This document shows positions 1 to 56,960 of a stretch of DNA of 56,960 bases, piece after piece; position 1 is the stretch's first letter, and every line of letters begins with the position of its first letter. This DNA comes from Seison nebaliae (Eukaryota > Rotifera > Pararotatoria > Seisonacea > Seisonidae). The stretch spans positions 1 through 56,960 of the forward strand of contig JALJEE010001010.1 in assembly GCA_023231475.1 (NCBI GenBank), written 5' to 3'. The notes below the pieces were generated by a model. The model was not told the origin of the DNA. It worked only from the letters and a program-made list of their open reading frames with translations, and searched no databases. Both the position numbers and the translations under genes were made by a program.

Positions 1-195
1 TACTGGAAGACCATTTATCGGAGGCGGATGAGCGCTCCTATTAAGAGGAGTAGAAATGGGGATCGAGGACTCGTTGGCTCTCGATTTGAGGGCGTCTCGG
101 TATTTAATATTTTTGTGCTCGCGAGAATTCGTGCCCTTTTCACAGATTTGGGAATTATTCGTTTTATCGTCGTTCCCAATGATAATTAGCTAGTT
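1..195 (-). CDS. possible partial exon at the left edge, minus strand
   Basis: Read on the minus strand, this stretch is open for about 65 codons and runs off the window edge. It is clearly GC-richer than its surroundings and gives a mixed-composition peptide ending in a Pro/Ser-rich part (STPLNRSAHPPPING). A splice-acceptor-like TAG lies just upstream, near 196-198. I do not recognise the product. The plus strand is also open over much of it in one frame, so the strand is an inference from composition and the acceptor. The GC-richer block continues to about 312 without a clear reading frame; it could be 5' UTR or promoter sequence. Confidence 0.25.
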
Positions 196-768
196 AGCTA
201 TTATGATCTTTAGGGAAATGCGTAACGCAGTGGTTTATGCACGTTCCTTAGTCCACAACGATGGGACACATGTCTCACGCAACGTAGAGATCTCCGACCA
301 CTACCCGACGGGAATTTCAATTAAAAAAGTATTTTATTATTATTTAAAAGTATTTTTTAAGTATTATTTAAAAAAAGTAGATAAGACACATTTATTTTAA
401 AAATTTTATATTAATTTTAAAAGTTTACAATTTTTTAATATTGTACAAGAAATTTCAAAACTTTAAAAATAAAACTTTAATTTCCATATAAGCTAGAATC
501 TTAGTTTTCCATAGACTTAAAAGGCGAATAAGAAATCTTCATATCTGAGACTTCTCATCAATTACTTAGCAACCATCTCTTATTTACATGTTCTATCCAA
601 TATTGGAGTATAGCTATATAGACATTCCATTCCTTCTTGACAATGAGCACATCGTATAAATCTGGAATTACTATGGGAAAGAATCGTATTACACAGATCG
701 ATCACGATTTCGTCTTGTTATTTTCCATTATCATAGTTCTTCCTAATCCTACTTTTTGATTTTTAAAG

Positions 769-1327
<559 letters not shown>

Positions 1328-2086
1328 ATATATGTCGATAGAAATTTAATATTTCATTTCAATTACTTCTTCAACGTTAATTTATCATGTCCAAATGCTT
1401 AATCTGTTCAAGACAATTCCACCATCTGACCATTCCCTTTATTAGTTTTAAATTAATTTTTATTTTTTCACATTCTTTTCCACCTAATTATTACTGTGAA
1501 TTGTGATCATAAATTATTAGAAAACAAAAAAGTTTTAGTTAATTAAATTTAATGGAAAATATTTAATTTTATGCAAAAAATTAAATTGTTCAAAATGACG
1601 TAAAGTTACAAAGAAGTTAAAGAGAAGTTTAAAAGAGGATTGATGAGAAGCTTTTCATTTGCAAATAGAAATATTTTGGAGAAGAAACTTAATAAAGAGA
1701 AAGACGAATATTCTCGATATTCTGATAATTCCATTAGCATTATTTTTATTTTGTTATTGAATGGTGCCCATGTTGTCTATGGAACATTGAAGGGGGAGTT
1801 CCTCGTTGGTTGATAACATATACATTTTATGTATTTTTCTATGATTTGCTCATATTCCAAGAAACATTCTTTCACTTATACAATTAACAAGAAATAAATC
1901 GTTGTGTAATATAATTAGAGGAGGAAGAATCTCGAGCGGACTTAATCATCGGCAACTAATCGAATGGAATACCATAAAAATTTTGTTTTCGTTTAAAAAT
2001 ATTCCAATAAAAAAAATTTTCGTCCAATTCCAATCTCTCTATAAAAATTCATTTCATCATTTTCTTCAAATCCTTTCCCCATAAAT
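1328..2086. other. intergenic, no gene seen
   Basis: AT-rich spacer between PDE6D and the next plus-strand gene. It has scattered stops in all frames and no family-like peptide. It should contain the PDE6D 3' UTR and the promoter of the gene starting at 2087. Confidence 0.5.
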
Positions 2087-3101
2087 ATGAATAGTCAACA
2101 AATTTCAAGTGGAAGACAAACGACAATTCAACAATTGTCGTACGCCCAATTCCTTCAACGACAACAACAAAGAAATACTCAAATAGACTTTGATGATAAT
2201 TCTACTAATTGTTTCGAATTTGAAATTTCTTTCTATTTTTATTTACTTCTCTCTTTCATTAGCATGGAAGTTCACCATTTTTCTCAATTCCATTTTGCGA
2301 ACATTCCATCGGAAAAAGAAGAGACCGTCATCGAAATATCAGACCACTCATCTACGAAGTAGTCGGGAGAGAAATGAATTATTGTTAATCTGTTCACAAC
2401 ATATGGCAGAAAGACAACAAGTAGCTAGAGATGCGGGCGTTTATGCATATCATGATGCTCATACTCGATATCCTGTTTATCTTCATCCTAAACGAACAAC
2501 ATCGATGACGACAACACAATCTATTTATCGTCCACAACACAAACAAAAATGTGAGACGAGTAGTCAACGAATCTCAAGTGTTGTGACGAATGAGAAACAA
2601 GAAACTGAATCATTGAAATTAATACCAAGACGTGATCTCGATCATGATTCGATAAAGAATTATTATGATACTTTACTTCGACGATTAGAAGTTCGTCAAC
2701 TCAATGAGGAATTACAAGATAATTTGAATGAGCGACAAGGGAATAATTCGGAAGCAGAAAGTCGATCGATTGGAGAACAAACCAAATCAGCAGGTCCATT
2801 TAAAGGATGTTTAACTTTTCGGAAAACAGAAATTCGTCCGATTCCAACTACATATACACTGAAAACTTTGCCATTCGATGAACGACGATTTGAATTAAAG
2901 AAATTGAAGAAATTAAGAAAATTCTCTAATCGTTTCCTTCACGAATTCCATTTCAATACAAAACAATCAAAAAAGAATGACAAACGAAAATGTTTATTGG
3001 AAACAGTCGACGAAAAGAAGTCGACGTCGTTTGCAGTTCGTCAAGACATTGGACGACTTTCAATGAGTGAACCGAATCTTTATTTCGCAATAGAACAGTG
3101 A
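2087..3101 (+). CDS. unknown two-exon protein, Gln/Arg/Lys-rich
   Basis: Exon 1 is 2087-2210 and exon 2 is 2263-3101, with a 52-nt intron (GT at 2211, AG at 2261-2262). The splice joins the two open frames cleanly and yields about 320 residues. The N-terminus is Gln-rich (QLSYAQFLQRQQQ). A conserved-looking middle contains SQHMAERQQVARDAGVYAYH, followed by charged helical stretches and a basic segment (ELKKLKKLRKFSNRF). The C-terminus has RLSMSEPNLYF, a possible phosphorylation-type RxxS site. No signal peptide or membrane segment is visible. I do not recognise the family; a cytoplasmic or nuclear adaptor-like protein is possible but unproven. Confidence 0.7.
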
Positions 3102-3233
3102 ACAACATCTTCTCCATCTTTCTCATCAATGTGGAGTTGAAATTAAATATATATTAATTTATCATTACTTCCAGTTTTCTGGTCAAAAAAAAAAGAGAAA
3201 TATTTATAAATATTTATTTTTCGCTTTATTAAA

Positions 3234-4807
3234 TCATTCAACGTTTTCTGTTCTTTTCTCACTCAATTGATATTTCTTTAAAAGATTTTGATTGATCGTT
3301 ATCAATCGTGCTGGTTGAGGCTTCAATTTGAACTGAGATCCTTTTTGTTGAGTATCTGTTATCTGTGACATTTTCTTTTCATTCGACGAAGTGGAAATTG
3401 GTTTGTTATAATTATTCTTTAAGATCGGTTTCGGTTCACTAATACCCAAATGTCTTGACGTTTGTCCATTGGGATTGTGAGAAACATTTGAATTGTCAAC
3501 ATTAGAATATGAAGAAGAGAGTTTGGTTGAATTGAATGAATAATTGGAAGTGGAAGCACCAATTTTGGAAGTTGTGGTTGAAATGGTGTTTGTTTGGATG
3601 GCGGATGTTGTTAGAGCGGTTGAAATAGCTACGTCGAGAAAAAGATGTTTAAATGCGTCTTGTTTACATACGATCGCTCGCATTGTTCTGAGACCTTTGA
3701 CGAATTCATTTAATGTTAAAACTCCATCAGAATTGCGGTCTAATGATGAAAATATTTTGTTGGCACATTCCTCTGGTGTGTCATATTTATAAACTTTAGT
3801 ATATATAATTTTTTTTGTAGTCTTCAATAATTTTTCATTAGAATTCGTCATCATTTTTCTGACGGATGAAGAGAAGGGACTTCGCCTTGTATCATTTTCA
3901 TCGTCTCTCTTCGTCTGATTTATCAGAATCTCTTCATCTGCTTCAATTTCTATCTCTTCTTGTTCTTCCACATCAATACCAAGCATATCATACATTCCCT
4001 AAAAGAGAATGAGATTTATATGATATTTTAAATATAAATTAAATGTAAACACTTAACACTTTCACCAATTCGTCATGTTTCACCGAACCATTTTTATCGA
4101 TATCATAAATGTTGAATGCCCAAGCAATTTTCTCACTTACACTGCCCTTCGTCGTTACGTTGAGTGCAGACATGAATTCAACAAAATCTTTCGAAAGAAA
4201 ATTGATTGAGAATCGTCGGATCAATAATAACCTATTCCTCCTGATTTGTCTATGTCTATCACCTTGAATAGTTGCTCGCAGAACTTCTTAGGACGACCAT
4301 TGGGAAATAGATTTTGATAGATTCTTAGAAATGGCTTCTTCTCCAATCGACCGCAGGGACATTCGCTCTAAAATTCATAAGGAAAAAGAAGGAAATTGAG
4401 TAAATTAAATTTGCTTAGTTAATCGATCTGGAATAAGAAGAAAGAAGAAATATAACTATGAAAATCTTATACCAAGAGTGTAATTCCTGATCTGTGAAAG
4501 CGGTGACCTTTTTGAGATGAGCGAAATCGTTATCAGAAAGCATCGACATATTAGTTGGTTGTGTCGAAGTTGAATGTCTGAATTGATTTGGACTACTTAT
4601 CAGAGAATGATTGTCGGTTCGTTTAATTTCATTATCGATCGAAGAATGCTTCAGAATAGATTGAAGAGGTCGATCGCACTGAGACTCAATTGTATTGTGT
4701 GGCGTGTTGGCTGTTGAACAAAGTTTAATGTTAGAGGAGTTTGTCGATCCCATTGACGGGGAGATTAGGACATTCCGCCAATTATGTTCGTATATGTGTG
4801 ATGTCAA
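3234..4807 (-). CDS. neuronal calcium sensor-like EF-hand protein with long extensions
   Basis: Four minus-strand exons fit in phase: 4807-4457, 4367-4232, 4187-4051 and 3998-3234, giving about 462 residues. The core matches the recoverin/NCS/KChIP superfamily. It has DQELHSWYKIFISECPCGRL (the degenerate first EF-hand with its Cys-Pro), then DIDKSGGIDFVEFMSAL, YDIDKNGSVKHDELVKVL and LDRNSDGVLTLNEFVKGL as three canonical Ca2+-binding loops. Relatives are about 190 residues. This one adds about 95 residues at the N-terminus, an acidic insert (EEQEEIEIEADEEIL) with a basic Ser-rich stretch between EF3 and EF4, and a Ser/Thr/Asn-rich tail of roughly 130. It has no N-terminal Gly for myristoylation. 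It probably acts as a Ca2+ sensor on membranes or channels; which subfamily is unclear. Confidence 0.85.
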
Positions 4808-7800
4808 ATCACGTGTAAGAAAGTTGAAGGGGAAATCTGAAGATATATGTGAAGTGTGTAGTTAATTAATAGAAAACGATTTCTATTACTAGTCATTTTC
4901 CATTCTCGCGCAACAAGCGCAAAACCTACATTATGTACGCATAAACATTTATAGGATTAGCAAAAGAATTCCGACGAGAATTAGAAATTAATGGATGTTC
5001 GAGAATATTATATGTGGAATTAAACTGAAACTTATCAACCAGAATTTATGGATTAATATACCAAATTCTTATTTCATCATAAAGGTATGTTCATTTTTCG
5101 TTACTTCACGGACTGTATATGTGAAATTAATTTTAGTCGAGAAAATTAATTAAAACTTTCTTCTTTCCAAAAATACCATCAGAATTGATAAAGAAGCAAA
5201 TTCGAATATTAAAATATGTTTTTATACCACTCTAAGTCGATGTCATTCAAATGCGAAAACTTTCTCAACATCCTCTCTTTCATGTCGTCCATCTTAAAAT
5301 AAATATGACGATGATTCAATTCATTAATACTTATATCGTTATATATGTCATCGTTCATATAACCATTTCAGCGATATCATATCGATTTCTACGACAAAAG
5401 TTAAACATTCCTTCCAGCTATCTTCTAATTGAATAATAAAGAAGAAACGGAACAGATTCAACATATTTTATTCAGGAAATTCAAGTAAAAAGAAGATAAT
5501 CGACTATACGAGAAGAATATCCTAAAGAGATTGTTTCGGAGAACATCTCACGACTATTCTCTTGAGGAATAATTGGCGAACAATCAGTTGATCATATCAT
5601 ATTAAATAATTTAAGTAATTTATATTCATTCCTCACTTACATAAGGAAAAAATGTGCGCACAATATATCTTCGTCAAGAACAAATGGCCCTAGTGAATAT
5701 GTGTCAGGAATAAAGGAAGAATTTTTTCTCACTTGTTTCTCATTCGATATATTTAGGTCGACTGTTTTGGTCTTGTGCAATTCGTTTGAGATGATTTGCT
5801 ACAACCAAATGCCTTCCAGCTATTTATCACAATTGGGTACTACCAATGTTTCGACATTCATGCATATTTATCTCTAGTGTAAAGATTTCTTATTCTAATT
5901 ATTTGTAGATAAGTAAATATTTAGTGTCTTCCGCACATCATGAGAGTGAATGTCTTACGATGAAAGGAATGTCTTAAAATATTTCACAAAAACGAAATTA
6001 TCATTTTTGATTTGGTCATCTCATATGCTTCATATTCATCAGACTGTTTCCTTTTTTAATATCTCGGTTGGTGTCATTTTCCTCTTATTCATTAGTTTTA
6101 CGGGTTTCTTTATGTTAAATATCATCCGTTTCTCGAAGTAAATTGTGGATAATAGACTTGGAATATCTATAATTGTCATATCATGATTATAAGATGATGA
6201 TTGAGAAGAGTAGAATTAAATGATAATAATTAAATGTTTCATTAAAATTATTCATTATCAATTTAAACTGATTATGATTTAAACTTTCCGTTCTTGTATA
6301 ATTTCATTCTAATTCACTTGCAGAACATTTGATTATTGGTTCGGTTAACAACACATATATCTCATGGAAAACTTACAACATTGTCAATGGGAAAAGTTTA
6401 ATCTTCAGAATTTTTAATTAAATCAGAACGTCAAGTTGATGCAGCAACTATGCATGATTACATCAATTTCAGATGAAGAGCGGAAATAAATGACAATTTC
6501 TCTCAGAAAAATATGAGAGAGAATATTTTAATTCTAATTAAATGTCATGGACCGATTGATAATGAGCCAAAACTAAGTCAGTATTTTCCTTTCTTCATTA
6601 TTTGTACATGAATATTAAAATTTTTATAGATTTTCATTCACTTTCGGATGGACGTACTTCGCAAAAGTACCAGTTGTATGACATAAAACGATATTATGAG
6701 GAACGAACGATAATATTGAATTGAAGCGAAATGTAAACAAAAAAAATTTGAATATGAGAAGGAAATGAAGATAGAGTGAAGAGGAAGAAGAATATAAGAG
6801 TGTTCCGAACAGAATTTATTTCGTAGACATCTTGTGCAATATCAGATAAATATCCTCATGTTCATCCTCAAATTTATAGAGCATTAGTCTCACATCGTTT
6901 CAAATATGGAACTATACAACGACAACCGAACACAAGTAGATCATATCACATGACGATGATGTTGAGGAGTGTTCAAGCAGGAATTCGGAGAAGATGTACG
7001 ATAATTCCGAAAGGCAACATACGTTGCCCATGCAACCAATCGAAAGAAGGATACCATTCAAAAAAAATTTCCACATCATATAATTGAAGACGACATTCAC
7101 TTATTATCAGAACATTCATTTAACACTCAACCAAAAATAGAAGTATAACAGCGTATTATGGAAGGATTCATTTCTTTTCAGTTTCAATAACAAATTTTTA
7201 TGAAGTTTAAAAAACTGATATTATTAAAGAACAACCTCTTATTGTTAATTTCCTTTACATTATTCCGCTGCGAACGAATAATTTCTTGGACTCCATTCAT
7301 ACAATCCGATAAGATTCTTATATTACTCATTTTCCTTTATTTTATTATGCTAAGAATTTCTTAAGATTTCAACTCTAAAATAATTCACCTCCAATAGACT
7401 TGAGAATGATGAGTAAATTTAATAACAAATAATTTTTCATTAAATAAAATTTTATTATTCATTTCTCTCAGAAAACACAGAAATTCGATTAATTACCTTA
7501 CGGCTTTGTCGGCTGTCTGTTAGGTTTTTTCCCAAATTGTTATCAATTAGTCGATATATGAGTTCAATGGTATGAGGGATCCATCAACTAATCCCTCAAA
7601 TACTAGAATTCAAACAGTCTTATAGTAACAGATGAAGAAAAAAATAGAGTGAAATTATAGTTAATCAATAATATATCCTTTCCTTTCCTCTAGAATAATC
7701 AACATAAAATGAGGAACGAGTCTGTCGTATATGCAGAGAAAATAATCGGACTATCAATATGGAAAGGATGTGAGCCGTAAAAAATGCCGGATAATGATGA

Positions 7801-8620
7801 CATAAAATATTACTAGTAACTTTGCTCATTTATCACTATTTTATATATTATCTCATTGAGAGAAATCAAAAGTAAAATTCTTCGAGCATAATTCCTACGA
7901 CAAGCAATGCTGCAAGGAATGAATTGTGGAGATGTAGGAAGAAAACTGATGATTCGCAATTCCATCATTACCATTGCCTTGCAGTTATCATTATTGGATC
8001 ATAATGCATCGTATCTTTTTTATTGTTAATTTCGACAAATCGTTTCGTAATCGTCATATAAGAAATCGTCGTCTCATATCGTGATCGGACGAAAAAGAAG
8101 CGGATGTTAAGTGAGAAAGATAAATGTACGTTTCATTTTGTCCTTTTACGTCAGTTAGTGATACATTATTATTGTTCCATCAATCGTCATCTAATTTTCT
8201 TTTGTTTGATGGAAACAAAATATTTGTTTTGAAATCATTTAATTTATCACCTCTTCGTGACTAAAGTTTCATTCATCTACTGAATTGAGAACCTGACAAA
8301 TATTTTGGAGATAATCGAATTATGTCATTAAAAATGATTTTAAGGGCTTTCTCTTTTTTTCTTATTTTTTTCCAGTTATTTACGTATTCGACAGTGGATA
8401 AGTAATTGGACAAATTGGGATAAAATATCATGCAAATTATAAGATTTTAAAGTAGAAATAACTTTCATTCTATTCTACCTTCTTAACTCAAAACAAAGTT
8501 CCATTGTGGATTTTTTGTTATTTCGAATATTCGAAGAGAATAACAAAGAGGAATTTTCAGCTCTTACAATGACTAACGATTACAACAGTTTCTTTTAATT
8601 GTTAACTTAATTGAGATTGA
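4808..8620. other. gene-poor 3.8 kb, only weak coding-like fragments
   Basis: No continuous gene is visible. A few short stretches look faintly coding. About 4950-5020 (+) reads GLAKEFRRELEINGCSRILY after an acceptor-like ATTTATAG. About 6825-7086 (+) has a roughly 75-codon open frame rich in Arg, Cys and Ser. About 8030-8110 reads as a basic peptide. None connects to another by plausible splicing, so these may be decayed gene relics or exons of a fast-evolving gene. The 3' end should hold the promoter of the gene at 8621. Confidence 0.4.
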
Positions 8621-9601
8621 ATGAGCAATTTATTAGATCGTCGTTTGCGTATTCAATTCGATGAAGATGAGGAAGATAATAACGATGACTATACACATCA
8701 TCCAAGGAGGTCTCTCGGAACGATTCTTGGCCTTATTGTCGAAGCGAAAGAAGACTCGGAGAATTTATTTGAATTTCTTAGAAAAGCCTTAATTCTTATC
8801 TCAAAATCAGGTTAATGCTTGAAAATCGATCAGAATTATCATGGCTTCGTTCTATGGTTTATAGGACTATCGACAGCAGCCATATTGTGCATGTTATGTG
8901 TCCCATTAATTATGATAATGGTGGGAATGCAATGGCTTAACGAATGTCCAAGAGAGACGAAAATTCCGATATATCTTCTCGTTGGTGGATTTGTGGCTTG
9001 TCTTCGATTTCTTCATATTCTTTGGAAAACGTACCAAGCCAGAAGACACGAGAAAAATGAATTATTAGAAATCGACGATCAACCACTACCTACAACGGGA
9101 TCTTGTTTCACTTATATGTTATTAGACGCTTTCATTGCAATCTGGTTCGTCTGTGGCAATTATTGGATATTGAAGATTTGGTGGCCTAATTTTCATGCTC
9201 CATTGAAAGAACCGAGTAATTATTGTTCAAGAACATTATATCTTTTCGCTTTAGCTCAATTGGCATTAGGCCATACCCTTTTGTTGTCTCTACTCGTATT
9301 GATTGGGACATTAACACTCTATGCTCTGGGTTGTACAAACTGTCCATGCATACCAAAATCCAAAGATAAATATCAACGAAATATAACAATTTGTCATTGC
9401 TGCTGTTGTTGTGGATCAGAAATTGATGACACTTCATCAGTGGATTTGGAGAAAAACTATTTCCAGCAATCCTTCAAAAGAACGAACAGTCATTATGTGG
9501 CACAATTGTCAAGTGACGATTGTCTCTCCTTATCGACCATCAGTGGAAACAAAATATATAAACCAAAATTCAAAAAGAAAAATGCATTGTACTCTCTCTA
9601 A
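8621..9601 (+). CDS. TMEM272-like four-helix membrane protein
   Basis: Two exons, 8621-8810 and 8865-9601, with an in-phase 54-nt intron (GT 8811, AG 8863-8864). The in-frame TAA at 8813 lies inside this intron and is not a real stop. The product is about 308 residues. An acidic N-terminal tail is followed by an amphipathic segment (EAKEDSENLFEFLRKAL) and four hydrophobic spans, near STAAILCMLCVPLIMIMVG, KIPIYLLVGGFVACLRFL, YMLLDAFIAIWFVCGNYWI and LFALAQLALGHTLLLSLLVL. The motif NECPRETKIPIYLLVGG after the first span, and the W-F/I-CGN in the third, are typical of the TMEM272-like family of arthropods and nematodes. A Cys cluster (HCCCCCG) lies in the tail. Function of the family is unknown. 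Confidence 0.75.
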
Positions 9602-10773
9602 TATTTCTCTCGGATGATCGGTTTCCAATACCCTTTTTTAAATTTCTTTACAACATTCTCTAAATTCCAAAATATTTATATTATTAATCAATTCTTTTCA
9701 AAATAATTTTGATCATTGTTTCATTTTAATAAAATTTTCCAAGAACTCCTTTCTTTACACTATCTAGTTCGAAATGATCTTTAGTAATAACTATTTGATA
9801 ATTACTCTAAAGTCTTTAGTCGTATTATAGAACGCTAACGTTCTGTCATGAGAATAAAAGAAAACGATAATTTTACAATACTTCTTATAACAAATAAAAT
9901 TCATTATCAATCATTGCCATTATAAAAGAATTGACACGAATAAAGTAAATAATAGAGTACAGTTCAATAATCATTTGACGTAAGAATTATTTTACAATAT
10001 AATATATAGAATAATACTATATAATTAAGTATAGGAATCAGTTAATTTCAAATTAGTAATTTGACCAAAGTCAATTTTGTTGTTATATAATTAATATTAG
10101 CTTATAATAATATAAAAAATAATTCAACAATTATTACCAATACCAAATGATTATTTAAAGGAGAGATTATTTAGACAAAGGAGAAATAGTTGTGAATGTG
10201 GATATTAGAAACAAGATTCTTATCGAAGTTTTTTATCGAAACTAATATTCTGTTCGATATGTTTGTAAGATTCTCTACAATTGTATAAAAGTTTATGTAT
10301 TCCTATTAATAATCGAATTTAAAGAATAATTATCATAATTATCGTTATCATAAGGTATATAATATATACTATTTTTATTCTATAGGTTATACTATACTAT
10401 ACCTTATCATATATGTGGAATTTGAAGCGAATAAATATTTGTTAATGTTTCTATATTGTCATTCTATTACTAGTCATTTTTCTTCATATAATTGAATATT
10501 ATATAATAAAATTGCTTTATATTCGATTGAAAACTTTGTTCCTCACATAATATATGAACCCATACTATTCTATTAGACATTTTCCATCAAAGAAACAATA
10601 ATGAATATAAAATCCGTTCCTAATGGAAACAATTTATCTTTTTGTTCTTTGAGAAACAGCTTAAATTTTAACAATTGCTTTGGAGTGACGACGGTCTCCA
10701 CACATATAAAGAGAACAAAAATTTTAGCTATGCCAAATGAAAACGATAATTAAATTGAGTTCCAGAATTTCCG
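9602..10773. other. intergenic AT-rich spacer
   Basis: About 1.2 kb of very AT-rich sequence, with many TATATA tracts and no gene. It includes a short inverted repeat: ATAAGGTAT at 10350-10358 pairs with ATACCTTAT at 10399-10407. Confidence 0.5.
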
Positions 10774-11988
10774 ATGTTTAATCTGAATCGCTACAGAACA
10801 ACGTTGCGTCTTCTCATATTTTTGCTCATTCTATGGATAGTTAAATCTTTTTCCAATTATATGACGTCCAATATTAATTTGAAAGAGACACAATATGACC
10901 AATTAATTTTAACTCCGGAACTAGTTGAGAAAAACGATCCTGAAACAACTAAAACACAACAAATATACATACCAAAAAAGAACCCAATTAAAACATCACG
11001 AATTCAAACGGAACCAGTTAAGTCCATAAATGAACAGCCGATTTATTTATTAAAATGGAAAAATATCAACTATTTCTCTATGCATATCATGAACCATTGT
11101 CCAGCTAAATGTCAAATAACAGAAGATGAAACTACTTTGGCAAAAAGTCATGCCGTTTTAATTTGGGGTTGGAATTTACCAGAAATACAGCTACCATCAC
11201 TCAGACCAGATCAGTTAATGATATTAATGGTCAACGAATCGCCCATTCAGACATATAGACATAATATACATTTCTCACCTCAGAAATACAACAACAAATT
11301 AAATATGACCGTGACATATCGTTTTGATTCGGACCAAAGAATATTCTCTCATTTATTAGAGAAGTTTCCAAAGAAAACGGAAATTAAGAAAAACTATTGG
11401 CGGAGTAAACAAAGAAACTTAACGGCAGTTATTATGGTGAGTAATTGCCGAGCTAAAGATAGAATGAAAATGGTAAGAACGTTACAAGATGCTGGTCTTA
11501 ATGTGGATGTTTATGGGAAATGTGGAAATAAATCTTGTGGGAAGAATAAAGAATGTTTTGAAATATTAAAAAAATATCATTTCTATTTGGCATTTGAAAA
11601 TTCTTTACATTGTCAAGATTATATAACAGAAAAATTTTGGAGGAATGCGATAGAAAATGAACTTGTTCCTATTGTGTATGGAGCAAGAAAGAAAAATTTC
11701 CAGCGACTAAATATTCCTGAATCAGCATTCATTCATATGGATGATTTTTCCAATATGAATCATCTGGTTTCTTTCGTGAAAAAAATAAAAAATAACGAAA
11801 AAATGTATAATAGCTTCCATGAATGGAGAATGGAATATAAACTCACCATCACTTACGCTCGATATTATTGTCAGTTGTGCGAAAAAATTCGGAAAAAGAT
11901 TTATGGAACTGAACTGGAGAGACGTCCAAGTTATTATTCTAATTTCTCCAGCTGGTGGAATTCTTGCGAGAATTTTTATGTTAAGTAA
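10774..11988 (+). CDS. alpha-1,3-fucosyltransferase (GT10), Golgi type II membrane protein
   Basis: Single-exon gene of 404 codons. It transfers fucose from GDP-fucose to N-acetylglucosamine of glycans in the Golgi lumen. A short cytoplasmic N-terminus is followed by one signal anchor (about residues 11-28, LRLLIFLLILWIVKSF) and then a stem. The N-terminal fold includes AVLIWGWNLPEI and MVNESPIQTYRHN. The diagnostic GT10 C-terminal motif is FYLAFENSLHCQDYITEKFW, followed by NELVPIVYGA and AFIHMDDFSN. Length fits the family (350-450). Whether it makes core alpha-1,3-fucose or Lewis-type linkages cannot be told from this sequence. The start is the first ATG before the anchor. Confidence 0.92.
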   Translation: MFNLNRYRTTLRLLIFLLILWIVKSFSNYMTSNINLKETQYDQLILTPELVEKNDPETTKTQQIYIPKKNPIKTSRIQTEPVKSINEQPIYLLKWKNINYFSMHIMNHCPAKCQITEDETTLAKSHAVLIWGWNLPEIQLPSLRPDQLMILMVNESPIQTYRHNIHFSPQKYNNKLNMTVTYRFDSDQRIFSHLLEKFPKKTEIKKNYWRSKQRNLTAVIMVSNCRAKDRMKMVRTLQDAGLNVDVYGKCGNKSCGKNKECFEILKKYHFYLAFENSLHCQDYITEKFWRNAIENELVPIVYGARKKNFQRLNIPESAFIHMDDFSNMNHLVSFVKKIKNNEKMYNSFHEWRMEYKLTITYARYYCQLCEKIRKKIYGTELERRPSYYSNFSSWWNSCENFYVK

Positions 11989-12494
11989 CTATCGCTTTTT
12001 CTTCATATTAATACCGTCCCCTCATTCAATAGAATGAATAATTTTTTACAATTCTTTATATCATTTTCTATCTTTAATTAATTAAAATATGATTTTCATT
12101 TAAATTAACAAATTCTCTAATCTACAAGTTCATTATTCAGATTTTTTCTAATTTATCCCGACTGGAATTTTGATAATAAATAATAATAATTCAATTAATT
12201 TCTGGAAATTTTCATTTCCTTTTAATTTCCACATAATCAATTTATAAATTCTAATTTATCAATAGAAGAATATAATAGAGAATTTCAATAATAAAATAAT
12301 GATAAATAATTTGTGAATAGAATTTTACTTCCGTCGTTATATGGTTTGAAAGTAAATTCGTAATTTGTCTTGTGGAAAGTTTAAATAGAATTCTATCCTT
12401 TTGAATTATAAGTTTACATTTATTGTTTGTGATGACGATTACAAATGAAATTTTAATCTGAAATAATTGACAGAAAAATTTGAACGAGAAGATA
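11989..12494. other. intergenic, no gene seen
   Basis: About 500 nt of AT-rich sequence between the fucosyltransferase and SEP15, with dense TAATAA runs and no coding signal. It should hold the SEP15 promoter and 5' UTR. Confidence 0.5.
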
Positions 12495-13070
12495 ATGAAT
12501 TTGGTTCATTTGGTTCTCAGTTTATTCTCTTTCCATTTCGTCGTTAAACAAGTTACCAATTTTATATATTAGGAAATTTTCCATATGTCTTTAGACTAAA
12601 GGTGATGACGAGAAGAAAGTGTCGAAAGATGAATGTCAGAAATTGGGATATAATCCACAAGTGTTATTGTGCAGTTCATGCGAATCTTTAGATAATTTCA
12701 ATTTGAGTGCACTTAAAAAGAATTGTTCACAATGTTGTTTGGACGATCAGGAGAATGAGAAAATTGTCAAAGCAACAAGAGCCGAATTAAAGGTATGTGG
12801 ATGAAAATTGGGACACTTCCCCCAAATCGAAGGTTTTTAATTTTATTTGAATTTTTCTTAAATAATTTAAATCTGTCATAAACAGCTTTCGCGAAAAAAG
12901 AAGATCATTTATCACGCTACTCAGGAATTGTCAGTGTACGATATATTCGTGGAATGATGCCCACACTTGACATGATTGGAAAGCAAGGGGAAGTGTTAGA
13001 GACATTGTCCATTATGAAATGGGATACCGATACAATTCACGATTTTCTTCAAGAACGACTTGTTTTATAA
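12495..13070 (+). CDS. SELENOF: selenoprotein F (SEP15) with selenocysteine codon UGA
   Basis: ER-resident thiol-disulfide oxidoreductase that binds UDP-glucose:glycoprotein glucosyltransferase and serves glycoprotein quality control. Three exons fit in phase: 12495-12551, 12595-12832 and 12886-13070. The introns are 43 and 53 nt. Exon 1 encodes a signal peptide (MNLVHLVLSLFSF...). The Cys-rich domain follows: DECQKLGYNPQVLLCSSCES, then NCSQCC. Next comes the redox motif C-G-U, where U is TGA at 12802-12804, continuing KLGHFPQIEAFAKKEDHLS and SVRYIRGMMPTL. The C-terminus, LSIMKWDTDTIHDFL, matches the thioredoxin-like domain. Homology resumes immediately after the TGA in the same frame, and a SECIS lies in the 3' UTR, so the TGA is selenocysteine and not a stop. 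Length (about 158-160) is usual for the family. Confidence 0.96.
12802..12804 (+). other. in-frame TGA decoded as selenocysteine
   Basis: TGA in the context C-G-TGA-K-L-G. Sep15 family members carry Sec at exactly this place in the C-G-U-K-L-G motif. Coding continues 9 codons to the splice donor, then through the next exon. Confidence 0.95.
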
Positions 13071-13130
13071 ATGTAAGACGATAGAGGACAATGTTGTTTA
13101 TTGAAGAATTGTTGTGAATTATTTCTCTTT

Positions 13131-13188
13131 TTAAAATGACGAAGAATAATAGAAAGCAATATGTTGCTATTATTCATCCGAAATTTAA
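13131..13188 (+). promoter_or_regulatory. SECIS element (type II-like) in the SEP15 3' UTR
   Basis: 61 nt after the stop codon. The core quartet strand ATGA at 13136-13139 faces CGAA at 13179-13182. The upper stem pairs GAAGAATAATAG (13141-13152) with CTATTATTCATC (13167-13178), 11 of 12 matched. An unpaired AAA sits at the apex, followed by a mini-hairpin GCAA-TATG-TTGC, which is the type II arrangement. Below the quartet TTAAA (13131-13135) pairs with TTTAA (13184-13188). All conserved SECIS parts (AUGA, apical AA, GA) are at the expected spacing. About 280 nt of mRNA separates it from the UGA. Confidence 0.93.
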
Positions 13189-13190
13189 TG

Positions 13191-13196
13191 AATAAA
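13191..13196 (+). terminator. polyadenylation signal of SEP15
   Basis: AATAAA a few nucleotides after the SECIS; a fitting 3' end for the SEP15 transcript. Confidence 0.6.
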
Positions 13197-13383
13197 AAAT
13201 ATTTGAAATAAATTTCAAGTGATTAAAAAGTGATTAAAAGTAGAAATAAATGATAGATTTAGTTTTAATGAGTTTTTTGATAATAATAAAAAATATTTCT
13301 TTTGAAAAAAGACAAAGAATGAAATGAAGAGGATTAAAAGTAGGAATAATCATGAAAAGATTGATCAATAAAAAAAAGTGGAA

Positions 13384-14495
13384 TTAACTGATAAGTCGTC
13401 TATATGAATTACTCAATTCAGATGATGTCTCACTAGTTAATGTAGCTGGATAGGAGTCGTGGAGAGTGTTCGAAGAGAGAATTGATGTCCAATGTGGATC
13501 GGTTGATTTCGGATAAAGAATTTCGATATCACTTAAAAATTGATTTTTTATAAATCCCCCACCAATATAAATTGCATCATCGATGGTACAAGCAGAAACG
13601 TTGGCACGACCTTTCTGTAAATCGGGACCATCGATCCATACTCCTTCGATCGGATCATAAATTTCAACACTATTCAACGATCCACTTCCATTACTACCTC
13701 CAATAATGTAAAATTTATCTTCGAAGACAACAGCTGCATGACCATGTCGTGGTTCTTTCATGGACCGAATAAATTTCCATTTCATTGATGATTCATTATC
13801 CATATCTAATTTTTCACATTTCGACATTGCAGAAGAATCTTTTCCTCCGAATACATAAAGTGAATTGTTGTGATAAAGAAGTGAATGACGACATCGTTGT
13901 CGATTCAACATTGGGAGATCCGTCCACAAATTCTCCGCTACATTAAAAGTTTGACATATTCGTAATGTTTCATTACCTCGTCGTCCACCAACTTGATAAA
14001 TGAGATTTGTTCCATTCGATACAGCCGCTGTATCCATAGGAGATGAATAAGATAATTGCTCCCATTTTGATTTAGCAACATCATATCTCTCCATTTTAGA
14101 CCATTCACGATGACCGTCCGTTCCTCCTAATACATAAATGAATGAATTAGTCGCATCTTTGATTAGGACGGCAGATCCGTTAGCTCGTGCACGAGCCATC
14201 GGTTGAATGAGTTGCCATTCATTCTGATTCTTATCATACATCTCTACAGATGAATGATAATGACCTCGATCATGTCCACCTAATACGATTGGTTGTCCAT
14301 TATGTATAATCATCGAATGACCCGAACGACCAACTGTCATATTAGCAATAGAGACATTATAACTATTGATGCCACTGGAGGAGGATGTGGATGAAAGTGA
14401 TTCATTTGATGATGATAAATATGATGGAGTTGAATCGATAATTGATGATCGATCTTGATTCTGAATATGATTATTTTGATTTTGTTTCATTATTA

Positions 14496-14526
<31 letters not shown>

Positions 14527-16598
14527 GTTATTATTAATATTATTGTTGTTGTTGTTGATATTGAATAAATCTTCTTCATTCATCTCATCATCAACATCAC
14601 TCATTCCATTAGTGGTATTCTCACAAACAATCGTCTCTTTAAATTTTCGATTTTTTGAATAAATACTTCCATCATTGTCGGTGAAGGAATGTGCACGATT
14701 CGTACGCAATTCACTGTAGAGGACGTCATTGGATAAAAAGATTTTCAAATCACTACGTCGACGATGTCGATGAAGTTTCGTGTCGATTTCATCTTCGAAG
14801 AAACTTCGTCGATATGATTCAACTAATCGAACGACACAAATAAAAAAAGTTGTTTTCTCTCTCTTCTCTTTGAGGATGGATAAGGTTGTATTCGATTCAC
14901 AAGGTGATAAACCATCATCGAAATCTCTCTCATCATAAATGTTCAACAAAGAAATTTTCTTATCGATATCTGATGTTTCCTCATCCTCATAATCGCCGTT
15001 GGAACTATCATCAACAAAATTGGATGATTCGTTCTCTTCACATTCAATTCCTTTCACTTCCAATAAAATATAATGATTATTACCTAGAATTAAATTAAAT
15101 TAAATTAGATATTATTAAATGATATTATGTGTATTTATTTAATAAATGAACCTTCGAATTGACTAGAAATCGCTTCAATTTTTATCGGACATTCATTTTC
15201 AGTATGATCACGTATCTTCTCATCTATTTGTTTCTCATCTTTCTTCAACGAATCATGAAGTCGTTCAATCCTCTGTTGATAATCCTTCAAATGACAATTC
15301 AAATAGAATGATATTATGATTGATAATAATAATCAATTTAACTTGTACGATATGAGAGAATAATGGATCTCTCTTTGGTAATTGAATACAATCACGTAAT
15401 TCCAATCGTTTATCCACGTACAACATGAACGGTTGCTATTGAGAAAAATATGATAAAATCAATATGAAAAATGAAATGAAAATTCAAAAAAGAGATGCAG
15501 CATACAATGAGGAGAAACATTCAAGAAATGGAAACAGATCAGAATTGCCATTACTAACGAAATGAGAGATCACATTCGAATAGATGGACGATGGCATATT
15601 GACCAATGACGATGACGAAGATGAAGATGATGATGCAGTTGTTGAAACGTGTAGACTGTTGGTGGATGAGGATGAATGATGACAATTAGTCTGCAATTTA
15701 TGATGGATCCATTTGACGCACATGCTGGTTAATGTTGAACGTTCGAATTGAATCGAATCATCTTTTGCTGTGATTAGTGGAAAGGAAAACAGAAAATAAT
15801 AATTTATAATAATAATTAATTACAGGATAATCATTGACATGTCCAAATGGAAACAAACCCAATAAATCAATTTCGATATGTGACAATCGGAACAAATCGC
15901 CATCCACTTGACAAACTTCACCGAAATTCTTCTGAATGAAATTGATGATGATATCATTATTGGTGTTGTTGGTGGAGAGTTGAGTGAGATAAGCTAAATT
16001 GGAGATGCATTTAAAAAATAATTGAAATATTTAAAAATTGTAAAACCGATGCAATTGGAAATGTTAATATGTTGGAGAAGGAGATCTTTGAACAACTCCA
16101 CCATTCCATCCATTTCAAACTCACAAGCGACGTCATATACATGTGGAATGTAAGACTTGTTCATGAGCAATCTGGAATAATGTGACAACACTCACGAAAG
16201 GAGACAAGTGACAACTTGTTCAGATAGATGCACTTGAGAATCGTCTTGAATGGTTTATAATATCTCTTCTTCAACGAAATATATAATGGCTCTCCATTCG
16301 ATATATGACGTTCTCGTTGATTATGATGAGGGAAATGAGAGTTTTTCAATTGTGTCTCCGATCGTTCATTCATAATATGATTGAAAAATGCTCTCGATTG
16401 ACAGATGAGAATAGATTTGTGACATCGAAGTGATTCGAATCCGAAATCAAGAACTAAATCATAGAATGATTTGTGATTATAGAGTGATGCCAATGTATCG
16501 TTATAAAACGATCGATCACTCATATATTTGGAGAGATCGTCCAACTGAATCTGATCATTCTGTTCACCGTGACTGCCCACTCCCAACGTTATCGTCAT
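13384..16598 (-). CDS. BTB-BACK-Kelch protein (possible IVNS1ABP-like)
   Basis: Minus-strand multi-exon gene. From the ATG at 16598 the first exon gives a BTB domain (YNHKSFYDLVLDFGFESLRC, HKSILICQSRAFFNHIM). The next exon completes it (HVYDVACEFEMDGMVELFKD). Exons near 15.97-15.86, 15.77-15.5, 15.44-15.35 and 15.29-15.15 kb supply a BACK domain (NFGEVCQVDGDLFRLSHIEI; TSMCVKWIHHK) and a coiled stretch. The last exon (about 15086-13384) holds a long acidic, Asn- and Ser-rich disordered linker, then six Kelch blades with GG doublets and Y/W spacing (IYVLGGTDG, LYVFGGKD, FYIIGGSNG). Such proteins are usually CUL3 adaptors. The BTB-BACK-long linker-Kelch order resembles IVNS1ABP, but that assignment is tentative. 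The exact junction between 15.5 and 15.44 kb is unresolved. Confidence 0.85.
14490..14560 (-). repeat. trinucleotide repeat encoding poly-Asn
   Basis: Run of ATT/GTT units (AAT/AAC on the coding strand) inside the Kelch gene linker. It encodes about 20 Asn with one or two Ile breaks; likely length-polymorphic. Confidence 0.85.
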
Positions 16599-17203
16599 CG
16601 CCAGAATTTGTTGCCTATCAATTTCTGTGATGTTTTCAAAAGAAAATCAAATTCCTTCACCACTCCAAAAATCAACAGAATCTTTCCCACACAGATTGAA
16701 AAAGTTCGATTCGAGTTCAACCGATTTGAGAACGAATGAAAGCTAAATCGATTAGTCTCTCTTCTTTTCCATTTCACTCGTTCGTCTCGTAGAACTTGCA
16801 AATCAGAAATAGATAGCGACGAGTCACTCAGACTGACCACCATACGACAAGAATCTCGTCTCTTATCTCCATTATCATCATCATCATCATTTTCTCCTCT
16901 CCATCGTTCACAAACATACACTGAATGTTAATAGCGACAACTTGTCACGCACATATATTTCTCTTCTAGCGACACTAGTCTAATATACGAGTAATCTTAT
17001 TAATAACTTATTAGAATGGAGAAGTGAGCAATTAATTGGGAAAGAGCGAACAAAAATATTTGTGTCTATATCATCTATAATTAATTGTCAATCTACAAGA
17101 AATCCTTTCATAAAATCACAAAAATTTTCAATAAATCTCCCCCTCCAAACAAAATCCATTGTCTCCAAATTAAACAAATTAACGTAACATGTTATTACAG
17201 AAT

Positions 17204-17242
17204 GCACACACATACACACACACATATATATACACACACACG
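17204..17242. repeat. (CA)n/(TA)n microsatellite
   Basis: Interrupted CACACA/TATATA run in intergenic sequence. Confidence 0.85.
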
Positions 17243-17629
17243 CCCACTAAAATTATACTCAATTGAAGATAAAGTCAACATGAAATTATCCAAATGAAAC
17301 ATCATTTTCAACTCGTCTCATTTATTGACCTTCTTATATCGACCCTTTAAATATGATAAGCTTCATCTATCAATTTATTAGTATGACCGTTAATCTGACC
17401 AACATTATCGAAATCGTTAATTTCCTTCCCCGATTATCGTTTTTATTATGTTGTTTATTTTATTATCGTTGTTTTATTATCAACAAAAAGGAAAAGAAGA
17501 GAAGGATCCAAATTTAGACAATAAGTTGAAGCGAGAAGGCAAAAAGCTCAAAAAAATTTTGAATTAAATAAAATGACATCGTTATGAAGAAAATGATCGT
17601 TTATAATCATTTTCTTCTTTTATCTCTCA

Positions 17630-17661
17630 CTCTCTTGACCTCTTTCTCTCTCTCTCTCATT
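17630..17661. repeat. pyrimidine (CT)n tract
   Basis: Run of CTCTCT with few interruptions, about 1.1 kb upstream of PMPCB. Confidence 0.7.
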
Positions 17662-18743
17662 TTGAATGTAAGGGAATGAAATAGAGACGAAATAATTTTA
17701 ATGATGCCCAAATCACATTGAATAATCTTCAATAATGAGATTTATCGTATTGATGTATCGTTCCATATATTTGGGAGAGATTAGTCTCTGTCGATGTGAT
17801 TCCATCGAATAATAATAGTAATAATAATAGTCAAAATCATCATCTCATTTTGTTTGTTCGGAAGAAATTGGAAGAAAATGTTACATGAAAATTGAATGTT
17901 ATCCGAATAATATATTGGAATTTAATTAATTTCATTTGTCCTTCTCTTTTCTTTCACAATTCTTTCGCTCGACATATCTGTATGTTGTTCAATTCGTTTT
18001 CATTTTTTTCCATTATATTTCTCCTTTTTCTTATAAAGGTCAAGAATGGAATGCATACTTTATCCACTTATCTCAATATCCTTCATGACCTCCCTCGTCA
18101 AATAATGGACATCTTCCTTCAATTCAATCGTTTATTCACTCTACTATACCCATATCTGTCAATATACGTAACATAATTGCCTCGTCAAATAAATAATCAA
18201 AATAAACATTGAGTTACCTCGATTTTTATTTAGTATTGACTACTGTCCTATAACATTTCTTTTTCTAACTACCCCGTCAATATCCTTCCATTATCGTACC
18301 GAATAATCTTCCTAATTGAGAAAGGAAACGAACCAGAAATTTCTTCAATTAATTCCCATACGACAATGGATAGAGCTTATTCGACAAATAGAATATTTAG
18401 AAATACTCTTAAAATTTTTTCTCTAATTGAACTTTCCAGAAAAAATTGTAAAATGCATGATAATAATTTGAGATATAACTAAATTTGGCAATATTTCATA
18501 CAATGTTAATTTTGGTGGTACCATAAACAAGGATGAGGATATATATGTTATTATTTGAGAATGGAATGAGATAATTTATTATATGGAATTCTCGAATATA
18601 TCGTTCAATGTTGAAGATTGAATTTAAAATAGAAATTTGAATTTTTAGTCGAAAACAGTTCGCATCAGATTTATTTCTGTTAAAATTTTCAGTGGAAAAT
18701 AATTATTCTTATCCCGCACTTTTGGTTAAAAGATTAAAAGAAG

Positions 18744-20171
18744 ATGTTGAATAAAATCTTACGTAGTCGTGCAAGTCAATTGACGAGAACTTTCACTAGA
18801 CAATTGACATCGGATGTGAAGGTGGAGAAAGATATATGTAAATCTTCTATTTCTGCTGCTTATCCACCAACCGAAGTCTCTCAATTGGAAAATGGATTGA
18901 GAGTTGCATCAGAAGATTATGGAACTCCAACATGTACTGTGGGAGTATGGATAGATGCTGGTAGTCGATTCGAAACTGAACAGAATAATGGAACTGCACA
19001 TTTCCTAGAACATATGGCATTCAAAGGAACACACAAACGGAATCAAGTTCAATTAGAATTAGAGATTGAAAATATGGGTGCTCATCTCAACGCATATACA
19101 TCACGAGAACAAACCGTTTATTATGCCAAATCATTCTCATCCGATATGAATCGATCTGTTGAGATTTTGGCTGATATTCTTAAAAATTCCAAATTAGGCG
19201 AAGCAGAAATTGAACGAGAACGTGGAGTGATTCTGAGAGAAATGCAAGAAGTTGAGACGAATTTACAAGAAGTAGTTTTTGATCATCTTCACGCAACCGC
19301 TTTCCAAGGAACACCATTAGGTCGTACGATTTTAGGTCCAACGGAAAATATTCAATCAATCTCTCGACAAGATTTACAGAAATATATCAATACACATTAT
19401 AAAGCTCCAAGAATCGTATTAGCAGCAGCTGGTGGTTGTAATCATAATGAATTGGTCAAATTGGCGGAACAACATTTGGGATCGTTACCATGGAAATATG
19501 ATAATGAATTAATTCCCGAAATTCCCAAATGTCGATACACTGGAGGTGATATTCGAGTACGAGATGATTCTTTATCTTTAGCTCATATCGCCATTGCTGT
19601 AGAAGGTAGTAGTTGGTCGGATGCCGATACAATTCCATTAATGGTTGCCAATACCATCATTGGATCATGGGATCGTTCGATGGGCAGTGGAGGAAATGTT
19701 GCTTCAAAATTAGGACGATTAGCTCATGAACATAATTTAGTACATTCGTTCCAAGCGTTCAATACCTGTTATACCGATACGGGATTATGGGGATGTTATT
19801 TTGTCACCGATCGAAATAATATCGATGATTTTGTCATAGTTCTATTGAAAGAATGGATGAGATTATGTAATTCAGTGACAGAAGGAGAAGTTGAACGAGC
19901 GAAAAATTTGTTGAAGACGCATATGCTCCTCCAATTAGATGGAACGACTGCCATTTGTGAAGATATCGGTCGACAACTTCTTTGTTATGGACGACGAGTA
20001 CCATTGCATGAATTAGAACGACGAATTGATGCGGTTGATATGAATGTGGTGAAAGCAGTGTGTAATAAATATATTTATGATAAATGTCCAGCGGTGGCTG
20101 GTGTTGGTCCCATTGAACAATTGATTGATTATAACCGAATTCGTGCTGGTATGTATTGGATGAGAGTGTAG
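18744..20171 (+). CDS. PMPCB: mitochondrial processing peptidase beta subunit
   Basis: Single-exon gene, 475 residues, the usual length. It is the catalytic subunit of the matrix peptidase that removes presequences from imported precursors. The N-terminus is Arg/Ser/Thr-rich without acids ([20 protein letters not shown]), a mitochondrial targeting signal. The M16 zinc site is inverted HxxEH at residues 86-90 (HFLEH) in [15 protein letters not shown]. The distal Glu ligand is E166, 76 residues later, in GVILREMQE. The C-terminal half contains ALNL-equivalent and [11 protein letters not shown] segments typical of the beta subunit. BOLA1 follows on the same strand about 255 nt downstream. The many open frames on the other strand are shadows. 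Confidence 0.97.
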
Positions 20172-20275
20172 ACATGGAATAAATGATTCAATTTGAAGTG
20201 ACATAGTCCAAAAGAATTCTTCTCTTTTACCCATTGATCATTTCGAAGAGATTGTTGACCATTTTACATTTTAAA

Positions 20276-20281
20276 AATAAA
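20276..20281 (+). terminator. likely polyadenylation signal of PMPCB
   Basis: AATAAA about 100 nt after the PMPCB stop and upstream of BOLA1. Confidence 0.5.
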
Positions 20282-20426
20282 AAGTTTCTTCGACTTAAAA
20301 TTTTTTTCTTTTAATTCAATTAACTTTCTGTCTTATTTCCATATAGTTCTTTGTGGAAAATTAATAAATGACATTTATTTCCTTTTTCTAAACAACAGAA
20401 TCTTATTCATTTCTTTTTCCAGTCCG

Positions 20427-20960
20427 ATGATCGAGAAAGTGGGGAGAATAATATGTAGAACGAATTTAATCAATCCGGTAAGATTCAGCTCGATCTACAA
20501 CGTTCCAAAAGTTCATCAATTCAATCGTGTGATCTATGAAGACGATAAAAGCAGACGTCAATCATCAAATATAAGTAATGGAATAATATCGAAAAAAATC
20601 GAACAACGTATTAAGGATGTCATACCAACCGTTTTCATTGAGATTGTCAATGAATCATGGAGACATAAAGTACCAAAGAATAGTGAAACACATTTCAAAT
20701 TAACTGTCGTATCTGACCGTTTTGAGAAGATGAAAATGTTGGATCGTCATCGTCTTATTAATAACGAATTAAATGATTGTATGGAGAATGATGGTGTGCA
20801 TTCCATTCAAATTCATACAATTACACCATCAATATGGTACAGTAATTATTATGAGAAAGGATTGAAACTCGCAGAGAATACACAACCACCATCTTGTTTG
20901 GGTGGTATTGTTCGTGAGAAATTGATGAAGGAATCGTTAAATAAAACTGAAGGATCATAA
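20427..20960 (+). CDS. BOLA1: BolA-like protein, BOLA1 type (mitochondrial)
   Basis: 177 codons. BOLA1 binds the monothiol glutaredoxin GLRX5 through a [2Fe-2S] cluster and protects mitochondrial iron-sulfur and thiol balance. After an Arg-rich presequence-like start (MIEKVGRIICRTNLINPVRF), the BolA fold begins near residue 55 with KIEQRIKDVI. It continues IEIVNESWRHKVPKNSETHF, with the invariant His of the S-x-x-H...SETHF block, then LTVVSDRFEKMKMLDRHRLI and VHSIQIHTITPSIW. The SETHF and RHRLI motifs are diagnostic. A TTTTCCAG acceptor-like site sits 5 nt before the ATG, so an untranslated first exon is possible. It has about 50 residues more than the human protein, mostly at the N-terminus and tail. 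Confidence 0.93.
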   Translation: MIEKVGRIICRTNLINPVRFSSIYNVPKVHQFNRVIYEDDKSRRQSSNISNGIISKKIEQRIKDVIPTVFIEIVNESWRHKVPKNSETHFKLTVVSDRFEKMKMLDRHRLINNELNDCMENDGVHSIQIHTITPSIWYSNYYEKGLKLAENTQPPSCLGGIVREKLMKESLNKTEGS

Positions 20961-21117
20961 AATCATTTTTTCAGTTGGTTGTTATTATGAAATCGTTATT
21001 AATTTATGAGACATATATTAATTTCATATAATTCATTTATTTATTTCATCGATTGAAAAAAAGAATGAAATAATTTTTGTTTTCTCATATTTCATCTCGA
21101 AGATCACTTTTCTTAGA

Positions 21118-22630
21118 ATGATTCCATTTCACTTCTTAACATTCCTGATGATGGTTTTAGGAAAATGTTTTCCTTCATTCTCTTCACTCATGGTCAATAC
21201 TTGTTTGAATTCCAATGAGGATGTTTATAGAAATTTTGATTATGAAAACTTTCGTGAAACGACAAAGCAATTAAAAGAGAATAATATTCATGTTCATATT
21301 CTAGAAAGACCTTTCATTTTGAATACTTGGAACTTTTCTATTGCCACAATCACCGGTTGGAACTTGTTTATCAATAATAAATTGATAATTCTCATTAGCT
21401 TGGAATGAGTTGATGAATTGTAAGGAATCGAATTTAATTTATAGATCGAAGAAAAATAATTTATTGAATTCACTTGTAGCTGGATGTTCTGCTTGCGAAC
21501 AACATCAATGTGATGGAACTGTTGGATATGGTGGTTCTCCTGATACTACTGGAGAGACTACATTAGATGCAATGATAATGGATGGAGATGAAATGGATGT
21601 AGGAGCTGTGGCTGATCTAAGAAATATAAAAGAAGCTAGTCAAGTCTCATTAAGTGTACTCGAACATACTCAACACACATTATTGGTAGGTGACGCTGGT
21701 TACCGTCATTTTTAATAAACGTCTTATTTCCAATTTTTAAATATTTTATAGCATCTAATTTTGCTGTTGAAATGGGATTTGAACGACAAAATTTATCGAC
21801 ACCAAAATCTGAAGAAATTTTCCACAATTGGAAATCGCATAAATGTCAACCAAATTTTTGGAAAAATGTCCTTCCAAATCCGCAGGAACAATGTGGACCA
21901 TATAAACCGAAAAAGATGAAAAATGTTAAGGATGAATTTACTTATACATCTCATGATACGATCGGTTTCAAATTTATTTGTAACCGATTTTCATTATCCA
22001 TAGTCGATTTTAGGTATGATCGGAGTTGTTGGAACTTCAATTGCTATTGCTACAAGTACCAATGGTGCCAATCACAAAATTAGCGGTCGAGTAGGCGACA
22101 GTCCGATTATGGGTGCAGGTGGCATAGCAGATTCAAGAAGTCGTATTGGAGTAGTTGCTACAGGTGACGGTGATGTGATGATGAGATTTCTTCCTGCGTT
22201 TAAATTTTTAATTAGATTTTTTAAAATTAAATTTATTCCAAATTTGACTTTATTTGATTCAGAGCGAAAGTTCGAACTTTGTATCAGCTTGGTTATTCTT
22301 TGGATGAGTGTTTAGAAAGAACGATGACTGAAATTGTTTCGTACTATCCACACGTTAACGGAGCTTTATTAGCAGCGACAATTGATGGAGAATATAGTTC
22401 ACAACTTTCAACATGATTTATTGTTGTTTCATTTAGTTATAGGTGCAATTTGTCACGGATTTAATGGTCGATTTCCCTTCAACGTTATAACAGCCAAAGA
22501 AAAAAATGTTCTAACGATTTATGTCGATTGTATCGATAAGAAAGAGGAAAAGAAAAAAATTATTTCGAACAATGAACAAGTTGATGTAGAAAACGTTCTT
22601 TTGGTAGATAATGAAATTGAGGATTTGTAG
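21118..22630 (+). CDS. AGA: lysosomal aspartylglucosaminidase (N4-(beta-N-acetylglucosaminyl)-L-asparaginase)
   Basis: N-terminal nucleophile hydrolase that cleaves the GlcNAc-Asn bond during glycoprotein breakdown in lysosomes. Exons join in phase across introns at 21356-21398 (43 nt), about 21690-21752, about 21972-22013, about 22199-22261 and about 22392-22441. Family signatures in order: signal peptide, [81 protein letters not shown], and the autocleavage site HD/TIGM with the nucleophile Thr. Then [29 protein letters not shown] and [13 protein letters not shown]. The C-terminus continues through [16 protein letters not shown]. Between the signal peptide and NTWNF lie about 45 extra residues that human AGA lacks. 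Confidence 0.93.
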
Positions 22631-24443
22631 AAAGAGTGATTGACATTAATGCTCAATTTCACCAGGACGAATTTCCCTTTTCAAACATTTGTACAATCAT
22701 TTATTTTTCAATAAAATTACATCGTTTTTCCATTTGCTTTTACTGATAATTGAAATAAATATTGATTTTTATAGTTTTTGTTAATATTCATTCTATATAA
22801 TATAATAAGTTATCTCTACACATTCCACAACAATAACAACAACAACAATTACACATTCGCACATAAATATATTAAAGTGCACGTATAATGTTAGGAAGAA
22901 CAATTTGTTTTATTGAAGTGGATTACATAGTCAATTAGATTTGAGGAACTTACTTAAGAGATCGCTACGAACATGCTGCCTAAATTAGGAAATCGTTTTG
23001 TCATTTTCCGAGATGGAGTTTTTGAACATTATTTAGGTTGAGTTACGTGAACATTGATGAAAGATATAATGTTAATTATAAGATATAATTGATCTTAAAA
23101 TATACACACCTAAAATATGTGTAAGTCTAAATAAGTGCGTAACATTCGTCAATGTAAAAGAGGAGTTAGTAAGAAAAATATTTAGGAAGATAAATTACTT
23201 CGTTCATTGAACATTTGTGGGCATTTACCTGTTTCGAGCTGTCAAACGAATTATGAATGAATAATGGTAGACGGAAATATGTCCGAAGTTAATGAGTTTT
23301 CGTAAGATTAGATGAAACAAAATGTTGAAACGACGTGATCGAAATTACTATAATTGCTCTCATTTTATCACATTTCTTTTCTTTCTGCTTTTACCATTTA
23401 TTTAACATTAATACTATTGGGCCAGATCTCCTATTAGTATCAGTATATAGTATTAGTAATTACAATAATAATCATTCTCATTACTAATATGATCATATTG
23501 TAGTTCTTTATGTTAGGAGAAAAATCTATTTTTTCAAAAAAAATTTTATTCGATCCTTTAGAGAGAACTCATAACATTCACACAGTTTACATAAACGAAT
23601 GAAAGATTGCACATGTGCAAAGAAAGAAGAGTAGAAAGTAGAATAATAAAAAAGGTTTTCGTCAATCAGATGAATGATGTCAAGCGCGAGACGTGAACCT
23701 GCGTAGATGAGTGTCATCTTTTATCACCAATTTCGCGTCGGTTGTAACATAAAAATGAAATTTACTGTTACACAGTTGCTTCTCTACTTAAAAGTAAACC
23801 ATCGTTAAACTATTCATATAATCAATCATATAAGATGTAGGATTGATAGAAAGTTTATATTGAAGACGTTAAGAAAAAGAGATTTCCCTGAACTTTGTCG
23901 TCAGCTGTATCTCACGCACAGTTTTACCGCTAACTTTTATGTGAAAGCGACAGATTGAAAGATCCAACGTTATGAAAAAGAATAGTAACGTTTTTAATTC
24001 CTCAAATGAAACAATTGTTAACTTAAGTTACGCTTATATCACATCCGTATCAAGCCAACTTTAATAAATCTTCAAAGTCGTTAACGACCAAATTTTTTTG
24101 TTCTCCTACTTCATAATGTGAAGTTCATATTATTTATTGTTATTGTAATTATTTTGCTTTTTGATATTACTTAATATTCTTGTTCTTCAACTTTCCCTAT
24201 TGGTTATAATTAATTTATGTTCAATATTTCAATTTAATAGAAATCAAAGTTTCTCTATTACCAATACTAATAATTCTCTGAAGTTCATCAATTCCGTTTC
24301 AAATGAAACAGATAATATTATAAATTGATATAATAAGAGAATGTAATTATTTATATGGGTAGGACAACTAATTTAAATTGGTTCATTCCCCTTGAAATAT
24401 GAATAATCATTATTAATTCCTTCACATCAATTATGCTCTCATA
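22631..24443. other. intergenic, no gene seen
   Basis: 1.8 kb of AT-rich sequence after AGA, including simple CAA/ACA repeats near 22830-22850. A 63-codon minus-strand frame at 23526-23717 has no family resemblance. No structure stands out. Confidence 0.5.
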
Positions 24444-24945
24444 ATGTTTCGATTAAAAGGTTTATTTCTCGAATTCATTCTCTAATTCACTATCCATTTT
24501 CATACACTTTTGTCATACAATCACTCTCAAGACAATCTTGTGCTAGCTAATTCTGCCGCAAAACCTCGACATAAGTTATATATTGGTCCTCCGATTTTAT
24601 ATCCAGGGTTAGCAACTTACTTGCAACATTATTTCTTCCAATACTTGTTATTACTATTAGAGAAAAATTTATGAGAAGAGAATGGATACCTGACTACAAC
24701 GAATACATTCGTCTTACTGAAGTATGGCAACCGAAAGATAGAAAATCTTCCTATAGATCAAGTAATAGTTAAGATTATTTAAATTTTTATTATTCTCATT
24801 TTTAGAGAAAGATAATCGAACATCGTTTTATATGAAAGCTGATTATACACCCGCAAAATATTTACCAACTAACTTATTTTATACCGCATTGAAAGCTTCA
24901 AGGAATAATAGAGATTCCAAGAGAACTTTATCCCAACAATGTTGA
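24444..24945 (+). CDS. unknown small four-exon protein
   Basis: Exons 24444-24459, 24547-24607, 24661-24761 and 24806-24945 join in phase (introns 87, 53 and 44 nt). They encode about 107 residues: AAKPRHKLYIGPPILYPGE, REWIPDYNEYIRLTEVWQPK, KADYTPAKYLPTNLFYTALK and a short basic tail. It is basic and Tyr/Pro-rich, with no signal peptide or membrane span. Three of the four exons are well supported by frame continuity; the 16-nt first exon (MFRLK) is a guess. I do not recognise it; it has the look of a small organelle-complex subunit, but nothing proves that. Its stop overlaps the start of the next gene. Confidence 0.6.
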
Positions 24946-26519
24946 TTATTTTTACAATTTTTATTTTAATTCTCTTTCAAACATGTCCCACTTCATCTTT
25001 AGCTCATTTACGGGAAATGCCAAATGCTTATTCTAAATTCCCGTCGAATAACAATCTTTTAATTTATAATAAACATGCCGTCTTCGATAAGTTGAACTTA
25101 CAACCGTATTTATCTCCAAGAACGCACTTACCACCAGATCTCATGAGAAAATCAACCGATTATGAGAAACAATATGGATTTGTTAAGGAACAGGTTATGA
25201 CCATTATAATTTTTTGAATTGGTTTCATGAAATTTTAATTTGAATAGTCTCTTGACCAACATTCACTAGTCCCATCGAATATTTCGTCCAATTATCAATC
25301 ACATGATTTATACAATGTTCGAAATTCGAGACGGAATGAATATGATTCGAAGAAGAAAGATTCTCAACTGAAAAATGTTCAAGCTTTCCATAAGCCTCAT
25401 GGTTATAAGAAACGTTTCGACGACATTATCAACAAATATAATTTACCACGGAAGAATATCGTAACTAAGATTGAAGATAAGGCAAGAGTTGATATGTACA
25501 CATATCAAAAAATGCAAATGGAAGGAAACTATTTTTCACGATTAGAACAAAGTAGGAGACGAAAAGAACTTGAGAGAAAATATCGATTACTCAATTCAAA
25601 AACTAAAGAAAAACAAACGCGACGAGGTAAAATTTCATCATCTGACCATCAATCAAGTGATGAACAAATTCAAAAAGTATTTGTCGATGGTAGATTGACT
25701 CCTATGTCTCCACTCATCGATGCTGACATGCTACTCCAATCAATCATACAACGACAAGAACGAGAAAAAAGTCGTAAAAACCAACAAAAACATAGAGAGG
25801 TGAAAATTGGACATCTTCCCTCGAAAGGAACTAAACATTCACATGAACCAGATCGAAGACGAAATCGTGCTGATAAAGTGAAACATCGACCATCACATTC
25901 TAGATCTTTATTCGGAGAGAATATCTATTTGGGTAAAGAAGTAGTGTTGAATCGATTGTCCAAACTTCAAAGAAGAATTCCATCAACCATCATTCACAAA
26001 TATCAAAAGTCTTTATATGGAACTCATGGAACGAAAACAAATTCAACTCTGTCACCTCATCGCAAAATGAGAAAAAAGAAACTCATCAAATTGAACTTAT
26101 ATTCTAAACATGACAATAGATATTATCGTAGAACATACGATAATCGAAGGAACTATTACAATACAATCTCTCAATCATTAACTACTAAACATTGTCAAAA
26201 TGATGATTTTCTAATAAATATGGATCTAGATGTAATCGATGATCATAAACGTTACACCATTAGCGACTTCCCAAAATTTGAAAACTCAATTTCTGGACAT
26301 AGTTCCTTAATTGGGATGGAGAATGATAAAACGAAGATGCCAGAAATTAAACCGATTGCTTCAAAAGCTCTACCGAGAAAAACCAAACCATCAACCAAAT
26401 TAGAACAGCTTGTTAATTTTTTTACTAAAAAATGTGAAGAAAACGAACAATATCAACAACAACAACAAAATCATCAACTTCCTCTGAACCATGTTGGAGA
26501 GCAATTGAAAATTATTTGA
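24939..26519 (+). CDS. unknown basic protein with signal peptide
   Basis: Exon 1 is 24939-25193 and exon 2 is 25248-26519 (54-nt intron, phase 0), giving 508 residues. The N-terminus is a clear signal peptide or anchor (MLIIFTIFILILFQTC). The rest is strongly basic with long Lys/Arg/Gln/Ser stretches (SRRRKELERKYRLL, QRQEREKSRKNQQKH) and a His/Arg/Tyr-rich part. It ends in a helical segment and a Gln run. No domain is recognised. Its ATG lies inside the last codons of the preceding gene. A decayed copy of part of exon 2 lies at 55320-55600, so this sequence has been duplicated. Confidence 0.7.
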
Positions 26520-27073
26520 CACATTTGTAAAGACTATTTTCTATTTTATCAAATATTTTTTGTTCGAATATTGTAAAAACAATTATTTTTTAATTAGCAT
26601 CAAATTAATATCGAATAGTAAATACCTTAAAAGAGTAATTATTAAATATTACTATATTATTTTGATAACACTATTAGAACATTAACTATTAGAATTTGAT
26701 AATGAAAGTACTAAAACTGGATACGCAAATTTTGCACAGTTTATTTTCAACATCCAGTTATTGTCAGTAGAATCTAGAAGAATTGAAGCTTGGGTTGCAA
26801 ATTTGTACGAAAAAGAATTTTTGGGGTTGAAATCTGTCATAAAAACCAACCGAAAACCATACTGTTCGAAAGGTGATCTCCAATCAGTTTGATAAGTATT
26901 GATATTATATTCTTTTTCCATATACTTTTATGACATGAAAAACTAGTTAGACGACCATTTCCCAAAACAAATAATAGTTTATGCCATCCTATGAAGTATA
27001 TGAAGCAACAACATTCGGTTAAAAAACTTTTCTTTTTTGATTTCCTTTCGTTTTCTGTATTTCAATTATTCAA
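26520..27073. other. spacer with one open minus-strand frame
   Basis: AT-rich spacer before the USP-like pair. A minus-strand frame at 26921-26682 (79 codons, ATG start) is mixed in composition but matches nothing I know and has no visible partner exons. Confidence 0.4.
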
Positions 27074-28414
27074 ATGATCCCAATGGATATACAAATTTAT
27101 AAAACATCTTTAATGTCTGAAAGGTGGACAATTTTGAACAAATTACGGCATATTTCAAATTATGATCTTTATGATAGAAATTTAGCAGTTTGTAGTACTA
27201 ATTTTTTACTGGGTATGATAATGTCAACCACAATATTAATTGATATCATTCAATGTAAACATAAACGTCTTGAGGAGAATTTTAATGAAGAAATGCATTT
27301 TCTTAGGAATAGTATCAGAAGACGTAAAATAGAATTAAAACAATTGGATATTTGTATATCTGACGTTCAAATGACTGATATCAGTTTGTCCAACGAGAAT
27401 AAAACATATACGAATGATTATGGACTTATTGGAGATTATTGTACTACACAAGCTTTTAAGAAATATGATACAGACAAACATTTGAACGAACATCAGTCAC
27501 AAGCACATTATATACCTTCACAAATACGATTTCATGTTGTATTGAAGGATTTATTTGCATTGAACTATCGCTTAGGAGTTTCATTTCATTGTCGATATAT
27601 TTACTATGATGCTATTAAGCTGTTAAATTTAGAAGTATTTCCGAAAAATATTAGATACAATAGTTTTGAACCGAAACTATTTTCATTCTTTTATGCGACT
27701 GATATTGGGGAGGATGTGATGGAAGAAGTTTCCAAAAAATTATTTAATGACGGAATTCTTCCACAGTTTATCCACTTTTCAATTAAACAGAAACCTAATT
27801 TAAGAATTCATCCGCATACATTTACGTTATTAGCTGACGTTATGGAAAAAGTAAAGCGAAAGAACATACACCATAAACCAATTTCCAACTTGAGTCTTTT
27901 CATTTATCGCGTTCTATTCACGGTTCCTAAAATAGATCAACATCAACGAATTATTTTATTTAAGATAGGAAACAAAAAAGTACCTTATCGGTTGATAGCA
28001 TTTTCTATTCTTATGATAAAAGAGGTTAAGATAAGAATGAATAAGATTGACAAGGTATATGAAGATATACCGGAATTACATGACTGTATCAACAAATTTA
28101 TTAAAAGATCTAATGATGCTGTGAGAAATAAAACTGTTGAACTTAGAAAAATTATTTCACCATACATTACTAATCATACAGTTCTATTTCGGTCGGTATG
28201 TAATGAAATTATGCGAAGAAGAACACTATATGATATGGTAGTTAAAGCACGTGAAAAGCATACTTTCTCACTTACTCTAATTAACGATAGTTGGTTTATG
28301 ATGAATGATGAATATACTTTTAAAATAATGGATATAGAAACTTTTACTAAAATGTTGGCAAATGAAAATGTTGATGGAATCTTACTTCATAAGGTTGAGA
28401 TACCTTTCGAATAG
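27074..28414 (+). CDS. USP-like cysteine protease homologue, tandem copy 1
   Basis: Single-exon gene of 446 codons. By comparison with copy 2 the true start is probably the second ATG, at MDIQIYKTSL. No family is obvious overall, but both ends look like a ubiquitin-specific protease (C19). The N-terminal box VCSTNFLLGMIMSTTILIDI places C-x-x-N-x-x-L as in the USP Cys box. The C-terminal box EKHTFSLTLINDSWFMMND, followed by NVDGILLHK, resembles the USP His box with Trp, Asp and the closing strand. Candidate catalytic residues are C40, H396 and D412. The C-x-x-C zinc finger of many USPs is not seen. No signal peptide. Inference only. Confidence 0.5.
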   Translation: MIPMDIQIYKTSLMSERWTILNKLRHISNYDLYDRNLAVCSTNFLLGMIMSTTILIDIIQCKHKRLEENFNEEMHFLRNSIRRRKIELKQLDICISDVQMTDISLSNENKTYTNDYGLIGDYCTTQAFKKYDTDKHLNEHQSQAHYIPSQIRFHVVLKDLFALNYRLGVSFHCRYIYYDAIKLLNLEVFPKNIRYNSFEPKLFSFFYATDIGEDVMEEVSKKLFNDGILPQFIHFSIKQKPNLRIHPHTFTLLADVMEKVKRKNIHHKPISNLSLFIYRVLFTVPKIDQHQRIILFKIGNKKVPYRLIAFSILMIKEVKIRMNKIDKVYEDIPELHDCINKFIKRSNDAVRNKTVELRKIISPYITNHTVLFRSVCNEIMRRRTLYDMVVKAREKHTFSLTLINDSWFMMNDEYTFKIMDIETFTKMLANENVDGILLHKVEIPFE

Positions 28415-29058
28415 AACGATTATCAAATTCATTATTGTTGCTCAAAACCACGTAAACATCAAGAAAGATTAATCTCACCATCCTAAAAATCAAATTTCAC
28501 ATTTATTTTTCAATAATCTTTTGTCTATCCATAAAAATAAATTAACGCGTGAAGATGATAAAAGGGGATAGATTCTATCCCTTGACAATTTGGGATAGAA
28601 TTTTGGGAGCAATTAGGGAGCAATCTTTGCTCCCAATTTGACATCCCTGGGATAGAAGAAAGATAAATATGGGGAACAAACAGTTTTTAATGGATTAACT
28701 TAAGATGTTATTGTCTATTGGTTAAAGATGCCATTCACCTCTATAAGGATCCATACTTTGATATTAACTTTTTCCAAAGACCAATAAAGGAAATTCATCG
28801 TCATAGATATGATTATATATTGAAACTCTGCCTTTTGTAGGGTCGATTTAAAAATATTTGTACTTTATTATTATTAGGGGATTATTTAAAAATGAGTTAT
28901 ATTAAAATGATGCTGATACTAACTTTGCTATAGTTATTAATAATTTTCTAACATAAAACTTATCATAATATGAACGAAATATTCATAACTTTCACTTAAC
29001 ACATTTTCCCTTTTCATTTCATTTCAATTTCTCTATTTAAGTTATTCATATTATCCTA
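28412..29058. other. spacer between the tandem copies with two hairpins
   Basis: Contains a perfect 17-nt palindrome GGGATAGATTCTATCCC (28565-28581), then GGGAGCAATCTTTGCTCCC (28616-28634; 8-bp stem, 3-nt loop). GGGATAGAA is repeated twice more nearby. It is GC-richer than its surroundings. Confidence 0.7.
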
Positions 29059-30510
29059 ATGGATATTCAAAGTTATAAAACTTCTTTAATGGATAAAAGA
29101 CGGACGATTTTGAACCAATTAGCTAATAATTCAAGCAACAAAGTCGCCGGTTATCATAATGACAGGTTTTTAGGGGTTTGTGGAACTAATGTTCTATTGG
29201 GTATGATAATGTCAAGCAGAATTTTAATGAATATAATAGAATGCAAACATGAATGTTGCGAAGAACATTTTTATAGAGAAATGGATACTGTTAAGAATTA
29301 TATCCGAGGGCGTAAAATTGAATTACGACAATTTGATATTTGCCCATCTGATGTGTTGATAATGGGTATCAGTTCAACTTACAATAATAAAACATATAAA
29401 AGTGACTACGGAGTTGTTGGAGATTATTGTATTACACAAGCTTTTAAGAACCATGATATTAATAAGCCTTTGAATGAGGATGGAACTTACGATATAATTA
29501 AGAAACAGCTTACTATAAAAAAAGAATCACAAATACGATTTCATGTTTTACTAAAGGATTTATTTTCATTGAAATCGCGTGAAGGTACATCTTTTAATTT
29601 TAGGTACTCTTATTATGATAAAATCAAAGCATTAAATTTGGAAGTAGTTTCAAAAAACGTTATCTATGATATCTTTGAACCGAAACCATTTTCATTCTTT
29701 TATGCAGCTGATATTGGAGAGGATGTTATAGAAGATATTGCTAAAAAATTATATGATGATAAAATTTTTCCGAAACTAATTCATTTTTCAATTAAGCAAA
29801 AACCTAACTTAAGAATTCATCCTCATACTTTTAGTTTAATAGCTGAATTAATCGAAGAAGCGATTAGGAAGGACATCGTCCATAACTTAATCCCTAATTT
29901 TAGTTTGTTTATTTATCGAGTTTTGTTTACAGTGCCTAGGATACACAGTGCTCGACAGATTTATTTTTTTAAGGTTGGAAATAAAGAAGTACCTTATCAG
30001 TTGATAGCACTTTCTATTAGAATGATGAAAGAAGTTGAGGTAAAAATGAACGACATTTATAAGACATATGAAGATAGACCGGAATTACATGAGTGTATTA
30101 ACAAGTTTATTGAAAGGTCTAATGATGCTACGAGGAATAAAACTAATTATTATAAACAAATAATTTCATCGTACATTACTAATCATACAATTCTGTTCCG
30201 TTCAGTATGCAATGAAGTTCGACAAGGAAGAACACTATATGATATGGTAGTTAAAGCTCGTGGAATGCATACTTTCTCACTCAGTCTCGTTGAAGGGAGT
30301 TGGTTTCTGATGAATGATCAATTTTCTTTTAAAATAATGGATATAGAAACATTTACGGAAATGTTGGCTAATGAAAATGTCGATGGCATCTTATTCGAAA
30401 AGATCGACGATTCTTCGAAATGGGATGCTAAGTTGCAACGTCGTCTAATCGAAGGCGACAACCATTTTAAAATCAATTCCAAGAGAAACTATAAATTTAA
30501 CCTTTCTTAA
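29059..30510 (+). CDS. USP-like cysteine protease homologue, tandem copy 2
   Basis: Single-exon gene of 483 codons, paralogous to the preceding gene along its full length (same order of blocks, roughly 60% identical by eye). It has a longer C-terminal tail of about 30 residues. The Cys box is GVCGTNVLLGMIMSSRILMN (C41). The His box is MHTFSLSLVEGSWFLMNDQF (H404, N419/D420), then ENVDGILFEKI. Shared central blocks include PKPFSFFYAADIGEDVIEDI, IHFSIKQKPNLRIHPHTF and LFIYRVLFTVP. The two copies keep the same residues in both boxes although the rest has diverged, which argues that the boxes are functional. Cytoplasmic deubiquitinase-like activity is inferred, not shown. Confidence 0.5.
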   Translation: MDIQSYKTSLMDKRRTILNQLANNSSNKVAGYHNDRFLGVCGTNVLLGMIMSSRILMNIIECKHECCEEHFYREMDTVKNYIRGRKIELRQFDICPSDVLIMGISSTYNNKTYKSDYGVVGDYCITQAFKNHDINKPLNEDGTYDIIKKQLTIKKESQIRFHVLLKDLFSLKSREGTSFNFRYSYYDKIKALNLEVVSKNVIYDIFEPKPFSFFYAADIGEDVIEDIAKKLYDDKIFPKLIHFSIKQKPNLRIHPHTFSLIAELIEEAIRKDIVHNLIPNFSLFIYRVLFTVPRIHSARQIYFFKVGNKEVPYQLIALSIRMMKEVEVKMNDIYKTYEDRPELHECINKFIERSNDATRNKTNYYKQIISSYITNHTILFRSVCNEVRQGRTLYDMVVKARGMHTFSLSLVEGSWFLMNDQFSFKIMDIETFTEMLANENVDGILFEKIDDSSKWDAKLQRRLIEGDNHFKINSKRNYKFNLS

Positions 30511-31330
30511 CTATATTCTTGTGATTTATTTTGTTAATTACAGTGAGTTTCATTAATGTTCCGACATTTTAGTTTAATTGGAGAAAAAGATAGATATTAA
30601 CGAATTTTATTCAATTTAAATAATCGGTCCATTTCCATTTGCGAGTGACAATTTGTAAATAACGTCGATTCATCGATTTTACTAACAAGGGAAGTACCCG
30701 CTTCGTTAGTTCTGAAATTAGTTGAAAAAAATCAGAGGGCTTTGAAAAATAATGTAACGACGTTATGCAAAAAATTAGTTGCGAAATTTTTACTGGCCGT
30801 GCATAAATTGAATTTATGTGCTCATTTATGTGACTATAAAGTTGTCGCATGTTCAAATTAATTAAATTTTTGTATACTTTTTTTTAATATGAAACAACTT
30901 TATACTCACATAAATGAGCACATGAATTCAATTTATGCACGGCCAGTAAAAATTTCGCAACTAATTTTTGCCTTCTGTTAGCAACACTACTCGTTTAAAA
31001 AAGAGAACAAGTTGAATTTAAATCAAAAATTTCATTATTTGATGGTATTGCCATCCATCGTGGAACATTATGACAAATAATCTGTATAATAATCTGGATA
31101 TAGTTAATAAACCCAAAATTTTTTAAAGTGCGAAGAATTTGAATTGATATTTACCACTTTTTTAATAAAAAAATTATTTTTGTAATTTTGAATATTTATA
31201 AGCCGACATTATAATAATTTAATAAAATAACAAACAAGTTATTTCGAAATAATTCTTGTACAAACTTGTTGGAATTATTGATATATAAATAACAAAATTA
31301 TTTATCATTTCGAAATTCTTTAAATTTAAT
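30511..31330. other. spacer carrying a foldback repeat
   Basis: 820 nt between the USP-like pair and PNKP. Its main content is the inverted repeat at 30767-30971; the remainder is AT-rich with no gene. The 81-codon minus-strand frame at 30611-30856 runs into the left arm and is probably chance. Confidence 0.5.
30767..30971. repeat. inverted repeat (foldback), 78-nt arms
   Basis: The arm at 30767-30845 is nearly the reverse complement of 30894-30971, with only a few mismatches and one A of length difference, across a 48-nt AT-rich spacer. Shared landmark: ACTGGCCGTGCATAAATTGA. A MITE-like foldback element or a recent local inversion-duplication would look like this. Confidence 0.9.
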
Positions 31331-32746
31331 ATGCCTAGAGTAAATCTTCGTTCAGCAAAAAAGTTTACTGCAGAATTCCACGGAAAAAGAAAGTTGAGAG
31401 AAAGTTCTTTGAGTGAGGATGATAGTGTGACGATTGAAAAGACGACGAGATTAATAGACACAAAATTGGTAGAAAAAAATGGAATTCAAAACTTTCTGGA
31501 AAAAATTGAAGGAAACAAATTATCGAAAGATATTGATAAAGAAACAAAAGAAAAAACTGTAAAATGGGCTGATATGAATATAGGAAAGTTTGAGTGGAAG
31601 AATTATGGTGATCGAATGAAAGGAAATAATTATCAATGTATTTATTATTCATCGAATGATTTAGATGGAAAGAAGAAAATTGCTGGATTTGATATCGATT
31701 GGACAATAATTAAAACTAAATCAGAAAAAAAATTTCCTGTAAATTATAATGATTGGAAATTATTTTCATCGAATGTCATTCCTAAATTGAAAGAACTTCA
31801 CGATGATAATTTTCGAATTGTCTTTTTTACGAATCAAGGTGGAATTGAAACTGGAAAACAACAAACAAATTTACTAAAAAAGAAATTTGAAGAAATTGTT
31901 AAGAAAATTGGTCTTGAAATTCCAATATATTGTTGTGGAGAATCGAAAAGTATTTATCGAAAACCTTCAACGAAAATATTCGATTTATTTTTGGAAAAGT
32001 CAAATAAGAAAATGGAAATTGATCTTGAAAAAAGTTTTTATTGTGGAGATGCGGCAGGACGTCCAAAAGATTGGAAGAAAGGAAAATCAAAAGATTTTTC
32101 TTGTTCCGATAGAAAATTTGCAGCTAATTTAAAAATTGAATTTTATACACCAGAAGAATTTTTTGATGATGAAAAAATTTATAAGAAATTCGAATGGAAT
32201 TCTTATGATCCATGGAAAGGATTGAAAGAGAAGAAAGATTTAATGAAAAAAGAATATCATTCGAAAGATTTAGAAATGATAATTTTAGTAGGAATGCCAG
32301 CTTGTGGAAAAACTACTTTTGTTAAAGAATATTTATTACCATTTTATTATTCTCATATCAATCGAGATACTTTGAAGACAGCAAAAAAATGTTTAGAGGA
32401 AGCTGAAAAAAATTTAAAAATGAAAAAATCGGTTGTTATCGATAACACATCACCATCAATTTCAACTCGATCACTTTATTTGGATCTAGCTAAAAAATAT
32501 AAATGTAAATGTCGTTCGTTCTATTTTGATGTGCCAATAAATGTAACTAATCATCTCAATTCTTTACGTCAACTACAAACGAATGGAGATGTTAAGAAGA
32601 TTTCTTCTGTTGCTTATAATGTCTTTAAAAGCAAATATGAAAAACCAACAATTAATGAAGGTTTCAATGAAGTTCTGAGTATTCCATGGTTTCCTCACTT
32701 TCCAACTGAAAAAGAAAAACAACAATTTTTGCAATGGACAGAATAA
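31331..32746 (+). CDS. PNKP: polynucleotide kinase 3'-phosphatase, no FHA domain
   Basis: Single-exon gene, 471 residues. It repairs DNA ends by removing 3' phosphate and adding 5' phosphate. The first about 115 residues are charged and lack an FHA domain. The HAD phosphatase starts at KIAGFDIDWTIIKT (D121, D123, T125). Then come IVFFTNQGGIE, YRKPSTKIFD, FYCGDAAGRPKDW and DFSCSDRKFAANL. The kinase P-loop is GMPACGKTT near residue 320, followed by HINRDTLKT and VVIDNTSPS, closing with NEGFNEVLSIPWF. All kinase motifs are intact. One residue is odd: the DxDGT signature reads D-I-D-W-T, with Trp in place of the near-invariant Gly. Confidence 0.95.
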   Translation: MPRVNLRSAKKFTAEFHGKRKLRESSLSEDDSVTIEKTTRLIDTKLVEKNGIQNFLEKIEGNKLSKDIDKETKEKTVKWADMNIGKFEWKNYGDRMKGNNYQCIYYSSNDLDGKKKIAGFDIDWTIIKTKSEKKFPVNYNDWKLFSSNVIPKLKELHDDNFRIVFFTNQGGIETGKQQTNLLKKKFEEIVKKIGLEIPIYCCGESKSIYRKPSTKIFDLFLEKSNKKMEIDLEKSFYCGDAAGRPKDWKKGKSKDFSCSDRKFAANLKIEFYTPEEFFDDEKIYKKFEWNSYDPWKGLKEKKDLMKKEYHSKDLEMIILVGMPACGKTTFVKEYLLPFYYSHINRDTLKTAKKCLEEAEKNLKMKKSVVIDNTSPSISTRSLYLDLAKKYKCKCRSFYFDVPINVTNHLNSLRQLQTNGDVKKISSVAYNVFKSKYEKPTINEGFNEVLSIPWFPHFPTEKEKQQFLQWTE

Positions 32747-33175
32747 CATTATTACAAACTATAATTTCTATGACTTACATTCATTGCTTGTTAATATTTA
32801 AAGATATTTATCATCTTCGACATTCTTCTTAAAATTTTTCTTTCATTCTTTTTCTTTATTCTCTAAATTAAAGAGACAAATTATTTATTTCACAACAACT
32901 TTCATTAAATTTTCTTTAAATTAAACAATTATTTATCTTCATCAAACTTCGTAGTACGAGTTGTTCAATGAATGTTGTTACGTAAACACTAGAAATTGTT
33001 TGGATAAGTTTATTAAAATCTTTGAGTTGTGTGTCAAATTTTCGGTATAAAGATAAAACATGACAAATGATAAATAATCTAATGAATTTTTAATACAATT
33101 GTAAGTGATGTCTGAGATGATTAATAAATATTATACCAGTTAGATAATTATCTTAATAACTCATTTATAATATTT
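32747..33175. other. intergenic, no gene seen
   Basis: AT-rich spacer of about 430 nt with no coding signal; PNKP 3' UTR and promoter of the next gene. Confidence 0.5.
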
Positions 33176-33783
33176 ATGCGGTTAGTTCCTTGTTATGGGG
33201 ATCTATTGTTCTATAACGATTATGGGAATAAGATAACACTGGTCTATACAAATGAATGTACGATAACTTATACATTTAAACTAATTACTCCGGATAATCT
33301 AGAAAAATATATACAATTATTATATGAACAAGTTTTGAAAGTTTTTATTTAACCATCGATATTAATGGTTCTTTCTTAATCAGTTGAATGGAAAAGCCGC
33401 AGATGTAACAGATGTCTTTGAGGTAGATGGAGAATGTCATGTAATAATCGATCATAACAGATTGTATCGAATAAGAAATATGAAAAGTATATCAGTTTCT
33501 TTCAAGAATATTTATGAATTTATTTTATTAGGAGATTTGTTGATGATCGGGAATTTTCTATCGGACACGTGAGTTTTATTCATTTATTTTTGATAAATTA
33601 TTAAACTTTTATTATAGTTTTCATTCGACTAGTCAAACTGTTTCCCAAACGTTAGACATAAGAATGATACATGAAAACAAATTTAGAGATACTTCATGGA
33701 AATGGAAATTGATATGGAATTGGCTTTCGTCTTCCGAAATTGTTACCGAGGACGAGTTCCATAAAGTTTGGACTTATTGGTGA
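33176..33783 (+). CDS. unknown three-exon protein
   Basis: Exons 33176-33331, 33384-33568 and 33618-33783 join in phase (introns 52 and 49 nt), giving 168 residues. It reads as alternating beta-like segments (CYGDLLFYNDYGNKITLVYT, GECHVIIDHNRLYRIRNMKS) followed by a Trp-rich helical end (WKWKLIWNWLSSSEI). No signal peptide or membrane span. Not recognised. A GT at 33766 is in phase with the first exon of the next gene, so the two may be one longer gene with a beta-rich N-terminus and helical C-terminus. Confidence 0.6.
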
Positions 33784-34042
33784 ATGAAAAGAGCGTTAAT
33801 TCTTTTTCAGAAACTAATCATTAAAAATCGTTTAAAAGAAGAATTATGTGAAAAACTTTACTTACCAAAATACCTTTCTAAAGTTTTTTCATTTTAACTA
33901 TAGTTCCAATTGAAATCAATCAAAGTTTATTGAAGAGATTTCAAATAATATATCCAACGAATATTTAATTTATTTGATTATTCAGGTTTCGTTTTAAAGT
34001 TGGAAATATTTTTTTAAACAAAATAATTAGGAGAAAAATCAG

Positions 34043-35797
34043 AATTTGTCCATCTCCGATCAGAATGACCGAACGATAAAAGAAATTGAGTATCTGTTCG
34101 AACATCTCAACTTAACTGAAATAACTTCACATAAAACTCATTTATTTTGGAATGAAGTTACTCAATAATTGAGCAAAATATCAAAAATTTTAATTTTTTT
34201 CCGTTTGAACAGTTGAGTAATTTGTTAGAAAATTATCGGTCGATTCTTAAATATGAGATATGGTTAAGATCTTCGATAGTTTTGGAAGAAAACAAGCAAA
34301 TAAATTTATTATGTTTATTGATTATGATCTTTCAAATTTCGAACGATCCTGTCACTACGAATGAATATATAAATTTGATTTTAAAGGAAACTAGTTTTTT
34401 CCATCAGCTTCACCAATCTGAAATGATCGACGAACAAAGTGATAATACTTACAATTATGTGGAAGACACATGTATGGCAATTTACCACGTAATGACGAAA
34501 ATAGATTTGAGAATTTTAACAAGAAATATTATTAAATTGTCATTAAGTCACAATGAGATCTGTGAAAAAATATTTTGGAAATTAATCTTTCAAGATATTC
34601 TGGATAATTCGACTATTTATCCAATTGTTTTCCATCAACTAATTGCAGCGAATATTCTTTATAAAGATGTCAACATCCATAAATTTCTTCCATCCAAAAA
34701 AACTGGTGATGAGAAGGTGATTTCTAAATTTGACTCGGTCGTATGGTTATTGGTATCGGCAATCATAGAAGATGAGAATTTAATCACTGCATCAACTACG
34801 ATTGCTAGACGTTTGATTTATTTCAGTTTTCATTCAGAAATCCAATCATCCAATTCTCCAAAACGTCAAGTTACAACTACCTAAATTAAAAAATTAAAAA
34901 AACATAAATAATGTTTCCAATAGATCTCCACCAATTTGAATATTCTAATTTATGACACTGTCTTACAAATAATTGAAATTTTATTTGAATCAAACTTCTC
35001 TCAACATCTACAATCATTTTATATGGAAGAAGTTATTCGAAAAATTAATTTACCATTTCTCATCACCTTAGCCAGTATGAGTATAATTTGGTTGGTTATA
35101 TTTGTTCAATTTTCATTCATCTTCTTTCGATAATAGTGGGAATTTGGAGAATTTTTTCTTAAATTTTTTAGAGAACCAAAAAAGAAAATTTAAGATGTTT
35201 CCAATAGAAGAATTGACAATTTTCATTCTAGCATGTTTCAACAAACCGTTCTGTACATTGTGCTCGAATTTCCTTCAGAAATATGAGAATTTTCGTATGA
35301 TCGAATATGACGGTTTGACGATCAACTTTCATGATTGGTTAGAAATGTTCGGAAGATCTTTGAATTCCAAAGGCACCAGTAGTGGACAGCGAAATAGCAA
35401 AAGAAAATATAAAGAAAACTTCTCATCACCAAAAGAATTGTTCGAGAAATATAAATTGAACATAGAAAACATTCTTAATCCAAAAGATTCATCAGTAATC
35501 CATAATGGATTATGCGAATTATATAGTTGTTGTCGATCGAATACAAATATACATATTGATCAGACATGTAAGAAATTATTCCTCAAATTAATTTACAATC
35601 AATTCTCCCGATTGTCGGATGATCAGCAAATCCATGAAGATAAATGGACGTCTATTATTTGCATCATTCCAAGAAACATATCGTTGCCAATGCTTCATCT
35701 TGATTTGACAACGGATTTCCCTTCTTTGGAAGAAAATATTTCCAAATTAATCAATTCGTCACTAAAACATCTTGCTCATCATGACAAGATTACATAA
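34043..35797 (+). CDS. unknown helical protein, four exons (start not fixed)
   Basis: Exons 34043-34156, 34213-34869, 34924-35090 and 35137-35797 join exactly in phase, 532 residues. The sequence is almost entirely helical and Leu/Ile/Asn-rich (NLLENYRSILKYEIWLRSSI, LTIFILACFNKPFCTLCSNF), with no signal peptide, as in helical-repeat scaffold proteins. A basic Ser-rich segment lies near 35370-35430. There is no ATG at the first exon: a stop lies just upstream, so the exon is entered by splicing, possibly from the gene ending at 33783. I cannot name the family. Confidence 0.6.
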
Positions 35798-36030
35798 ATA
35801 TGGAGAAGAATCTACATATTAATTTATTAATTTCTTATTTGATATTACAATTATAAAGGAATATAATTAATTATAATTTCAATCATGGTTTAGTTGCTGG
35901 ATGTGGGCGATAAATTGTAAAATTATCTTTTCCAGAAGTCCATCATATTGCTTTATTCTCATAAATATTTAAAGTTATAAAGAACATGAAAAAAAATGTT
36001 TGTGAAGGAAGTTAAAGAGAATAAAAGAGA

Positions 36031-37092
36031 ATGTACAAAATCATCTTAATATTATCAGTCATCATTTCCATTTCCAAAGGACATGTTAATTTTTCAATTG
36101 AATTAAACTAATTTTGGAATTTCCGTAATGTTGATTAATGTAGGTAATTGATAAAATTGATATTTATGCTCAAGGTTGAAATTTAACTGAACTATATTCA
36201 ATCTTTTTAACTTTATTTTTTTACTACCTAATTTTTAAAAATTAGATTTATTTGAAGGGGATATAGAATTGACAGATGTAACTGAATTACCCGAATTCGA
36301 AGAATTATTAGTTAAATTGCCTCATAGCAATTAATCATTTCTATTTTGTTAAAGAAAAACGAAGATGTTGGTAGAACAGCTGTCTACAGCTTATTTGGTA
36401 ACCTTTATTGGTCTAATGGTATCGTTCCATACACGATCGATAAGAATACATTTAGTTCATTTCTTTTGAAGAACCTGCGCACCAATCAGTGCTTATAGGT
36501 ACCAGTCAAGTTAAGTATGTCGATACAGCTGTGAAACAGTTGGAAGATAAGGTTAACAGCGGATTATCAAAAAGATGTTTGACAATGAAACCTGCTGGTA
36601 ACAACGAAGGCCATATAGAATTTAGTGGAGATGCAACTGGTTGTTCGTCTGCGGTTATTTTTCGATTTTAGTTTTTTTAAGTACAATTTTTTTCGGTATG
36701 AAAAGGTTGGAAAGAAATTGCGAAACGGAAAACATAAAGTTAGTTTGGCAAATCCTGGTTGTGTGCACACGGATATCATTCAACACGAACTGATGCATGC
36801 TCTCGGATTCCGTCATGAACAATCGCGACCTGATCGAGATAGTTTCGTGCGAATTATGTGGAATAATGTGAAACCGGGAAAAGAACATAATTTTAACAAA
36901 TACTCCACATTCAATACACGAACATTTAATTCAAGCTACCATTACACTTCGATTATGCATTATAAAAAGAATGCATTTAGTAAGAACGGTTATGCAACAA
37001 TCGAACGATTGAATACAACCGGTACAGTAGGAGGATATTTATTAACTACCGAAGATATTCGTCGTATTCGAGTATTATATAATTGTGCATAA
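36031..37092 (+). CDS. astacin-family zinc metalloprotease
   Basis: Secreted M12A endopeptidase. Six exons fit. The signal peptide is at 36031-36084 (MYKIILILSVIISIS) and a 31-nt exon lies at 36144-36174. Then comes the propeptide with LFEGDIELTD, carrying the Asp of the FxGD cysteine-switch-like motif. The mature domain starts near NLYWSNGIVPYTIDK. The active site HELMHALGFRHEQSRPDRD is the full HExxHxxGxxHE zinc motif, and the Met-turn SIMHYKKNAF includes the Tyr ligand. Four Cys (RCLTM, GCSSA, NPGC, LYNC) fit the two conserved disulfides. It ends right after the catalytic domain, with no EGF or CUB tail. In mites and nematodes such enzymes serve digestion, moulting or cuticle remodelling. 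Confidence 0.93.
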
Positions 37093-37756
37093 ACTTTTAT
37101 TATCATTTCAGTTTATATTGTGTATTATAATTGGATAATAAACAACTCGATAAACTTAAGTCCCTTTAATCCTATATAATGATATGAATAATCATATGAT
37201 ATGTTGATATGAATACACAATATAATTAATTATTGTTTTATAGAAATAATTATTTTCCATCAATGAGATATGAGACATAAAAATGGGAAAATAAGACATA
37301 AAATTTATGGAAAATTTATTATGGATTAAAAGAAAATATTAAGAAAGTAGTTATAAGGAAATGAAAATTTACATATTCCTTTCCATTCATATGTCAAAAG
37401 AAATTGATAGAAATCGATAACCAATTAAGATAAGTCTGTTAAGTGCATCTAGCGTTAATAATTATGTAGTTAAGAGCATGCTCAATCAACGACCGAAATG
37501 TGATTTTATGATGTGTATAGCAAAATCAGAAATTTCGGGGTATTTCCGATATTTCTTTTTATAGATTGTTGTTGGTTCAAGATTCTGAGTTGTTAACAAG
37601 GATCTGGATGAAGCAGTTTGCCGATAACGGGCTCGAACGGGCAATAGCGAGTTTCGGAATATTGATTCTCGCTTTGGAATTATCGTTGTAATATGTTCAA
37701 TTTTAAGAACATCAATTTTTGATTTCTGTCACAAAATAAATATAAATAAACAAGAT
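37093..37756. other. convergent spacer with a short GC-rich island
   Basis: 660 nt between convergent genes. Mostly AT-rich, but about 37595-37680 is distinctly GC-richer and contains GCGAGTTTCGGAATATTGATTCTCGC, broken here into arms GCGAG (5') and CTCGC (3') around an AT-rich loop. It is not a tRNA by inspection. Confidence 0.4.
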
Positions 37757-38596
37757 TTATTTATATGAGGAGTTTATAAGATATCTAACTTTTATTGGCA
37801 TAAGTGTGGGAATTGTTTGATAATCAGATATTCCGACGTCCTTCATAGTTCCTATTACTTCTCTAGATTGTTGTTCGAAACCATAAGGATATACAGATTT
37901 ATATGATAGATTGGGAAATAAAGAGAATATGTGATCGATTTGTCTTAGAATATTGGTTGGAACGATCTTTTTAGTTCCATTATCAATTGGTCTACCGATA
38001 CTTGGTAAAATTTCGTTATGTTCAATGTAAGCATCAATTTCGTTTTGTACAGCGTGTTTAAACCGTTTTGGTAAATTGAAATTGATTAAAGCTTCGTTTA
38101 TTTCACGTGCAACCGTTCCTCGTCGTATTTGGAAGAAAGTTCTTCCTATATTATTGAAAATATGAAGAAGATCCGTATATGTTGAATATGGTAATACACT
38201 CTGATTCCTATGGAAGTAGTACCATAATTTTAACTGTTCCATATAATATACATTGATTTTTTCAACTAAGTTTTCATCTGCCACTGTATCACCATAAGTG
38301 ATAAGAAAGAAACTGATCTTCTGTAACACATCTCGAAACGCGTGTGGTTCATTCTGATGTGTTATCGTTCTAATAAATTGATAATATGAATTTGGAACGC
38401 TTTTCCCAAGATAACTAATAGTTTTCGAATTCTCCTCCAAATTAATCAGTTCCTTTACTCGTTTGTGTCTTTTTGGTGGCTTTACTACTTTTTCACTATC
38501 CTTTTCACTATCTCGTCTTTGCAACGTTTTTTTGCTTCCACGTTTTCTTCGAATATTTGGATTCTCCAAGTTGCTCGCCATATTTCCCAAATACAT
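37757..38596 (-). CDS. unknown basic protein, probably nuclear
   Basis: Single-exon minus-strand gene, 279 residues, ATG at 38596. The N-terminus has bipartite-like basic clusters (NIRRKRGSKKTLQRR, KPPKRHKRVKEL) that look like nuclear localisation signals. The body is helical (YLGKSVPNSYYQFIRTITHQ, FRDVLQKISFFLITYGDTVA). It closes with a conserved-looking GISDYQTIPTLMPIKVR. No family recognised. It lies 42 nt downstream of the stop of the next minus-strand gene, in the same orientation, so the two may share a transcript. Confidence 0.65.
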   Translation of the reverse strand: MYLGNMASNLENPNIRRKRGSKKTLQRRDSEKDSEKVVKPPKRHKRVKELINLEENSKTISYLGKSVPNSYYQFIRTITHQNEPHAFRDVLQKISFFLITYGDTVADENLVEKINVYYMEQLKLWYYFHRNQSVLPYSTYTDLLHIFNNIGRTFFQIRRGTVAREINEALINFNLPKRFKHAVQNEIDAYIEHNEILPSIGRPIDNGTKKIVPTNILRQIDHIFSLFPNLSYKSVYPYGFEQQSREVIGTMKDVGISDYQTIPTLMPIKVRYLINSSYK

Positions 38597-38638
38597 GCTT
38601 GATGGAACACTAAATAATTGATTAGAAAAGAAGAAACT

Positions 38639-39438
38639 TTAAAATATGAACATTCGATTTTTCCTTCCACCAGTCGAGTTGGGATCGGTAGAAACGGTCA
38701 ATGCTATTGTGCTAGCAGATGATAATGTTGCTCTTGGTCTGAGACTAGATTGTTTAGACATGAGTTCCGTATGATTGATATCATTGCGATTCATGTCTCT
38801 GATTTTCTCCAAATTCTCTCGAGTCCTATTATGATAATATTGTCGATCTAAATTATTTTGAATTTAAATTTTAACAAATTTCAATTTAAATATTGATAAG
38901 AAGATGAACCTACAATTCCTTGTTCCATCATTTTCTCAAACTTCTTTATTCTATCACGTGACACTATAATGATATTCGGATCTTGTCGATTGATAAAAAG
39001 ACCATATTTCAGTAGACATTCTTGGTCTATAAAATCTCGTCTTAAAAATTTGGATTATAACTTCTACTTTTATTAGTAAAATAATTAGAAGAAAACCTAC
39101 TATATCGATAACCCATTACCATTTTCTGATTTTGAATTTGTAATTTTTTCTTATGTCTTCCTACTTTTCTCCTTAATTGATCTCGAAATTGCGCATATTC
39201 TACCATTAACGTTTTCGACTTTATCCTTGATGCATGTGCCTGTTCAGTCCTAAGTGAAAAAGGCCGCATAGTCCTTCTTCTACCTAAAACGCTCTTATTT
39301 TTCTCAGCTTCACTCTTTCCCGCATTCTTCAATAATGGGTTCTCAAACACCACATCATGAGGTAATCGAATGTTATCTTCAAAAAAGTCAATAATTTCTA
39401 AAAAATACTATGTAAATCAAACCTAAAAGACATGGCAT
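38639..39438 (-). CDS. unknown basic protein, three or four exons
   Basis: Minus-strand exons about 39397-39101, 39026-38910 and 38847-38639 join in phase, roughly 205 residues. Segments: DNIRLPHDVVFENPLLKN, an Arg-rich GRRRTMRPFSLRTEQAHASR, RDQLRRKVGRHKKKLQIQ, then RQDPNIIIVSRDRIKKFEKM and a Ser/Thr-rich end (SSASTIALTVSTDPNSTGGR). No membrane span. Not recognised. The first codons are uncertain: an ATG at 39438 would need a 25-nt intron, shorter than any other here, so the true start may lie elsewhere. Confidence 0.55.
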
Positions 39439-41558
39439 TTTCAATTAAACTTATTCGATATATATTTTAAGATGTTCAGTCTCACTAAATATTTCAAATT
39501 ATTTTTGAATGATGATTAACAGTATTTAACGTTAATGGGATATCGTTTGTTTAATAATGTTAAACTGTTTTTCTTTTGGTTATTCGGTTATATACAACAA
39601 CATTTGTACAAAAGAAAATAAGACAAATAATTATACGATTAACGGTTAACTGTTAAACTTATATCATTTATTGGAACTTATTTTTATTGGAATCAAATAA
39701 GTATTTTACTTACTTTAATCCAGAATTGTTATAATTGATAATTTATAATGACATAATTGTTAATCCAACTGGAAAGTTTCTTCACTACAGTCAAGAAGAA
39801 AAATTTTTGTAAATTTTAAAACGACAATAAAGATATCAATAAAGGTCAGCTTAACAGTAATTTGGTCTCTACAAATTTTTTAAATAAAGATCACAAAAAT
39901 TCCGTCCATCTCAGTTTACAAAATGAATATACAAAGTTTCTTATATCAAGTGTAATATCATGATACATTTCTCTCCTTTCCTTTGTCATTGAAAACGATA
40001 TTGGTCTAGAACAAGGATAGAAAAAGGTAAAACGAAGTCAAATGATTATATCGATCGGTCAGTGACAGTTGATCAATGTCGAGTTCCGGTGTGTTCGATA
40101 ACAAATCAGTAAAAAACGTCTTCCAAGAATCTTGACATGTATCACCTTGAAAAATAATAATTAAAACTTGTTTTCTCATGTTTTATGGTCCCTAACAAAA
40201 TAAAATTTAAATTTTTACGCCAGATTTATTTTAATATTGTATTATTTTGATATTGATTCTTTATAAAATGTTGAATAAAATTTATATTTACTATTTATGT
40301 TATTAAAGTAGACGGTTATAGTTCCAATCATTGATTAATTGAAAATTTAATTAAATTTAAAAATAATAATTAAAATTACTCATCTATTTTTAAACAAAGA
40401 ATCATTTGAAAGAAAGATTTTTTTAAAAAAAATTTCTTTATTAATATTTTTCATTTTTAACTGATTCTCAATTTCTCCCTATTTGATTCAAGTGAAGGGA
40501 TTGAAAAATACTTTCTAGAAGAGAATATATTCGTTTCTTCTCTTATTATTTATTTGAATCTTGGAAATAATCTTTTCAAACATCATTTTAAATATATATT
40601 TCAATTGAAGAGAAGTACATATCCATTGCAGGTACATAGAATATATTGTGAACAGAGTGGTAAAGCGACAATCCAAAAGAATCAGAAGAAATAACGTTAG
40701 TAAAAGACCATTATAATTTCTCTTCTCTCAACATATTTGAGGAAATAACTTGAATTGGGTGTATCTAACAAGTGTAAGCTCTTTTAAAATTTTTCATTAA
40801 TAAATTTTGTGGGATAGTATTTATCGTAAAAAGAATGGAACCTGAAAAAAAAAGTGTGCGATGTTCAAGTTAGGGCAGTAATTAATAATTACTATTATGA
40901 TTTACTAATTACTCTATATTAATTATTATTGTAGATTTAACTTCATTATTATTCAACCCAATCTCCAATTTAAATATTTACTGTGTTGGATAAATTAAAG
41001 AATTTTCTCCAGGTTATTTCTCTATGTACGATTAATGTATTGTTATCATACCATATCTTAAATAATATACGTTGTATACTACAAAATCATATCAGTTAAA
41101 TAAAATTTGTATAAATAGTATTTATAATGATTAGAATAATGAATAGAACCTTAGAATACATTGGTTTCCTAGAAATGAGGTTTTATTTTTTAAAAAGGTA
41201 CCTCTCATCGTTTCTAGTTTTGTTATTTAAATTTTTTAAGATGGAGTTCAGAAATTTCAGAAATCAGTTGGGAGTTAGTTTCGGAAGTTCATACATTGAA
41301 TAGTTCATTGTACATACTCATTGTTTATGATCTTCAGCGAAGATCCTCATCATGTTCCATATATTTATTATTATAATTAATTTAAGGCCAAATTTCAGTT
41401 ATTTTATGGAATTTTTAAATTATTAAATTTTTGATCATTAAACACAATTAACCTTCTCGAAATTACCCTTTCATTTATCATAATTTTTATATTGTCCCTT
41501 TATTGTTTACTTGTCGCTCAGATGACCTTCTAACTAAATCACAAGTATTAACTGACTA
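39439..41558. other. gene-free 2.1 kb
   Basis: Divergent spacer between an unknown minus-strand gene and the nucleoside transporter. It is very AT-rich with stops in all frames; I see no gene, repeat array or RNA structure. Confidence 0.5.
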
Positions 41559-43311
41559 ATGGAAGGTAACGATAAGGTGAAGGTGAATAATAAATATTTG
41601 TATATTACCATATTTATTTTGGGTGCTAGTGGTACTGCTGGATGGAGTTTTTATGTCTGTTCCGAATCAGTTAATTTTATCTTTGTTTATTTCTTCATAT
41701 TTGTTTCCTCGAATAAAGTTCTTCAAATACAAATTGAGAACGATTGATAATAATGGGACGTTCAATGAATCGATTTTGAATGACAGACAGAAAGAATTCC
41801 AAAGTACTTTCTCCACAATCACCAATACTTTATATCTCATTACATTAATTGCTCTAATTCCTTTCAACAATTAGTTAATTTATTTAAATCGATTATATTT
41901 TTCATTAATATTGAAAAAAAAATAGTTTGTCAATTAATCAACGTGTGATACCATGGACATTTATTGGTGGAGTAATGATGATCTTTTTATTAATCATCAA
42001 TACAATTAATACGGATTCCGTACAAAATGTGTATCAGATACTTATATTATTGTCTGCTGCAATATTCAGTAGTTAATTTATAATCTGCAAATAAATAAAA
42101 AAAAACGAAGTTTATTTATAGTACAAGCGGCGATAGCACAAAGTGGTCATTTCTCTTTGGTCAGTTGTTTACCCAAAATCTATTCAGCTGCAATGATGTC
42201 GGGACAAGGACTCATTGCATTAATTGCCTCAATATATTCGATTATTATCATCGTACTCAATTCAAATGTTTATTATTCGAATCTTGTTCTATCAGCAAGT
42301 CTGGTCGTTCTTTATTTCGTCACATTCGCCACTTTCATTTTCATGGGAAGAACCGTTAATAAATTCATTTTCTTTTTATATCTCTCATTTTATTCTCATA
42401 GACATTTATTAAGAAAATGAAAACAGAAAATTGTTCAAACATTTGCTTGTCTGAAAATTAATATTTGAAAATTTATTGTAGCATTAAATTTAACGGAACG
42501 GACACCGATGGAACTGACGGCAACAAATTTTCAGAAAGAAAAAAAAACTTTATTTAATATAAGTCGAAAAGTTTTTTCTTCAAATTTTCTTCAAAAATTA
42601 TTTCGAAAAAACTATTCGATACTCATTCAAATTTATATTCAGATCGCTTTTACTTGGATTAATTGTTCTCTTGCTTTTCTTATATCGTCTATCGTTTATC
42701 CCGGATTTGTAACCAATCTGGAAGCTGCCAACTACAAAAATGACAAATGGCATAGTTATTCAATTATTCTATTTTAAATGTTCAATTCATTGTTTTTAAA
42801 TAGATCAATTATTAGTGTTAGTTCTAGTAGTAACAAATTTCAATTTAGCTGACACACTTGGAAGATTTTTCAGTCATTTCTTACTTTGGGTTTCATATTT
42901 GAAATTTTTTCTATTTAATAATTTTCTCATTTTTGAAGCCAACCAGACATCAACCAATACTGCTTGGTCTTTACAATTTCCTGCGTTTAATTCTGGTAAT
43001 AATTTGTTTGTTTTGTAAAATAAATTCGAAGAGGAAACATATACCAATCTATATCGATAACGAATATGTCTGTTCATTTCTCATATTCATTCTGGGTTTT
43101 ACTAATGGCCATTTAGGCTCCATTTTAGTCTATTATGCACCAAAGTTTATCTCTTTAATAATATTTATAAAAATTATTTAATATTATGTCAAGATTTGTT
43201 TCAAATAGCAATAAAGAACAAGAAGCAGTTGGAGTATTAATGTGCGTCTCCATTGGATTAGGATTGGCCATCGGTAGTGGATTTTCATTAGTAACAACGA
43301 AATATATTTGA
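41559..43311 (+). CDS. equilibrative nucleoside transporter (SLC29/ENT)
   Basis: Nine exons close in phase: 41559-41654, 41719-41873, 41926-42068, 42122-42354, 42402-42432, 42482-42754, 42804-42889, 42939-43144 and 43209-43311. The protein is about 440 residues with eleven expected membrane spans, a facilitative carrier of nucleosides across the plasma membrane. Family landmarks: FILGASGTAGWSFY in TM1, NQRVIPWTFIGG, SGHFSLVSCLPKIYSAAMMS followed by GQGLIALIAS (the LP.YT..MSGQGLAG block), TNFNLADTLGRFF (the FN..D..GR motif), GFTNGHLGSILVYYAPK and VGVLMCVSIGLGLAIGSGFS. The 31-nt exon 5 joins the central loop. Which ENT paralogue cannot be said. Confidence 0.92.
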
Positions 43312-44364
43312 ATAATTTCATCATCATCTTTTTTTATCGATAAATAAAAATGGTTGTTTTCAGACTTCAAAATTTCTTGTCAGTTGTCGATCATCTCATC
43401 AATTCGTGTAAGTTCGACTTGGAGATAATGTGGAACAATTGGGTGACCATAATTCGTTAAATTATTTGTTTAAAGATTTCTGGTCATTTTTTCTTCGAGT
43501 GTAAATGTTAGTAGAGGAGAAATGTTACCATTCTCCTGATCACCAACATATTATTGGTCATTAACAAACATCTCCACCCGTTCTAAACGAATAATTTGAC
43601 ATTATTCAATAATTACGAGATTTAATAAAGAATTGTACAAAGTGAGTTCATTTACAATCCATCAGAAATGAATTGAAAAGATTCTCAAATATTTTTCTCA
43701 TTCTCATTCTCTTCCGATATTTCAAATAGATAATTATTCAATCATTATCAATCTAATAGTAAACGCAAAACATATTTCTCGATTGAATAATTTTCAGTTA
43801 AGTTTCAATTGGAGTTAAGATTTATCCATATTGATTAGTTTTCATCGTTTCACATATTCTTCATAAAAAGGATTGAGGGATAAATTTTGAGAATTGACGT
43901 GAACATGAGAGAAATATTGGAAGTGAGAAGAACTCAAATAAAACTTGAAGAGGAGAAAAGATGTAGATGGAGATATAAATGGAACAACGTTAATCCTCAT
44001 TAGTGTATCATCATCACCTTCATCAACAATCATCTTTGTTGTTTACTAGTTTTATCATTCTCGCCATTTCTACCCTCCATCATAAGAGAGTAAGAGAAAA
44101 CATCAATAGAAGAGAAGCAGAAATTGTGGAAAGATGGAAAAGAATTTCCGTTGAAATTATCATGTTGTTCATTTTATCAAAATTAGTGATGAAGATAGTT
44201 AAATTATTGATACATAAACCTTTATTTTTCAGATTATCGATAATTTAGTAGATCGATAAATAAATTATGAAATTGAAATTAACTTCGAAACTTTATTTTA
44301 TTCCCAACTTTCAGATAGATCGAGAAGTGTTGAGTAATTTTTTTGTCTTCATTTTGTGAGTGTG
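43312..44364. other. intergenic, no gene seen
   Basis: About 1 kb between the ENT gene and the low-complexity gene. Short open frames near 43842-44033 (-) and 44003-44248 (+) overlap each other and show no family traits. Confidence 0.45.
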
Positions 44365-46716
44365 ATGTCTGAGGATTTAAATTCTCAAATGAGAGTTTAT
44401 ACGATATCGATTGGTGACATAACTGATAAGAAGGAGAAATTAATATCAGAAAATTTGGAGAGACCAAATATCATTAATGATCAAAATACGAATAACTCAA
44501 ATGGAAATCGGAAACAGAAGAAACGAAATAATATGCCATCAAAATCTTCATCAATTTCTTCTGAAATTAATTCTGTGAAATCATACACATCCTCCACCAC
44601 AGCTACCACCACATCATCATCTTCAATATCACCTCATAAATCATCTCATTTGTTAGATCAGAAGCGATTACCTTTTTTAAAACGTAACATGAAACATCGA
44701 TCAACTTCATTATCTTCATCTCTCTCTTTAACATCTTCATCTACCACAACATCACCATCTTCAATATCTCCTTCAATAACATCATGTTCATCGGAAACTT
44801 CTACATCTTCATGGTTAGTAGAGAATGATAAGAAAGAAGTTAAAAATAAACATAAATCAAACAATTCGAAAAATAGAACAATTTCCCCTGACAGCCTCAC
44901 AATTGGCGATTATTTAGACGAATCGAACATTTATCGACGTTACCAGAAAAACATCTGTTTACTTTTATTATTAACATCCATAGTTTATGTATATAATGTG
45001 GAGAAGGAGCAGTTATTTCGTGAATATTATGATATTCGAGTACATCAACTTCGAACTCGTCAATTGTCGCTAAAAGAAAAAAACGATGAAAACGGTTCTA
45101 TTCTAACAAATTATTCAAGTAAATTTAATGATAATCATTACAAAAAGCAAACGGAAAATTCTTCGAATTTCAATGAAAATTATTTAATTCCGATAGATGA
45201 TCGACAATACCATTATTCTCTTCCTACCACTACGAAGATTTTACACATACCCAATAATGGACATATATTAAGACAGACTCAAAACCATAACAGAATTATT
45301 GATCCAAATGATATTAAATTTCCACCTCATAATAAACAAATGAATCACTTCCATAAACAAGAACAACAATCAAGAATCAACGAACATCAACGAATACTAC
45401 AACAACAGCATCATCGACAAAAACTTCAAAAAATGCAAAGAAAACATCAACAACAAAAACAACAAATTGGAAGAAGTAAACAGAATCAACAAAATTATAA
45501 TGTTGTTTATAATCGATTGAAATCTAATAGTTTTCATTATACCACTCTAAAATATCGAGTTCAAAATTCAAATATGTTAAAATTGAATTCTCATTCAAAC
45601 CAGTTACGTTTAACGACGAGACGTCCACTTTCTTTACCTCAACGAACCTTTACTGAAAAGAGTATTATTGCCACTTTCTCAACCACATCCACTTATGTGA
45701 ATCGATACAAAGAACCTCTACAGGTTGACCAAACTCCATTTCATTCGAAATGGTTTAAGAATTATTTCCTCAACCAAAATTATCATTTACCTCGTTTGTC
45801 TCAGTTTGAACCTAGATCAAAAAAAACTTATTATCAATCAGTTACACCAATGAGAAGATTAACATCGTCAAAAAGAAAGTTTTCCTCTTCAACTACTCGA
45901 AAAGTAGCCAAACAAACGTTTTCTAACAAAAATTATTATTCCTCAACTAAACGTCCAATGACAAGTACGAAATCGACAATTGTTATTGGAAATACATTTA
46001 CCACTCGACAATTGGAGACATCTTTAATGATCGGAACTAACCAAATTTACAATAAACATTTTACATTTCCTTTCATGTTCGTTGAGCCGATGCCGCTCAC
46101 TAAATCGCCAACTAAGATTACACCCACAACAATGACAACTTTTCCTCCCAACAACAAATTGAACGGTGAAATTTATACGATTACTGATACTAAACGAATT
46201 GTTCATCAACAAAATTCGTACGATTATCCCAAAATTCACAGTAACACAATAAATAAGGAACAAGTAGAAGTGAAAATTCTACAAGATATTTTCAAAAAGA
46301 AATATGGACGAACGTTATCAGAGAAAATGGCGAAACAAATTTATTTATTTAACAAGTTACATCGCCTTCATCGGATTATAGAGAAAACTGAATCAGCGAA
46401 TCAATACCAGAAGTTATCACCAACAATCATATCGTCAATATCGAGTATCGATAAATATGTTCGTCAACATTCCACTCAATCGATGTTGTTGAATGTCGAA
46501 GAATATGATCCGAATGAATTTGATAATAAAATTTATAAAACTACAAAAAATCTCAATTTCGAACAATCATATTATCAATGGTTATTGAAGAATACTCCAA
46601 TGATTCCAATTCAATCAAAAGGAGGTTTAGTAACTTCAACGATCGATGCTTCAAACGTAAATGATCGACGATGGAAACGATATGTTAGTAGTAAAATTAT
46701 CAATAAAATTTATTAA
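44365..46716 (+). CDS. low-complexity protein with one membrane span
   Basis: Single-exon gene, about 783 residues from the first ATG. The N-terminus is rich in Ser/Thr/Asn with several Ser runs. One hydrophobic span lies near residue 195 (ICLLLLLTSIVYVYNV) between charged flanks. The large remainder is Gln/His/Asn/Arg-rich (QQQHHRQKLQKMQRKHQQQK) and then Thr/Ser/Pro-rich like a mucin stem. The C-terminus has a helical stretch (KILQDIFKKKYGRTLSEKMA). A single-pass type II-like membrane protein is plausible. No domain recognised; the frame is real because it stays open for more than 2.3 kb. Confidence 0.7.
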   Translation: MSEDLNSQMRVYTISIGDITDKKEKLISENLERPNIINDQNTNNSNGNRKQKKRNNMPSKSSSISSEINSVKSYTSSTTATTTSSSSISPHKSSHLLDQKRLPFLKRNMKHRSTSLSSSLSLTSSSTTTSPSSISPSITSCSSETSTSSWLVENDKKEVKNKHKSNNSKNRTISPDSLTIGDYLDESNIYRRYQKNICLLLLLTSIVYVYNVEKEQLFREYYDIRVHQLRTRQLSLKEKNDENGSILTNYSSKFNDNHYKKQTENSSNFNENYLIPIDDRQYHYSLPTTTKILHIPNNGHILRQTQNHNRIIDPNDIKFPPHNKQMNHFHKQEQQSRINEHQRILQQQHHRQKLQKMQRKHQQQKQQIGRSKQNQQNYNVVYNRLKSNSFHYTTLKYRVQNSNMLKLNSHSNQLRLTTRRPLSLPQRTFTEKSIIATFSTTSTYVNRYKEPLQVDQTPFHSKWFKNYFLNQNYHLPRLSQFEPRSKKTYYQSVTPMRRLTSSKRKFSSSTTRKVAKQTFSNKNYYSSTKRPMTSTKSTIVIGNTFTTRQLETSLMIGTNQIYNKHFTFPFMFVEPMPLTKSPTKITPTTMTTFPPNNKLNGEIYTITDTKRIVHQQNSYDYPKIHSNTINKEQVEVKILQDIFKKKYGRTLSEKMAKQIYLFNKLHRLHRIIEKTESANQYQKLSPTIISSISSIDKYVRQHSTQSMLLNVEEYDPNEFDNKIYKTTKNLNFEQSYYQWLLKNTPMIPIQSKGGLVTSTIDASNVNDRRWKRYVSSKIINKIY

Positions 46717-46754
46717 ACGAATAGAATTGAAAAAGAAATAGAGAAATTATGGTT

Positions 46755-47633
46755 TTATAGACGATATCTTAATTTGAAATAGTTGACGATGTTTAAACGA
46801 ATCTCTTCGCATGTCCCACAATGGAAACTTTCTAATTTTCGTAAGTTTTTGTAGAGGTGAACAATCATCGATTGTGGTGTCAAAAATTGTCCACAACGAT
46901 AATTATCTGGTGTATTTTTTAATTGACGAAGAATCATATGTTCATCATCAGCAAGAACAGAATTATATTCTACTGTTGTTGTATTGGTGGGATGATTATT
47001 TGATGATTTAGATATGGAATCTTTGAAATTTCTTTTATTTACCGTTTCGAAGTAGATGCAATCTCTCTCATTCGAATAAGATGGAGTGAGAATATCGAAG
47101 AAGATTAATGGATCGTTAGAATGTGTCGATAAAATTTCGTGAATATTATTCTTCTCAGGAGTCAAATGACAAATGTCACCGATAGTTCTCATTGAATCTT
47201 TCTCATATAATTCGTTCAATGTCAGAGTGAGATCATCTTCCAATATTTGTTGAGGAGTGAAAATTTGTAATTGGCAATTGCCATTCATTACTTTCATAAT
47301 ACCATGCATGTCCGGATGATTATGTAAGGGAATATTCGCATTTGGTTTAATGATGAATAATGCAACTGTTAATTGTTCGATTTGAACTAATTCCATATAG
47401 AACACATTCGCCATATCGGACTTGAATAATTCATTATTCTTCTTCTTCTCATATGATTGAGATGATGTTTCTTTCCCATTATTCAGATTGTCTAATTGGA
47501 ACTCTTCCAATGTGAGTTGTTTAAGAAATGAACAGATGTTCTTATAGATCTGATTAGATCGATGAACTGAACAAGAATATTGGATAGCAGAATGAAAGAT
47601 TTGAGTGATAATATTATACTCATTCTTGCTCAT
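46755..47633 (-). CDS. ADO: 2-aminoethanethiol (cysteamine)/N-terminal cysteine dioxygenase
   Basis: Single-exon minus-strand gene, 292 residues, ATG at 47633. ADO is a cupin-fold Fe(II) enzyme that oxidises cysteamine and N-terminal Cys of proteins, an oxygen-sensing arm of the N-degron pathway. The core is EQLTVALFIIKPNANIPLHN, with PLHNHPDMHGIMKVMNG giving two iron His ligands. NNIHEI supplies the third His, and FFDILTPSYSNERDCIYFET matches the FLDILAPPY...RDCHYY block. A Ser/Asn-rich insert follows near residue 195. The tail (about 55 residues) is longer than in human ADO. It converges tail-to-tail on the low-complexity gene, 38 nt away. Confidence 0.92.
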   Translation of the reverse strand: MSKNEYNIITQIFHSAIQYSCSVHRSNQIYKNICSFLKQLTLEEFQLDNLNNGKETSSQSYEKKKNNELFKSDMANVFYMELVQIEQLTVALFIIKPNANIPLHNHPDMHGIMKVMNGNCQLQIFTPQQILEDDLTLTLNELYEKDSMRTIGDICHLTPEKNNIHEILSTHSNDPLIFFDILTPSYSNERDCIYFETVNKRNFKDSISKSSNNHPTNTTTVEYNSVLADDEHMILRQLKNTPDNYRCGQFLTPQSMIVHLYKNLRKLESFHCGTCEEIRLNIVNYFKLRYRL

Positions 47634-48035
47634 ACTCTCTCTCTCTTAAAGGAAGAAATATTGAAATTGTCGATTATATAATTCTCATTCCTATTTTTCT
47701 TCTTTTACTTTGATGGACAAAAAATTTTCTTTTTTAAATATTTTTATTCTCCCTCTATTCTTTTACCAACTCCTCATTCTTTCTTATAAATACGAAAAAT
47801 AATTTTTCGAATTATTAGTTCAAATGACTTAAATAATTTCACACTAATTCTCATCATTTAATTTGTATACGATAAGATTTATGTAAGAAAACTTATATTC
47901 TTAATTTCGTTACTTATTTTTTTTTCACTTCATATTCATGAGACTCATCGTCAATATGAATTTTTGAGGAGAACAAAAAATTTCATTTACTTTCGAGAAA
48001 TACATAAAAGAAAAATAATTTGAACATTTTTTCGA
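47634..48035. other. divergent promoter region between ADO and the transporter
   Basis: 400 nt of pyrimidine- and T-rich sequence between two genes transcribed away from each other; no coding signal. Likely holds both promoters. Confidence 0.5.
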
Positions 48036-51000
48036 ATGGACGACAAATTTTCTCGATGGTAAATAATAATTACAATTTTTACGTCTTTGCATTTCTCACA
48101 TTTTCATCTTTTACTCTACCAATTCATTTTACTCTTTTATCAAATTTATTCAAATCGTAAAAATTCTCAGTTCATTTCCTCACCATTCTATTTTGTTCTA
48201 CATTCAGATTCAATCTCCAAGTCGAAAGAATATCGATCAAAATGATGGAGAATCAAATAACAACAATAATCGCACGATAAATGGAACGAAGAAGAAAAAT
48301 GATGGAAGAAATTCGGACGGTTTTGAAGAACACTTGAAATTTGAAGAATTGTCATTGGTATTGAGATGTGTGGGGAGTATTGGAGGAATGTTGATCGGAG
48401 GAATCCTCAGCGATTTGTTTGGTCGACGTTTCACTCTGTTACTTGCACTCTTCCTCCAATTTCTTATGCAATTATTCTCCTTCGTGTTGGTCGATCCGAT
48501 GTATTCCATTTCAACAATTCATTCATCACTCAATTATATGTCATGTGAAGTTGGTCCTTCTTCTTCAATTCAATCAAATCGTTCTTCAAAAACTTCTTCA
48601 AATTGTTCTTTTCTAGATGTTACATATCGTTATAATAGTTTTGTTGAATGAATTGAGTGTGTCAAATTATCGGTATTTATGGATTATATTATGGTATTTG
48701 TCTATCTCTTTCGTTCGAATGTTATTATACAGTTTAATGAATTTAATGTTACAATTCGATTTGGTAAATGATCTCTTCCAACAAACTCTTCAATTTTCCA
48801 TTTCACTCATCTTTACATTGATCTTATTCACTCTATTCATTATTCATTATGTGTTACAATTTTTTTTTTATTCAAATCCCAAATTTCTTAACTTTTTTCC
48901 TGTTTTCAGATATTTGATGGAAAGTTTCCGTTATTTGTTAGCTAACGATAAATGGGAATTATTGACAATTTATTTATTCTATTATTCGACAACAAGATCA
49001 ATTCCATCATTTACAGCAACTCTTAATCAGTTGCTGTCGATTTTACATGAACGTTTGAGTGAATTCATGAGGAATTCCACGTTCCAACTCTTCCTCAAAT
49101 ATTCCAGTTATAGATCCAATATTAATAGTTTGTCGCATCAATTACGTGTAACGAATCCCAAACTCCATTTGACAATTGATGAACAATTCAATGAATCGAT
49201 ACGTGCACTCCTTGAATATGAGAAAATGAATTCGATCGAATCGAAAAGTTCGTTTAAATCGCGAAAACTTTCGAAAATCTTTCATGAAATCCATCAAATG
49301 TATCTTATTAATCGAAATTATTTCGTTTCTTCTTACCAATTCCTTTCCTTCTTGACAACACGAATAGTTGAGAAACATAAAAATTCAATAATAATTCTCA
49401 ATCGTCATCATTCATCTTTCATTGAGAGGAATCATCTGATGAGTGAAAAAGGTTTAGAAAGAGTCTCTAATTTGAGTCAATCGAAAAATATTATAACGCG
49501 AACTTGGAAACAAATGAAATCATCGAAGAAAGTTCCGTTAATGAAAATATTCCAAAAAAATCAAACAAAAAATCATATGAATTCGTCTTCTTCTTTCATT
49601 CATCCTCATCATTTGGTAAGTGATAATGTAAAAGATTTGAAATTGACGACGTCTGATCAATCGCTCAATAAACTTTCTTGTTTTTTTGACACATCGAATA
49701 ATTATTCATCAAATATAATTCATGAATTATATCAAAAAAATCATTTAGAGAATGAAGGTGAATCTCTTTTGACAGGAATGAATTCGAAAGGTATTCCTCT
49801 CAAAATTTATCCGTCTACACATCATATGGAAAAATTACATCATCTAATAAGAATTTCATTGAAATATGAAGAATTTACTGAATTTCTTTTAATTTCACAA
49901 ACATCTCTTCATACACCAAATTCCACTTCTAACATCATTGAAAAAAATCGGAACAAAATAAATAATAACAACAACAACAATAGTAATGATGTTCAAATGA
50001 ATGAGGAAAGGAAATTATTGAAACAAATGTATCGATTGATTGATACGAATATTTTCATAGTATGGTGGGAATTGTTGACGTTAATACAAATCATTAATAA
50101 TGTGGTTAATCGATATCGATATAATATTGATCAATCATTCCAATCACTTACTAATTTCCCGTCATCTGCTTCAATGCTCATTAATCAATTATCAGCAAAT
50201 CGTTTCCAATTCGATCAAATTGACAATTCATTTCTGAATCGATTAAAGAGATGTTTCCATAACATCTTCCATTTTGTTTGTGGTGAGAATGATGAAGAAA
50301 CGAAAAACTTTTCAACTACATTACCACAAATTCAAATTGATAAAAAATCTATTTTCATAAAAAATTGTACAAATGCGAAAATCTTTTACAAATCTTTAAT
50401 CAATTCTCATTTCTTCATTATTCTTTTGATTTGGTTCTTTTAAATTTTCATAATAATTATTTAATAAATTCTTTTTAGCATGACTGTTGGTTCAATATCT
50501 CAATTGAAATTATATGACGATGATTTCCAATTGAATAACAACAACAACAACCCTATAGAGAATCATAAGGGATATTTATGGATTAATATCAACAATTTAT
50601 TATTGGAGAATCATCAAATTCTATTAAATATGAGAAATTTATTTTCATTCATATTCCAATTCATCTTCATTCTCATTTGTTCACTCATCTTTCATTGTAT
50701 TCTCAAACTGTTCATTTTTCTTCATTCTTCTAATTTGACATCTTAATTCTTTTCATAAAGACGATGTATCTTCTGGTTGTTTGCACGTTTATGTATCATC
50801 ATCATATTGGGTGAATGTGGAGTAATGATTATGGAATTTTATTATAATTCTCTCAATTTGAATAATGATGGAGAAATGGCGAATGATTCTACTCAAATCC
50901 GTTCAATCTTTTCTATTATCACATATCTCTTAGAATGGTTCCAATATTTGATGTCCGTTCCCATAGTCATCATTCTAAACAATTCAGTTCAGTCGTTTAA

Positions 51001-52185
51001 TCGGTTCTTTTTTTTTTCAAAATTTCTTTTAGTTTTTTAATTTCTATTTTTTAGAGGTCATTCTATCGGAATTTCTTGTTCAGTTTTATTATCAACAAAG
51101 TATTTAACTTTCATGTTTTTGAAAAAAGTTTTATTTCTCAAATATTTATTTCAATTAATTTTATTACATTTATTTTTCCTCTAATTTTTTTTCAGTTGAA
51201 TAATGATGTGGGAAAGATAATAATCAGAATTTTGTCCATTATTCTCTTGTTTATTCTTCCACTCATATTGAGACGAGTGAGGAATATCAAAAATTCCCAA
51301 TCTAAATTATTGGACGAACGATTGGAAAGTAGTCGATTGGTGCATGGTAATGGTAAAATGACGAATTCAAATAAAAACCGTAAAAAGAGAAAATGCAAAA
51401 TTTGTAAGAAAAAGAATGAGGAGGGTCAGTGTGGTTGTCGAATTGAAATGAAACGACGTATACCAACTATTGGAAGAAGTATAAGTTTGATTGACGACCG
51501 AAGAAATTATAGAAATAAATCCAATTTGAATTTTCGTCGTTTAAGTTTTCCCGAATGTCTTGATAATATTCATGATGAAAATCAGTTTAACTGGAAAGAA
51601 TGTAATGTTGTAATGGAGAAAGAAGATGAACAAGCACACTCTTCCGAAGAAACCATTTATTCACTTAATAAACGACATTCGTTGGAAGGTAAAAATTTCA
51701 AGAGAATTATTCCACACAAAAATAACTTTTGTAATTCGAAATATATTCAAATTGATCGACTAAACGATAATCAGATGCAATCGATTGATAAACGATCTAT
51801 TCAATTAACTTCATCTTTAAGAAAGTCGAATGGTGAATCATCATCTCCTGTTTGTAAATGTTCATCATCAAATCTTCGTTCTAAAAATGTTCATTTTAAC
51901 ATCACTCCAACTCATCATCAATCAATGTCAAATAACAATAACAACAGTACTCATTCGAAACCGAACAGAATAGTAAACAAACCACCTTATCGACCACCAC
52001 CACCATCAACAACAACACAATCGACATCAGATCGTTCTGAGATAAAATTAAGCGGAAATCGGAATAATAATCAAAGACGTCACTCGTCCACTTCGGATAA
52101 GAAGATCATTCGAATTTATAAAGGTAGAAAATTACATCAACCAAATAATAAGGAAAACAATAACATTAAATCATCATGTTTATAA
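48036..52185 (+). CDS. SLC22-like major facilitator with very large inserts
   Basis: Multi-exon gene. Exon 1 is 48036-48058 (MDDKFSR) and exon 2 starts at 48171; further exons cover about 48.2-50.44, 50.48-50.73, 50.77-51.0 and 51.07-52.18 kb. The MFS motif A loop is seen as GGMLIGGILSDLFGRRFTLL. Later, VLLNELSVSNYRYLWIILWY and YLMESFRYLLANDKWE match the TM5-TM6 region and the PESPRWLL block of SLC22 organic ion transporters. Two oddities: the chain begins at the equivalent of TM2, with no TM1 seen, and about 500 polar residues, including Asn runs, are inserted after the PESPRWLL-like block. A Ser/Asn/Lys-rich C-terminal tail of about 290 follows. Substrate unknown; some exon borders are not resolved. 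Confidence 0.65.
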
Positions 52186-52255
52186 TTAATATAATATATT
52201 CAAACATCTTTCATTAATCATTATTAAATTTTCTATTATTCTTCGAGAATTAATT

Positions 52256-55104
52256 TTAATTGACTGAAGAAGTTACATCATTTACTTTGAACTTCCACCA
52301 AGTAAACATCAAAAGGAAAAATGTTTCACCAATTTCAATTAATGTGATTATTGACATTCCATTCGTCATTCCTGTCACACCGCCAAAATCCGAAATGAAA
52401 CCATATATGTTGCGCATATTCTCAAATTTTTTAAATGAGATTTTCGAATCACCATATGTCAATGTTATGTGTACTCTTTTACGACTAAAAAATAATGAAT
52501 TCCGGTGTTAATTTGAATAAATGTTAGAATATAACAGTGCATGTTGATATGTGCCGAATTTTCGGGTTAGTTTCTCCATGCATATAGAATCTAACTCATA
52601 AGATTTGTTCTTTATAATTTCCTCCTTGAAAATTAAAATATTTTGTTGTCAAACCAAATGAATAATACTGACAATATCAACGGAACTCCAATTCTTCTTC
52701 TGATAATATTTTCTTACGATTCTGTTTGTCTTCACAGTGAATTTTTTGATATCCTTCTTTTTGAAGGAACTTTCAACAGTTTGAACTGTGAAAATATAAC
52801 GTCCCGTATTTTTGTTGTGTAAACAAGTTTTCTGAAAGTTCTTCTTGACCGACTCTGTCGAAGTACATTAGATCAATGAACTAACATTGGAAATTGAAGT
52901 AAACGTGGAATATTCATATATTTTTTATAATATGATGCACGATCAAAAAATGCTTCTTGCACTTCCTTTTTTGGTGAATTAAAGTATTTGTATTCGTGGT
53001 TCTTGAAATAAGACAAATTATGATTCTTTAAAAGATACCGATTCAATTTCTCATTATAGCAATCTTGTTCAGAATGAAATCTTTTAAAATCGAAGATATT
53101 GTTATTAAAATGTTCATCCTTTCTGCTAATCTTGGGTGTTTAAGAAATAAATGGCCGATCATTATATTTTTCAAATTAACCTGAGTCACATACAACTTAA
53201 CTGTGAGGTGTCTTCCAGCATTTATGCTTACTCCATTTGATAACAATCCAGTCATTCTTCTTGAAGCATGGAAAAATAGTTTGAGAAACTGTTCGGATGA
53301 AATTATTCATCCAGAGAAGAGGACATGAAATAAAACTTTGAACGCCGATCTTTCCCATACTAGGTTCAATTCTAAATTTAAAGAATTCTTCTTTGTAGTC
53401 TCATAATAATAAGGAGGATCGATATTAAAACTTAAGCAATATGCTTTATCCATAAATCTATTCCTATTTTGCTTTAAGGAGAGATATGCAAAAAGATATA
53501 ACAATTCGTGATTTGAAGAAATTTAACTGTTACTTTATAAAATTTTTCATATGGTGCAGATGAAACTTTAGCTAAGATAATACGATTATACCAAAATGAT
53601 TCATTCTCTTATGAACGAAAAGTGAGTATGAACATGAAAATGATATAATTATTATTTTACAAGAGACTAACAGTAAGGTAATACTCGCATCCGTCAATTG
53701 TCTTCAAAAAAATCATGGTCATAAGAAAAATGAAGTTAAACTACTGTGTAAATTTTCTTATCCTTACAATTGTTAGTCGAAGTATTTAAAAAGCCAAAAA
53801 CCAGGTTCAGTATTTCGACTAACAAAGTTGTAAGGATAAGAAAATTTACACAGTAGTTTAACTTTATTTTTCTTATGCGCATGATTTTTTTGGAGAGAAT
53901 TGACGGATGCAAGTATGTTAGTTCTTGATTATAATTGTAACCTAGATTTTCGATGTTCGTTGTATGGAAAATACGCATTGTTAATTGGAAGGAAACTTTA
54001 AATTGACGGATATTAAATATCGGAATAATCTTATCGAACATTAGACATGGTAAAAATAATTTCTGAAATAAAAACTTTTAAATTTTCAATAAATTTATCC
54101 TTATGAGATTTTATTTCACTTATCACATAAGTCACCAAATGCTTATGCGAAGTAACAGAAGTGAAATTCGGAAGGAGATTGTTGAAATCATTCTTCTCTA
54201 GTTTCGTTTTAAATAAACTCGTTTGTAAGTTGACGTAGACATGTTGATAGATTAATAACATAATCGAAATAATATTTGATTCTATTATTCTGGTAATATG
54301 AAAGTTATGTAAATTTAATTGACACCACGTTTTTTTTAGGGTAGATTGAGAATAAGTTGTTAATAAATAATCATCATAAGCGATGCTTTCTGAAGATTCA
54401 TTACTGAAGTAAACGATGTTCCTTTCCAATAATCGAAAAATATCGTCAATTGGAGAAGTGAGAGTAAATTTTCTGCCGGTTATTATCCTTCCCAATGTAA
54501 TAGAATTTTCAATAATTTCATTTGAACAATTTCCCAAGAAACTTAGAACATTCACATAAGGAGCAGTAGTGTTAGATGACTCACAAATCAATCGATTCTT
54601 TTCATTTTTATCATTTGAACATATTTTGGAAAGTAAATCATAATAAATTTGTTTCATTTGGAAGAAGATTGGAGGAATGGAATCGACCAAAAACACTTTC
54701 TCAAATTTTTTAAACATAAATAAATGTTTATGAAAACTATACCATTTTTCCAAAGAATTCTTCAATTTAAACCAATAGATGCTTCTTTTATGATTCTTTG
54801 TTCTTACCATTGTGTTTGAGCAAATAGAAATTGGAGGGAAAGAAATTGTATCTATATATTTTTCCTTATAAAAAACGATTTCTTGGTCTTTGATGTAATC
54901 GTTAACCAGTCTTAAAAATAGCCAAATTGATAAAACACAAACTAAATGTGAACAGTAAATTGACAAATTAGGCTAGATAAAACCAAAGCAAAATATACCA
55001 CAAATGAACAACAACTTCCATAAGAGTCTTGCGAATTTGGATTTTGGTTCATCATTTTGAAGAATTATGAGGGAATGACACGTTGTTCCATTGAACAATT
55101 TCAT
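52256..55104 (-). CDS. DEG/ENaC sodium channel subunit
   Basis: Trimeric amiloride-sensitive-type channel subunit. Exon 1 (55104-54984) encodes TTCHSLIILQNDEPKSKFAR. It splices in phase (42-nt intron) to TM1 (VCVLSIWLFLRLVNDYI) and the signature DTISFPPISICSN, equivalent to FPAVTICN, in the exon from 54941. Downstream pieces of the Cys-rich ectodomain lie near 53.50-53.31 (KAYCLSFNIDPP), 53.28-53.04 (GLLSNGVSINAGRHLTVKLY) and 52.9-52.68 kb. The last exon has ISDFGGVTGMTNGMSIITLI, with the FGG motif and the G-M-S selectivity-filter tract of TM2. Inner exon borders are not all resolved, and the inverted repeat at 53660-53937 lies in the apparent intron. Probably functional, though decay in the middle cannot be excluded. 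Confidence 0.8.
53660..53937. repeat. inverted repeat (foldback), about 125-nt arms
   Basis: 53660-53784 is nearly the reverse complement of 53810-53937 over a 25-nt loop. Shared landmark: AGTTTAACTTCA/T and ACTGTGTAAATTTTCTTATC. Arm ends are more diverged than the centre. It lies within the DEG/ENaC gene span, probably in an intron. Confidence 0.9.
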
Positions 55105-55319
55105 GTTGTGTTGTCTACCAATACTAATGTTATAACAATTTCATTCTAAACGAATTTTAAAAGTTCCAAAAATCTCCTCTATTTTTCCTTATAATCACGA
55201 AAAAGGAAATTGTTCGATGTGCAAATTCGATTTCAAATTATCCTTTTATCAAATATTAGGTTTACTTAACTTTCTGTAATACTTTTTATTGTTCTGTTTG
55301 ATTTTAATTTAAGGAAAGA

Positions 55320-55600
55320 AATGATATTGAATCGATCGTTAAAATTTGAAAAACAAATTCCATCAACCATCATTCACAAATGTCTAAAGTCTTTATCATT
55401 TTATGGAACGAAAATAAATTCCACTTAATTATCTCATCTTAATATGATAAAAAATAAACTTATCAAGTTAAACTGATATTCTAAATATCACAATAAATAT
55501 TATTGTTAGTAAATAAAGTAATCAAAGGCATTATCATAATACAATCTCTCAATCATTAACAGAAAATAGGTGGAACAATTGTCAAAACATTTTTTACGAC
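55320..55600 (+). pseudogene. decayed copy of part of the 24939-26519 gene
   Basis: Aligns by eye to about 25935-26210. Identical blocks include ATTCCATCAACCATCATTCA, TCTCAATCATTAAC and TTGTCAAAA, with the same order and spacing apart from indels. The copy has several in-frame stops and small deletions, so it cannot encode the protein. It lies about 29 kb from its source, between the DEG/ENaC and SLC20 genes. Confidence 0.88.
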
Positions 55601-55919
55601 TCCATTGAAATTATAATTTCTAATTGAAGTGCCAGATCACCACAGTACTGCTCAGTTAAATTTCGAATAAATCGTACAAAATGATTTAAGAAAACATCGA
55701 GCGAGAATGAGAGTTAAATTTAGAAATTATTAGAAATTATTCACCGATAATCTTTGAAACCAATTACAATGAAAATAATTTATTTATGAAAGAAGTTAAT
55801 AGAATTTGATTAAAACGTTTTCCTTCAATTAGATTAAACGGAAACTTTAACTTTCAAAAAATATAAAAAATTTAGAACTGAAATTCGTTGAAATTTCAGA
55901 ATGGATCAACATTATATTT

Positions 55920-56960
55920 TCAGATTTTTAGTATTTTTTTTATGCACCAAAAGATACCAGCTGATAAAATTCCAGCGATCGGCACTGTCACTATCCAAGC
56001 CAATCCGATTTTTCCAAACAATTTCAAATTAACATGCTTCCTATTTTCCAGCATACCTGTAAATATAACCGCACCCACTTGGCAATGGGTTGTTGAAACT
56101 GGTAATCCCAATTTCGATGCGATTAATACAGTGAATGCCGCAGAAAACTCAATCACAAATCCAATCGATGGGGTGATCTTCGTCAAATCTTTCCCTACCG
56201 TCCTCATGACCCTCCAGCCCAAAAGCCAAAGTCCGATACTGATTCCAACACCTCCAAATGCTAAAATCCAAATTGGAGTGCCGGCCTTTACACATATAAT
56301 ATATTATTTGATTAATAAGGGATAAAAATAACTTTACTTGTAACTACACCTTGACTCCATGTAATCCAAATAGTAACGAGAGGCCCAATTGAATTTGAAA
56401 CATCATTTCCACCATGGGCAAATGATGTGAATATCGCGGTCAATGTTTGCAGAAAAGCGAAAATATGAAATATTTCCGGAGGATCATTTTTGATAATTTT
56501 TGCTTTCTCATCATGAATATCGATCGATGTCCCGTCATATCTCACAATTCTACTACTAATAACTTTTTCGTCTTTGAAACTGTCTTTCTTTTTTATTTCA
56601 CCGAAATCACCAACGAAACTTAAATTATTAGTTCCCTTATCATTTGATTGATTTGAAGTAGAAACTTCTTTTTTCTTCTTACAAATACTAAAACAATTTG
56701 GCATCTTAATTTCCAATTCATCGATATTATAACGTTTCCCTTCAGCCTCCAAATCTTCATATGCTTTATCAATCCGTTTTGATATTCGAGGAATAAATGC
56801 AAATTGAACAATTATCGCTACAATAATTGGTATTCCTATCAGAAATATACTTCTCACCCATATTGGTATATTCATTATATAAGGAGGACCATAGAATAAT
56901 ATAGAAATTAAATTTATTAGTATCGTTACAGCATAAAATCCGGGTAATATGAAGAATCCT
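55920..56960 (-). CDS. sodium-dependent phosphate transporter (SLC20/PiT), C-terminal part
   Basis: Runs off the right edge. Na+/Pi symporter of the plasma membrane. The upstream exon carries membrane spans, then a hydrophilic loop rich in Lys/Asp/Ser (the large central loop of PiT proteins), then [20 protein letters not shown], the GANDVANA-type PD001131 signature. A 48-nt intron (about 56287-56334) leads to the last exon: [40 protein letters not shown] and [20 protein letters not shown], the second copy of the signature with the STTHC motif. It ends with [17 protein letters not shown] and a basic C-terminus, at TGA 55920-55922. The N-terminal half lies outside the window. Confidence 0.94.

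Follow-up and report, generated by a model that had tools for sequence, protein, structure and literature searches.

Is the TGA that interrupts a selenoprotein F (SELENOF, Sep15) reading frame in Seison nebaliae decoded as selenocysteine (Sec), or does it end the protein, and what does the answer say about Sec use in this species? In animal selenoproteins, SBP2 bound to the SECIS recruits eEFSec, together with Sec-tRNA(Sec), to ribosomes that have reached the UGA codon. SELENOF itself has been proposed, in other animals, to be an endoplasmic reticulum (ER) redox partner in the quality control of glycoprotein folding. The locus lies on a single contig (C567) that was analyzed over its whole length of 56,960 nucleotides, referred to below as the window. 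A first-pass annotation of this DNA had described a complete SELENOF gene in which homology resumes beyond a C-G-TGA-K-L-G motif, followed by a SECIS element and a poly(A) signal, and had concluded that the species retains Sec decoding.

Anatomy and homology of the SELENOF gene

The gene occupies positions 12495-13070 of the + strand and consists of 3 exons (Table 1), with a spliced frame of 480 nt in which the TGA is the sole internal stop. The codons around it read K-V-C-G-TGA-K-L-G-H-F-P-Q (C-G-TGA, 12796-12804). When Sec is written as C, the read-through protein matches the Pfam family PF08806 (Sep15_SelM) over residues 83-157 (3.2e-22; 78.8 bits, cut-off 26), and the match spans the TGA, which corresponds to residue 89. 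It also matches a Sep15 chain of known structure, 2a4h (4e-14), the single solved chain that the sequence search returned. The completeness of the gene and the continuation of homology past the TGA are thereby borne out. At the DNA level, the profile search of the assembly contigs recovered PF08806 in exon 3 (12903-13061, 9.9e-12), and the SELENOF locus is the only PF08806 match in the assembly.

Table 1. Features of the SELENOF locus (positions in the window)
Feature	Position	Strand	Details	Basis
SELENOF exon 1	12495..12551	+	ATG at 12495; hydrophobic start, signal-peptide-like by eye	sequence, frame
Intron 1	12552..12594	+	43 nt, GT-AG	inferred from frame
SELENOF exon 2	12595..12832	+	Cys-rich stretch and C-G-U redox motif (VCG-TGA-KLGHFPQIE)	sequence, frame
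In-frame TGA	12802..12804	+	selenocysteine position of the family	frame and homology
Intron 2	12833..12885	+	53 nt, GT-AG, weak donor GTTTTT	inferred from frame and homology
SELENOF exon 3	12886..13070	+	remainder of the Sep15/SelM domain; TAA 13068-13070	PF08806 match, frame
SECIS-like hairpin	13131..13187	+	AUGA 13136-13139 and GA 13180-13181; stem II of 11 pairs; AA(A) at the apex; mini-stem of 4 bp	
AATAAA poly(A) signal	13191..13196	+	second: 13207-13212	sequence

The Seison gene shares with SELENOF of other animals the Sep15/SelM redox domain, the C-x-U motif with UGA and, within its 3′ UTR, a SECIS-like element, and may share the Cys-rich N-terminal domain, but differs in having very short introns. 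The stretch LCSSCESLDNFNLSALKKNCSQCC resembles by eye what we take to be the Cys-rich N-terminal (UGGT-binding) domain; Pfam listed PF08806 alone for the protein. The redox site distinguishes the gene from 2 known relatives. The fly Sep15 of chain 2a4h has Cys at the site, within C-T-C, whereas the Seison gene has C-G-U. The PF08806 domain is common to SELENOF and SELENOM, but SELENOM has a C-x-x-U motif rather than C-G-U and is not known to have the Cys-rich domain.

A full-length query against protein databases returned no protein at E-values up to 1e-3 (9 candidates); this search depends on shared 5-residue words, and the 88-residue product that ends at the TGA would be borderline for its length filter. 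The gene seems to be absent from the protein databases, though the eEFSec protein of S. nebaliae is present there. The SELENOF gene is genuine and looks intact, its limits were drawn correctly, and it is of an ordinary kind.

Several other genes were observed in the window. A fucosyltransferase (PF00852) is encoded in a single frame on the + strand (10759-11988), about 500 bases upstream of SELENOF, and a gene with Kelch repeats and a long run of asparagines lies on the - strand (13384-15099), converging on SELENOF and ending about 170 bases away from the poly(A) signals of the latter. Positions 18744-20171 encode the beta subunit of the mitochondrial processing peptidase. Two adjacent single-frame genes on the + strand, 27074-28411 and 29059-30507, are paralogues with 282 identical residues in 450 positions, and Pfam gave no match for the former at 1e-3.

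A SECIS-like element in the 3′ UTR

The hairpin following the SELENOF frame displays the features of the mini-stem type of eukaryotic SECIS, which we take to be form 2, namely, an AUGA/GA quartet, a stem II of 11 pairs, an unpaired apical AA and a mini-stem of 4 bp. Its AUGA starts 65 nt past the TAA; the distance of 61 nt reported in the first-pass annotation fits a count to the base of helix I. In the energy-minimal fold the mini-stem is AGCA/UGUU; a second possible mini-stem, GCAA/UUGC, competes with the uppermost stem-II pair.

A plain arm-pairing scan of both strands of the window ranked this hairpin first (23.5, next 20.0). It was also the most stable (-10.8 kcal/mol, next -7.3) of the 14 matches in 113,920 nt in a folding scan that strictly required 10 or more stem-II pairs within no more than 55 nt. 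First-order resamples totaling 5.70 Mb, searched on one strand, contained 19 matches at -10.8 or lower, that is, 3.3 per Mb, which translates into about 0.0004 such elements expected by chance in a 3′ UTR of 120 nt. Only 2 of 200 shuffles of the isolated 57-nt element fold equally well. The 79-nt stretch around the hairpin is not unusual in its fold, which was equalled in 11 of 200 shuffles, and a more permissive scan, with candidates ranked only by energy, placed the hairpin 7th of 133.

Unlike known eukaryotic SECIS elements, the SELENOF element is not recognized by Rfam families. No family was reported over the window at the gathering score, and a search of positions 12400-13300 with E-values up to 10 yielded 6 matches, none of them to a SECIS family. 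These 6 weak matches, the best of which was to cow-rumen-3 (22.2 bits versus a gathering score of 86.7), were taken as chance. The predicted element is nevertheless in the right place, and an element like it would be rare by chance. The AATAAA signal reported in the first-pass annotation is present, in 2 copies; as the window contains 2.4 copies of this motif per kb, it is weak evidence alone.

Selenocysteine machinery and further selenoprotein genes

The haploid genome of S. nebaliae measures about 46 Mb, and the published assembly GA2 comprises 43.9 Mb in 3,301 contigs with a GC content of 31.9% (PMC8351084). The assembly searched here, with 846 contigs that total 36,032,870 bases, corresponds to about four fifths of this ~46-Mb genome, and its contig count differs from those of both published assemblies. 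It was searched with the profiles PF08806, RF01852, PF05889, TIGR00476, PF00115, PF21208, PF08433, PF01248, PF00255, PF10262, PF02852 and TIGR03575. The COX1 profile (PF00115) had zero matches in it.

Five of the 6 core Sec factors sought, tRNA-Sec, SepSecS, SPS2, eEFSec and SBP2, are present. The tRNA-Sec gene (L002:1501-1586) scored 68.5 bits (cut-off 47; next locus 46.3) and is called by ARAGORN as tRNA-SeC with anticodon TCA. SepSecS was found on contig C168 in 5 pieces, which together span positions 1-313 of the 389 in the model. SPS2 (selD, 231.9 bits) carries an internal TGA of its own, in LKG-U-GCKVPQ. The eEFSec frame (L016) includes both eukaryotic C-terminal domains, PF21208 and PF21131, over the cut-off, and its best solved chain is 5izk (1.5e-92). 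It is identical at 583 of 584 aligned residues to the S. nebaliae protein SNEBB_005315 from NCBI, relative to which it has an insertion of 15 residues, apparently an unspliced intron of 45 nt; identities to the remaining 119 proteins listed are 34-39%. SBP2 is one of 7 matches to the L7Ae family in the assembly. After removal of an apparent in-frame intron, the best solved chain for the SBP2 fragment is 7zjw_B (SBP2, 8.2e-12), with L7Ae proteins next (3.3e-7), whereas in the unspliced fragment L7Ae proteins outscore SBP2.

Of the machinery that the first-pass annotation had proposed to look for, tRNA-Sec, SBP2, eEFSec and SPS2 were thus recovered, with SepSecS in addition, and the kinase PSTK was not found in 36.0 of about 46 Mb by profile searches with PF08433 and TIGR03575. 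One strong PF08433 match, on contig C736, was rejected as PSTK, since a full-length match to the KTI12 profile and the solved relative 6qp0 identify it as KTI12; 6qp0, the only solved relative of this protein, is titled "Putative chromatin binding protein" and is presumably Kti12. The TIGR03575 profile matched the KTI12 locus (0.001) and another locus (0.17), neither over the cut-off. It is improbable that S. nebaliae makes selenocysteine in the absence of a recognizable PSTK, with the kinase step performed by a strongly diverged or unrelated enzyme. A PSTK gene located in the remaining part of the genome, or split by introns below the sensitivity of the search, is much likelier.

Further genes in the assembly have a TGA at the Sec site of their families. 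Glutathione peroxidase (GPx) has it in VASK-U-GLT and thioredoxin reductase (TrxR) in a C-terminal GGC-U-G-stop (GCUG end); the latter protein is matched by TIGR01438 through the last position of the profile, and its best solved relatives are thioredoxin reductase 1 chains. No GCUG end was present in the stretches viewed of 2 further PF02852 genes (C637 and C693). SELENOW, named by eye, has the TGA in GG-U-GYYG, and SELENOT, also assigned by eye, in SS-U-GYKQVF, its profile match being limited to the C-terminal part. Two loci of related families were observed in addition: a second GPx-like locus (L026, C787:46091-46261), which by eye seems to have Cys at the Sec position and whose matched stretch holds 2 stops, pointing to introns or decay, and a third locus of the Rdx family (L029, C322:77509-77670), an exon with no identified redox-motif exon.

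SECIS-like elements lying at most 140 nt from the stop accompany SPS2 (10 pairs, -5.3 kcal/mol) and TrxR (11 pairs, -11.9 kcal/mol), as they do SELENOF (11 pairs, -10.8 kcal/mol). The SECIS candidates of GPx (9 pairs, at an uncertain distance from its stop), SELENOW (8 pairs) and SELENOT (11 pairs, only -2.6 kcal/mol) are weak and may be due to chance. As isolated elements, those of TrxR, SPS2 and GPx were folded as well by 7, 14 and 32 of 200 shuffles, respectively. Collectively, the Sec factors and the genes with UGA at Sec sites support the conclusion, already drawn in the first-pass annotation, that S. nebaliae keeps Sec decoding, as judged from its genome sequence.

Reading of the TGA and phylogenetic context

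We consider it highly probable that the locus is a functional nuclear SELENOF gene of S. nebaliae in which UGA is recoded as selenocysteine. Were the TGA instead a plain stop, or the gene decaying, the product would have 88 residues and no redox domain. The failure to find PSTK in the searched assembly and that of Rfam to recognize the SECIS would fit such an outcome, but both homology and the open frame run for 62 codons beyond the TGA, up to the TAA, and Sec use is indicated by the Sec factors found and by UGA codons at Sec sites in other genes; we regard a plain stop or decay as very improbable. Splicing could also bypass the codon. A strong-looking donor, AAG|GTATGT, is found on the + strand within 12787-12800, with its GT at 12793, directly 5′ of the Cys-Gly-Sec codons, and looks nearer to the usual donor consensus than the GTTTTT of intron 2. 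If the main mRNA joined this donor to the acceptor at 12885, the Sec motif would be skipped, the protein truncated and the UGA never decoded. Exon 3 would, however, be read in a frame that closes after about 24 codons (12871-12957), with loss of the conserved domain, and the codons for K-V-C-G can mimic a donor by chance, which leaves such an mRNA with hardly any probability as the main product.

Alternatively, the contig could come from a contaminant, for example the crustacean host. Seison has marine crustaceans (Nebalia) as hosts, and pooled specimens are described as the source of the published DNA (PMC8351084). None of the proteins encoded on the contig was linked to a named protein of Seison, and no close named relative was seen for the mitochondrial processing peptidase subunit, whose highest identity among the 119 other proteins listed, 76%, is to an unnamed one. 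Against a foreign source, the GC content of the window, which belongs to the same assembly, is about 30%, compared with the 31.9% published for GA2 (PMC8351084). The two SELENOF introns (43 and 53 nt) are similar to the apparent intron of 45 nt in eEFSec, and genes are densely packed on the contig; contamination is accordingly given next to no weight.

With a Seison SELENOF gene whose UGA is recoded as the preferred reading, the mRNA would be spliced from the 3 exons, and SBP2 bound to the SECIS in its 3′ UTR would allow eEFSec and Sec-tRNA(Sec) to recode the UGA at 12802. The resulting protein of 159 residues would enter the ER. There, its putative Cys-rich domain and the thioredoxin-like domain with C-G-U may act in the quality control of glycoprotein folding.

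The first-pass annotation had placed the gene against the background of selenoprotein loss in ecdysozoans. That framing is wrong, since Seison is a rotifer (Gnathifera, Spiralia). Several orders of insects, plant-parasitic nematodes and 2 astigmatan mites are reported to have lost Sec, the mites, Dermatophagoides farinae and Sarcoptes scabiei, being described as devoid of selenoproteins and Sec factors (PMC5330540), whereas the centipede Strigamia is reported to keep 20 selenoproteins (PMC4244043). Sec use is the default state in animals, and with losses reported in certain lineages and 20 selenoproteins retained in Strigamia, retention in a rotifer is the default expectation. For rotifers, a survey of GPx reports GPx4-type enzymes (PMC8614756), and a study of Brachionus mentions a selenium-binding protein (PMC3253786). 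No word starting with "selen" occurs in the main text of the papers on the Seison genome (PMC8351084), syndermatan gene loss (PMC12256650) or the Pomphorhynchus genome (PMC7310846), and no title on a rotifer selenoproteome was found among open-licence papers. The SELENOF gene is a new member of a known family, and we found no report of a selenoprotein from S. nebaliae.

About 40% of the metazoan core genes are reported to be missing from the lineage of Seison, said to be the highest loss among the animals studied (PMC12256650). The apparent persistence of Sec use in such a strongly gene-reduced lineage is mildly notable. Seison emerges as an epizoic rotifer with predicted Sec decoding and at least 5 genes with UGA at the Sec site of their family, and would provide a test point for the question of whether endoparasitic acanthocephalans keep this trait.
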